Assembly (NCBI GenBank): GCA_949152475.1
Contig: OX424566.1
Span: 26,326,423 to 26,390,422, forward strand
Source of the DNA: Terebella lapidaria
Taxonomy: Eukaryota > Annelida > Polychaeta > Terebellida > Terebellidae
DNA: 64,000 bases
Direction of reading: 5' to 3'
In this document: positions 1-64,000 of the stretch, in pieces
Layout: the number at the start of each line of letters is the position of its first letter
Numbering within the stretch: position 1 is the first letter of the stretch
Made by a program: the position numbers and the translations under genes
The notes under the pieces: model-generated
Told to the model about the DNA's origin: nothing
Databases searched by the model: none
What the model saw: the letters and a program-made list of their open reading frames with translations, nothing else

Positions 1-2400
1 CACGACATGGCCCAGGAAGTTGACCTGTTGTCGAAACAGCTCACACTTGGCGGGTTTCAGCTTCAGCCCGGCAGCCTGCAGTCTCCGGAACACGTCCTCG
101 AGGTTGTCCACAGCTTCTTGGAAAGTCTTTCCAAGACAGACGACATCGTCCAAATAAATTAGACAACGCTTCCATTGGAGTCCCCGCAGTGCCAGCTCCA
201 TTAGACGTTCAAAAGTAGCCGGGGCCGTCGCCAATCCAAACGGCATCACTTTAAATTGATAGAGTCCACTACGGGTAGTGAACGCCGTCTTCTCCTTGTC
301 CCTGTCGTCCATCTCGACCTGCCAGTAACCACTAGCCAAGTCTAGCGTCGAAAAATATCGTCCTCCTGACAAGGTATCAAAACTCTCGTCGACTCGAGGC
401 AGGGGGTACGCATCCTTCCGGGTGACATCATTTAGACGGCGGTAGTCGACGCAAAATTTCAGTGCACCATCCTTCTTTTTCACTAGCACGATGGGAGACG
501 ACCATGGACTGTCGCTTGGCTCCACAACGTCAGCTTTCAACATCTTGTCGACCTCGTCCTCGATCAGCTCTTGTTGGTAGTATGGGGCTCTCCTCAGAGG
601 CTGCTTGATCGGGGGGTGAACTCCCGTGTCGATGACGTGTTTCGCCAGGGACGTCCGGCCCAACCTCTTATCTGGTCCCATAAAGACCTGCTGGTGGCGT
701 CGAAGGAGATCGCTGACGACCTCCACCTCCTTTTCCGTCAAGTCCGGATGCATTCCCTCCAGGAGCGGTTCTAAATGCTCCGGGCACTCTGGTGTCTTCG
801 TCGACGATTCTGCGTGCATGGCGCGCACTCTGGTTTCGGGCTGCTCAGGCGTCCGGTTCCGCCACTTGGTGGAGTTTGGTGTAAGGGGCTCATGCTCCCT
901 CCCGCTCTCCTCCCGGTACCACTGTTCCCTTTTAGGTTCATTCTGGGTTGTTTTCCCTCCATCGGGACGAAATCCTAGGTCGATCACGGCCTCTATTCCG
1001 TGAAGCTCGGCTAGGATGGTCCCCATCAGCACAGTGCAAGCTCCAGCGCCGGCGTTCAGAAGTACCACCGGTACCAGGCGTCCTCGGGGTCGTACCAGGG
1101 CTCGTCCCACTACGAGGGGGTCGTCCTCCAACGGCTCTCTTGCGGACTGCACGAGGCCGGCCTTCGGAACTCCTCCCTCACTTCCTGTCAGCTTGAGGTC
1201 CACCATCATCTCTGAAAAGGGTGGCAAGACGACCGTCTCCTCCGTCACCAGTGTGTAGACGGCGTCCTCGTGGCCCGAGCTCATCACTACGGTAGTGTCG
1301 CCCACCTGCCACTCGCCCTTACGCAGATCCAGCTGTCCCCCAATCTGTTGAAGTACATCAAGCCCCAACACTCCCGGGATCCCTAGTTTGGCTACCAGTA
1401 CGTCTGCCGACACGAGTCGTGTGCCCAGTAGAAGTTGAACTGTCATCTCTCCTTGAACCTGTAAGTAGTCTCCGGTTGCTGCCCGTAACCTTATTCTCGT
1501 CTGCCTTATCATTGCTTTATGTTCGTCATCCATTTGGTCGAAGAGACACTCGTCCAGAACGGTGGAAGAGGCACCCGTGTCCACCAACATACGAGTTGCC
1601 TTCCCCATAACGTGGCACGCCGCATACCACGCCAATGTGCCTCGGGCACCGGCTGACAGCGACACCACCTGGCCATTTCTGTCAATCTTAAGAGAGCTGC
1701 CACTCTCCTCAGGGACGCCGCCCTGGATAAGTACTGAGTCGTCCAACCACAGTGATGCACCACCCTGGTCCTCTCTGTCAGTCTTAAGGGAATCACTCCC
1801 CTCGGAACCGCCGCTCCGGATAAGTAATGAGTCGTCCACCAGCAATAGCTGCTGCGCTGGCCCCTTGGTCATTCCGCTCCACCGGCCCTCCGTCTCCTCT
1901 TTCACGGCTGCTTGTGGTTCAGTTGCATGGGGGGGTCCCTGCTGTTTCGCAGCCTCCAGCCTCAAGGTTGTAACCTGTTGGTTCTCCTTGCTGCTAGCAG
2001 AAACCTCGTTGATGTCTCCGTGGGTCCCCAGACGCTCCACGGCTCCATCGGTCTGCATTTCGTTGACGTCTCCGCGGGGCATTAGACGCTCCACGGCTCC
2101 ATCGGTTTGCGTTTCGTTGACGTCTCCGCGGGTCATTAGACGCTCCGCGGCTCCATCAGTTTGCTGTACATTGGCACTCCCGTCTGTGTTGACAGGCTTG
2201 CCCTCCAAATAGTCGAGAATTCGATCCTCGAGCTCCTCCTGCGCCCATCCAGTTACTTCGGATGCACACCGGAAAAACCTATTAAAAATCTGTGAAACTA
2301 AAAATTCCCCCCTGGCAATGTGTTCTTCACGTCTTCGTCGAGCTTATCGCCTGTGAAGCCGTGCACACACCTGCCAATGGCCCATACGGTTGGGGGCTGG
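1..2400 (-). CDS. pol: Gypsy pol polyprotein, partial (protease and reverse transcriptase)
   Basis: Minus-strand translation shows a retroviral-type aspartic protease with the active-site stretch LVDTGASSTVLD near 1560-1600, then a linker. The reverse transcriptase follows, with the fingers/palm stretch VLVKKKDGALKFCVDYRRLN near 430-490, PFGLATAPATFERLM near 200-240 and the catalytic YLDDVV near 150-165. The segment ends with FRQQVNFLGHV at the window edge. PFGL and YLDD are typical of Ty3/Gypsy reverse transcriptases, and BEL/Pao enzymes differ there. N-terminal to the protease is a low-complexity stretch with a threefold repeat of about 18 residues (pattern ERLMTRGDVNETQTDGAV; about 2010-2190). 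Start not determined: Gypsy pol is usually made by frameshift or read-through from gag, which ends at 2409. Confidence 0.85.
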
Positions 2401-2408
2401 TATGAGCC

Positions 2409-4976
2409 CTACTGGTTTTCCGACTCCTCGTCTGTCAAACTGTTCCGCTCACCAATCTCCTCGATTAGTCGACTCAAGCGCTCCTCCTTGGTCCGAGGTG
2501 GCGGCCGATCTGGACACTGGTACTTCCGATGACCCGGCTTCCCACAGTACCAACAGTCATCTGGTCCTGGCCTAGCGCTTGGTCCCTTGTTCTCAGCAGT
2601 GGCGGCCCTCGGCTTGATGGATAGCACCTGCTCACACAGCTCGATTAGTCGATCCAGCTTCCTGTCTTGGCTCTCAAAGAGCCCCTTGAAGTAGGGAAGT
2701 CTGGGTAGACCCGCTACGTTCGGCTGGTTGCTCTGCTGCCCACTGGTGGTAATCTCGCCTCCCTGCTGGTTCTTTAATAGCTGTAGGACCCGTCCTAGAG
2801 CTGGCTCGGAGTCCTCCGACTCTATGGACATCACCGGCTTCCCAGGCTTGGGTTTGACACATTCGTACTGGGTCACGAACGCTATGGCCTCCTCCATGGT
2901 CTTCATCTTCCTCATGAGCGCCATCACCTTCATGTCCCCATCTGGATGGCCCTTCCAGAAGTGGTCTAAGGCGATAGCCTCCTGAGCTGCGGAGTTCAGA
3001 TCCGGATAACCACGGCCGGCCAGTCGCTGCAACTCATAGCCGTACTGCTGGGGTGTCTCTGCCTTCCTGCGGGTTCTCTGTCCCAAGGTCGCCTTGTAGG
3101 ACTCCTCTTGACAGTCAGGGTCGAATCGTAGGGTCAGCTTGTCGGTCAGAACGTCGATGTCCCTCCGGTCTGCAGGACTCAGGCTGGTCAGCATTCGTCG
3201 CGCCTCTCCTGTCAAGCTCCCGGCTAAGTAGACGCCCTGTTCCCGCTTGCTCCATCCGTTGACCATTGCGATGACGTCAAAGTGGGCCCGGTACACCGGC
3301 CACTCTATGGAAGTCCCATCGAACTTGTCAGGGGTCAGCATCTTCCGGTTCCTTCTGCCGCTCTGATTCCAGGCTATGCTGTCCTCGGACGACGAGTCCT
3401 CCTGCCTCCGTCTCGGCCTAGGGCTTCGTCGGTGCAGCTGCGGTCCCCGCCTCGGTGGTCTCCTCCCCCGTGCTGGGTAACCATGGCTGCTGTCGGTCCC
3501 TCCATCAGATGAAGGCTCCTCATCGCCCGATGATGAGAAAGGGTGCTGTCTCCGGCCTTCTTGGGTGACTGAAATAGAAGCTGGATTTCTCCAGGAGGCT
3601 GGCTGTCTCGGTTGTCGACTGGGTGAAGACCTCTCTCTTCCGCGAACGCTGTCTTCCGCGAACCCTCCGCGAACACTGTCTTCCGCGAACCTTCCGCGAA
3701 CGGACTCCTCCGCCAACAGCTCCCGAAGAAGTTCTTCCGCGAACAGGCCTCTTCCGCGAACGCCGTCTTCCGCGAGTCTTCCGCGAACGGGCTCGTCCGC
3801 CAAGATGTCTCGGAGACGTCCCTCCACAAAAGATGTACGTCCGCGAACGCCATCTTCCGCGAGTCTTCCGCGAACCGGCTCATCCGCGAATGGTCTTCCC
3901 CGTCTATTCTGAAAAACTGGAAAGGAAGATTGGTCGCCTGGATCACTCCTTTCGTCGAGCCGCCGTCTGGGTGAACACTCCTCTCTCCCGCGAACACTCT
4001 CTTCCGCGAGTCGTCCTCGTCCGCGAACGTGGTCGTCCGCGAAGGGCCCTCCCCGGTCACAAGCGTCCTCGTCACCAAAGACTTCCCCTCGCCCACGAGC
4101 CCGTTCATCCACGAAGGATCCCCGGCTGCAAGCGTCCCTGTCGCCGAAGAATGCCTCTCGTCCGCGAATGTTCTCTTCCGCGAAAAGTCCTCTCCCTCTC
4201 GAGCTGCTCTCTTGGGTCGGAGCCCAAGTAACCCGTCCTCCAGTCACTCCCGTTTGTCGACTCGTCACACCAGACCGCTGCCCTGTTGCACCAGACTGCT
4301 GCTGGGACTGGTCCCAAAGCCGTCTCAATGCTGCATTCTCAGGAGGTGCCACACTTGGACTCTGCTCCGGTTGCTGTAGCCGATCCCTCCTCGTCCAGAT
4401 TGACGTACTCCGGTCCCAGCACTCGTCGGAACTCGGGGCCCCTCCTAACGCTCTCAAGGCAGGTTGACCTCTCCCTGTCTCGATCGTGCTGCCACCCAGA
4501 GTCGTGTCTGAAAAGAAAACGGTTGTCGGGTGTCTGGCTCCGGGGTCTCTGTTGACTCGTCGACTGGCCCATGGAAGGTCTCGACCTCCCTGGTTGCTCC
4601 TCACTCGTCGAAACGTCCCGTCTGCCCCTGGCTGTGAAGCTGCTCTTCCGCGAACGGTCGTCTTCCGCGAACGTTGTCTTCCGCGAACGGTCGTCGGCCT
4701 CTTCCGCCGAGGTCGTCTTCCGCGAACGGTTGTCGTCCGCGAACGTCTTCCGCGAACGGTCGTCTTCCGCGAACGTCTTCCGCGAACGGTCGTCTCCCTC
4801 TTCCGGAAAGGTCGACTTCTGCGAACCGCTGTCTTCCTCGTCCGCAAGTGAGGCCGTCCGCGAAGAGTCTTCCTCTTCACCTCCTGTCTTCCCTGGGGCA
4901 GTTTCGTCGTTTTCGCCGGACATGAGGGATGCTGAGGTTCGTTCCCTGGCAGTAGACCCTCGGGGATCCTGGTCAC
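2409..4976 (-). CDS. gag: Gypsy gag polyprotein with Arg-rich repeat region and CCHC knuckle
   Basis: An open frame of 855 codons on the minus strand. The N-terminal half is a low-complexity Arg/Glu-rich tandem repeat (units like VRGRRSRKTT and FAEDSVRGR) built from the TTCGCGGAA DNA motif. The middle (about 3330-2700) matches a retrotransposon gag domain (GTSIEWPVYRAHFDVIAMV, then YKATLGQRTRRKAETPQQYG). Near the C-terminus is one CCHC zinc knuckle, CWYCGKPGHRKYQC (about 2520-2565). Gag forms the particle shell and the knuckle binds the element RNA. The stretch nearest the primer-binding site has no ATG in this frame, so the listed start is only the limit of the open frame; the repeat region is open in more than one frame. 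Confidence 0.75.
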   Translation of the reverse strand: MTRIPEGLLPGNEPQHPSCPAKTTKLPQGRQEVKRKTLRGRPHLRTRKTAVRRSRPFRKRETTVRGRRSRKTTVRGRRSRTTTVRGRRPRRKRPTTVRGRQRSRKTTVRGRAASQPGADGTFRRVRSNQGGRDLPWASRRVNRDPGARHPTTVFFSDTTLGGSTIETGRGQPALRALGGAPSSDECWDRSTSIWTRRDRLQQPEQSPSVAPPENAALRRLWDQSQQQSGATGQRSGVTSRQTGVTGGRVTWAPTQESSSRGRGLFAEENIRGREAFFGDRDACSRGSFVDERARGRGEVFGDEDACDRGGPFADDHVRGRGRLAEESVRGREECSPRRRLDERSDPGDQSSFPVFQNRRGRPFADEPVRGRLAEDGVRGRTSFVEGRLRDILADEPVRGRLAEDGVRGRGLFAEELLRELLAEESVRGRFAEDSVRGGFAEDSVRGRERSSPSRQPRQPASWRNPASISVTQEGRRQHPFSSSGDEEPSSDGGTDSSHGYPARGRRPPRRGPQLHRRSPRPRRRQEDSSSEDSIAWNQSGRRNRKMLTPDKFDGTSIEWPVYRAHFDVIAMVNGWSKREQGVYLAGSLTGEARRMLTSLSPADRRDIDVLTDKLTLRFDPDCQEESYKATLGQRTRRKAETPQQYGYELQRLAGRGYPDLNSAAQEAIALDHFWKGHPDGDMKVMALMRKMKTMEEAIAFVTQYECVKPKPGKPVMSIESEDSEPALGRVLQLLKNQQGGEITTSGQQSNQPNVAGLPRLPYFKGLFESQDRKLDRLIELCEQVLSIKPRAATAENKGPSARPGPDDCWYCGKPGHRKYQCPDRPPPRTKEERLSRLIEEIGERNSLTDEESENQ
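3640..4195. repeat. TTCCGCGAA motif array inside gag (proximal block)
   Basis: The same TTCCGCGAA motif as in the LTR recurs many times within gag coding sequence, spaced irregularly at 10-30 bp. Read on the minus strand it gives FAED, SRKT or VRGR depending on frame, and none of the three frames of the motif creates a stop. Confidence 0.8.
4640..4870. repeat. TTCCGCGAA motif array inside gag (distal block)
   Basis: Second dense block of the motif, close to the primer-binding site; units such as TTCCGCGAACGGTCGTC repeat at 15-27 bp. Same sequence family as the U3 array. Confidence 0.8.
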
Positions 4977-5542
4977 GGCACCAAGTTGTGACGTTTGGTA
5001 ATGACTTGTTTTCGGTGTGGCCCAAAAAACCTGGTTTCTCTGATCGTATAGACTTTATGTAACTCCCGCTCGTTGTGATTCGAGAGCCGTCACTAATCTG
5101 GCGTTCCCCAACGCTGGTGTATCATCACTCCGTAGCTTACCGGCTTCACTTAGGCAAGAAGCAACTCAGATGTAAATAAATTGAAGATTTATATACATCA
5201 AATCAACTTACAATTGTATGGCTGGTCACCCACGTGACGTACAAATATGAAGTTCAGACATGGAGCACTGTATGATCACATTTCAAAAATAAATAGTGCA
5301 CGAGGGCACAACTAAAAAGAGTTCTTAGCCGGCGGCGTCTCTCTGTCCCTTCCCGTTGAAGTTTCCCGTCCCGTTTAGTCGAATGGTTTCTCCAGGTAGT
5401 CGGTCTAATCCCGGTTGACTCTAAGGCCCTGAAGAAGGAGTCGTCCGCACGGAGTTCGTCGAGTCCCTTGGCTGTGGCGGTGACGATCTCCCCACGGTCG
5501 ATGTCGCTGTTGCAGTGCTCCCAGAGCGGCCGTCCGCTCTCC

Positions 5543-5552
5543 CTTATATAGC
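5543..5552 (-). promoter_or_regulatory. TATA box of the Gypsy LTR
   Basis: Minus-strand GCTATATAAG lies downstream of the TTCGCGGAA array and roughly 560 bp from the LTR's 3' end, the position expected for the U3/R promoter of an LTR element. Inference from sequence only. Confidence 0.55.
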
Positions 5553-5587
5553 CAGGGTGGCTGCGTGCGCATCTTCGTCCGCGAAAG

Positions 5588-5830
5588 TATCTTCCGCACT
5601 CTTCTCCACGTGGTGAAGACTGCGTCCGCGAACGGTTCTTCCGCGAAGGCTCCTCTTCCGCGAACGGTTCTTCCGCGAAGGCTCCTCTTCCGCGAACGGT
5701 GCTTCCGCGACTGATGCTTCCGCTGATGATGCTTCGCAATCGTGCTTCCGCGAACGGTTATTCCGCGAACGATGCTTCCGCTGATGATGCTTCCACAATC
5801 GTGCTTCCGCGAACGGTGTCTTCGCAAGTG
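5588..5830. repeat. TTCCGCGAA motif array in the LTR U3
   Basis: Seven exact TTCCGCGAA copies plus variants (TTCCGCGAC, TTCCGCTGA, TTCGCAA) lie in about 240 bp just upstream of the TATA box. Part of it is a tandem unit of about 29 bp (CGGTTCTTCCGCGAAGGCTC and similar). The core is an inverted half-site pair TTC-N3-GAA. Confidence 0.8.
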
Positions 5831-5897
5831 GACTTTGTAGATCACGTGACCGTTCCTAACGAACGTTTCAGCGCGGCAGTTGCGTGGTTTTGTTACA

Positions 5898-7076
5898 GTG
5901 TGAATGAATCTGTGGTACGACCCAACTTCGATCATTGCCAGAGGTACCTCTTCTCATGCACTGTCTCATGCCATGTAGAAATATTGGACATTTTTAACGT
6001 GATGAACTAGCTCCTTCGTAATTTACGATATATAACTTCACTCGCAAACATATTTCAAGTTGACTATTACCGTTCGAGATGCCGCATAACGGTAATTGGG
6101 TTCCACGGAGGATAGCCTGTTGACCAGTTTCTCCTCGAGATTGCACGCGCCATCCGCACGGGTTGATATGACCAATTAAAAAAATTAAAAAAATTAGGGT
6201 TTAACGGTTGACAGGGTGTGATAGTATAATCATAGTACTTCAATAAAATCCAGGTCACTATAGAGCATGATAGTACCAATGTTTCATAAAATGACGTTGA
6301 ACAGGACCCCTGTCAATTTAGCTCGTTTTCAGATCGCAATTGCCGACATAGCATACATTCAGCAAAACCTTTCTCTACTCCAAATCCCGGGAAATACCAT
6401 CGGGATTTTTGCTGTTCCCAAAACCAGACACGTGCAAAATAAACCAGCACGTGGATCAATATCGCTTCGCGTTGTCCCCCTAGGCAACCATACATCTGGC
6501 GAAATGACGTCACTTAAAACGGAATCCTCAATGTGTGAGGCATCCCTTCTATTCCTGGCTTATACCCGCACGTGGTTCTAGCATTATGTCAAATGACGGT
6601 TTAAACCCGCCTCACGAAGTGCGTACTATTTTCGTTTCAGATTGATAAAATAAACGCAAACGGCCAATATGATAACTTTACTTATGAAAATATTTCATAT
6701 TTTGATGTGGAAATCGGCTTTATTTCCGCTAAGATTTTGTTCACGACCGTTAAATGACTTGAATGCGAGCACTTGTGATTGGTCGGAAAGTGACAGCATT
6801 CGGGAAATTTGGACGGGAAAGTCTATGAAAAGGTCCATTTTCACAGTTTAATCATGCATGACTAAAATTAATCGATATTCATAGGGCATGGTCGGTGCTG
6901 ACCAGTAAGGCGACTAAACTTTGACAACAATACTGACTTTGTTATGCATGGACGGTTTTCCAAGAAGAGGGCATTAAATGCAACGTGGGTCTTTACTGAA
7001 AGACTTCAATAAATTTGCAATTGGCGTAGGTACCCCATTGCTCGAAAGACTTAGTCCACGGTTCTATTGTTCTTTA
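5898..7076. other. Intergenic, no feature recognised
   Basis: Only short open frames without recognisable motifs. The sequence is AT-rich and no repeat edge was identified. Confidence 0.5.
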
Positions 7077-7164
7077 CAGTAGATTATTCTTCAGAATCTA
7101 CTGGGAGACGGTTCCCAGTAGAATATTGCAGTAGATTATACTTTCCAATAATCTACTGCAATAT
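7077..7164. repeat. Cluster of three adjacent perfect hairpins
   Basis: Three hairpins in a row share one word, CAGTAGATTAT or its complement. Stems: 9 bp (7077-7085 with 7095-7103), 10 bp (7097-7106 with 7113-7122) and 17 bp (7123-7139 with 7148-7164, ATATTGCAGTAGATTAT). A further ATAATCTACTGC at 7163-7174 gives an alternative partner. No protein or RNA family recognised. Confidence 0.85.
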
Positions 7165-7336
7165 AATCTACTGCGTGTAAAAACAACAACCGCCAGTGTA
7201 CAAACTGCATCTGCTCAAACAAAACGCGTTTGTTTACGTACTAGCGAGTCGTTGTCATCATTGCCGAAAACTAATTTGTTTGATGCCATGGAACATTGGT
7301 CGAGGGCATTACGTAAAGGAGAAGGCCTAAGGTTGA

Positions 7337-7398
7337 GGTCTTTGCCTTCAAGAGGGCCCAGCGCGCGAAGCGCGCGGGCCCTCTTGAAGGCAAAGACC
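7337..7398. repeat. Perfect 23-bp inverted repeat with GC-rich loop
   Basis: Arms 7337-7359 and 7376-7398 are exact reverse complements (GGTCTTTGCCTTCAAGAGGG then CCC). The 16-base centre itself pairs as GCGCGC-GAA-GCGCGC. The whole 62 bp can fold with about three unpaired bases at the tip. It contains AAGAGGGCCC, which also occurs in the hairpin at 22 kb. Confidence 0.85.
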
Positions 7399-7524
7399 GA
7401 AACCGCAGATATTCTCCTACATAGTGAATGCACCACCCCCTCCAACAACCTATGCCCCCACCCTCAACCCTCCACTCAGCACACTGTATACAGTAACACA
7501 CTACATTTTGGGGGTCAAATATTA

Positions 7525-7615
7525 AACTAATTCTCTATTCAATAGGATTAAAATGGTGCGAGACGGATTATATGTTATGTTTTCACTGGACGAGTAGTAC
7601 TGAGCAGCGTACATT
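7525..7615 (+). mobile_element. Old, diverged copy of the hAT-type MITE family
   Basis: The core resembles the copies at 22,236 and 42,727: ATTCAATAGGATTAAAA, then GGTGCGAGACGGATTA and GGACGAGTAGTA, then GAGCAGCGTAC. The terminal repeats are too eroded to place the ends or a target duplication. Confidence 0.6.
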
Positions 7616-9064
7616 ATTTGTGTCCGATTCGCAGAACAATTCTCAAATGCGGTGGAGTGGAACCGAGAATCCCGATCAACAGCAGGTGAAAACTGTAAAG
7701 CGCTGCCTTAGACTCAACTCAGATATACTAGTTCAAATGCGTGTCCCAGTTGAACGACGGCGTTCTATTGTTAGGGCTACAGTTCAAGCGCTTCGGATTG
7801 AATGATTTTCTGGTTGTTTCGCTGAGTGCGTTTGAGATGTTTTTTCCTCCCTGGTAACTCGATCATGAATATTGCTCAAATGAAATATTATGAATGGAAA
7901 TTATGGAGCAGAATTGGGGCCAAAATTAATGACATGTTATATTTTTCTATATTCAATTTTACCTTGAGATCATATATTGCTAAACTATCAATTAAAGACA
8001 TGTAAACTTCAGATTGTAGAAAACACATACAACAATAGGCACATTCTCTGTTTAAAACTGTATCATTTAAACTTTAATGTTTAAACATTTCAAAAATGAA
8101 CTACCCATATGTGTGAAGAAAGGAAAATAAAATTTATATTTCATTGTTCAATTCAGTAAAATGCAAAGAAAACTTTATATAACTTGTTTTCTTCTTCCGT
8201 ATTTCAACACCTTACATGTATATAATTCAAGTTTTGTCATTTACCCATTGCTAATTCCGCATTCACAAATCTATCTTTTGTATTTCAAAATTTCGTGTTT
8301 GAAAGTTCATGTTTGAAAGTTCGTATTTGGAAGTCTTGAAGTATGTCACGAAGTATGTCATGAAGTATGTCGCGAAGTATGTTAGAGGAGTGTGAAACTA
8401 AATGCCCCCCTGATGCGGCCTCCCTGCCGGCGCAAAGACTCCTGGCTGGTGTCTGCACAGCCGACTTCGACAAAACTTTCATGTTGTACCCATCTACCAG
8501 CCGTTTTTACTCCGCCAAAAGATTTTTAATGAAGAGAAAAGTAACGGTGAGTTATCCTTTTCAAGTTTTCGAAGTACACAATCAATTTATTTTGTTGAAT
8601 TTAATCTCCGAAATGTGGTGTCTGGGCGATAATTAGGGCTCATAGGCTTGTAATCGGCGAAGACGAAAACGAAGCAAACGCCCGTCTTCACGGTGGCTAG
8701 GCGTTACGCGCTATTCAGGGAGTGCCGCGTAAAAACATGAGTATTACGCGTTATTCGTGAGGAAATGGCAGCCTCTGGTTGACTTCTAGCAGGAAATACA
8801 TACAATTTCTCTAATTTTACCGTTTTGAAATGTCGGATTTGGTTTTGCACGGAACATTATTCATGATTGTTGTTGAGAGTTTAAAGACCTAGTAGCATGC
8901 CGACGAAAGTGCTTCTCATTTAGTTTATTGTGAATAGTTCTCAGTGAATTCGAACGAATTTTACAAATGCAATCAATAGGTTTCGAGAAATTGAATCAAA
9001 TAGGCCTTCCCTCCGTAAATTGCCGAAGATTTTGATCCCGATTTTAGTATGGGTCACGTGGTTT

Positions 9065-9406
9065 GTGACGTCAGTTGAGGCAGAACTGAAAGTACATGTA
9101 GCCAGCAAGGTAAACTGCATGTCGCATTATTCATTCCCGTGGTGTATGTTTGTCTATTCAAGTGCACGGGTGAGATGGCGGGAATACCGCATTTCTTGTC
9201 TTGATATTTAGAATCAGTACTATTTATTCACCCGGAACGGAGGTTTGTTGAACTGCAGGATGTCCAGAATTTGCTGGATTTATTGTGTTTTCTTCTGAAT
9301 CTCATGCATTCTGGAGTGGTTTTCCATCTTTGAGCTGGCCGCCCAAATTACGTATTTTACGTTTTTGGCCAGCCATCAAAGCACATTTTGCCTCAACTGA
9401 CGTCAC
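9065..9406. repeat. 342-bp inverted-repeat segment with CRE-like ends
   Basis: GTGACGTCAGTTGAGGCA (9065-9082) and its exact complement (9389-9406) bound 306 bp. Each arm contains TGACGTCA, the CREB/ATF palindrome. It lies inside the left arm of the foldback and I did not see it in the right arm, so it may be a separate MITE. Confidence 0.6.
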
Positions 9407-9829
9407 GATTACGGAAACTGCCGAAGCTATTTTTTCATCGGCATGAGAAGGCGACTGTAATCCTCGCTCAATATACTCGATTACATTATGTTATTAACAT
9501 AACGCTGTTATTAACTACCAATTACCGCTAACATCATTTTTATCACTAAATATCTAGTCCAGCGGCTTAGCAACATAATCGTTCAAATTGTGATACAAGC
9601 ATGAAATTTAACACACACGTTGACATTAGGTCACTTTTCAAAATTGAACGTTTAGCCACTCCGAAAAAACAAAATGGCCGCCATTTTCCAAGATGGCCGC
9701 CATTTTGTCTAGGTCAAGACTTTTCACACAATAAAAACTACATAAGTTTGCATTTATGGTATATCAGAATATTTTTAAAACGTTTTTATCATTACTAAAT
9801 TTTTTCAAATGTACCTCCGATGGGCGCCA

Positions 9830-11140
9830 CTCTGGATTCTTCCGAAAACGCTGTAAATATGCAAATAAGGAGCCGCCATTACTGAAATATTTGTTTTTGT
9901 TGATATCTTGAGAATTAAGCATCCAATCTCATTGAATGAGGTGTCTATACCTATGTTTTCATGGTCAAAGAAGATGATTATATCATTCAAAGGTGCCATT
10001 TATCTAAATTTAGTCATTAATATGCAAATTAGGAGCCACCATTACTGAAATATTTGTTTTTGTTGATATCTTGAGAACTAAGCATCCAAGCTCAAGGAAT
10101 GAAGGGTCTATACCTATGTTTTTATGGTCAAAGAAGATGACTATGCCATTTAAAGGTGCAATTTATGTAAATTTATTCATAAGTATGCAAATTAGGAACC
10201 GCCATTACTGAAATATTTGTTTTCGTTGATATCTTGAGAACTAAGCATCCAATCTCAATGGATGAAGGGTCCATACCTATGTTTTTATGGTCAAAGAAGA
10301 TGACTATGCCATTTAAAGGTGCAATTTATGTAAATTTATTCATAAATATGCAAATTAGGAACCGCCATTACTGAAATATTTGTTTTTGTTGATATCTTGA
10401 GAACTAAGCATCCAATCTCAATGGATGAAGGGTCCATACCTATGTTTTTATGGTCAAAGAAGATGACTATGCCATTTAAAGGTGCAATTTATGTAAATTT
10501 ATTCATAAATATGCAAATTAGGAGCCGCCATTACTGAAATATTTGTTTTTGTTGATATCTTGAGAACTAAGCATCCAATCTCGATGAATGGAGGGTCTAT
10601 ACCTATGTTTTTATGGTCAAAGAAGACGACTATGCCTTTCAAAGGTGCAATTTATGTAAATTCATGTATTAATATGCAAATTAGCAGCCGCCAATACTGA
10701 AATATTTGTTTTTGTTGATATTTTGAGAACTAAGCGTCCAAGCACAAGGATTGAAATGTCTATACTTATGTTTTTATGGTAAAAGAAGATGACTAAGCCA
10801 TTCATTTGATGCAATTTATGTGATTTTTTTCTCATTAATATGTAAATTAGGAGCTGTCCGACTGAAATATTTGTTTTTATTGATACATGTATCTTGAGAA
10901 CTAAGCGTCCAAACACAAAGATTGAAGTGTTTACACCTATGTTTTGATGGTCAGAGAAGATGATTACGCCATCCAAAGCTGTAATTTATTTAAATTTATT
11001 CATTATTATGCAAACAAGGAGCCACCATCACTGAAATATGTTTTTTGTCAATATCTTGAAAACTATAGCATCCAGTCACAATGATTGAAGTGTCTGTACC
11101 ATGTTTTTATGGTCAAAGAAGATGACTATGCCATTTAAAG
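9830..11140 (+). repeat. Tandem array, about eight units of ~163 bp
   Basis: The phrase TATGCAAATTAGGAGCCGCC recurs at about 9859, 10021, 10184, 10348, 10510, 10673, 10839 (TATGTAAAT) and 11008, giving a period of 162-169 bp. Other conserved parts are TTGTTGATATCTTGAGAAC and ATGGTCAAAGAAGATGAC. Units 3 to 5 are nearly identical and the outer units diverge. One inverted unit sits at 15210-15400 in the other arm. Confidence 0.9.
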
Positions 11141-11205
11141 GTGCGGTTTAGCTACAGAAAACGAAACAGTAGAAGAAAATGTGTGTACCACTTTAAGTTA
11201 TGTAA

Positions 11206-11383
11206 CGTTGTATATGTGCGACTGGAGTGCTCTGCGTACAATACTTCCAGCAATTGCCTCAATCTGCCAGGAACTCACCAAATGTGGCTGCAAAAATCCG
11301 TGTGGGAGCCAGTGCAAGTGCCAACATGATTGCTTGAACATGATTGCACTACAATATGCAACTGTACTTGTGGCGAGTCATGA
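11206..11383 (+). pseudogene. Cys-rich (CXC-like) protein tail, remnant of an unnamed element
   Basis: The plus strand encodes ASICQELTKCGCKNPC followed by GSQCKCQHDC, then more Cys pairs before a stop near 11383. The pattern C-x-C...C...C-x-C resembles the Cys-rich tails I know from many uncharacterised invertebrate transposon proteins. It is broken and the element class is not known to me. A second such tail lies at 34.4-34.65 kb. Confidence 0.45.
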
Positions 11384-12599
11384 ATTCCAACACACATCAG
11401 CCTAACAAACTAGTGTGGTACCAGTATGGTATTACCGGTAGTAGACATGTATGTTACATTATATGTGTGGACATACACATACACATTGGGGCTCAAATCT
11501 TATACCATTTCCATTCACTCCACTCGTAAAACTACAGTCACAAGAAGTTGAATATTGTACAGTCCTTGCACACCCACGACCGTGTGTTTTCTGATGCCCT
11601 ATCATCACTGCTGCCCAAAATCTGTTACATGTAATTCAGAAAAAATATCATTACCGTCAAAATAGTAATCAACTAAATATTATTTCTTAACGAATACTTC
11701 ACACAAGATTGGAATATGAAACTTTGCTTAATCCTAAATAGTATGAGTAAATTCAATAATTTGGATTTGCTGATAATGAATATTTTATAATTGTTATAAT
11801 GATTTAGCAATATTAACAAGTTAATATTATCATTACAGAGATGAACTTTCTACAGGCCAAAACGTTTGCCGTGTTCAGTCTTATACCGGTGATAAATGTT
11901 TACTCACCTTAAGTATTTTTATTGTGGTCAATAATAGGCCTTTGATATTAACCAGTGAAAATTATGTTGAATTTTTCAATGATAGTAAACCACATTCAGT
12001 GTGATTTGTTTTCAAATTACATTCAAATGGATTGATCACACACCACGAACTGGATATCCCACATTGTTGTAATAAGTTAACTTATTAAGTCTATTGAAAA
12101 TGTATTCAATATTTCCGAAAAACAATAGGTTTTGTTGCTCAGCACGTCTGTTCAAGAAAACAGCATCTCCAGTGAAAATGCCACCCCAAGAGTGCTCACA
12201 AGCTATGTATGTCAAAGGGCCTGATTTCATCATAAAATTTGTCGCTGGTTGGCCATTTTGATCGCTATGGCAACCAAAATCGATGAGTTTCGCAGCTTCA
12301 CCATATCATTTGTTCATACAAAAAATTATCAAAATCAGGTGAGAAATGCGAATGATGAGTGCTCATAATAAAGTTTGCGGCAAATGCAGCAACGGACGCG
12401 GCGCAACGCTAGCAAATCCATAGTATCCGCTGATCTTCGTTCGGGAGATACAATTATAACTATTTACTGTAGTTCCGTCCACCTCACCTCATTTAATACC
12501 TTAGTCACATAATGTGTATATTGCATATAAATTTGGAGCATTTCGACTCACATTTATACACGTATCTCCACCCTCAACATGAATTGTTTGTCAATGCTT
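11384..12599. other. Interior of foldback, no gene seen
   Basis: AT-rich sequence without recognisable coding. The phrase TTTTTATTGTGGTCAATAAT (about 11925) recurs at 48.2 and 48.7 kb, so it is a dispersed repeat fragment. Confidence 0.45.
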
Positions 12600-13440
12600 A
12601 TGAGTCGAGTCATTCTACGGCGCACATCTTCCGAGATATTGGCGAAGATGGCGATTCAGCGGAAAACTTTTTGTCCAGGGCGACGAGTCCGAAAAGCATG
12701 TCATGTGAAAAATTGTGACGCATCATTTGCACCATATCACAATAAGATTGATGCATAAGATTGCTGCCTCAGCACGGAAAATGTTTGATCCGGAGCCAAA
12801 TTGACTCAGCATACCCCTAAGACATGTTTGTTAAGGGCAAGGAGTCAAGGAGGAGAAAAATAATGTCCGTTTCACTTCATGATGTACCATTTCCAAGATA
12901 TCAACAAAAATTAAACATGCTGACTCAGGAAAAAAAAAGCCCAGGGCCAATTTCACCCAACATACCCCTAAGATATGTTTGTCTAGGATGACGAGTCCGA
13001 AAAGAATGGCTGTTTCGCTATAAGATGCACCGTTTCCGAGATATTGCTGACAATGAAAATTGCTGACTCAGCAAAAAAATGGCCCAGAGCCAAGTTCACC
13101 CAACATACACTTAAAACATGCTCGTCTAGAGTGACGAGTATGAAAATAATGTCCGTTTCACTCTACGATGCACTGTTCCCGAGATATGGCTGAAAATGAA
13201 AATTGCTGACTCAGCACAAAAAAATTTGGCCGAGGGCCAAGTTCACCCCAAAGACATTTTCGTCCAAGGCCAGAAGTCCGTTTCGCTGCATGACACACGG
13301 TTTGTGACATATCGACGGAAATGAAAAATAAATACTCAGCGGAACAATCTGGGGCCGAGGTCAAACATATCCCTTAGACATGCTAGTCTAGTGTGACGAG
13401 TCCGAAAAATTACGTTCGTTTAGCCCTATGACACACCATC
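12600..13440 (-). repeat. Diverged relative of the 28-31 kb satellite, inverted
   Basis: About five degenerate units in which TTCCGAGATAT, GTCCGTTTC, ACGAGTCCGAAAA, CATACCCCTAAGACATG and TGCTGACTCAGC recur. Read as reverse complement they match the order of the 147-bp satellite unit at 27.95-31.48 kb, with much more divergence and without its clean nuclear-receptor-like motif. Confidence 0.7.
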
Positions 13441-13612
13441 TCTGAATTATTGTAACTTATTGGTTAAATTCCATTTATTTTTAGCATTTTGGTCACAATA
13501 TTATGTTGCATATTGTATACAAAGTTACCTGCATAATACTGTATATAAATAGTTGGTTCCTTTATTTTCACTTGTCATAAGAAGCTGTATATTGCATGTA
13601 AATAGTTGTATA

Positions 13613-14324
13613 TGTAAAGTTCAGCGGGCGCCCGCTACAGGGCGTCCGGCACTACTCTACGGAACACTACAACCAGGTACAGTCAGCCCGGAACGAGTCC
13701 GGCCGTCATACACTACGACATAACACATGCATCTCACCAACTCCTTAACTACAACATGCATATTACATAGGTATGGTAATGTAGCCGTATATAGAGCCCG
13801 AGATGCCATGGGAGCGGCACCACGGAACCCGTACACGTGGGCATGTTGCTGGCCGGCCTCGCCGAAGGCACTGTCACAGAGATGGAACTCTGAGCCAGCC
13901 CGACGGTCTGCCAGAGCCTGTGTCACACCACCCCAGGTGGTAAGAAACCGGTGATCCACAGGGCGTGAGCCCCCGAGTCAGCAACGGTCTCCCCCACCTG
14001 GGCCCCCAATGGAAATCGTCCCCAGGGCCCGCGAGGGCCTTACCCAAGACACAGGGACGTAAAGCTCATGGCGAGCCTCTCGTCCTGCCTCTCGGCTTGC
14101 TCTGGGACAATCTCACAGACCAAGCCAACCCTCGCGTATATATCGAACCGAGGGGCGGGAGGAGAAACTAGGTCAAACCATTGTTATAGTTTACTGGGCT
14201 CGATTGAGTACAGTGCGTTGCTGGGCAACGCACGCTCCGAACTGGAGTGATCTAAAAATAGGCCGTAAAACTGGTTAGTGTTTTGCAAAGACTCCTGCCG
14301 CGATCTTTGGGCAAAATCGCCACA
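13613..14324 (+). repeat. Solo LTR, copy 1 (712 bp)
   Basis: Begins TGTAAAGTTC and ends ATCGCCACA, flanked by a 4-bp duplication TATA (13609-13612 and 14325-14328). It is similar over most of its length and in the same orientation to 16948-17653, including GATGCCATGGGAGCGGCACC and GGCATGTTGCTGGCCGGCCT. A TATA-like GCGTATATATCG lies near 14130. No internal retrotransposon region is attached. Direction was set by TG...CA termini only. A fossil, unrelated to the Gypsy LTR at 5 kb as far as I can see. Confidence 0.7.
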
Positions 14325-15205
14325 TATATAATTATAAATGGTTGACTGGATGGCTGAGTTACTATTTGAATGAAAGTAGTGTTTCATCATTTTTTTTTAC
14401 ACACTAAAAACAATTGACGAATGATTTCTTTTACTTTATATATTAATGAATAAATTTGTATGAATAACTTTTAAAGACATCGCCATATTGACTTTTCTAA
14501 CACGTTTTTACCGCGATCCCAAATGGTTTCGTATCAGCACTAATTTAACATCGGTGTAGATTGTCAGCTTTTTTAATTTTTGGGATAGAAATGTGAAATT
14601 TGGTCAATTTGACTGCCAGGTGAAGTATGCCAAGTTATAATACGATGCCAATCAGGATCGCACAACTATCACCAACAAAAAGGGTGTAAACACGTTAAAA
14701 AGCAGGGTATATATAGACACTTCAATCATCAAGATTGGATGCTCGGTTCTCGACGTGATATTGCTAAAAACAAATACTGTAAATCATGAATATTTGGCGT
14801 GACGCAAATTTCGCGGTTTTGATATCAAAACTACTTCGTGGCTTCTGAACCACGGGAAATTTTTTATCGTAACGATATCGAGCCAGGAGGCCTCCAGCCC
14901 CCCTCCCTCCCCCACCACCATCCAGCGCGCAATTACTTGACGTGCTTGTACAATCACCAGACAATAAACTTTTCACACTGACTAGTTATCAGTGCTCGCC
15001 TGCCCCAGGAAATCTACTATTTTAAACTAGCCAGTGTCAATTGCCTCACGCGCGTGCGCAATTCTCTCGATTACTCGATATGTGACTGAAACAAGCGGGC
15101 ATTCTCGATTTGAACAAGAAAGATATGGGTATACGTGTTTATCATAACAATCAGTTGTATATTCATGAAGTTTATCATATAAATATAGAATTTTCGATGA
15201 TGTAA
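14325..15205. other. Interior of foldback between solo LTR and right arm
   Basis: No coding seen. At 14605-14715 the phrases GTGAAGTATGCCAAGTTATA and GTGTAAACACGTTAAAAAGC precede a TATATATAG; related phrases occur at 20.43 and 36.92 kb, so this is a dispersed repeat fragment. Confidence 0.45.
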
Positions 15206-16947
15206 GTGGCTTCTAACTTGCATATTGATGAATGAATATGCATAATTGGCATTTTTGGATGGCATAGTCGTGTTCCTTGACCATAAAAACATAGGTATAG
15301 ACACTTCAACCATTATGATTGGGTGTTCAGTTATCGAGATATTGCCAAAAATAGATATTTCATTAATGGCGGTTCCTGATTTGCATTTTTATGCCGTTTT
15401 TGGAAAAAAGAAATCTTCTGCCTAGTGACAAAACGTCCACTAGGGGGCCAACCGTTGGTTTTAAATTGGATATTGTTTGATTATCCAAAAAAATACATGT
15501 CAAGAATTATTGTGCGGACTGTGATGTGCGCTGATGATTTTCGTTGAATGAAAAGCCCTGGTACAGACACTATGGCGGCCATCTTGGAAAATGGCGGCCA
15601 TGTTGTTTTTTCAGAGTGGCTAAACATTCAATTTTGAAAAGTGGCGTATGGTGAACGTTTGTGTGAAATTTCATGCTTGTATCACAATCTGAACGATTCG
15701 AACTAAAAATGGCCCTAAGCTGCCCCACTATCCACAATGTCTTTATCTGAAGAGGAATAAAACATTATAATGATACATTGCTACTTTGACTTTAAATTAA
15801 ATAAATGAGCCAGTGTAGCGATACCTTCGGCTGTACAATATCTGACAATGTTGCTTCGACAGCCGCTCTCCTTGGTTTTGGGGTTGAAAAATGTTACATA
15901 TCGGCATTATTGTGAAGTGAATAGAATGAGAGTTCTATAATATTGATATTATGGGCTTCACGTGTGCCTGTCTTGAAAATGTTTCAGAATGGTCGAAAGC
16001 GCCACGAATCTAGGTTGAATGTGTCATTTGTTTATTTGCTATACTTTACGCGATTTGTGTGAGGGCATTACGCATATGTGAATGAGTAAATATTTTGTTG
16101 AGGTTGGGATATTTCTTTTTTTAATGTGAATTTTTCTCCAGTTTTTACTGCTCAATTGATGGGATAAATTCAAGTTCAAGGGATAATGTTTTCACTTGGT
16201 GAGATTTTGTGTAAAAGACACGAAAAGCTCTCAGTATTGTCAATTTCAGATTTATGAAAATTGGGAGGAACATATGGAGGATAACGATAAGTGAGAAGTA
16301 TCATCATTGGAACATGTACAGCCTCAAATCATACTTAAAAATATTTGTGTATGCATTGCCACCTCGACCATCCCCGACAACGCTCACATGTTTCCTCATG
16401 TGGTAACGCGTGTTTAGATTTTTGCCCTCAGGCTGATACGCGTAAACCATAAAAAGCTTCTCATTTCATAAAATACTCGATAAAAACAACTGGTTGCATG
16501 ATGTAACAACAAAGAAAGATTTCTGCGAGCATTCCATGATTTACCAACATGCATTTGTTGGTTTCAATTGACAGCCGATGATATTTCACTAACAAGTCGC
16601 AAGCGTGCGGGTGATGTCACGAACTGTGTGTCCATTTTCGTAGATATAACGATGTATGCAAGTAATTCATAGTATCATACGTGATGTTTGCTCATTGGGA
16701 TGTTCCGTGGATACGAAATTTTAGGAAGTAAATGAACATTTTCACGAAGTCACCTCATTTGAAATGGGGACCTATGTCGTTTCCTGTGCAATTTCCTCAC
16801 GAATAACGCGTAATACTCACGATTTTACGCGGTACTCCCTGAATAACGCATAACGCCTAGCCACCGTGATCTTGTGCCCATTATGTACAGATCCATTCTG
16901 TAGATTTTGAAAATAAAATACTACTATTCGTTTATCCATGTACTAGT

Positions 16948-17653
16948 TGTAACGTTTGACGCCCACAGCACACAGGGTGCACTCGGCGGGCGTCGTAATT
17001 ACTAGAACTACAACCAGGTAACAGTCCGTCCAGACGAATCCGGCCGATCATAGATCTACATCACATCATAAAAAATCATTATCAACATCATCATCATACA
17101 ACATATACATTATTGTGGTAATGTTGCCGTATGCAGAGCCTCAGATGCCATGGGAGCGGCACCACAGAACTCGCACACGTGGGCATGTTGCTGGCCGGCC
17201 TCGCCGACGGCACTGCCACAGGGTTGGAACCCTGGACAGCCCGACGGTCTGCCAGAGCCTGTGTCACACCATCCCAGGGCGAGAGACCGGTGATCACAGG
17301 GCCCCGAATCATCACGGTCTCCCTCCTGGGCCCCCTATGGGAATCGTCCCAAGGGCCCCCGCGGGCCTTAGCCGGTGAGTACGGACATAGAGCTCATGCC
17401 CGAGCCCTCCGTCGTCCTCTCGCCTTGCCAGCACTGAGACAACTCCACTGAACAAGACGGCTTCAGAGTATTCATAACTCTTAAATAAACGAGACACGAG
17501 TGATGACGTAAGGCCATTGTTACAGTACAATGGAGCGAGAGGATTAGAGGGCGTTGCTATGTAGCGCACGTGCTTCGAATACGAAGCGGCCAAAACAAGA
17601 GTAGTGTTTACAAAAATCTCCTTTGGCCGTGATCTTTGGGTGAAATCGCCACA
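16948..17653 (+). repeat. Solo LTR, copy 2 (706 bp)
   Basis: Begins TGTAACGTTTGACG and ends AAATCGCCACA, flanked by the 4-bp duplication TAGT (16944-16947 and 17654-17657). Aligns along its length with copy 1 in direct orientation. It interrupts the right arm of the foldback, so it inserted after the foldback. Confidence 0.75.
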
Positions 17654-17657
17654 TAGT

Positions 17658-19430
17658 AATAGCCTATAAATATACATTTCTACTGGATATTTCTTCCATA
17701 TTTCAGATGCAAGTGGGGGCGCCATTGAACGGTTTAACTCTGCAATTGATGATTTTTGACAGGTGAATTACAAATTGTTAAAGTTTATCATCCAAGATAT
17801 TCTGCATTTTTGTTATATAAATATAATAAAATGATCAAGTTATGACCTGATAGTTGCATACATGTGTATTGGAATTCAACATGTTTCTTTCAAATTTTTG
17901 TTAGGTGATGACTGATGTTATGGCCTGAAGTCAAGATAATCGACTGACTGAAATCAGCATCAAGACTCAAGATCACAGGTGAACTGAAGGAGGCATGGCT
18001 CCTGATCGAAGGCTGACTGAAAGGGGGTGACACTCAAGATGTTGTCTTCAACATCTTGAACTTTGAGCTGATAGTGTGATAAATAATGAGTTTGGTAGTA
18101 AAAATGTAAATGCATACCCGGTATGTACTTGGTATGATGAAGTATGTTTTGTTCATGTTCAGAAGCATTCCATATGTAGTATAGGATTTGATGCTCAATG
18201 ATGGTTCCACAAAGTTTTTAAGTTGAAATTTTCCAAGAACTTGTATACACATTGATCACATTCATAACAGACTAATATGTGATATACCTGATTCAAACAA
18301 TATATCTATTACAGACAATGTATTCAGTGCAGAAGCACACTTAAATTGCTATTTTGGACTTCCTGAATTTCCAAGCTGTGTTAGCAGCGTGCTTAGACAT
18401 GTATGTGTGTCAGTCCTGCATGGTCTGTGAAATTATATCTAGTTTGGTTCATTTAATAACATAAGCACAGTAATTTATCATTTTCTGATAAACAATTTTT
18501 TACGAATATGTGGACAAGGCATTTATACATGTACTAGTATTTGTAGGATGAATATAATTTCATTCGTGTTCAGCTATTTACTGTACTTCAGTTCTGCTGG
18601 CCTCAGTTGTCTGGAACCTCCCTTGTATGATTTATTTGTGTAGGAGTTAGCTTGTTAATTGATAATATTGAAGTGTAACTGAATTTTGAAAATATATTCT
18701 ATTTTTATAATGTACTGATATTATTGCTCGTCTTGTTGAGTCTAACTGTGGAATAAACATCTTTACACGGTCCATCGCAAGGGTTCTTTGTCATAAATAT
18801 TGTCTTTGTTGTGGTAAACACACAATTTTTGGTGATTCTAACTCATCACAAAACTTTTAGTATGTTCTTGCACATGATATTTTTCCCTAAATTATGATTT
18901 TGAAAAAAATAAACCAATCCCAATGAGTGACCATATTTATATGCCATCTTATCACCATTATTTGCATAGAATCCAGAATAAATATACTTCCGCGAAACTA
19001 ACAAAAACAACTTGTCGTGTACTTGCGGTTGTTGTTGTTGTTGATATACAATAAAATTAGATGTCTCCAAAGCTTTTTTTCAAATAGTATTGCAAAAATG
19101 AAATGAATAAAGGAATGGACATGACATGAATGGACATGACAAAATAGGAAGAAACACACACGTAACTTGCATAACTTACAATGATATAATAATTTTTAAA
19201 TATAATGTTTTGGATGTAGGAAATATATGCCTAGTTATTCCCATTCACAAACACTATCATCAGCATGATGCATACCGATAGGCGTTCAAGTCCCCCCCCC
19301 GCGAGTGAACCGTCTTACACGGGTGTGTGGGTGGCATGGCGTGAGGGAGTATTCGGTTTCACATTAACAAAACTCATATCGCTTCACGCGCCCTCTGTTC
19401 CACATGCGAGAGTCATTTGTAGACTTTCCA
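17658..19430. other. Right-arm insertion, no gene seen
   Basis: Longer than the matching left arm. Contains an 11-bp perfect hairpin (18034-18059, TCAAGATGTTG with a TCTT loop), a C tract near 19292 and otherwise anonymous AT-rich DNA. Confidence 0.45.
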
Positions 19431-19839
19431 ACACGAACTTCAAAATGTCAAAATGCAGAAGATAGATTTCTGAATGCCGAATTGTCAATGGATGAATGAC
19501 AGAACGTGAATCAGAAACATATAAACTATAGAACTACGTAAGGAGAAAACCACTTATATAAAGTGTTGTTTTTTATTGTATTTTACTGAATCATAGACTA
19601 TTAAAATATAAATTTTATTTTCCTTTCTTCACACATATGGTTTGTTGATTTTGACGAAAAAGTTTAAATATTAGAGTTTTAAACAAATAATGTACCTATT
19701 GTTGTTTTTGCTTTCTACAATCTGAAGTTCACATGTCTACAATTGATAGTTTAGCTTTCTATAATCTCGAGATAAAAATTGAATATAGCAAAATATGACA
19801 TGTCATTAATTTTGGCCCCAATTCTGCTCCATAGGAAAT

Positions 19840-20545
19840 ACGACAACAGACGCGCCCGCTTTTGTCACAGTAAGCTCCACGGTAACACTCCGTGATGTGG
19901 GAATGTAACATTCGGATAGTCAAATGGGATATACAAGCGGCTACTGTGCACGGTGATGTGATTATCGTGGCCCATAACTGGAATATTTGCTATATAAGAG
20001 CAGGACGCCATCTTCTTGAAGACGTGAATTGTGTCGTGAGGATATATCAGCAAATACCAGTAAACAGGCGAGTATAAACTGATTTTATTTCAACAAAATT
20101 AATGTTCTGTTCCTTTCTGCATCAACGGATACGCTTTAGGCCCGTATGAAAAATGATATCAATTTCATGGTTTATTCATTTCATTGGAAAGAGGACGATC
20201 TATATGTTACAAAATACATTGCAGCCTAATCCAAGAAAACATATACGATTGCAAACCCTTATTTTTCTAAGTCGTTTACACCAAGAATGATGGGGTCAAA
20301 ATTAGTATTGGGGTAAATTGCCAACTTTTTCATTTTCTCTATTAGAAGTCTGGAATTGGGCAGAAAGTCTCAGGTAAAGATCTATGCGAAGTTATATTAG
20401 GATACTATGTGCCATCGCAAAAAAAAATACCAGCAAAAACGGTGTAAACGGGTTAGAAAAATCAGGGTATAAATAGCTATAAATGCACACCGAAAATATA
20501 TTATAATGCTACAATTATAAGGACAAACCAAACATTCACGATTTC
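19840..20545. other. Intergenic, no gene seen
   Basis: No coding signal. A copy of the dispersed phrase GTGTAAACGGGTTAGAAAAA followed by a TATAAATAG lies near 20440-20475. Confidence 0.45.
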
Positions 20546-21456
20546 TTAAGGCCCAGTCACACTGACGATACGACCAAGATATGACCTCGCTGCGACCTAA
20601 ATTTTTTGTAATCGTGGACAAATCGTGACACGAACGTACGACTGGTACGTGCAAGGTCATGAATGGTCGCAAACAAGAAACTAGTCGCAGCAAGATCGAT
20701 GGACATGTTCAAAACTTCCAACCTACGATCTCTGGTCGCACGTTGGTCTTGCACAATCGTGCCACCAGTCGGGAAAGATGGCACCACCAATCGGACATTG
20801 TCGCACGTTATTGACAAACCAAAATGGTCGTGCTACTAGTCGTACAACCTGGTGACTAGTGGTGCAATCAGTCGTACAAATTCATGATCAGTGGTGCGAT
20901 TAATCACGACTTGTGCCGACTGGTAGTACGACCTTACGATTGGTGGTAACACCCGTTTGAAGCTACCCGAAAGGAGGATAAAACGTGCAGTGAAAAATAT
21001 TTTACCCAACACAACAAAATTTTTCAGGATTTTTCTAAACTATAAAACTGCAAAATATGGTTTCTGCTCAAGTTTTGTGCCCTTCTATCTAATCAGACGG
21101 ACGGTCGTGCGTAAGGTCGCAATTTATCGTACGACTGGTCATTGATTGCAACGACTGGTTGTACGACAGGTCGGTGATCGCTACGACTGAAGGTACGACA
21201 GGTCGGTGGTCGCTACGACTGAAGGCACGACAGGTCGGTGGTCGCTGCCACGTGGTCGTACGACTGCTTGCGATCAATATTTTCCATTCTTTCAGTGATC
21301 GTGCCACCAAGCGTACCACCAGTCGTATGAACAGTCGCTACTTGCGACTGCAATGGCGATCACTGGTGATCAGTCGTAACTCAGCAAATTTGACCCTGAT
21401 CGTGCGACCATAAAATCGTACGACTCTGGCCTTTATGTCGTGTGACTGGGCTTTTA
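20546..21456. mobile_element. ~910-bp MITE packed with GTCGTACGAC-type motifs
   Basis: Termini are inverted: AAGGCCCAGTCACAC at 20548 and GTGTGACTGGGCTTTT at 21440-21455. TTAA precedes the left end and TTTTA follows the right, weakly suggesting a TTAA target as in Kolobok/piggyBac-like elements. The interior is saturated with GTACGAC, CGTACGA, CGACTGGT and GGTCGTAC in both orientations (for example ATCGTACGACTGGTC near 21136), except for a plain spacer around 20960-21100. No transposase, so non-autonomous. Confidence 0.7.
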
Positions 21457-21972
21457 TGCTCGAGTAAAGGTGTTTTCTTAGTTACGCCATTTATGCCTGA
21501 AACAACTGGTATGCCCTGTTCAAAATTGTGAATATATACGCTAAATATACACCATTATGCTAGATAAGTTTTCCTTTGGTTTTGTATACCTATGTATTTT
21601 ATTATATTTGCAGGGAATGTATAAGAGGGAGATTAGATCTGCAGGTATCCGAAGGCTTTCGACACGTATTGGGATGTGTGGAATATCACTGGAATATCGA
21701 AATATCGAGGATACCATATTCATTGGATATTTTCACACGAGGCTGTTCATATCAAAATATACGATGGATATCGTCTGAACCTATGGACACAAAATTTTAC
21801 AGTTTGTGACACATGTATATCATGCAAATCCAAGTCATGTATTTGTATTTTATACTGTTGCATTTGTACTTGAGTGAATAATTGTTATCCATTTTACTGT
21901 ACAATTGTCGTTGCGTTTTTAATTGGCAACATGCCAGCATCTACATAGTATACTTTGCCTCTGCAGGGATTT
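21457..21972. other. Intergenic, no gene seen
   Basis: Overlapping short open frames in several frames, without recognisable motifs. Confidence 0.45.
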
Positions 21973-22060
21973 GTTCACTGGACCATGGCGGGCCCTCTTC
22001 AAATAGGCACCTCCCGGAGCGGTGCCTCTTTTAAGAGGGCCCGCCATGGTTCAGTAAACA
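21973..22060. repeat. Foldback with ~28-bp arms
   Basis: ACCATGGCGGGCCCTCTT (21982-21999) pairs exactly with 22033-22050, and the pairing continues outward about 10 bp with mismatches. An inner GGCACC/GGTGCC pair makes a second stem. Shares GGGCCCTCTT with the hairpin at 7337-7398. Confidence 0.75.
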
Positions 22061-22235
22061 AGGCATTTCTCACATAGAAGGGGTCAGTAAAACAAAAGAA
22101 CACAGACGTAATCATTCACTATAATGTAGATGAGAAGGTGAACAATAAATGTGGTGTTACTGTAGACACTAAAAGGTGGTAGCACAAGCAGTTTGCATGG
22201 TCGTGAATCTAAAACCCTATTTGTATTCATAATTC

Positions 22236-22359
22236 GGCCCAAGTATCATACACTGTGCCTTCTTCTATATTCAAAAGGATTAAAAAGGTGACAGACGGAT
22301 TAAATGGCATTCATTTAGTGGACGAGTAGTATTAAGGCGCAGTGTATGATACTTGGGCC
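22236..22359 (+). mobile_element. hAT-type MITE, copy A (124 bp)
   Basis: Inverted ends GGCCCAAGTATCATACACTG; the exact 8-bp target duplication CATAATTC lies at 22228-22235 and 22360-22367. The core matches the copies at 27.3, 42.7 and 7.5 kb (AAAGGTGACAGACGGATTAA, GGACGAGTAGTATTAAGG). Eight-base duplications are the hallmark of the hAT superfamily. No coding capacity. Confidence 0.9.
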
Positions 22360-22682
22360 CATAATTCATTCATAATCCGGGATTGATATATATATTCATC
22401 ATTATCATGCAAACCATTCATTACATGTAGATGCAGACATCAGTTAGCAAACTTTGATAGATACCGTGTTGTATATCGTTGAAAATTACGAGAACAGCAA
22501 GTGGACACGTACTTCTATTCTCATGATGTAATATTCTCATGAAGTTTCATGGTATAGTTGTACACGCAGATTACTACTCGCAGGTGCATATGCAGGCGGA
22601 GATTTAGTTGAATTGAGGGGAACCGAGAACTAAGTCGGATAATCGGTTCAGTGTCGCGTCTCTGGAAAACAATAGACTCGCC

Positions 22683-22720
22683 GGCCCATGTAGCGCAGCT
22701 TACTATTTCTTCTAAATTCA
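22683..22720 (+). mobile_element. Single end of the hAT-type MITE family
   Basis: GGCCCATGTAGCGCAGCTTA matches the terminal repeat of the copy at 27,339. No opposite end was found nearby, so this is a truncated or solo end. Confidence 0.5.
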
Positions 22721-23560
22721 ATGAAGTCGCCCCACTTCACCGATTATCCTATACATAAAATGCAGGTCCAAATAGCCGGAAAAGGCCAAAACTCCATTTG
22801 TTTGGCTATGAGCTTAAATATTGGTACATTCAAATGGGAGTCAAGTATGACGATTACACTGGTGACCTTGATTCTGAACTTTATAATTTCCAGACGGAAA
22901 TTTAGTTTTTCAAAAACTAAATAGTTTTGTAGCTCAACACTTTCTTGTAGCTCAACACATTTTCCGGTAGCCTTCCTTGGGCCTTAAGCCCTCTAGCTAA
23001 GTTCAGTTAGAGAACCCATTGGTCCGAAAACCAATTGTTTTCAACCATATCTAGTCTTGAAAATAGTTTTGCCTTTCAAATATTGTTCCTTATGTCTGTT
23101 ATACTGGAGTTGTCTGTATCATTATGCCTGGAGTATTTCAAATTAGATATTCACACGTTCAACCGTAGCTACGAAAACTGAAAAAAATAATAAATATGAC
23201 GATTTCAATGGTGATCTTGACTTTGACCGTCGATGGTCAAAATAACCATGTTTGGACTTTGGCGAACGTTTCCTCAAATTATAATTGTCCGCAACTGATG
23301 CGTCCAATTCCATATGGGTACATATGTTACAAAGGGCATCGCGCTGGGCTTCTGTGATTGGGTGGAATTACACCACTGGAAGGTCACGTGACGACGGATC
23401 TCTGTTACGCGAAAAACACACGTTTGTCACGTTTTTGTGTGGAACATGTTCATTGTGCAGAAAGCAACCAAATCTCAAATGTAAAATATTTGTGACATGT
23501 ATGAGTCTTGTTGCCCTGAATTGCAGAGCTGCTCTCATCTTGTACCAGGTTTCCAGTTTT
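22721..23560. other. Intergenic/intronic, no further exon recognised
   Basis: Two related phrases, TATGACGATTACACTGGTGA (22848) and TATGACGATTTCAATGGTGA (23195), point to a dispersed repeat. If the exon at 23.57 kb is real, this is its first intron. Confidence 0.4.
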
Positions 23561-23570
23561 GTAGACTTAC

Positions 23571-23706
23571 CCAAAGCCTCTGGTATGGACACCAATGCAG
23601 CGGCACATAAACACAACACCGCCAGTCCTCTCATCGTTTCGTTATCGTTTTCTTACTTCTATTTTTTTCTTCTCCGTCGGATCTCTGCGGTGCACACCTT
23701 AAAGAA
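23571..23706 (-). CDS. Candidate first exon of a secreted-protein gene
   Basis: On the minus strand an ATG at 23634 opens a 21-codon stretch typical of a signal peptide (MRGLAVLCLCAAALVS, then IPEALG), a basic residue followed by a hydrophobic core. It runs straight into a consensus splice donor, TTTGG|GTAAGT, at 23571/23570 (phase 1). About 70 bp upstream of the ATG the expected start of transcription follows a TATA box and a CCAAT box. The four signals in the correct order and spacing support a genuine first exon; the rest of the gene would extend to lower coordinates, but I could not find a convincing second exon. The mature protein and function are unknown. Overlapping open frames on the plus strand have no such support. 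Confidence 0.55.
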
Positions 23707-23733
23707 GAAGGCCTGTGTGTGGTGGAAACCCTC

Positions 23734-23787
23734 AATATATACAGCAGCGGCTGCACGAACGAACAAGGACGTGGAAGCTCATTGGCT
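23734..23787 (-). promoter_or_regulatory. TATA and CCAAT boxes of the 23.6-kb gene
   Basis: Minus-strand GCTGTATATATTGAG (about 23734-23747) and, some 40 bp upstream, AGCCAATGAGC (about 23777-23787). Spacing to the ATG at 23634 leaves room for a short leader. Confidence 0.5.
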
Positions 23788-23879
23788 AGTGCCTGAGAAA
23801 TGGGAAGTCTGATTTCATTTGCTTTCAACATCAGATCTCGAAAGAAGGAAGTTCATATCAAGTTCGAATGTTTTGTTTA

Positions 23880-25444
23880 TATATACCGTGCTGTAAGTTG
23901 AATGAAAATGTCAAATGAATCATGTGAGTTTTAGTATCTAATTTCACAGTTTTAGTTTTCGTTTTCCAGACCGAACAACTTGAATATGAGGCGTTGCATA
24001 AGACATGGTTGTGAAGACACGAAATGTCCTCTGTATGAACTTCCTTCTTCATCGGGTGGTACCTGTAAAAAACTAAATTGCGCGTCATCACACCAAAAAT
24101 CAAGTTGATATATGGCGGAACGCTGGTTCATGAAAAAAAAAAATTATCGAAGAACACAAGCTTTGTATTTTCACTTTCACTCACTGTGAATAGTCTTGAA
24201 CTACTTAAATGCAATATATTCTAAAGCCCGGTTCAGAGGAGCCACCGTATACAACTATTTGGACACCGCTTATCAGTGAAGTTGACGGTGTGGTTTACGA
24301 TAAAACTAGTTGTATACAACTCGGCCCAACTCGACATATTTACGCCCTACGAAAAGCCACCAAAAGATATTTCAAACAACGAATATATACATGTGTGTAG
24401 AAGAAAACGACGTGCGCATATTGCAATATTCATTTGTTGTGACTAAGAAATCCATACACGTGATGACATTTGTTGCATTATAGATCTATCGCCCCCACGA
24501 CCGCCCCCCCCCCCCCTCCACCCTCAACCCCTCTCTCTTTCTCTCTCTCTTGAAAACCAGCAAAGATTAAAATCCTTACAGCATGAGCATTACTTTAACC
24601 ATTAATTTTTGTGGTAAAATAGACGAGATACTTTAACTGGATGGTCGAATTGGATGGCAGAATCAGTGTCCAACATCCAGCATTGGTGACAAAATGACAC
24701 CAAGAGGTTTATTTCGGTAAAATCAACAAATCCCCCCCCCCCCCCAAAAAAATAAATAAATAAATAAATAAATATAGAAATGTAACATATTTATTTAAAT
24801 GTAACCAATTTTTTTAAATTTGTGAAACACATTAAGATAACATATTACAATGAAACTGATGTTTATCAACACACAATCACCAACTACATTGCACCCTGAT
24901 CCTGTTATTATTCGCAATCCATCATTTGTTCCAAGCACATTTAAAAACATTAAAACGTGTTTTTGTCCCAAAATTCAATCAAATATTCTTATGTTGCACA
25001 ACCAGACTTTCTGAATACCTGATGTCATTTATGCTCACATACATGGAAGTGACTGAAACTACAAATAACATAAAAATTATGAAATAATTTATACCTCAAT
25101 GATAGGTTTTGTGATATTTTCAGGGTGGACTAAGACTAAAGGACCCCACTTTATATTTGAGTTTTACTAGTAACTTGGTTGGTGCCTTCAGTCAGAAATC
25201 ATGTGGGACAAGTGTGCATTACCAAATCGCATTACGTTGACGTCAATAACGTACAATTCGGATTGGCATGTACTGGTTTATTGCCTGACGAGCTGATGGA
25301 AATAGTTCGTATTTAGTTTCACAACTTGGGCACCCACTACTCGCCTGTATTGTTGGAAACCAGGGGCTCGCAGTTTACATTCTCGAGTCCAGTGGTATAA
25401 TTTCGAATTTGGAAAGCACCATTCAGTAGAGGAGAACCTAGTCA
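23880..25444. other. Intergenic with simple-sequence tracts
   Basis: C-rich and CT-rich tract at 24505-24551, C tract at 24732-24745 followed by (AAAT)n to about 24775. At 24270-24335 GTATACAAC words occur in both orientations. No coding recognised. Confidence 0.5.
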
Positions 25445-25572
25445 TAATTGACCTTACGACTGTGTATGGGTTGAATTTTTGTCCGAGAGGATTACTATTG
25501 TTTCGCAATATTTGTCTGAGGTGTACGCTTCATAGAAAATGTGTTCAACTATGACAGTCGTAAGGTCAATTA
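25445..25572. mobile_element. 128-bp MITE-like inverted repeat
   Basis: TAATTGACCTTACGACTGT (25445-25463) and its exact complement (25554-25572) bound the element; similarity between the arms continues about 25 bp inward with gaps. Superfamily not determined. Confidence 0.65.
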
Positions 25573-25900
25573 ACCGGGATGAAACTCCCACTTGCAAATA
25601 ACCGACACGTGGCACATACCGCGGACTTGTGACGCTGTGAGCTTCACTGGTTCAAGAACCACCACCCCTTTTCATTCGGCACGTATGAGAGACGCCCTGT
25701 GTTTAATGACAAAATATCTCGGATTTTCTGAACAATCACACTTCCACAATTTCTTCATTTTTTGTCATGCTCATCAGTTTAGGATCACGAGAACACACCT
25801 TATGCTATCTTTTTAGGGTATAGAATAGCACCATCATATAAGAATGAAACAAAGTATTGATCCTTTTCATCCGTTTCGAAATAACGAGCTCCTGCTCTTT

Positions 25901-26371
25901 AAAGGAGGACTTCCTATCAATGCTTATTGGCTTCGACCAATGATTTTGCGGTTAAAACTCCCATATAGCAAATATATCTCAATGCATTTGAATGGAGAAG
26001 ACTGTAAGTCTGTAAGGTTTTTTCCACTCGGCAGTGTATGGCTGACAGAAACGTCATACATGACGTAAATTTCTGTGACGTCATTGTTTTGATAGATGTC
26101 TCGACAGGCGGCTCATTTGACTGGAACCAAAGATGCTGGAAGTGCTCCGTTGCCCGAGGCATCATCAAAACAATGACGTCATCGTTTGCTACTCATTAAT
26201 TCTCCCCAGTTGGAGGGCGTGGCCGCCAGTTTATTTTATTTTCGATTTTACATTCGATAGTAGTTTTAAAAATATGATCTCTTCGATTTTGAAGACAACT
26301 GAATGAATACTCCATGTGCGTGAAACTTATTTTACCAAATTGCGTTTGAATTTGATAGGAAGTCCTCCTTT
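25901..26371. mobile_element. ~470-bp MITE with 20-bp perfect terminal repeats
   Basis: AAAGGAGGACTTCCTATCAA (25901-25920) and its exact complement (26352-26371). A second, internal 18-bp inverted repeat, TGACGTCATTGTTTTGAT (26076-26093 with 26164-26181), carries the CREB/ATF palindrome at each end. No coding capacity; target duplication not clear. Confidence 0.75.
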
Positions 26372-27018
26372 ATATAAGTTATCACGTTTGTTATGACTAC
26401 AAGCCATAGGATTCTAGTACTACCAAAAACAACCAAAAGAGAAGGAAACAAGAGAGAAAATTCCAGACAGGTTGGAGGGGGCGAGGGGTCGTAGACTATG
26501 TTCGTTATTTGGGATCAACCTTCTCTGGGACTAATTATTCTACAGTCTCATGAATAGACAAAACTTGATATTTCGAGGACGAATCACTTTCGATGATGCT
26601 TGTACGTGAATGTGAACAACATAATGGAAATTCCTATCTATAAAAATGCAATCAATAAGTCAGTCGAAAAGGGGTACACACTACGAAGATTCAATTCAGT
26701 CAGTTGTGATGAATCTATACTGGACTAATCGAGATCATGTAAGGGTTGGTCACAAGTTCCATATTTTTCTCTGGAAACGACAAAACGTCATTTATTAGTA
26801 CATTGTGATGTGTGGGTCTATCCGTTTGTCTAACTTTCGTTAAATATATCGTCATGTCCTATACTTTAGCTTCACTGTGTTATGCTACACATTACCAAAA
26901 TACTGGTACACAATACTATTTACCAGTATGTGTATGTATATGTGTGTATACCATCAACTCAGTATCCTATTAGCTTGTGATCAGGTACTCATGTACTTGT
27001 CATACATCTATTCCATGG
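26372..27018. other. Intergenic, no gene seen
   Basis: Anonymous AT-rich sequence. Confidence 0.45.
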
Positions 27019-27020
27019 TA

Positions 27021-27215
27021 GTCAGGGGGCTTAGTCTCCCCAAACCCCCGAATTGTTCAAATTGGGCTACAAGCACCATTTTTGGACTGCAGTTAGATAT
27101 GACCATCATCTGCCAATTTTCCGAGGGAGCCAAGCTGGGCTCCCTCTATGTCGGCCATTTTGAGTAAATCCAAGATGGCCGCCTTCCGGAATAACAAATT
27201 GCCATAACTTGAGAA
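27021..27215 (+). repeat. Left member of an inverted-repeat pair (partner 35175-35355)
   Basis: GTCAGGGGGCTTAGTC preceded by TA, then AAATTGGGCTACAAGCACCA, a 9-bp hairpin GAGGGAGCC-AAGCTG-GGCTCCCTC and GCCATTTTG. The reverse complement of 35175-35355 matches along its length. Confidence 0.8.
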
Positions 27216-27338
27216 CCACAGGTGGGAGAATAATGTATGACACCACTTTATGGAGGTTTTTCAGCATGATAGATCCATTGCTGGTGTTGTTTTAATGATT
27301 ATATGACATAGTAATGTGATTGAGTGATGCGTTTCTCG

Positions 27339-27476
27339 GGCCCATGTAGCGCACCTTACTCTACTAATAGGCCTACTACTCATCAACTGAATGTATACCA
27401 TACTTAATCCGTCTGGCACATTTTTAATTTTCATTAAATTTAAAAGAAAGAGTAACCTGCGCTACATGCATGGGCC
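27339..27476 (-). mobile_element. hAT-type MITE, copy C (138 bp), inverted
   Basis: Ends GGCCCATGTAGCGCACCTTA and the complementary GCGCTACATGCATGGGCC; 8-bp target duplication GTTTCTCG / GTTTCTCA (one mismatch) at 27331-27338 and 27477-27484. Read as reverse complement the core (AGACGGATTAAG, GATGAGTAGTA) matches copies A and B. Confidence 0.85.
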
Positions 27477-27601
27477 GTTTCTCATCACATTGATATGATT
27501 GATCACTGAAGACAGGAGTATTTTATTTGTGCCAGATTATGAATTCAGTAAAGGTTCATTAGGGCATTTCGGCACGAAATGCCCTTATGGTTTTGTCAGA
27601 A

Positions 27602-27603
27602 TT

Positions 27604-27635
<32 letters not shown>

Positions 27636-27641
27636 TTTCAC
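27602..27641. repeat. T-rich tract
   Basis: About 40 bases of almost pure T interrupted by single C, directly after the left hairpin of the Helitron-like element. Likely length-variable. Confidence 0.8.
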
Positions 27642-27949
27642 TTTTCGGTTTCCGGACGATAACTCAAGAACGCCTTGACGAATCTTCGAGAAATTTTCAC
27701 CAGTTATCACATATATTACATAGATGAACCCTATTGTTTTGGAGCCGGCTCCGAGGTCCGGTTAGTCCGTGAGGAAGAATTTCGTGTCAAATGGTTTCCG
27801 GATGATAACTCGAAAAGTACTTGTGCTACCATTCTGAAACTTGACATATATGTTGATATAGTGTCGCAGAGGAGCCCTATCGATTACGGGGTCAATCCCT
27901 CAAGCGACCTTTGACCCAGGGTCCAAAAACAACTTTGATGAGTCATCCT

Positions 27950-30900
27950 TGAGGCTCATTGCATATCTCGGAAACGGTGCGTCGTAGAGCGAAACGGACG
28001 TTATTTTCGGACTCGTCACCCTAGACAAACATGTCTAAGGGGTATTATGGATGAACTTTGACCTTGACCCGAAATTTTTTTCCGAGTCGGCATTTTTCGT
28101 TTTTTTTTCGATATCTCGAAAACGGTGCATCGTAGAGCGAAACGGACGTTATTTTCGGACTTGTCGACCCAGAAAAACATGTCTAAAGGGTATTATGGAT
28201 GAACTTTGACCTTGACCCAAATTTTTTTTGCCGAGTCGGCATTTTTCTTTTTCTTCGATATCTCAGAAACGGTGCGTCGTAGGGCGAAACGGACATTATT
28301 TTCGGACACTCAACCTAGACTAACATGTCTTAGGGGTATTATGGATGAACTTTGACCTTGACCCAAATTTTTTTCGCTGAGTCGGGATTTTTCGTTTTCG
28401 TCGATATCTCGGAAACGGTGCGTCGTAGAGCGAAACGGACGTTATTTTCGGACTCGTCACCGTAGACAAACATGTCTAAAGGGTATTATGGATGCCCTTT
28501 GACCTTGACCCGAAATTTTTTTGCCGAGTTGGCATTTTTCGTTTTCTTCGATATCTCGGAAACGGTGCGTCGTAGAGCGAAACGGACGTTATTTTCGGAC
28601 TCGTCGACCTAGACAAACATGTCTTATGGGTATTAGGGATGACCTTTGACCTTGACCTGAAATTTTTTTGCCGAGTCGGCATTTTTCGTTTTCTTCGATA
28701 TCTCGGAAACGGACGTTATTTTCGGACTCGTCGACCTAGACAAGAATTTCTTATGGGTATTATGCATGATCTTTGACCTTGACCCTGAAATTTTCTGCCG
28801 AGTCAGCATTTTTCGTTTTCGTCGATATCTCGGAAACGGTGCGTCGTAGAGCGAAACAGACGTTATTTTCGGACTTGTTGACTTAGACAAACATGTCTTG
28901 TGGATATTATGGATGACCTTTGACCTTGACCCGAAATTTTTTTGCCGAGTCGGCATTTTTCGTTTTCTTCGATATCTCGGAAATGGTGCGTCGTAGAGCG
29001 AAACGGACGTTATTTTCGGACTCGTCGACATAGACAAACACGTCTTATGGGTATTAGGGATGACCTTTGACCTTGACCTTGAATTTTTCTGCCGAGTCAG
29101 CATTTTTCGTTTTCATCGATATCTCGGAAACGGTGCGTCGTAGAGCAAAACGGACGTTATTTTCGGACTCGTCGACCTAGACAAACATGTCTTATGGGTA
29201 TTAGGGATGACCTTTGACCTTGACCCAAATTTTTTTTGCCGAGTCGGCATTTTTCTTTTTCTTCGATATCTCAGAAACGGTGCGTCGTAGGGCGAAACGG
29301 ACATTATTTTCGGACACTCAACCTAGACTAACATGTCTTAGGGGTATTATGGATGAACTTTGACCTTGACCCAAATTTTTTTCGCTGAGTCGGGATTTTT
29401 CGTTTTCGTCGATATCTCGGAAACGGTGCGTCGTAGAGCGAAACGGACGTTATTTTCGGACTCGTCACCGTAGACAAACATGTCTAAAGGGTATTATGGA
29501 TGCCCTTTGACCTTGACCCGAAATTTTTTTGCCGAGCCGGCATTTTTCGTTTTCTTCGATATCTCGGAAACGGTGCGTCGTAGAGCGAAACGGACGTTAT
29601 TTTCAGACTCGTCGACCTAGACAAACATGTCTTATGGGTATTAGGGATGACCTTTGACCTTGACCTGAAATTTTTTTGCCGAGTCGGCATTTTTCGTTTT
29701 CTTCGATATCTCGGAAACGGACGTTATTTTCGGACTCGTCGACCTAGACAAGAATCTCTTATGGGTATTATGCATGATCTTTGACCTTGACCCTGAAATT
29801 TTCTGCCGAGTCAGCATTTTTCGTTTTCGTCGATATCTCAGAAACGGTGCGTCGTAGAGCGAAACAGACGTTATTTTCGGACTTGTTGACTTAGACAAAC
29901 ATGTCTTGTGGATATTATGGATGACCTTTGACCTTGACCCGAAATTTTTTTGCCGAGTCGGCATTTTTCGTTTTCTTCGATATCTTGGAAATGGTGCGTC
30001 GTAGAGCGAAACGGACGTTATTTTTGGACTCGTCGACATAGACAAACACGTCTTATGGGTATTAGGGATGACCTTGACCTTGAATTTTTCTGCCGAGTCA
30101 GCATTTTTCGTTTTCATCGATATCTCGGAAACGGTGCGTCGTAGAGCAAAACGGACGTCATTTTCGGACTCGCCGACCTACACGAAAATGTCTAAAGGGT
30201 ATTAGGGATGACCTTTGACCTTGACCCGAAATTTTTTTGCCAAGTCGGCATTTTTCGTTTTCTTCGATATCTAGGAAACGGTGCGTCGTAGAGCGAAACG
30301 GACGTTATTTTCGGACTCGTCGACCTAGACAAACATGTCTTGTGGGTATTATGGATGACCTTTGACCTTGACCCGAATTTTTTTTGCCAAGTCGGCCTTT
30401 TTCGTTTTCTTCGAAATCTCGGAAACGGTGCGTCGTAGAGCGAAACGGACGTTATTTTTGGACTCGTCGACCTAGACAAACATGTCTTAGGGGTATTATG
30501 GATGAACTTTGACCTTGACCCGGAATTTTTTTGCCGAGTCGGCATTTTTCGTTTTCTTCATATGTCGGAAACGGTGCGTCGTAGAGCGAAACGGACGTAA
30601 TTTTCGGACTCGTCGACCTAGACAAGCATGTCTAAAGGGTATTAGGGATGACCTTTGACCTTGACCCTGAAATTTTCTGCCGAGTCAGCATTTTTCGTTT
30701 TCGTCGATATTTCGGAAATGGTGCGTCGTAGAGCGAAACGGACGTTATTTTCGGACTCGTCGACCTAGACAAACATGTCTTATGGGTATTATGGATGACC
30801 TTTGACCTTGACCCGAAATTTTTTTGCCAAGTCGGCATTTTTCGTTTTCTTCGATATCTCGGAAACGGTGCGTCGCAGAGCGAAACGGACGTTATTTTCG

Positions 30901-31480
30901 GACTCGTCGACCTAGACAAACATGTCTTATGGGTATTATGGATGACCTTTGACCTTGACCCGAAATTTTTTTGCCGAGTCGGCATTTTTCGTTTTCTTCG
31001 ATATCTCGGAAACGGTGCGTCGTAGAGCGAAACGGACGTAATCTCGGACTCGTCGACCTAGACAAACATGTCTAAAGGGTATTAGGGATGACCTTTGACC
31101 TTGACCTTGAAATTTTCTGCCGAGTCAGCATTTTTCGTTTTCGTCGATATCTCGGAAACGGTGCGTCGTACAGCGAAACGGACGTTATTTACGGACTCGT
31201 GACACTAGGCAAATATGTCTTAGGGGTATGTTGGGTCAACTTGATCCTGGGCCAATCTTTTTTGCTTTTTCATTTTTGGCCATATCTCGGAAACGATACA
31301 TCGTTGAATGAAATCTATGTTATTTTTGGACTCGTGGTACTTGACAAAGATATCTTAGGGGTATGTTGGGTGAAAATGTGCCTGGGCCAAATTTTTTTAT
31401 TCTGCTGAGTCGGCATATTTCATTTTCTGCCATATCTCGTTTATTTTCATCCATATCTCAGAAACCGTCGTCTTGGATTG
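27950..31480 (+). repeat. Satellite array, ~23 units of ~147 bp
   Basis: The unit order is GATATCTCGGAAACGGTGCG, TCGTAGAGCGAAACGGACG, TTATTTTCGGACTCGTCGAC, CTAGACAAACATGTCT, TATTATGGATG, TGACCTTTGACCTTGACC, then a T-run, GCCGAGTCGGC and TTTTTCGTTTTC. GATATCTC falls at 28403, 28550 and 28697, a spacing of 147 bp. One recurring unit lacks about 20 bp (spacing 127). The last two or three units towards 31480 are more divergent. The T-run is followed by a self-complementary GCCGAGTCGGC. Long open frames on the minus strand are a by-product of a stop-poor repeat, not genes. Confidence 0.95.
28208..30215 (+). repeat. Higher-order duplication within the satellite (1,008-bp period)
   Basis: The block starting near 28208 is repeated at +1008 bp (for example GGGCGAAACGGACATTATTT at 28281 and 29289, and the short unit at 28697 and 29705). 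The two copies differ at few positions, far fewer than neighbouring monomers do, so seven monomers (one short) were copied as a block recently. Confidence 0.85.
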
Positions 31481-31577
31481 AAATGGATGTATTCACAGAG
31501 TTGTCAGTAATTAACAGTTCACCTGTGATTGTGTTGTGTATCGAAATGCCCCAAGGCCTCTAGGCCTTCACGTCTAG

Positions 31578-32630
31578 TTTGAATATGGTTTGTCTGAAAC
31601 CAATCCGTTTGATTTTGCTGTAACAATACTGCTACAATATGAATATATTACACCCTTTTTATGACGGCTAATCCCCCTGACTACAGGAACTTATCAAGGC
31701 TGTTGCTTACCCATAATATAAACACTCTCAACAAACTAAGGAATTATAATTTTTCAATGACATTCAGGGTAATTTCATCTAATTACGGCCACAAATAGGT
31801 TCATGACGTTTCTATGGGGATTCTAATTACTACATGCATGTCATATGGTTACATTTATGTCCATCGTGGTGTCGACTCGAATTTGGCCACAAGAATTACT
31901 CTGATTGGGCAACATTATCACATCAACCCCGGGTTTGATGATATATGTCAAGTTCACCATATTCCGGCCTCAATTTCTGGTCATGTATAAGTATAATTTC
32001 ACCTTTACGCGGCTAGTGATTTCCTAACATACATTTTGGTTGTTGTTTTTTCCCACATAAAGGATTATGGGTCATTATATGAACAATTATTGGATATTTC
32101 CAGGTTGTATGTATATTATATATAAAACGTAAGGTTATAGTTAATCCACCATTCAAAGCAGTCAAAGTCAGTACTAGTAGCGTCATAGTTGAATACTTCT
32201 GTATCTTTCAAATTGCAAATTATCAGCATGCAATACTGCCAGCAGTGCAATAATCTTACCAAAATACCCCTAGCTGTGATCAACTCATATATTGTTGTTG
32301 TAAAAATTGTTGTATAATGTTATTGCATATTGTTCTTGTTGTGACGAGACTTCAAACATCATTTTTTAATGTACCCAGGTCTATCGACTCATTGTTGTAT
32401 ATTATTGTTGGTGTGCATTTTTTGTAATGGTATTGTACATTCTGTTGTAGTTGTTGTTGTGTCGAGAGTGTAAACAGTGTCTTCTAATTTACCTACGTCT
32501 ATGAGTTATTCGACTATTACATGCTCGAATGCTAAAATTTATTTTGAACTCGATATTTTGACTGTCATAGACTTGTGTTCTCTCTGATATGTGTGAAATT
32601 GTACTCATACTGGATAGGCTAGTGGGATAT
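31578..32630. other. Intergenic, no gene seen
   Basis: ATCCCCCTGACTACAGG at 31670-31686 resembles the end of the 35.36-kb inverted repeat. TTGTTGT-rich stretches lie at 32280-32460. Confidence 0.45.
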
Positions 32631-32631
32631 C

Positions 32632-32680
32632 CCTTTAGCTCATCTGGTAGAGTGGATTCCACGCTTGGTTACAGACAGAT
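32632..32680 (+). repeat. Possible tRNA-derived fragment
   Basis: TTTAGCTCATCTGGTAGAG matches a tRNA D-arm/A-box; no acceptable T-arm or B-box follows, so it is not a functional tRNA gene. Could be the head of an old SINE or chance. Confidence 0.25.
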
Positions 32681-32822
32681 ACATATTTTCCATTCGTATA
32701 GCCCATACGTAAATTTGCATTCAATACTGTGATTCTACAGCACCGATTGTATACCTCATGTAGTGCCGTGAACATATGAATTTTCAGCAAGATTGTATTC
32801 CACAAGTGGCATCATGACCATG

Positions 32823-34150
32823 TCACTTCCTACACATGTCGCAGATGCGATTTCTAGGGATGCTGTTGGAGCAAGCCTCGTGGCAACATTTGAGGCACGA
32901 AGAACACTGAATCCAATCGTCGAATGGTGGTTGGATGTACTGCTCATTACAATAAATACCAAACACCTCTTCCTCTTCATTGAACTGGATCTGGATTCTG
33001 GATACTTTTGACTTTTTGGTGCTACTTCATTTTGCTTCGTTTGCTTCCTTTTTGTGGAACATTTCTGCTCCTTCTTGGGTATTTTTTGTCGCATACGTTC
33101 CTGTTTCTGTCTTTCATTTTCTTCCTTCTCCCTTTGTTTCACCTTCTTCATTTCCATCACTTCACTGGATGTGAGCAAGGAGTACTTTTGGGTTTTCGAT
33201 TTTTTGATGCGTACATTTCTCGAACAAGTGCGATATTGTAGAATATCACTGTCGACATCAGTACACAATGAAGTGATCCTCATATTTGATCCGCTTGAAG
33301 CAGGTAGTGCAAAAGCTAGATCCACAGCAGGTTGAACAAAACCTCCAACACGTGGCATGGCTGGTTGTGCATTTTCTTCAGTAGGCAGTGCTGGATCCAC
33401 GGCTCACGGCACTGAATACACAGCTTGTAGCACGGAATCCACAGCTGTCGGCATGGGATCAACAGCTGGCTGCACAGGATCTGCAGCTGACAGAACGAGA
33501 ACCCCAGCAGGTAGTGCTGGATCAACTGATGGTGGCAAAGTTTCCACAGCTGGCAGCACAAGATCCACATTAGGCAGTGTGGGTTCCCTGGCAGACAGTG
33601 CTGGATTTACAGCTTGCGGCGCTGGATGCAAATCGATTGCCATGAACCTTTCATCAGTGTCGTTCAATTTGTCTTTTATATGTCGCATCTGCCCGTAAGA
33701 TGGGCCAGTTAGGTGCAAGCCAAGTGCACCTCAGCAGACATTGATGGCTCGTTGACCACCAAGGCCACTTCGGATGGTAACTGGTCCTGCATGGTGGCCA
33801 TGTCTGTAATGAGGATCACATTGCTGGAATTTGACATGAACGCTGTTGCAGTTGACGTTGGACTGGTGTTGTCCTTGGACACTTGAAATGGTTGAGTCGC
33901 ACAGCATATCCGGCTGAACTGCCTCCCCTGGAAGAGCTGCAGGGTTGAATAGGAATATCCCACAAGCTCTGAACCCGGCCCTGATATTGGCTTCAATCAT
34001 GGCCTTACTCCATGCTTTGGCAAACAGTCCAGTGCAGTTTGATTTGAAAATTATAACCCCAGGATACTCAGCCATCAGAATATGAGCGATCTGGCTGTAG
34101 TGTGCATACAGTGGTCTGAACACTGCGATCACACGGTTACAGCCAATGTG
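32823..34150 (-). pseudogene. pogo/Tigger-type DDE transposase, C-terminal half, decayed
   Basis: Minus-strand reading from 34150 gives the end of a DDE transposase of the pogo/Tigger (Jerky-like) group: FRPLYAHYSQIAHILMAEYP, then GLFAKAWSKAMIEANIRAGF and GIFLFNPAAL, which align with the family's C-terminal 'plk-hW...F...aW..am...n...GFr..Gi.PfnP.ai' pattern. A Pro/Ala-rich repeat follows, then a basic coiled stretch (MKKVKQREKEENERQKQE), then a PHD-like zinc finger, CNEQY...WIQCSSC, ending IRNRICDMCRK-like just before a stop at 32823. Two in-frame stops (33731-33733 and 33404-33406) and a shift of frame between the basic stretch and the zinc finger disable it. The N-terminal helix-turn-helix and most of the DDE core are missing. 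Confidence 0.7.
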
Positions 34151-34424
34151 ACGTGTGGGCTGGGAGTTCTATTATTGTTATTTCATTCTATACTGCCAGT
34201 TCCAACGGTTCCACAATATTGTGGGAGTTGTTTCCGTAAACGGTGAGAATATGAGGCCTTTCACTTCTGATGGTAGGAAGAAAGTTCAACTCAAACCACA
34301 TTTTGGCTATTCCTTGCCACTCCCTTGATAACATTCCTCCTACCCAGGCAGCTCTCTTTCAACATGTTTAAAGATCCTTGCTCAATCGAGCTTCATCTGA
34401 AATCAGTCAGCCATCTGTCACCAG

Positions 34425-34653
34425 ATGGTCCCTGCCTTTCATCAGTGGGGGTGGGGACAGGGTGCAAAGAACCAGAGATGGCTCCCTCTGTGGGCCATGT
34501 TTCCTGACACCAGTAAGGCCTGTGCGTTACTACTGCACTGTGGTTGCACAAAAAGATGCAGGGGGCAACTGCAAGTATTTCAGGACAGGCCTTTTTTGTA
34601 CAATGCTGTGCAAGAGTAAATGTGGCTGTCCAAACAACGATGAAAACCAGTAA
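34425..34653 (+). pseudogene. Second Cys-rich (CXC-like) tail of an unnamed element
   Basis: The plus strand shows a Trp/Gly stretch HQWGWG, then SKACALLLHCGCTKRCRG and FRTGLFCTMLCKSKCGCPN, i.e. Cys pairs spaced as in the CXC-like tail at 11.2 kb (TKCGCKNPC, SQCKCQHDC). Broken. This tail architecture is common in uncharacterised transposon proteins of marine invertebrates; I cannot name the family. Confidence 0.45.
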
Positions 34654-34659
34654 GTTTGG

Positions 34660-35170
34660 AAAGATGAAAGGTGTTGCATTCTTTTTTCACTTGGTCTGAA
34701 ACTGTAGTTATGACAGTAGCATGATTTATGCAAAAACACAAAGTGTGTTTCATGTTGACTAAATGTCACGGCTGTATAGAAAAGTAGTGCACTCACTGTT
34801 TTTTTTTGTATGTATCAAGTGCTAGTTTGAAGTTCCTACAAAGATGGTGGATTTTAATCCTGCACCTGGTGGCCATCTTGATTTTTTTTAATATGGATTT
34901 TATTGACACCATTTCATTGCATGGCCTAGACACAGCAGCTGCACAAGGTCTGAAAACAGAAGTTATGCTTCTATCACAATTATACACGGCCAACCTTATA
35001 AGTTACAGCCAACATTGGAATTTCTAGTCATTTCGAAGTCTGTGACTGGTGACCATATTGCATTATCGATGAAGTACTGATCAAATCTGGAATTTGAGGA
35101 TGCCAATCGATTCCACGCCCAAGAAAACCATGGTCTAGAACCAAAAATCATGTCTCTATCACAAATATTA
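34660..35170. other. No gene seen
   Basis: Lies between the Cys-rich remnant and the right inverted repeat; contains GATGGTGGATTTTAATCC and GGTGGCCATCTTGATTT, phrases of the kind seen in the adjacent repeat. Confidence 0.4.
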
Positions 35171-35174
35171 GTGC

Positions 35175-35355
35175 AGTTATGGGGCGAAAATCATCTCCGG
35201 GTGGCGGCCATCTTTGATTTATCCAAAATGGCCGACACAGAGGGAGCCCAGCTTGGCTCCCTCAAAATATCAAAAGGTGATGGTCATATCTACCTCTGAT
35301 CCAAAAATGGTGCTTGTAGCCCAATTTGAACAATTATTTGACTAAGCCCCCTGAC
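35175..35355 (-). repeat. Right member of the inverted-repeat pair (partner 27021-27215)
   Basis: Reverse complement begins GTCAGGGGGCTTAGTC directly after a TA (35356-35357) and matches 27021-27215, including the GAGGGAGCC hairpin. Confidence 0.8.
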
Positions 35356-35357
35356 TA

Positions 35358-38300
35358 TGGGGTTTGTTTCGGATTTCAAAATTTTCACAGGTTGTTGGGC
35401 AGTTATATACTAATTCCATCAGGTGTACAGTAGAAACAACTACATTCACACACTGTCTGCCCCTGATGACGCCAGTGTGTTCTTGGATGAACTATTTGGT
35501 CGGGCTTCATTTCTATATTTTCATTTCTAGGTTTTAATAGATTGATACTTACATGGCAACTCAAATGGACTTTCGGGGATGGATAAAAAATAATGAAGTT
35601 GACATTTTTCCAGACCTGTAAGCAGTGTTGGCATCGTTCGGAGTTGTTGGATATAGAGGCAGGATGAAATTATATGCTCTTGGATATGTACGTGAACATG
35701 GATTGAATGTAGCCTATTATAAAGTCAGTGCGATGTTTCAACATACAGTGTAGGCCTATCTCATCCATCATATGTCACAACCCTGGCACGTTTTACGTTT
35801 CAGTTTACGACGGGGCGTTTTTTTCTTTTAGGGCACGTTTGTTTCAGAATGTTTTTTTTTCTTGCTGTTGCCTCACTTTCAGACGGAAGTAACAACGGAC
35901 TCAGTGGTATTTGGTGACTTTTGCATGAAAGCAGATATTTTTTGCCTTCAGCCAGCCTCAGGGATATTGGGTATTCCCCGAAAGCAATGAGCTAGAGACG
36001 CTTGACTGATCTAAAAAATAACTCAATAAATCTAAAAAATAATCAATATCCCGAAATTCTGTGATTATATCGAAAATTTGACGAATTCCCTTCCGCTAAT
36101 CATGTAATTTCGATGTGTGGAATGGTCGGGCACTTCACTCAAAGAAAATAAGTGGTATGTAGTACATACAATTATTGGTATAGTGTAGTTATCGATGTGA
36201 GCACGGTGGCCTTTGGGCACCGTATGGATAGTGCTTTACAATAAGTTTAAATTATGGTAGAAATTGCTGAAAGGCATTTTGCTCACACATTCTAATTATA
36301 TCGCCACTGGCAAGGCGGTGGTTCCGATATTAGCCGGATCTTCACCCGCCTGAGGATCTTCCTTGCTCATTGATGGGGGATTGTAAAAACATTACCATTT
36401 ATAAAGAGCTTGGTAATGTTGTTACTTCGGGAATAGCCATGAGCACAATTCTCAAATTAAAATAACGTATCGATGCTGATTGTGTGATGATTCTCAAAGC
36501 AATATACAATGTGAAAACTTTAGTGATGAATGTATCATCCTATTACCATTACGTAGAGGCTAGTGTAATATTGACACGATTGTTCTCTTCGACCTTGATT
36601 GAAAAATAATGGTCTGATTCACTCGCCCAGAAGCATATCGCGGAATAATACATGACAGAGCAGGTGCTCTCAGTCATCGAAATCACAGGCTGTGTTACAT
36701 AGTACACAACTTCACACATTTGACATATTCATTCGAACTGCTAATAAGCATTGATCATAACATTCTTGGGCTATAAGTTGATGTTTGTTCAAGCTGATAA
36801 TGTTGAGGTTCAAAACGTCCAGTGTAACAAGGTGTTATACAGTCGCTAATAGCACATACCAGTCAACTAGGAATCTAGAAGAAGTATAATTATTATTCTG
36901 ATTCTGTCCGTTTGACTTCCAAGTGAAGTATGCCAAGTTATAAACCGATGCCATTCAACATCGCAAAATTATTGTCAAAATCTGGTGTAAAAAATCAGTG
37001 TATAGTTGCAGTATATCCTTGACACATACATTCACACCGTAAGCAATCGATTCTCAAATACACTTCGCCCATCATTCCCTATTCTTCATAACCGATATCT
37101 AGGCGCCAGTAACAGATGCACAGAGACACCACCTGATAATTTTCCGTGTATCTACCAATTTTATGATATATCACGCCAATTTAACCTGGTCGTTAATAGC
37201 AACCTAACCACTCAATCCATTCCCATCACCCTTCATGGCGTCTCAACTTCCTTCTCAAAGTCTATACCAGGATCTGAGTGATGTCTGTCTCTTGTGAAGA
37301 CATTTGTTTCTCGTGTCAACATATATTATATATGCCCATTCGATGAACATTGTGAAGGGTTATTAGTCCCATCATGTGATCAGGAGCGCATGACGGTTTC
37401 TTTTGGTGATTGGAATATACTATAACTCTCACAATATACATATCAACGTACATAATATAAGAAATATATTGAAATGAACATGCGTCTGACTAAATTCAGT
37501 ACGGAATGCTTAATAGTAATGCAGTTGATTGTCCATAAGTGTGAGACTAATTTATTCAGCACATCCTGAAGCGTAAAATCACATGTGCCGATGGAAGCCG
37601 ACCAAGTGGTCTAGCATTGGTATTATACTGAGCTCTTTTAGATGCACTGGCTAAAAGAGCCAGATTCACAATGTAATTAGTTGGGATGGACTCTATCATA
37701 TCCACCTTGCCTGATGGTTCGGAAAATGGACGAAACCTTAGGATGGCAGGACCGTTCACAGTATAAACCTCGACAACACTGGGCATTCGAGCCATCTTAA
37801 TAAGATGCACGAACCAATTTGGCTTTTACGTCTTCGTCTCAACCACTCTCGACGCCTGGAATACGCTTTGAAACTATCAACATTATTGTTATTATTTTGC
37901 GATGAGCGTCTAAATCGACCTGACCGTTAACTTTATCTCCACTAGATAGCTGATCTGTCTACAATTCACGCCGGTATATCATTGAACCAAGCGTACAACA
38001 GGTAGAAGAAATACAGCAGTATATCGGACCGCTTGCACTGTGTGTAATCCATTGTAGCATTTTCGTAGGCATATAATAATGTACTTCATTGAATGTGCTT
38101 TATTAATGTTTGTATATTGTACTTTATCAAATGTTTGTTATGCTATGAACTCAGACAAATATATCTTTGTCTGAGTTGATATGATTGTTATGGTGGTGAT
38201 GTTTGATGTGTTGTCATACAACAATAAACCACAACTATGCTGCAGGTGAGGCATGTGAATATTTCTCAAATTTCTCAGTGTAGCTCTGTAAAATTGGTTC
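35358..38300. other. Intergenic, no gene recognised
   Basis: GTGAAGTATGCCAAGTTATA (36923-36942) repeats a phrase from 14.6 kb. Open frames at 37006-37281 and 37556-37810 have no motif I recognise. Confidence 0.45.
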
Positions 38301-38308
38301 TAGGTTAG

Positions 38309-38710
38309 GCCATGTTGTGTTTTTTCTTTCTTTCCCGTCAACTTTTTTTTCGTAAAGTACCCGCCAGCCAGGAAAAAAAAACAAACAGAAAAAAAAAACA
38401 CAGACGTTTATCATCACGATACCATCTTTCTTCACAAAGTAACTCATGCCAAAAATGTAAAATAAATGGCATTTGACCTTTTGCTTAGCTATTAAATACT
38501 TTATTGATAATAACATAGAGGGAAACAGCAAAATGGAATTCATTTACTATCCTTCACGAAGTTCTGTGTTTTGGGGGCTAGAAAAACATCATTTTTGAGG
38601 GGAAAAAAGACAAAAAGTGTTTTTGGTTTGTGTTTTTTTTCTCAAAATAATTGCTATTTTCACCCGCCCGCTGACGGGAAACAAAGGAAAAAAACAACAC
38701 GGCCTTACTG
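38309..38710. repeat. ~400-bp imperfect foldback
   Basis: TTAGGCCATGTTGTGTTTTT followed by TTTCCCGTCA (about 38306-38342) is matched in reverse complement by TGACGGGAAACAAAGG...AACACGGCCTTA (about 38672-38706). A/T homopolymers fill much of the interior. MITE-like; superfamily unknown. Confidence 0.5.
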
Positions 38711-39226
38711 TTCCTGTTGTCCAATAACCTATCGGTACTGCGGCGTGTCTGTCATCTGTCCTTCTGTCATACTTATTTTCATCTTCGAATTTACGATCAA
38801 ATCCTCCTAAAGTTTTGAACAAAAGTATTAAAACAGTAAATTACTCTCAATCTTTGCGACTATTTCCTCCCAAGATGATCTATCCACAAACAGTACCTCG
38901 CTTCGTGGATACATTGAACAATGGTTGGTTGCATCGTATATTTCTGGGATTCGTCGTTGGGCTAATGTAGGCCTACAAATGAAAATCAGCACTCACATTT
39001 GACCTCGAGAACCGTATGACACTCGCATACAGAGAGTGGCTATTCTTAGTGGCCGAATGTTATCCTCAGAACAGACATAATTGAGACAAACGTGACCATG
39101 TAACACTCAGTGTGGTGTTGAATGGGACCAAATGAGTGTTTTCTAGGCTCAAATACTCTCTGTAGGCTCGAATGATATACCCCTAACACTTTTCAACTAA
39201 TTACTCGTCCTCCGGCCGTACAAACT

Positions 39227-41708
39227 CTATCCGGGGAGCCCCGAATATAGTATGTATACATTTCTTTTACGTATCTCTATTTTGTAGACAACATCAGTGT
39301 ACGATTTATCGCAACACTGGTATCTGTACACATTCCGAGTGTAGTTTGTATCTGTGACTCGCCAAGTTGTGGGGTTGAATGTGGACAAGTCAATCTCCGG
39401 AAATATAGCCACATTCAGGTTCATGACGTCATACGTCCAACTCCCGAATTTCAAATAACACGAGAAAATATTCCCTGAGAACTCGTAGGGAACTGTGAGA
39501 TGTTGTGGTGAAATACCGGAAACAATTCCATCAAAATACACAGTGAATGGTATATTCCAGTCGATAGTGAAGTGCTGTTCCACGCTGAAAGAGAATATAT
39601 ATTAATTATTATTTCTATTAACCACATGGTTATACAATAACAACAGAAAAAATGTCGATCGAAACCACTGTAGGTCAATGAAGCGGGTTGTACTGTATTC
39701 ATAGCGTTTCGCGAAAGTGATTATCGGGACCTCTGCTGAGTTCTTATGACACTGGAGTTGATGATACTGTCTGGAACCCCATACAGAATAGAATTGCGGT
39801 AGTGAATAGTCTTTATATATATACGATCCACGTATTCCATATATGTATCCAGACAATCGGTGACGTGGCGTGTATCGCTGACTGTCCAAGTGGAATTAAG
39901 ATCACCAATGATGAAGCAGTCACGTGTGTCATTCTAGATATCTTGTACACGAATCGAAAAACCATGCCACACTTCGTTTATTTGAATCAATTTTGCAGTC
40001 TCCGTCTCCGAATTGATGGCGGTTTTCAACTGCACTTTATTCCAAGTAAAGATAACATCATTTTCATAACTTCATGTTTTCTTGTTATACAGCATCTTGT
40101 AATGCGTTTGCTAATTGAATATTTCACAATTAGCCACATAGCTTTGGAATGTTAGTGCAGTGAAACTGCTCAACGTTTGTGGTGTTCACGTCAATATATT
40201 ATCGTTATGAACATAAATACACAGTGCATCACAGTGCATTTACTGCATAAGTTATTCCAATATTATATTATTCAAAAGTTGGAAATGATTCATCAAGTTG
40301 GCAATGGTTCATCACCTGTTGTATAGTCTTATGTCGGGGGTCCAAATATTGGCAGCAAACAGTCGAACAGAGTCCACTCCATACTCCTCAATGTCCCATG
40401 TTAAGGCAGGGTCGTTCCACTCCTGTAATTACAGGCTATTCATCTTTGTAATGATGATTCATCTTTGTAATGATGAGATTCCTTATTCAAGGAAAATACT
40501 CTTTTCGTTTCGGGACTTTAATTCTATGATTGCACCTCTACCTAATCTTGAGTATAACTAACGTCTGCATTTTATTTACCAGTATCAGCCACACTTGAAG
40601 AGTGACGAAACCGTCTTGGTGGAGAGAATCGGTAATACCAACAACATCTTGTAGACTCAGTCCCAATTTCACATTTGTTGGCATCCAGTCTCTTCCGGAA
40701 GGACGAGCCAGTTTCTGGTATCCATCTAACAACTCGTTTATCAGTGCTGCTTCCCGTCTTTGTGAATTCGGAAGTACCTGTTTGAAAAGTGGTGGCGAAC
40801 AGTGAAATGTGATTGGTTCAAAGTTCCCAGATATGAGAGATGTGGTTGGGCCACATTAAGTTGGGCCACATTAAATAATGCTGGCTACCAATATTGCTTC
40901 CTTTCCGACTGATTTCTGTTGAATGATATTATATCAAAATATGTTAGTTATATACACAAGCACAAAGATTTCTGTCACTAAAACTTGGAAATATTCATAA
41001 CTCAGAATTTCTCTAACCTCTTTTTATGGCAAGTAATCTACATTACTAGACGGAAAAAATATTATGTTGTACATGCATTGCTTCTGTCTGGTACTTACAC
41101 ATGAACACACATATTTGCTTATCTACTATCATAAATATACAATAATAATAATAATAATAATAATTGTGATTTTTCATGTAACGTTTTCTATGTAAATCAC
41201 CTATCAGGTGCAGCCACTGGCGCAAGGTGACTAAGTCACACATACATTTGCAAACACTGCCAATCGGGTACTCATTTATACGACTGATTGAACCGAGACA
41301 CATTGTGATAAATACCTTGCCCAAGGGTGTTAGACAGTCAACACAACTGCGCCATGGCTCGAACAAGCTACCTGCTGGTCACGAGACAAGCGCCCAAACT
41401 GACTGCGCTACCTGCTCTCACAATTTTATAAGGGCACAGTTCTTGTTCCCATGCGCTAATGATGGGATCGAAAATCTGATCAAGGCCTAAACTGGCTCCA
41501 TATCTGGAACGTGACATTAGGTTTTACTCACCCAATGTGGGGCTGGAAGATCACTTCACTACATGGAGTGTGAAAACCATTCGCACCATAAACCTGATCG
41601 GTATCACTACAAAAATAAAATATCCCGCAACTATCAATAGAAACTTACCGGAGTTTGGATAGTGCTGTACACACTATACAGTGTCATTATCGCCATCGGA
41701 GCTTTCAT
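39227..41708 (-). CDS. Acetylcholine-binding-protein-like soluble pLGIC ligand-binding domain
   Basis: Four minus-strand exons: 41708-41649, 40777-40580, 40422-40316, 39584-39227. They join in phases 0, 0 and 2 through clean splice sites (donors CCG|GTAAGT, CTG|GTAAAT, CAG|GTGATG; acceptor TTCTCTTTCAG before exon 4), giving about 240 residues. The fold is the nicotinic receptor ligand-binding domain: TNVKLGLSLQDVVGITD and VWLIL-EWNDPALTW (exons 2-3), NIWTPDIRLYN (loop A), FGSWTYD (loop B) and YQCCDKSYTD (loop C, vicinal cysteines). A stop follows RKRNVYILYSGLPG with no membrane helix, and 240 residues matches secreted AChBPs (about 230). Such proteins bind acetylcholine as soluble pentamers. 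Odd: the first Cys-loop cysteine is absent and the loop is short. The exon 1 signal sequence is weakly hydrophobic, so exon 1 is the least certain. Confidence 0.8.
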
Positions 41709-42350
41709 ATCTGATGCATACGCATATAATACATTAATCTGTGCCTAATAGGCCTACTGTCGAAACAACTGGTGTTTGCAGATGAGAATTCGTTGTGCAA
41801 ATGGTAAAGCTAGGATGACTAAATTGAGTTCTCTAAATAATATCCTATTTGTTAGACGGGTCGCAATTTCCACCAGAACTCGATTATATCAATAATACCC
41901 AAGCGTATGTGTGCACATGTATTGCCACTTGCAATGGAAAAAAACACAAACAAAACACGACCCAATTTCACTAACAATACAATCATCGCTCAGCGTTCTG
42001 CGAACCGTAATTGACTATATGATATACTATGTTGGGTGAGGAGGCACAGCTAGACTGTGTGATAAAATACATTTCGAAACGCACCCACTTTAACAATATG
42101 ATCATCTGAGTTCGTACTTGTACAATGATGCCAGTGAATCTAATTTTCCTCACATTATAACATGGCGTTGCAACTGTGACGGCCTACTGCGTCCACTGCG
42201 AGAGAGACATGAAGGTTGAAGACATGGTTGAAGACATGGTTGAGGCGGTTTTCCATCAAATTGTATGCATATATTACTACAAAATATTTTTGTTGAAACA
42301 ACATCACAAATGTCGCATACATAGCCATATACCCTGATACATATGCACGT
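41709..42350. other. Upstream of the AChBP-like gene, no other gene seen
   Basis: Would contain its promoter. No clear TATA box was found within 100 bp upstream of the ATG at 41708. Confidence 0.4.
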
Positions 42351-42726
42351 GATAACTATTATACCTTCATGGACAGACCTACATCATAGTCGCGTTTTGG
42401 CTATACCTAATATGTTCTACTATTTTGAAGGGAAAATTTAAAAACGATCGTTGACAAATTTCAGTGCGCAGCATTTTCGTTACTACAATTCTCAATACCT
42501 GCTAACTCATGAGCACATTACATCCAGAAACTAAGCAAATATATCATTTTATTCAATCCTACTTGTTATGTGTCACCCGGAATAGTGGGAAACACATTTT
42601 GATCTCAGGATAATGAAAACGATGAAATATTATGCAATTACACGGGAATATTATGATATATCCAACAACTAGAGCTCTCTTAATGAGCGTAAAAATACAT
42701 ACATCATAAAAAATGCATGTCGAGTG

Positions 42727-42851
42727 GGCCCAAGTATCATATCCTGCGCCTTCCTCTATATTCAATAAGGATTAAAAAGGTGCGAGACGGATTAAATGGT
42801 ATGTTTTCAGTGGACGAGTAGCATTAAGGAGCAGCGTACGGTACTTGGGCC
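42727..42851 (+). mobile_element. hAT-type MITE, copy B (125 bp)
   Basis: Inverted ends GGCCCAAGTATCATATCC / GTACGGTACTTGGGCC; exact 8-bp target duplication GTCGAGTG at 42719-42726 and 42852-42859. Core GGTGCGAGACGGATTAAATG and GGACGAGTAGCATTAAGG. Confidence 0.9.
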
Positions 42852-43079
42852 GTCGAGTGTTGTATAATGACATGAGCAGAGTCGCTGGAGCGATCATACT
42901 GTGGCGATTTTGTAAAATACTATTCTTGTTTCGGTTCACATCGAACACTGTTTTCCATGACTCGTAAAGTGTTACAGCTCATATTATGTTTCAAGCATAT
43001 ACGATGTTTTCTATATCTAATATTACATACTCTGTGATGTTTTCCTGAAGCATTAATCCACTTAAACAGTGTAAAAGTA

Positions 43080-43620
43080 TGTTCGAAGCGTGATCCAAGT
43101 TTTTCGGTGTTTTCGGTATCGTACACAAGGTCAAGGTCACGGAAGCTATTTAAGCGATCGTCGAACGCTGTTTCGGCACTTGTTGTCAGAACTTTCGGTA
43201 GAGACAGATCGAACTAAACAAGTCGAGACTTTTGGTGAGTTGTATCTGTATTGGAATTGTTCCGAATATTCTTTCGGTGATCCACAGAGACTATCTACCG
43301 TGCAGTTGGGTGTAAACGGCTGCCGCTGGGCAAATATGTGCATGAAATATTGTGCTGACATCTCGGGTATATGCGGTGAACTTTCAGTATCCGGTTTCGG
43401 TTGTTCGGTAGTTACCGAGCCGGCTTTTGCCCTTTTATGGAAGAAGTACCGAAACATACGGTACAGCCATTCGGTACGCCTTCGGTATTGATTGTTGTCC
43501 GTTGTCAAGTATTTAGCGGGACCGCGGTCTGTCTGTAGCCGAATAACTCGGTACCGTGTTCGGTTCCTCTTTCGGTACAGTGTTCGGTTACGTACTCTAT
43601 CGGTACAGGGCATTCAGCAA
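43080..43620. repeat. TTCGGT-rich segment
   Basis: TTCGGT, TTCGGTA or the complement occurs more than fifteen times in about 540 bp (for example CTTTCGGTACAGTGTTCGGT near 43570). Long open frames occur on both strands (43090-43491 plus; 43146-43613 minus), but no domain is recognisable and the motif density explains the lack of stops. Confidence 0.6.
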
Positions 43621-44719
43621 TTATAGCCGAGCCATAACTTGTAGACCGAACGCATTGACTATATCATAATAATTAGGCCAAGTTATGATTGATATATATT
43701 TATCCAGAGTACTCGAGATGTTCAGCAGAGTAGTTTATAACATCATATATTAGTCAGCCCGTTTACAGCTGAGCTAATTGGATTATATGGTGTAGTGAGA
43801 TATTTCGGGGCTCAGTGCTCTCGGTGGAGCAGCGCCTGGTTTTATTTATTTAGTGATTTAGGGCTGGTGAGGACACCAGACCCTGGTTCCAGGTGGTCGT
43901 GCACGACAAGGGAAATTCCTGGTACAATCTTCGGTTACACTTAGTATTATTTCTGAGTCTCTGTGGAATCTACCGATACGAGTTTTCGAAATAATTCCAA
44001 GACATGCCCATTTGAGGTTGTACAAAACCATTATACATGTAATTTCATGTATGCTGACTGAACTGATCACTGAGATGGCGGTGATAGTAGAATATTAGTC
44101 TGTTATCTAATTTATTATACTGAGTTGTCCACCGGTGGTCACTGTCTATATTTATTTAACAGTTATTGACACTGTGTGAGTATCTGGGTGAATGTATGTC
44201 AGAAATGAGAAGCCTGCAGTTGTTCAATGTTTACCCTCTTTATTGATACTTTAAATAAATTGTTGTTGAACTTTAAAAAGTCTTGTGTTTGGTCTCTCAT
44301 ATGCTCCAGAGTGCTTTCTGAAGATACAGATATTAAACTGGGAGTTCTTAACTGAATAGATATCAAAAGAATCCTGAGCGAGAAATCGCTACAATACACA
44401 GCAAAGAGAATACTTAAGAACCACCTACTGTCTGCTGTCATCGGTGCTAACTCCGTCTGTCACATTCCCTCACAAAAGGGAATATGGTAGGGTCATTATT
44501 GCAACATCTCTGCGAGATTTGTGGGGTGCTCGAATCCGATGATACTTGGATTCTATTTGTGCATTTCTCATTTGGTGCAGAGGAGAACAGTGATTTTTTT
44601 CACACACAAAAAAATAGTGTTCCACACAACTACTTTTGGAATGCATACTATTGTAAGGTTTTAACAAAATAAATCAAGTAGGCATATATATGTACATGAT
44701 TCTATGAATACGTTATGTA

Positions 44720-44820
44720 CGTTATGGCCTGAAGTCTTTGTGGAGTTTGAATTAACAGCCATCAGCACTACAATGTTGAACCCCGTGGAAGGCATATTCC
44801 AGTTGAGGCCAAAGAGGGTT
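44720..44820 (+). pseudogene. Possible pLGIC ligand-binding-domain fragment 1
   Basis: Plus-strand EVFVEFELTAISTTMLNPVE followed by GIFQL resembles the beta1-beta2 strand of nicotinic-receptor-like proteins (pattern V.l.L..I...de....f). Very short; similarity by eye only. Confidence 0.2.
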
Positions 44821-45424
44821 AATTGCATGCTATTGTATGCTAAGTTTCACTGTATCTACTATAACAGGTGGATACATTCATTCCAAAACTTTTGTGAACA
44901 TTCAACATTTTGTGAAAAATCGACTATTCCAAGGGGAACAACATTAGCCAGCTCATTAAAATGAGAATGTCTACAATATACCTGTGCACTGAGCAAGAAA
45001 GAACCTTAGGCGAATACAGATGTGGCTAATATTGGCACCATTGCCATGGCTGTGAGCGATAGTTAGGATGTCTGAAGAAAAATCATTCAGCAATGTGTAC
45101 AATCATTTCAAATTATTCTAAAGAACTATTCAAAATGTCTGAGAGATATATTCCAGAGTAACTTCTATGGAGTTACATAAAAGGAGTGACATCATCGAAA
45201 GCAAACGTGTGCGATCACGAGGCTGACGGCATATATTTAGCTCCAGCAATTTGCTAATCAACCCAAATGGGAAATCAGTCTACTAAATCTCTTTCCCCAC
45301 CCCCCTCCCCCCCCCCCCCCCTCCCGCTACCTGGGGTGGAGACTGAGTGCCGATGCTGGCATCTGACAGTACTCAGTAATGCAATTAAATGGAATGTTCT
45401 TAAAAATATTTACCGGAATATCAC

Positions 45425-45600
45425 ACAGATAAACTTACACGTAGCTGTGTCTTTCAATGATATAAATGACAAGGATAATACTACTATCATCTTGCCGTAG
45501 CCTGGTGGCGCAAATTTTGTACCATAAGAAGATGGCGTCAGGTAGATTCTGTTGACCTGGAGATAACGAGCATGGCGAAATACGATGAACCATCGTTGAA
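45425..45600 (+). pseudogene. Possible pLGIC-like fragments 2 and 3
   Basis: INLHVAVSFNDINDKDNT (45428-45490) and VDLEITSMAKYDEPSLKW (45545-45597) have the strand-then-'DE' pattern of receptor N-domains; the second is clearly homologous to the stretch LDLKLTSVVKYDELLWKW in the 59.5-kb block. Degenerate: no continuous exon. Confidence 0.25.
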
Positions 45601-47399
45601 GTGGTGAGGTGTTTATTGTCATCATTTTTTTTTTTTCAAATAAAAAAAATGCAGAAAATCCAGGCTATTTTGCTCATTAGACATATGACTTCTTGCTGTG
45701 TGGATGACACAAAAACACAGTACAAACATGTCGAGTGCTGCTCAACGGCATTGTGGGGTTGTTTTTCTATTTTTCCGAGATAATGGGATACCAAGAAAAA
45801 CACTCGACATTCACATTGTTCTCAAAGCCGTGCTCATTTCGTCTGACACTTGCCCTGAGACGAATTACTTCGAAATATCTTGTCTTGTATGTATACCAAC
45901 ATCAATAGGCAAATTACATTTGGTATGTTTTTATTTGTCGAAGCACCCTTTTTTTCAAGAAGGTTTTATGAAGGGCTATTACAAATTAAACAAGATAGCA
46001 TGTTGCAGATACATACCCGTTACCTAAGCACCTATATTTTGGGGCGGTTTAATGCTGCTTCCCGGATCCTGGGGATTAATGCTGATGATCTACTAGTATT
46101 TGCAATCAAGCATAACCATCGCTTCTGTATATAGCAAACATATATATTTATACAATCATTTTCATAATGCGCCCGATATTGCTACTAATCAGCTTCAACA
46201 AGCCATCTGGCAACAACATGTAATACTTGCTCAAAGCTAATTATAAATTATTTAAATTTAAAACACATGGCTTTTATTTAATCAGGCAAAAATATAAACT
46301 ATATGAATTTTCTACTCACGGTTATACACGTATCATCGAGAAGTGAGAATATGTGCAAAAACGTGGACGATGAGAAACCCGTCCAATTGAAAATGACAAT
46401 ACCTTATAGAATGTGGATGCACTATACGAGCGAAATGTTTAGATCTACAGAAACACGACAATTCAATCAGGTTGATTTAAAAAGTTGTCACCAACTCGTC
46501 AGGAGATAAGGCATTTTGATAGGCAGGATTATGTGTTAGTCCTTTTAAATACACATATGTGGTCGCTGTCCACAGGGGCATAGAATATTATCGAACTCCG
46601 GAAGCTGTAGTGTTTCATCATTTTCTTTTGAGCAAAATGAAATTCACTTAAATTGCTACAGGTAGCATGAGTACTAGAATTTCCGTATGACCTTTTCCAA
46701 CACAAACGCTCAAACAAAAATCGAACGAAATTATATTGTGACATACTGTGACATAAAATCAAACAGACAGACACATCGACATATAGATCTAATTGAATTC
46801 ACGAACAAGTCCTCATAATGGATGGCTTCTGGACAATCTCGGAAAAGAATACCGGATGTCTGAAGGTCATGGACCAATCCCTACATGACCTCGACCAGTC
46901 CTGTATAGATTTATCACAACTTGCTGAATTGAACCATCATAGTTTCGATGAACATGCGTCTGGTTGATTAGTTGCATTTATTGCAGATAAAATTACATTG
47001 TTTGTTTTCCAGTAATGTACCAGATATTCAGCTTCATCGTCGAAGGTGGATTCGTCCTCGAAACAGTAACTTGGATCTAGTCACGGCACTAGTCTCGAAA
47101 CAGTAACTTGGATCTAGTCATACATGTATAATAGCCCCAGCGTTATTATACTAATTTCCTCCCCATCGAGTGTTAATCATAGCATATTATCAGATGACAG
47201 TCCCCATAAACGTAATGAATATGAAACGTCAATGGGATATTTTTTAAAGAAATACCTTTTCCATGAATTACGGAAGTACCACATGGGTAAACTTACCTGT
47301 CCAGAAGCTGATTTACTTCGATCATAAAGAATTAAAAACGTTAATCGTATTGGCCTTATCTGATGGTGTATTCCTGTGTCAGATAGTTCCCCCGGTGTA

Positions 47400-47640
47400 T
47401 CCCTCGATTTGAAACTAACGAGCGTGGTGAAATATGACGAGCCACTGTGGAAGTGGTCAAGTGTTTATTGTGAATGGATTTCTAAAATGGTATGAAATCG
47501 GAGAAACTGGAACATTTTGCTCATTAAACACTAAAACTTGTTATGTGGATGACATGAAATACAACACAATCGCGAGCCGAGTGTTTTGTAATACTGTGGA
47601 ATGAAACATTATGCCCCACAGAAAGAATAAACTTGGTAGG
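47400..47640 (+). pseudogene. Block A copy of the KLTSVVKYDE-type open stretch, frameshifted
   Basis: Corresponds to 59540-59824 in block B (ACGAGCGTGGTGAAATATGA in both). Relative to block B there is a one-base deletion near 47390, so the frame is broken here. Confidence 0.4.
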
Positions 47641-47804
47641 TATACTGGTTAACACTTAACACAGTGATCGTTATCTTACAATATTCTGACTAATACATAT
47701 AAACCAGAATCAATTGTTCAATTAGTGTTAGTTTGTATTGATTTGATGGTGGTACAAATTTCTTCGTGGCTTGAAGAGGTTCCAATCTCTTCTGAATAGC
47801 TGAT

Positions 47805-47996
47805 TCAGACTGCCAGTGATGCAACGAACAACGTTTTATACACTTTCTCATTCTTTTTGCCCAGCACCAATATTTTGTGCTGTTCAGTGTTTGATAGTGG
47901 TGAATCGCTCATCGTGTGGCCAATGTTGATGCGTTCAGTCATAATGTTTGATGGTAGACATATCCCGTTGACCCACATGGCAATGATGAACTTCAT
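47805..47996 (-). pseudogene. Block A copy of the small secreted ORF, truncated
   Basis: Minus strand; same reading as the block B ORF (59855-60169) through TERINIGHTM and HKILVLGKKNEK, but an extra base (CTGGCAGTC here against CTGCAGTC there) ends the frame after TLFVASLAV. The signal-peptide core is also weaker (Asn and Pro substitutions). Confidence 0.45.
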
Positions 47997-48049
47997 GACG
48001 TGGCAGACAGTCATTTGATCAATTCTGACAAGCCATGTGGAATTAATCA

Positions 48050-50285
48050 TAACAAGGGCCACTGGCCTCAAAGGAAGAGCTTCGAAAACGTTTGCACAGA
48101 ACTATTTAAAAACCCTTGAATATTGTATTTGATTTGGTACATATATGTTGTGGCCATATTGTAACTCTACTGGGCAGAATCTATACCTTGTTGGGCCAAT
48201 AAATTTGTCATGTAACTATTTTCTTGTCATGTAACTATTTTTATTGTGGTCAATAATAGACTTAACTAGTAAAACTAATGATAACCTATTCGGTTAGTCA
48301 TGACTGGATAGAACTTTTTAGGGCCCGAGTGAGTCGGAAATTTCCGAACCGGGTACCTGTGTCGTCTGACCCGACCCGTCCAAATATATAGCAAAATTTG
48401 AATGATACTCACTGAAGCAATTTGTAACACGTAAACGCCAGACATTGATCTTTGACACATATTATTTGTTTCGTCAGTAATTACCAGTATTTTCAAGTTT
48501 GAGAAAGATCACAATGTCATGACCTCATAAAACTATCGTTTTTTTTCTGATGATTTCCTTGTCATTCTTGTGATTTTACTAGTGTTTATCACGAATATTC
48601 AAAACTATATCTTTATTTGTTCTCAAATACGAGTAACAAAATTCCGATCCAGGTAATTGTATGACCCGCCCCGAATTTGGGTACCTGTCGACTCGTCTGG
48701 GCCCCAGAACCTTTACATTGTTGAACCCAATAATAAATGTTTCTTGTAATAATTATTTTTATTGTGGCCAATAAGACTTAATCAATAAAACTAATGTTAC
48801 TTATTCCGTTACAGCCATGAAATCTCTACAAGTCAGAAGCTTTACCTTGTTGAACACGTTTAAAAATCACCCGACTATTTTTGGGACCAATGTGTAAGAT
48901 TTTCAAGGTTCTGATTATGTTTTTCTGATTTAGGAGGCACAATGTTTTTTGAGCTTTAGTCTTAGATTCAAATTTCTTTATGGATTTTTTTTCAGTGTTT
49001 TGATTTGTACTGCAGAGACATTTCAGTAACTTGTCTGCATTTCCAATAATTCATGACATGTATGAAAGCTTTTTTCATCAAGGCGATCATGTTTCTCCTT
49101 GCCCAAATGTTGGTTTGAAGATCAGCGTACATGTTGTGTCAGTGTGCAGTGTGTAGTGTCAGCTGCCAAATAGTACTGAAGTAGCCCAGGCACACCCCCC
49201 ACCCCGAATCGCCGCTCGTGTGACTGCTATCAAAATCAGCACTGACAATTCTCGTCGGCAATATGAAACTATCATAAACATGATAAAAGTGCTAGATCTA
49301 GTATCCATTTGTTTCTGCTTATTTTAGGAGGAAACTAAGTTTTTTCCCGTGTAAAAGCTCCGCAAATCTGCCAAGTTTTGTTTGTTTGTTTCCGACTGTT
49401 CCTTTTAGTCAAATCTCGTTGAAATCTCGCTTCACTTCAATGGCATTTTTAATTAAATTCCCCCATAAACAAGCTTTCGGTGGTGATATTTTTATGAAGT
49501 ATTACCAGTGAAGTAGGAAAGAGTCATAGAAAAGACCATTTATTTGGGTCGTAACAAGTATTTCCACAAATACCGCACTCAGTTGGGAGTTCTATGGTTG
49601 GACGATCTCTTGGCGGCTGGCATTTTGACCTTGACCCTGCAGCAATTTTTTGGGGCAGTACGCTAATTGGCGGGACTCGCTCACGTGATCATTTGCATAT
49701 CATTATATCCACGTGTATTTCATAAACATGTGGGTGTGTCCGCCAAGACAGCTTCCCGATTGGACAATTCAGTGACTCTCTGGCTGGTGGGCCGACTGCC
49801 GTGACTGCTTATCGGGGCCACACGAGAATTGAATTTGCCCACTGGAATATGGAATACCACCACTAACACATAATTATTATGTTGCCGTATCAACTTGTCT
49901 TTCATTGTTGCAATACCATACTGTATCTATATATTGTGCGGAATGTATATCCAAAACTTTGAGTGCATATGATTGCAAGAAAGCACTGTTCCAGTGAAGA
50001 TCAAAACGGGAGTGGTGATGGGTATGAAACGGTGACATACAAAAAAAAAAAACGGTCGGAACACACGTCTCCTGGGATTATTATCGCTAATAACTTATTA
50101 CATTAACCATGATTAGGTACACGGGCGTCATTTTCCTCCCAACGGGCCCCGGGCCCTCCCAATTAGCCACAGTTGAATAGCCTGTTGTGGTTCCAAGTGG
50201 CACTTTCAAGAATGTAAACAAAAGAAAAAATTCAAAAATAAAAAAAAACCAACATCATAGAGGAAGAGCCCTGCTCTTCCTAACA
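48050..50285. other. 2.2-kb segment present only in block A
   Basis: Block B joins directly across it. It has an internal direct repeat (TTATTGTGGTCAATAAT at 48242 with a relative at 48755, each followed by ACTTA...TAAAACTAATG), a C-rich tract at 49193, and no recognisable gene. Could be an insertion in A or a deletion in B. Confidence 0.5.
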
Positions 50286-50694
50286 ATAGTTCTTACCTAA
50301 CACTTTACCATGTATGACATGCAAAGGTTATTAGTTTTGGCAGCGTTTTTTTTTCATATCTAGGCTTACTCAACATTCGGGATATAACAGGTATTATTTC
50401 CTCAAATATATAATATACAGTACATTACAAAATGTATTTTACGTTTGTTATTGGAATCATCAAAATTTGGCTATATTGGTGGTAATAGATTGATACTCAC
50501 ACTTATATTCAAATCAATTGCACGTGTTTGCGTTTCCTTTCTGGCCGAAATATGAACGCAGGTATGTGTACAAATCACCAAACACTTACATGTACTTACA
50601 TGTGCCTTGCATTCATATGCAGAAATGTAATGAGATAAGTCATTGAATGAAAAGATACAAATCATATTTTGCCTATATATAAGGAAGTTTATTA

Positions 50695-50901
50695 GTGCCT
50701 CGTTCCATTAATGAAACCCTGATTGGAATAAATTATGGAATGCATGTACAAGTGAAATTTGGTATCCAGAGATTCAATGGTAACACGGCAAGTCAATCAG
50801 ACCAATTTTCATCTTGTCATGCAATAAAACGTTACGCCACTCCAGATTATGTGCTAGTTTCAAATACGATAGTCGATGGCCACAAGGGATTGGAAGCATG
50901 A
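50695..50901 (+). pseudogene. Conserved exon-like open stretch, block A copy
   Basis: Plus-strand frame including HVQVKFGIQRFNGNT, SCHAIKRYATPDYVLV and SNTIVDGHKGLEA then a stop. Nearly the same in block B (60633-60827). A diverged third copy at 63588-63755 keeps DYVLVISNTIAAGHKGLEKS with an in-frame 3-base difference. Conservation of frame hints at coding, but no protein family is recognised and the minus strand is open too. Could be a decayed exon or a transposon piece. Confidence 0.3.
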
Positions 50902-51911
50902 ACGTAATGCAATATGGTAATGACGGCTTTCTCCCTGGTGATTTCTGGTTGATGGCACCAGCCAAGTCATAACTCGAATGTAGGTTCGATTCATGATTTT
51001 TTGTTGACTTTTCTGATGGTATTATGGTGGCCTAGGTGTGCTATAGCTCTAATGTCGATTCCTGCAATTTACCCTGACAGTGAGCTATAACTAGCACGCC
51101 TGAACAAAACGTGCTTTAGCAACGTCTAACACCTTTCAGATTAATCTAAAGAACTATTCATACATTCTGAAGGATGTTTATTTCGGAGTAATTTGCATCA
51201 CTTGGTACACTGCTGATGTGTTTTCGAGGTTGCGCGAAACAAATTTTTCACTTAGGGACACACAAAAACGAGGCCCTAGATGCTATCAGACCCAAGTCTT
51301 GCTTCAGACAGAAGTACATGACATGATTAGGAATGGGCTCCTTTGATAGTCAAATGTCAAGCTTCTAATCTAGACATTCACCACGAATGATTCTAATGAC
51401 AGGTCTTATGACACTTGCTTAAACGAATCGGCCTCTGGATGGAGTGAATGACAATATATTTGCTCTTGTTCATGACAAATACTTTTGATAAAATAAAGTT
51501 AGGGAATTCAGCAATATATGAGGTCAATTTGAAATATCACATCCAATTCCTAGTAGGCTAAAACTTTTAAGACCCTGTTCTCAGAGCATACCATTTCTTC
51601 ATTGGTTGCCGCATGAGCGGCGGCTTTAATCAAATAAAAGTTACTCAACTTTCCGGGCCGCTTAGCACAATGCACCCTTTCCCACCTGCGGCCCAGCGCA
51701 CAAACTGACAAAGAGACATTAAGCACAAACTTCATCAACTGACTAACGAACTGAAATGAAGCATTTTGGCCAAGAACACACTTGTTTAATGCGGTGACCA
51801 CATTTGCCACTCTCGATTTCTGACCCTTATTTGTTCCTAACTCTATTCAACAACTTCAGTCGATGTTACCCGTACCCCTTTGTTGGCAAGGAATCTAGAG
51901 ACCAAACTTAC

Positions 51912-52012
51912 CTCTTATTACTCATCTCAGGAAGCTGCAGCATTTTCGTTAATGTCTTCTTTTGGGAGTCTATCTCAAGTGTATTCATCACGTGATGCCC
52001 AACATGGAATGT
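51912..52012 (-). CDS. Candidate internal exon, block A copy (101 bp)
   Basis: Minus strand: acceptor CTTTTTTCCAG, 33 open codons plus two bases, donor AAGAG|GTAAGT. Peptide includes DSQKKTLTKMLQLPEMSNK. The block B copy (61830-61930) has the same length, acceptor and frame but GG in place of the donor GT. No family recognised. The rest of the gene was not located. Confidence 0.4.
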
Positions 52013-52130
52013 CTGGAAAAAAGATTCAGTGGTACATTAAAGCAGATAAATGGAGACAACAATACATTATTCATAATGTAGACATGATAACCAATCGTTT
52101 CTGATCATTCTCAGACGCTCCAAGGTTCTC

Positions 52131-52656
52131 AGACACTTCAAGGACCTGTTCGGAATGGGAAATCGACTTATAGGAGTGATTGTGTAAGTAATAGAGACAC
52201 CACCCCTCGCCGAGTTGTTTACTCAATAAAACATGGAGAAACCACGTCGACTCAGATTTAGCACAAGGCTACAATAATAACCCGTGAAAGTATTCTACAC
52301 AATGTTTGTAAATATGGACATGCGACAAATCGCGTTAGTAGGCACGTTTATTTAAACGGCACGTATACGTATAACTCCACGTTTAGGCCGTATATGAAGG
52401 GGGTACTTATTATGTCATGTTGTAAATGCCAGGGTACCCACAGGTCAGAGGAATCAAGGAAAAGGCTGTGAGAAACATTCCCTGCAGGAAAATAATACAA
52501 ACTCAGGGAAAAATCAGGCGATTTCCTGATAAAATGGGTGTGTACCAGTGTTTCTCAATTTCAACGATGAGGATTCCCATAACATTTCCGAGGCTATTGG
52601 TGGTTTCTCCTGCTCTCCCTTGTTTGGAAACGTAGTATGTCATGTTCATACACTTA
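52131..52656. other. Junction between block A and the LINE
   Basis: Contains 52316-52432, which is repeated in inverted orientation at about 56140-56262 and 57657-57779 (GCGACAAATCGCGTTAGTAG and CACGTTTATTTAAACGGCAC are exact). Confidence 0.6.
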
Positions 52657-52833
52657 TTTATTTTTTTTTTTATTATTATTTATTTCATTCAACCCCCATG
52701 ATTGGGGAAGTACATAAAAATACAATAAAACCATTCATACAAAACACACATTCATCAGGATAGTGTATACATGCAGGCAGTCTAAGGAGACGGTAGACCC
52801 CTAAAAATTAGGCACTTTAGTACAACATTCACA

Positions 52834-54474
52834 TCAATATGACTTGGTTAAAAGTTTTGCAAGGTGGTATTCTTCCGAGTAGGGTTTCATAAAATTTTCA
52901 CTGAGAAGGACAGTACGTAGTGAGTCCACTAATCCAATGTTTACATCATGATGTGGGATATATTTGGTTCTACGGAGAGCACACTCTGAAGGCGAGTGCC
53001 CAGACAGAACAACTTTACTCAGTAAAGTGCCAGGAATGACAACACCTTGTAGGTATAAGGAATAAAAATATGAGCAGAGAGTTCTAGTTGGTGACTTTAC
53101 ACTAAACAATCTATTCCACAATGATAACACATTATGTGATATGACATCTGTAATTTTCTTTATACCCAAGGCATGTAATAAGCTAGTTGATCTGGCTGAC
53201 TTACTTAGGCCTAGGCTTTGTTTAATAATATTACCCTGACATGTTTCCATTTTCTTAATTTCGTTTACACCAACATGAATAGACTCAGATCCATATGTTA
53301 ATACCGGTAGGCACAATGATTTCCACATGTATGACTTCACATCACAGTCTAGACCTGGGTAGGAAAATCCACAGTCTCGCAAGGAATGAAAGGCTCTGTA
53401 ACATTTTTGAATGCGATTACTAACATGAGAGTTAAATTTACAATTACTATTAAATGTTACACCTAGAATATCCACAGATGAAACATTATCTATAACATGA
53501 CATCCAAGGTTCCAATGTGGTTCCTCCTTGAATAAATTATTTCCAACTACCATACATTTAGTTTTTTTGATGCCAAAGTTAAAACGCCACTTTCTTGCAT
53601 AATCTACACATCTATCAATTGAAACCTGAAGATCGGGGACTGTAGCACTGAATACCGTAATGTCATCGGCATAGGCAAAAGATGTATAGTTATCACCTCC
53701 TATAGACACACCAAAGTTTGTATGCTGCAATTCTTCAAGTAATTCATCTATAAAAATATTAAACAGCTGTGGTGATAAAATACTGCCTTGCCTTGTGCCA
53801 CGAGTAACAGAGAATGAATGACTATACTGACCCTTCCAGCGAACCACAGCTCTTAGACTACTATACCATGTGAGAAGGAACCTCCAATATATATCTGGGA
53901 CTTTATTTTTAAGTTTATAAAAGAAGGCAGGGTGCCAAATGCTATCAAAACACTTTTCTGCATCCAGACTACACAAATATAGTGGACTCCGTTTGTGGTC
54001 AAAATATCTCATTATGTCGTTCAGTAAGGTACATCCGAAGGCAGTGCCACGCTTTGGCCTGAAACCGAACTGACTATCCGCAACCTCATTTTGTGGAAGT
54101 AACCGCATCTCAACTAGCTTACTGTGAACTGAACTCAGAGTGATGGGTCGATAGTTAGAAGCAACATTTGGATTTAACGAAGACTTCTTAAGAATGGGAA
54201 CGATCACACCACAACAGAATATATTAGGGATATAAGAATACTTAAGCAGAATATTATAAAGATCCGACAAACAGTTCCGTAGTGATTCAGTGTTACCATA
54301 CTGTAAATGTTCCGAGGTGATACCATCCATACCGGGAGAACAACCAGTGTTCAAGGATTTAATATATTCATCAACTAGCTCAGGAGTAAAGCCAACTATC
54401 TCCGGATCAAAGACATGTTCCTCAGAATACCATTGATCAACCTTTCGGGCGATAACTTCTTGTTCCTTAGACAA
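52834..54474 (-). CDS. LINE reverse transcriptase, main open part
   Basis: 546 codons. RT motifs in order: ILKKSSLNPNVASNYRPITL, FGFRPKRGTAFGCTLLNDIM, LYLCSLDAEKCFDSIWHPAF, RGTRQGSILSPQLFNIFIDE, and the catalytic FAYADDITVF. The downstream region, CKFNSHVSNRIQKCYRAF then KSLCLPVLTYGSESI, is the usual thumb/C-terminal domain of such elements. It copies the element RNA into the target site. It is in the same frame as the upstream endonuclease piece and separated from it by a single stop codon (54487-54489) and four codons. Confidence 0.9.
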   Translation of the reverse strand: MSKEQEVIARKVDQWYSEEHVFDPEIVGFTPELVDEYIKSLNTGCSPGMDGITSEHLQYGNTESLRNCLSDLYNILLKYSYIPNIFCCGVIVPILKKSSLNPNVASNYRPITLSSVHSKLVEMRLLPQNEVADSQFGFRPKRGTAFGCTLLNDIMRYFDHKRSPLYLCSLDAEKCFDSIWHPAFFYKLKNKVPDIYWRFLLTWYSSLRAVVRWKGQYSHSFSVTRGTRQGSILSPQLFNIFIDELLEELQHTNFGVSIGGDNYTSFAYADDITVFSATVPDLQVSIDRCVDYARKWRFNFGIKKTKCMVVGNNLFKEEPHWNLGCHVIDNVSSVDILGVTFNSNCKFNSHVSNRIQKCYRAFHSLRDCGFSYPGLDCDVKSYMWKSLCLPVLTYGSESIHVGVNEIKKMETCQGNIIKQSLGLSKSARSTSLLHALGIKKITDVISHNVLSLWNRLFSVKSPTRTLCSYFYSLYLQGVVIPGTLLSKVVLSGHSPSECALRRTKYIPHHDVNIGLVDSLRTVLLSENFMKPYSEEYHLAKLLTKSY

Positions 54475-54486
54475 TGCACCTGATAA

Positions 54487-55299
54487 CTACATAGTAGATT
54501 TAAAGAAATCAGTGAAATCTGTGGGAACCATATTTGACTTGACAGATTTGTCCTTGCGGGCTTTTTTCAAACAGTTCCAAAAACCACGCATATTTTTTGT
54601 TCGATATAGGTTATTAGAATGTGCCCAGCTGAGTGCCAGTGTATCATTTGCACATTGCCTAGATACTTTACGAAATAATTTTTTCACACCTTTCCAACTG
54701 TCAAATACTGCGCCACTTCTTGGCTTCCCATTTTCTACCCATAAGGACCACCAAAATCTTTTCTTATCTCTAATATAACTCAACTGTGGACACCAATAAG
54801 GTTTAGGAGTAAACTTTCTAGGAGTGACACAACCTGCCTCTCTAGCAGCAGCATGGATTGCAGTGTTTACATTATTCACATAAGTTTCTAGTGCACAAGT
54901 CATTTCCTTTTGGTCTACCATTATTGACAGATCAGGTACTGATAGCTGATTGAGTTTAGATTCTAGAACTGTTCGATATATATCATTACGGTTATCATTC
55001 AACCAGTTTGCTGGGGTGTAGCTATACTCATACTGTTGACGTTTTCCACTATTGCATGATACAATTTCACAACATACTTCCATCACACATTTGGCCTGTA
55101 CAGGTAAATGATCACTATAATTGAGAGAGGATAATGGGACAATACTACAAGATTCCAATGTTTGATCATGATTGAAACAAAGTATGTGATCGATCCAGGT
55201 ATAAACACAGAGTGTATCATTAAAGTAGGTATAATCAATATCTTGAGCAGACAAAAAATCAGCCACCAACATATTATTAGCGTCAATGAAATTATACAT
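54487..55299 (-). CDS. LINE endonuclease (C-terminal part) and linker
   Basis: 270 codons. DFLSAQDIDYTYFNDT, WIDHILC and SSLNYSDHLPVQAKC are the last conserved blocks of an APE-type endonuclease; the final SDHLPV includes the catalytic His. The linker to the reverse transcriptase follows (FWWSLWVENGKPRSGAVFDS). The N-terminal catalytic blocks are missing because of 5' truncation. Confidence 0.85.
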   Translation of the reverse strand: MYNFIDANNMLVADFLSAQDIDYTYFNDTLCVYTWIDHILCFNHDQTLESCSIVPLSSLNYSDHLPVQAKCVMEVCCEIVSCNSGKRQQYEYSYTPANWLNDNRNDIYRTVLESKLNQLSVPDLSIMVDQKEMTCALETYVNNVNTAIHAAAREAGCVTPRKFTPKPYWCPQLSYIRDKKRFWWSLWVENGKPRSGAVFDSWKGVKKLFRKVSRQCANDTLALSWAHSNNLYRTKNMRGFWNCLKKARKDKSVKSNMVPTDFTDFFKSTM

Positions 55300-56783
55300 T
55301 ATGCCACAGTGATTATTAAAACCTTTAAAACCTTAACCTTAAGCTACTGTATGCTTTTTTCCCACAATGAACGAAAATTGAGCATTTTACGTTCAATGGA
55401 GCCAAGCGCCCATTGCCGCCAGAGCTCAGCATGTATGGGCAATAATTGCTCAACAAATGGGTTCATCAGCTGATGTTTGGTGTTTGTCAGTGTCCACGTG
55501 ATCAACAAAGAAAAATGCTGTAGAGCACATATTCTCACTCCGTTTTGTGACTTACATCCTGCAATTTATCTCGTCCATACCACACATTTTCCTCACAGAT
55601 GACCTGCGATACTGTGCCTTGTAGTACGTAGTAATGGTCTCTCCGCACATGAACGATATTTCCACTGTAGATATGTTTATAATAATATTCTTTTAGACCA
55701 AGACCATAGATAATTTAGACATGACAACATTCACTGCATGGTTGACCCATCCTCACTTAGATAGTGTTATGGGTGATTCATCTTCGGCATTCTGCTAGAA
55801 ATGTTCGCAAATCTATATCTCTCAGCAACATGGGAAAGTTTCTGTGTATGCATGATACTGATATTACGCCGTTGTATATTCTGTCAACATATGCTCTTCA
55901 TTCTGTCAAACTTGTTTATGTGAAAGATGTAAGCCTTCATCGATAATACCGGTAGTTGTTTTACCAGAATGCCATGTGATTTGTATTTAGTACCTTAATT
56001 TATCTACGTGGTGTTGACATGGGTGGTTGGAAGCCATTTTGAAAAGGCCCGGGAAACCATTTTTGACAGAACAGGCCAGAACAGGATGCTAAGTGAGCGC
56101 GGGAGGCACACCTATTATACATTTCCGACTATACGGTGAACTCTCATTTACAACATGAAATAATAATTACTCCCTTCCTATACGGCCTAAACGTTGAGTT
56201 ATACGTATACGTGCCGTTTAAATAAACGTGCCTACTAACGCGATTTGTCGCATGTCCCTAATACCAGCTACTCTACACCCGTGACAGCAGTTATGGTACC
56301 AATTCTCGATCGGCCCTCTGAGCTATTGGAGTACAAAAGCACTGCCTAGTGTTTACCATTGAAAACTATCAATGTCCATCACAAAACCACAAATACATAA
56401 TATCCGTCCTCTATATCTTCAAAAGCAAAGAATGACCCAAAGTCACCAACTGACTTCAATTTGACCTCAATTATACTTTCATGGACAGACCTAGATCATA
56501 GTCGAGTTTTGACTTATTATGGCCTATACATTTGCCTATATCTTTGCAATTAGTTATCTTTTTTATTTATGTAAATAACACATTTAGTACTATAATACAT
56601 GTAAAGGGCAAAACTTAAAAACGGTTGACAATTCTCGATACCTATCTCCTGAGTATATTATATCCAGAAACCAAGCAATCATCTCATTTTATTTAATCCT
56701 ACTTGTTGTGTGTCACCCAGAATAGTGGGAAACACATTTTGATCTCAGGATAAGGAAAACGATGAAATATTATGCAATAACAC
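55267..56783. repeat. 1,517-bp tandem duplication, unit 1
   Basis: Starts AACATATTATTAGCGTCAAT inside the LINE's 5' edge and ends ATGCAATAACACG. Identical, as far as I compared, to unit 2 except one base in GTATTTAGTACC / GTATTTAATACC. Contents: LINE 5' fragment, anonymous DNA, the inverted 120-bp segment shared with 52.3 kb, and a copy of 42.35-42.67 kb at its end. Confidence 0.95.
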
Positions 56784-58300
56784 GAACATATTATTAGCGT
56801 CAATGAAATTATACATTATGCCACAGTGATTATTAAAACCTTTAAAACCTTAACCTTAAGCTACTGTATGCTTTTTTCCCACAATGAACGAAAATTGAGC
56901 ATTTTACGTTCAATGGAGCCAAGCGCCCATTGCCGCCAGAGCTCAGCATGTATGGGCAATAATTGCTCAACAAATGGGTTCATCAGCTGATGTTTGGTGT
57001 TTGTCAGTGTCCACGTGATCAACAAAGAAAAATGCTGTAGAGCACATATTCTCACTCCGTTTTGTGACTTACATCCTGCAATTTATCTCGTCCATACCAC
57101 ACATTTTCCTCACAGATGACCTGCGATACTGTGCCTTGTAGTACGTAGTAATGGTCTCTCCGCACATGAACGATATTTCCACTGTAGATATGTTTATAAT
57201 AATATTCTTTTAGACCAAGACCATAGATAATTTAGACATGACAACATTCACTGCATGGTTGACCCATCCTCACTTAGATAGTGTTATGGGTGATTCATCT
57301 TCGGCATTCTGCTAGAAATGTTCGCAAATCTATATCTCTCAGCAACATGGGAAAGTTTCTGTGTATGCATGATACTGATATTACGCCGTTGTATATTCTG
57401 TCAACATATGCTCTTCATTCTGTCAAACTTGTTTATGTGAAAGATGTAAGCCTTCATCGATAATACCGGTAGTTGTTTTACCAGAATGCCATGTGATTTG
57501 TATTTAATACCTTAATTTATCTACGTGGTGTTGACATGGGTGGTTGGAAGCCATTTTGAAAAGGCCCGGGAAACCATTTTTGACAGAACAGGCCAGAACA
57601 GGATGCTAAGTGAGCGCGGGAGGCACACCTATTATACATTTCCGACTATACGGTGAACTCTCATTTACAACATGAAATAATAATTACTCCCTTCCTATAC
57701 GGCCTAAACGTTGAGTTATACGTATACGTGCCGTTTAAATAAACGTGCCTACTAACGCGATTTGTCGCATGTCCCTAATACCAGCTACTCTACACCCGTG
57801 ACAGCAGTTATGGTACCAATTCTCGATCGGCCCTCTGAGCTATTGGAGTACAAAAGCACTGCCTAGTGTTTACCATTGAAAACTATCAATGTCCATCACA
57901 AAACCACAAATACATAATATCCGTCCTCTATATCTTCAAAAGCAAAGAATGACCCAAAGTCACCAACTGACTTCAATTTGACCTCAATTATACTTTCATG
58001 GACAGACCTAGATCATAGTCGAGTTTTGACTTATTATGGCCTATACATTTGCCTATATCTTTGCAATTAGTTATCTTTTTTATTTATGTAAATAACACAT
58101 TTAGTACTATAATACATGTAAAGGGCAAAACTTAAAAACGGTTGACAATTCTCGATACCTATCTCCTGAGTATATTATATCCAGAAACCAAGCAATCATC
58201 TCATTTTATTTAATCCTACTTGTTGTGTGTCACCCAGAATAGTGGGAAACACATTTTGATCTCAGGATAAGGAAAACGATGAAATATTATGCAATAACAC
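56784..58300. repeat. 1,517-bp tandem duplication, unit 2
   Basis: Direct head-to-tail repeat of unit 1 (offset exactly 1,517). It continues at its right end into GGAATGTGATATATCC, the original block B sequence. Confidence 0.95.
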
Positions 58301-59433
58301 GGGAATGTGATATATCCAACAAATAGAGCCATCTTAATGAGCGTAAAAATACGTACATCATCAAAAAAATTATTTAAATTTAAAACACATGGCTTCTATT
58401 TAATGAGGCAAAAATATAAACTATATGAATTTTATACTCACGGTATCATCGAGAAGTGAAAATATGTGCAAAAACGTGGACGATGAGAAACCCGTCCAAT
58501 TATAATTGGCAATATCTTATAGAATGTGACTGTACGAGCGAAATGTTTCGATTTACAGAAACACGACAATTCAATCAGGCTGGTTTAAAAATTGTCATCA
58601 ACTCGTCAGGAGATAAGACATTCAGGAGATAAGACATTTTGATAGGCAGGAGTATGTGTTAGTCTTTTCAAATACTGGTATGTGGTCGCTGTCCACTGCG
58701 GCATAGAATATTATCAAACTCCGGAAGCTGTAGTGTTTCATCATTTTTCCTTCGAGCGAAAAGTTCACTTAAAGTTCACTTAAATTGCTAAAAGTAGCGA
58801 GAGTACTAGAATTTCCCACTGACCTTTTCCAACACAGACGCTCGAACGAAATAATAATGTGACATACTGACATAAAATCAAACAAACAGACACATCGACA
58901 TATAATAGAATTCACAAAGAAGTCACATCGACATATAGACAGACACATCGACATATAGATCTAATTGAATGCACGAAGAAGTCCTAAAAAAAGATGGCTT
59001 CTGGACATTCTCGGAGAAGAATATCGGACGTCTCAAGGTCACGGACCAATCCCTACATGATCTCGATTAGTCCTATATAGATTAATCACAACTTGCTGAA
59101 TTGAAACATCATATTTTCTATGGACGTACGTCTGATCGACTAGTTGCATTTATTGCAGGTAAATTCTGATTATTTGTTTTCCAGTAACGTACCAGAGGTT
59201 CAGCATCATCATCGAAGGTGCATTCGTCCTTGAAACAGTAACTTGGATTTAGTCACGACACTTATACACGTATGAATAGCCCCAGCAATGGCTAATCCCA
59301 AATGGGGGCGTTAGTATTGTACTAATTCCCTTCCCTCTCGAGTGTTAATCATAGCATATTATCATATGACAGTTCCCACAAATGTAATGAATATGAAGCG
59401 TCAATGCGATATTTTTAAAGAAAGACCTTTTCC

Positions 59434-59824
59434 ATGAATTACGGAAGTGCCACATGGGTAAACTTACCTGTCCGGAAGCTGAATCACTTCGATCATAAAG
59501 AATTAAAAACGTTTATCATGTTGACCTTATGTGATGGTGTATTCCTGTGTCAGGTAGATCGCCCGGGTGAATCCCTCGATTTGAAACTAACGAGCGTGGT
59601 GAAATATGACGAGCTACTGTGGAAGTGGTCAGGTGTTCATTGTGAATGGATTTCTAAAATGGTATGAAATAGGAGAAACCGGAACATTTTGCTCATTAAA
59701 CACTAAAACTTGTTATGTGGACCACATAGAACAAAACACAGTTGCGACTCGAGTGTTTTGTGATGCTGTGGAGCGTAACATTATGCCCCACAGAAAGAAT
59801 GCACTTGGTAGGTATACTGGTTAA
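59434..59824 (+). pseudogene. Possible pLGIC-like exon, block B copy
   Basis: Plus strand: LKTFIMLTLCDGVFLCQ, then SLDLKLTSVVKYDELLWKW and, in an overlapping frame, VFIVNGFLKWYEIGETG and FCSLNTKTCYVDHIEQNT. The first part resembles the strand-'yDE'-strand-W pattern of nicotinic-receptor-like N-domains; the frame change and lack of loop A, B or C motifs make a working gene unlikely. Related stretches lie at 47.4 and 45.5 kb. Confidence 0.25.
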
Positions 59825-59854
59825 CACAGTGATCGTTATGTTACAATATTCTGA

Positions 59855-60169
59855 CTAATACATGTAAACCAAAATCAATTGTTCAATTAGTGTTAGTTTG
59901 TATTGATCCGATGGTGGTACAAATTTCTTCGTGGCTTGAAGAGGTTCCAATCCCTTCTGAATAGCTGATTCAGACTGCAGTGATGCAACGAACAACGTTT
60001 TATACAATTTCTCATTCTTTTTGCCCAGCACCAATATTTTGTGCTGTTCAGTGTTTGATTGTGGTGAATCGTTCATCGTGTGGCCAATGTTGATGCGTTC
60101 AGTCATAATGATCGCTTCGGTTGATAGTAAACATATCCCGATGACCCACATGGCAATGATAAACTTCAT
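59855..60169 (-). CDS. Small secreted protein or peptide precursor, candidate
   Basis: Minus-strand ORF of 104 codons starting with a good signal peptide, MKFIIAMWVIGICLLSTEA. The predicted mature part has no cysteine and contains HKILVLGKKNEKL, where Gly-Lys-Lys is the classic amidation plus dibasic cleavage signal of neuropeptide precursors. The block A homologue keeps the GKK site but is frameshifted later. Further ATGs lie upstream in frame (to 60262). Whether it is expressed, spliced or merely a chance open frame conserved by recent duplication cannot be told here. No known peptide family recognised. Confidence 0.35.
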   Translation of the reverse strand: MKFIIAMWVIGICLLSTEAIIMTERINIGHTMNDSPQSNTEQHKILVLGKKNEKLYKTLFVASLQSESAIQKGLEPLQATKKFVPPSDQYKLTLIEQLILVYMY

Positions 60170-60632
60170 GACGTGGCAGACATTCATTTGATCAATTCTG
60201 ACAAGCCATGTGGAATTAATAATAACAAAAGTTCTTACATAACACTTTACCAAGTATGACATGCAAAGGTTATTAGTTTTGGCAGGGTTTTTTCATATCT
60301 AGGCTAACTCAACATCCCGGGATATAACAGGTAATACTAGTATTTCCTAAAAAATAGAATATACAGTACATTGCAAAATGTATTTCACGTTTGTTATTGG
60401 AATCATCAAAATTTGGCTATATTGGTGGTAATAGATTGATACTTACACTTATATTCAAATCAATTGCACGTGTTTGCGTTTCCTTTCTGGGCAAAATATG
60501 AACGCAGGTATGTGTACAAATCACCAAACACATTTTACACTTTATGCAGAAATGTAATGAGATAAGTCATTGAATGAAAAGATACAAATCATATTTTGCC
60601 TATAGATACGGAAGTTTATTAGTGCCTGTTCC

Positions 60633-60827
60633 ATGAATGAAACCCTGATGGGAATAAATTATGGAATGCATGTACAAGTGAAATTTGGTATCCAGAGATT
60701 CAGAGGTAACACGGCAAGTCAATCAGACCAGTTTTCATCTTGTCATGCAATAAAACGTTACGCCACTCCAGATTATGTGCTAGTTTCAAATACGATAGTC
60801 GATGGCCACAAGGGATTGGAAGCATGA
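60633..60827 (+). pseudogene. Conserved exon-like open stretch, block B copy
   Basis: Same reading as 50695-50901 with a handful of substitutions (HVQVKFGIQRFRGNT, DYVLVSNTIVDGHKGLEA, stop). Unknown family. Confidence 0.3.
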
Positions 60828-61829
60828 ACGTAATGCAATTTGGTAATGACGGCTTTCTCCCTGGTGATTTCTGGTTGATGGCACCAGCCAAGTCATAACT
60901 CCAATGTAGGTTCGAGTCATGCTCAGTTGTTGACTCGTTTATTATATGGTGGCTATGGTGTGCTATAGCTCTAATGTCGATTCCTGCAATTTACCCTGAC
61001 AGTGAGCTATAATTAGGACGCCTGAACAAAACGTGCTTTAGCAACGTCTACCACCGTTTCAGATTATTCTAAAAAAAACTATTCATACATTCTGAAAAAT
61101 GTTTGTTTTGGACTAATTTACATCACTTGGTACACTGCTGATGTGTTTTCGGGGTTGCGCGAAAAGAATTTTCCACTTAGGGACACACAAGAACGATGCA
61201 CTATGCTATCAGACCCATGTCTTGCTTCAGAGAGAAGTACATGCCATGAATAGGAATGGTCTCCTTTGATAGTCAAATGTCAAGCCTCTGATCTAGACTT
61301 TTACCACGAACGATTCTAATGACAGGTCTTATGACACTTGCATCTACGAATCGACCTCTGGATGGAGTGAATGACATTATATTTGCTCTTGTTCATGATA
61401 AATACTTTTGATAAAATAATGTTAGGGAATTAAGCAATAGATGAGGGCAATTTGAAATGTCACATCCAATTCCTAGTAGGCTAAAACTATTAAGACTATT
61501 GTTCTCATAGCACATCATTTCTTCATCATGCGGCGACCTTAATCAAACACAAAGTTACTTTAACTTCCGGTGCCGCTTAGCACAATGCATCCTTTCCCAC
61601 CTGCCGCTCATCACACGAACTGGCCAAGTGTTACGTAGCACAAACTTCATTCACTAACTGACGATCTCAAAGGAAGAATTTTGGCCAAGAACACATTTAT
61701 TTAATGCGGCGACCACTTTTGACACTCTCGTTTCCTGACGCTTACTTGTTCCTAAATCTACTCAACGACTTCAGACGATGTGACCCGTACCTACCCTTGT
61801 TGGCAAGAAATCTGGAGATCCCAACTTCC

Positions 61830-61930
61830 CTGTTATTATTCATCCCAGGAAGCTCTAGCATTTTCGTTAATGTCTTCTTTTGGGATTCCATCTTAAGTTT
61901 GTTCGTCACGTGTTGCCTAACATAGAATGT
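61830..61930 (-). CDS. Candidate internal exon, block B copy (101 bp)
   Basis: Minus strand: acceptor GATTCTTTTTCCAG, then 33 open codons (FYVRQHVTNKLKMESQKKTL, TKMLELPGMNNN) and AACAG|GG. The donor GT of block A is GG here, so this copy may be dead or use the GTAGGT a further 42 bp on (frame stays open to it: REVGISRFLANKG). Confidence 0.4.
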
Positions 61931-62070
61931 CTGGAAAAAGAATCAGACAAAACAATATCTTTGTATATACAGATAAACGGGGAGACAAACCAGTACTTTA
62001 TTCATAATGTAGGCCTGATAAAAATTGTTTCTGATCAATCTTAGACGCGTCAAGGTCATAGACCAATTAT

Positions 62071-62562
62071 TCCAACATATGACACGTTCATCCAAATTTG
62101 CTGATTTGAATCAACCACCCAATCTGCTAAAATGATGTGCGCACATATGCATCTGATTGATTTATTGAATTCTTTTATTGATTCTTTTCCTTATTTTGAT
62201 TGGGTTTTATTACAATTACGTTCTACTTGTAAATAGTTCAGAATCATCATTGCAGAATGCTCGTTCTCGAAACACTGATTGATGTGTCGTCGCAGGATTG
62301 TTATTTAGCAGTTCTATGTAATGGAATGAAAAACACGAGCGTGATAACGTACACGGTCAGAGCTCGTCGTTTTAACGTTAATACCACTAATTATCACGTT
62401 GTCTCATTGTTATAATTATGATGGTGCTGACCCTCTTGATATGAAAATAATGAACATGACGAAAAATGAAGAAATTGTGGAAGTGTGATGCTTCCTAGAA
62501 TAAATATCTCCAGAGAATCCAGATTATTATGTTCACTAAACACATGACATCTCTCATACCGC
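62071..62562. other. Diverged third copy of block sequence, degenerate
   Basis: Scattered short matches to blocks A/B (for example TTGTGGAAGTG near 62476 and TTATGTTCACTAAACACATGACATCTCTC near 62526, matching 45.67 kb). No open exon. Confidence 0.4.
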
Positions 62563-62660
62563 CTGTGTGGCCGAGTGGAGAGGAGTGGGGGCTCTTGAAC
62601 CAGGAGCCCATAGAGTGGCGACTCGGAGTTTGCTCACTGGGCCGACACTGGGTTTTTTCC
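62560..62660 (+). repeat. tRNA-like segment, probable SINE head
   Basis: TGTGGCCGAGTGG (62566-62578) is a good A-box in the style of tRNA-Ser/Leu; GGGCTC...GAGCCC (62589-62594 with 62604-62609) forms an anticodon-like stem; GGAGTTTGCTCACTGG is a poor B-box. Too altered for a working tRNA. A GAGATTCGAACTCG at 62760 is a B-box on the opposite strand. Confidence 0.4.
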
Positions 62661-62899
62661 GTCCTGGGTAATCACGGCTGAGACATTCCCAGCTGAATGG
62701 TGCTTTAAAAATGCACCCTCACATATTGGTTCTAATCTTATTCGGCCCCCTTTCGAATGAGATTCGAACTCGTGTACTTAAAGTTTAATCCTGCCGTTGT
62801 GTTGCTTGTGGATCTACCTGTGTTCAATCATAGACGAGTGTACACAGTGATCATTATGTTGGAAGGCATAATCTAATCTACTAATCAAAAACTGATCAA

Positions 62900-63770
62900 T
62901 GGTAAATTACTCTTGGTATGTAGTATTTATTTGGTGGTGGTGCAAATTACCTCATGCTTCAATTTTTTTAAAGGACTGATTCTTAATTTAATGAATCAAA
63001 CAATATTGCACCAAGAAGCGGCTGCAATGATTCATTCCTTCCTAACACCAATATTTGCACATAGTCAGCTTTAGTGCTGGATCACACTGGACCTCACATC
63101 GTGTGGTCAATGCTGATAATGTGTTCCCGATCAACCATAATCATACATCCTTCTGACAACAAACATTGGTCGTTTGATGACGTATGTTAACGATCACTTC
63201 CATTACGCGCAAGATATTTCCTTTCATCTACGTAAACAAGCCATGTGGAATCACGCAATTATTATTCCTTCAAAATATCATACGATTAAATTGCATACAC
63301 GTGCCTTACATTTTTTTGACAGAATCATACATGTATGATGTATTCCACATGTATGATGTGATTCATCAAAAACATTTGTGAATATTAAGTGAACTCTGCA
63401 AAATGACTCCCTACCTATGAAGAAAATCCGATTTGTCAATAAAAATGTGTACAATGGAATTTGCTTATTGGAAGGAAACTTTGAAAGTGCCAGACCCACC
63501 GGAATAATTCACTGAATAGCATTCTTAAAGTTAAAATAGGAATTGTAGCCTGATTACGATGGGGGTGAAAATGGAATGGTTAATCACCGTACGAATGAAA
63601 GGTTGTGGTTTGGAGTAACACGGTTTTTCAATCAGACTAAGTTGTCCAGTTGCCATCAACTTGTCAAGCATTAAGACATCATGCCAATCAGGATTATGTG
63701 TTAGTAATTTCGAATACGATAGCCGCTGGACACAAGGGACTAGAAAAGTCCATATAATGCAATTTGGTAA
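62900..63770. repeat. Third, older copy of duplicated sequence
   Basis: 62900-63250 matches the small secreted ORF region (CATGGCTTGT, ACACGATGTGAGG, TTGGTGCAAT) but is not open. 63588-63755 matches the DYVLV stretch with preserved local frame (GVTRFFNQTKLSSCHQLVKH then a stop; DYVLVISNTIAAGHKGLEKS). Older than the A/B split by divergence. Confidence 0.5.
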
Positions 63771-64000
63771 TGACAAGTTGTCCTGGATGATTATGTTTAT
63801 CGAGTTATATATACGTTAAACCACAATATATTTGATACCTTGTTGCTTTGTTTTGGGTATACCTTGAAGCGTGAAGTGGAAGTACTATTAATAAAATTAG
63901 TATTGCAACGTCGAGCGAATCAACTTTTCAAAGCAATTCAAGTAGAAGTTGATAGATTTTACCAGGCACATCAAATAGATACAAATGTCAGACGATGTCA

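What the first reader, a model, noticed from the sequence alone, without database searches (positions are those of the whole stretch)
39227..41708. AChBP-like soluble receptor domain that has lost half of its Cys-loop
Seen: four exons with matching phases encode a nicotinic ligand-binding domain of about 240 residues that stops before any membrane helix. The agonist-site residues are kept (loop A LYN, loop B SWTYD, loop C YQCC...Y, loop D VW). The defining disulfide loop is altered: the second Cys (FSCYLKFGSW) is there, but no Cys exists at or near the first position, which reads VPYEFSG, and the loop is several residues shorter. Known: AChBPs and eukaryotic pLGICs normally have both cysteines; prokaryotic relatives lack them. 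Inference: a secreted acetylcholine-binding protein folding without this disulfide.
Basis: partly seen in the sequence, partly recalled or inferred. Interest (0 to 1): 0.8.

Follow-up and report, generated by a model that had tools for sequence, protein, structure and literature searches.

The report
Soluble acetylcholine-binding-like protein missing a cysteine
A marine worm genome holds an intact-looking gene for a probably secreted relative of the acetylcholine receptor in which one of the two cysteines of the family's signature loop has become a tyrosine, a small but real oddity within a known protein family.

Summary
On the minus strand, four exons (41708-41649, 40777-40580, 40422-40316, 39584-39227) with GT/AG borders encode a 240-residue nicotinic ligand-binding domain that stops before the membrane helices. 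Three paralogues modelled here share the four-exon structure and phases. The first Cys-loop cysteine is replaced by Tyr (codon 39487-39485): paralogues read LTVHC...C, the window LTVPY...C. The short loop is not special to this gene: 14 short-loop loci were found, 13 have a readable loop of 8-11 residues, and the crystallised Capitella AChBP has 8; receptors have 13. What is unusual is the lost cysteine: the other 13 short-loop loci keep both, as do 58 distinct canonical loops read here. The tree nests the gene among cysteine-bearing AChBP-like genes, so the loss is secondary. It leaves an unpaired second cysteine. Codon-position bias and the intact frame speak against an old pseudogene but not a very recent one, and the signal peptide looks weak. 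Cys-less relatives are already known in lophotrochozoans, so this is a new variant of a known kind. Binding, pentamer assembly and expression are untested. Part of the genome's receptor family could not be read.

The parts
41649..41708 (-). exon 1: start codon and signal peptide MKAPMAIMTLYSVYSTIQTP, donor gtaagt
   Evidence: 60 nt and phase 0 as in three paralogues; the only donor that passed the filters of a scan from 40.8 to 47 kb; hydrophobic core weak, 1.70 against 2.44-2.82
40580..40777 (-). exon 2: N-terminal helix region to loop D (VW)
   Evidence: 44-49% identical to paralogue exons
40316..40422 (-). exon 3: loop A region (WTPDIRLYN), ends in phase 2
   Evidence: 64-69% identical to the exons of L010-L013
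39227..39584 (-). exon 4: Cys-loop region, loops B and C, stop TAG
   Evidence: Pfam PF02931 on this exon alone 3.8e-8
39485..39487 (-). codon TAC (Tyr) at the column of the first Cys-loop cysteine
   Evidence: TGC or TGT (Cys) in the three paralogues shown
39458..39460 (-). codon TGT, second Cys-loop cysteine (residue 164), left without its partner
   Evidence: after residue 20 the protein holds cysteines 164, 212, 213 only
39311..39322 (-). loop C YQCC (vicinal cysteine pair)
38500..38505 (-). possible polyadenylation signal AATAAA, about 720 bases past the stop (a second starts at 38104)
   Evidence: motif match only

Best explanation
The gene is an intact member of an annelid AChBP-like clade with a short Cys-loop. 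It encodes a probably secreted nicotinic ligand-binding domain without a channel. On its own branch the first Cys of the loop became Tyr (TGC/TGT to TAC), with a neighbouring His to Pro and one residue fewer than its nearest paralogues. I infer that it folds as the usual beta-sandwich pentamer without that disulfide, as Cys-less pLGICs do, and that the loss was tolerated because in a soluble protein the loop no longer couples binding to a pore. It then binds acetylcholine or a similar cation between subunits, using the aromatic residues of loops A, B, C and D, and buffers or scavenges it outside cells. Shown: gene structure, the replaced cysteine, kinship, constraint over most of the branch. 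Inferred: secretion, folding, pentamer, ligand and role.
For: Domain match 2.7e-31. Same four-exon structure and phases as three paralogues. The window sits with the C16, C1 and C14 genes (support 83/67) inside a starred set of five short-loop genes (96/84); the 12 short-loop rows used, Capitella AChBP included, are split from 26 receptor rows by one branch (92/91). Cys at C1 in the other 13 short-loop loci makes the loss secondary. No stop, frameshift or splice loss in 240 codons. Changes unique to the window: 60 of 264 sites at codon positions 1+2 against 25 of 54 at position 3 (Fisher p 0.0007); the split of changes does not differ from that of the pooled paralogues (p 0.45). Agonist-site aromatics and vicinal Cys pair kept. 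No membrane exon found in the window.
Against: Longer branch than its near kin (1.11 against 0.36-0.48), and a higher ratio of changes at positions 1+2 to position 3 (about 0.49 against 0.33-0.40 in the paralogues, from the rates). Weaker signal-peptide core (1.70 against 2.44-2.82). Some positions alike in the paralogues changed (GSWTYDG to GSWTYDV, EPY to KSY). Cysteine mutations in Torpedo and glycine receptors abolished toxin binding, surface expression or currents (quoted in PMC4795631, passage). No RNA, no orthologue and no protein data; no other animal genome could be searched here.
Confidence: 0.62

Rival explanations
1. A very recently dead duplicate: the lost Cys, the weakened signal peptide and other changes are early decay of a gene no longer used.
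For: Longer branch than its near kin; weak signal core; half a disulfide is usually harmful (general knowledge); in the same clade one copy of the C14 pair already has a frameshift relative to the other.
Against: Intact frame and splice sites. In simulated neutral decay the gene stays intact in 36% of runs at 1% divergence, 5% at 3% and 0.5% at 5% with indels assumed at 0.1 per substitution, and in 62%, 25% and 9% without indels. Codon-position bias persists.
Confidence: 0.2
2. The orphan cysteine has a job: it links subunits of two rings. In AChBP the Cys-loops lie on the C-face, so Cys164 of two pentamers could form disulfides and give a di-pentamer.
For: Three cysteines in the mature protein, an odd number. 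Precedent: Biomphalaria BgAChBP2 has one unpaired cysteine and is held to form disulfide-linked subunit dimers; its Cys-loops lie on the C-face (PMC3423370, passages).
Against: In BgAChBP2 the unpaired cysteine is elsewhere (C71), and its loop disulfide is kept. Nothing here shows that Cys164 is exposed.
Confidence: 0.12
3. Sequencing error or a rare allele at the Tyr codon.
For: One base separates TAC from TGC; reads are not held here.
Against: The neighbouring His to Pro change and the residue missing in the same loop are separate changes at the same place.
Confidence: 0.03
4. The transcript continues into membrane helices or uses another exon that supplies the cysteine.
For: The C-terminus IRKRNVYILY resembles the start of receptor M1 (by eye).
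Against: TAG in frame; no membrane-domain match in the window; C1 and C2 columns lie in one exon here and in three paralogues; the exon-4 frames of the other short-loop loci also end without M1-M4.
Confidence: 0.03

Closest known systems
Capitella teleta AChBP (PDB 4AFG)
   Same: Annelid, soluble, loop of 8 residues, LKV.C at the place of LTV.Y (alignment)
   Different: Keeps both loop cysteines; overall identity to the window protein not computed
Own-genome paralogues L047 (C16), L048 (C1), L049 (C14)
   Same: Same four exons, phases, loop context LTV, agonist-site motifs; 41-44% identity
   Different: Both loop cysteines, stronger signal-peptide core; L049 has a hydrophobic C-terminal tail
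Gastropod AChBPs (Aplysia, Lymnaea, Biomphalaria)
   Same: Soluble nicotinic ligand-binding domain
   Different: Loop cysteines kept: 12 residues between them in chimera chain 4zjs; strictly conserved in Biomphalaria (PMC3423370, passages)
Cys-less pLGICs of invertebrates and prokaryotes (PMC4795631, PMC9874803)
   Same: Fold expected without the loop disulfide
   Different: Channels with membrane helices that keep the FPxD-type motif and lack both cysteines; here only the first is lost and FPxD is absent

Membership tests
acetylcholine-binding proteins (AChBP) | nicotinic ligand-binding domain | tested here: met
   PF02931 E 2.7e-31
acetylcholine-binding proteins (AChBP) | no transmembrane domain | tested here: met
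   in-frame TAG; no membrane-domain match in the window by tblastn
acetylcholine-binding proteins (AChBP) | signal peptide | tested here: inconclusive
   exon of right length, phase and place, hydrophobic core weak; no predictor on hand
acetylcholine-binding proteins (AChBP) | aromatic agonist site and vicinal cysteines in loop C | tested here: met
   LYN, SWTYD, YQCC...Y, VW; loop E residues not tested
acetylcholine-binding proteins (AChBP) | Cys-loop disulfide, called strictly conserved in PMC3423370 | tested here: not met
   Tyr at the first Cys column
acetylcholine-binding proteins (AChBP) | pentamer that binds acetylcholine | not testable with these tools
   needs protein
short-loop annelid AChBP-like clade (by descent) | groups with short-loop genes and Capitella AChBP apart from receptors | tested here: met
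   92/91 for 12 against 26 rows; window inside a 96/84 set
Cys-less pLGIC channels | loss of both cysteines, FPxD-type motif kept, four membrane helices | tested here: not met
   second Cys kept, no FPxD, no membrane exons found

The most novel reading that the evidence does not exclude
A working secreted acetylcholine-binding protein that has dropped half of the superfamily's signature disulfide and uses the freed cysteine for a new bond, for instance joining two pentamers face to face.
Probability: 0.1. Interest if true: 0.55.

Novelty: new variant of a known kind. Interest (0 to 1): 0.33.

Why it matters
Whether the Cys-loop disulfide is needed to fold the nicotinic domain has been argued from mutants and from bacterial channels. 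A natural set of soluble paralogues, one without the first cysteine, would allow a direct test in a protein that needs no membrane. It also suggests that once the loop no longer touches a channel, its length and its disulfide become free to drift.

Tried and rejected
Considered and dropped: (1) Loop shortening as a special trait: the other short-loop loci with a readable loop and Capitella AChBP share it. (2) Another gene with a lost first Cys: the C1:16.30 Mb locus (L055) seemed to read HG in place of HC, but a first Cys in matching context lies upstream of a repeat array inside the loop. (3) Among 64 regex matches for canonical loops, 7 lacked a Cys at one end: 6 are chance frames or other parts by eye, and one (second copy in L063) starts near an exon edge and reads C-X14-C. 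(4) A structure prediction was not run: the stated rule admits only proteins that the DNA gives letter for letter, and the spliced protein is not one; exon 4 alone is half a domain. (5) Species: an annelid by mitochondrial gene order, not named further. (6) A first tree held no receptors because my motif was wrong, and placed the window only weakly; the corrected tree is. (7) McCormack 2010 on Capitella AChBP is not held.

Limits of the survey: PF02931 has 183 matches in the genome (a lower bound; the printed list was cut). I asked only for listed matches that span the loop, and 32 of those asked for were never fetched. Of 102 nuclear loci held (overlaps included; two mitochondrial pieces and two COX1 loci set aside), 74 hold a canonical loop, 23 are the short-loop loci (14 places), 2 are membrane-domain loci without a loop match, and 3 (L001, L093, L100) hold both cysteines without the Trp that my motif asks for. 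The motif asks for both cysteines, so a second, Cys-less copy in a locus that also has a normal one could be missed. The tree used 26 of 35 receptor rows that were long enough, and left out the short-loop loci L050, L055 and L098.

Full report
What is there. The window lies in a 761.6-Mb animal genome (G000:C13:26326423-26390422). On the minus strand, four exons (41708-41649, 40777-40580, 40422-40316, 39584-39227) join in phase to a 240-residue protein ending at TAG 39229-39227. Intron borders are GT/AG. Without exon 1, the joined product matches the nicotinic ligand-binding domain (PF02931, E 2.7e-31, residues 10-209) and in the PDB best the alpha-7 receptor (3.8e-26) and, among AChBPs, Capitella AChBP (4e-23).

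The gene model. The nearest own-genome relatives by exon 4 are C16 (48%), C1 (41%) and a C14 pair (42 and 48%). I built gene models for three of them (C16, C1, C14a). Each has four exons of the same phases, with e1 60 nt and e3 107 nt in all four genes. Their first exons encode hydrophobic signal peptides; the window's first exon has the same length and phase but a weaker core (maximum 9-residue hydropathy 1.70 against 2.44-2.82) and only 22-24 of 60 identical bases. A scan upstream of exon 2 to 47 kb, with filters for donor score, length and phase, found this one donor. So exon 1 is likely, not proven.

The lost cysteine. The three modelled paralogues read LTVHC-X9-C; the window reads LTVPY-X8-C, anchored on both sides by PQxLTV and CxLKFGSWTYD. 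Codons are CCC TAC where the paralogues have CAC TGC, CAC TGT or CAT TGT. After residue 20 the protein has cysteines 164, 212 and 213 only, so Cys164 has no partner within the subunit other than the vicinal pair.

How unusual it is. Among fetched loci, 14 places have the short-loop type: window, L047, L048, L049, L050, two in L051, L052, L053, L054, L055, L096, L097, L098. Read to the first stop in the exon-4 frame, none runs on into M1-M4; three (L049, L050, L097) end in a hydrophobic tail. Between the two Cys positions lie 8-11 residues in the 13 with a readable loop; in L055 a repeat array interrupts the loop. The other 13 hold both cysteines, counting L055 and counting L050, which has a frameshift relative to L049 upstream of the loop. 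Canonical receptor loops number 58 distinct sequences with both cysteines and 13 residues between (57 of 64 motif matches under the filter, the other 7 explained in Tried and rejected), plus three more in L001, L093 and L100. Capitella AChBP has C-X8-C. So loop shortening is a trait of the class and the missing cysteine a trait of this gene, as far as the family could be read: 32 loop-spanning matches that I asked for were not fetched.

Kinship. In a maximum-likelihood tree of exon 4 with 12 short-loop rows (Capitella included) and 26 receptors, the two classes are separated by one branch (92/91). The window lies inside a starred set of five short-loop genes (96/84), next to C16, C1 and C14 (83/67; its exact place among them is weak, 85/4), on a longer end branch (1.11 against 0.36-0.48). 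Since its relatives keep the cysteine, it was lost, not primitively absent.

Is it alive? Sites identical in the other three paralogues but changed in the window number 27 of 120, 33 of 144 and 25 of 54 at codon positions 1, 2 and 3. Positions 1+2 change less than position 3 (p 0.0007). The window has somewhat more changes at positions 1+2 relative to position 3 than its pooled paralogues, not significantly (odds ratio 1.3, p 0.45). Neutral decay would break such a gene fast: 36%, 13%, 5% and 0.5% of simulated copies stay intact at 1, 2, 3 and 5% divergence with indels, 62%, 38%, 25% and 9% without. Long-standing death is very unlikely; recent death is not excluded.

How it may work. By family knowledge, five subunits form a ring with ligand sites between neighbours; Tyr of loop A, Trp of loop B, the tyrosines and vicinal cysteines of loop C and Trp of loop D are kept. 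In a soluble protein the Cys-loop has no pore to couple to; [quoted passage not shown] I think that the protein folds without the disulfide and binds acetylcholine or a related cation outside cells. The free Cys164 might instead link rings: BgAChBP2 of Biomphalaria has one unpaired cysteine and is held to form disulfide-linked dimers, and Cys-loops lie on the C-face (PMC3423370, passages).

What is known. Cys-less channels are recorded in annelids, molluscs and others, with few secondary losses (PMC4795631, passages), in schistosomes (PMC9874803, first of three parts), and 8 of 141 oyster ligand-binding domains lack the Cys-loop (PMC6896357, passage). Annelid nicotinic genes are expanded (52-129; same paper). 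Alpo1-7 of Alvinella keep the disulfide (PMC4801368, passage); passages of PMC10338036 on Alpo4 gave nothing on a lost Cys-loop. I found no report of an AChBP lacking one loop cysteine in the searches, which cover only openly licensed papers, seen as listings apart from the passages named.

Host. In the 15,973-base mitochondrial contig the 22 tRNAs that ARAGORN found lie on one strand, and the order (cox1-N-cox2-D-atp8-Y-G-cox3-Q-nad6-cob-W-atp6...H-nad5-F-E-P-T-nad4L-nad4-C-M-M-rrnS-V-rrnL) I recognise from memory as the annelid pattern. COX1 was matched by Pfam; the other protein and rRNA genes were named by eye or by place. The paired trnM recalls terebelliform and related worms (recalled, not tested).

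Verdict. The finding is real and correctly placed; its core, the lost half of the Cys-loop, is a secondary change in one AChBP-like paralogue. By descent it belongs to the AChBP-like clade, but I do not file it as a full AChBP, because the conserved disulfide was tested and not met.

Noticed in passing
L049 4433-4820 and L050 (C14), L097 (C1:25.98 Mb): These short-loop AChBP-like proteins end in a hydrophobic tail after a small-residue stretch (L049 SAASPLEPRNLCLLVILAFSVLY; L097 NGAPKCGLSLATLLAVALVKLVL), as GPI-anchored proteins do. A membrane-tethered AChBP would be unusual; no predictor was on hand, and one paper search listed none.
   Followed up: partly
L050 exon 4 against L049: The two C14 copies, about 222 kb apart and nearly identical, differ by a 4-base length change in exon 4 that shifts the frame of the L050 copy.
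   Followed up: partly
L055 about 4975-4370: A repeat array sits between the two cysteines of the Cys-loop of a further AChBP-like locus (C1:16.30 Mb), either in a new intron or in a broken gene.
   Followed up: partly
L045, L046 (contig C438): Mitochondrial genome with two adjacent trnM genes, annelid gene order (recalled), and a long repeat after atp6 that translates as alternating Tyr-Met.
   Followed up: partly
G000:C417:44633-46450: A second COX1-like gene with in-frame TGA codons on a contig at least 46 kb long, distinct from the host mitochondrial contig: perhaps another organism's or a transferred copy.
   Followed up: no
window 3636-5823: Several arrays of short units around TCTTCCGCGAACGG.
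   Followed up: no
window 27963-31229 and 9856-11144: Long tandem arrays with units of 147 and 163 bases.
   Followed up: no
G000, whole genome: At least 183 matches to the nicotinic ligand-binding domain and 162 to the membrane domain, counted exon by exon: a large receptor family.
   Followed up: partly
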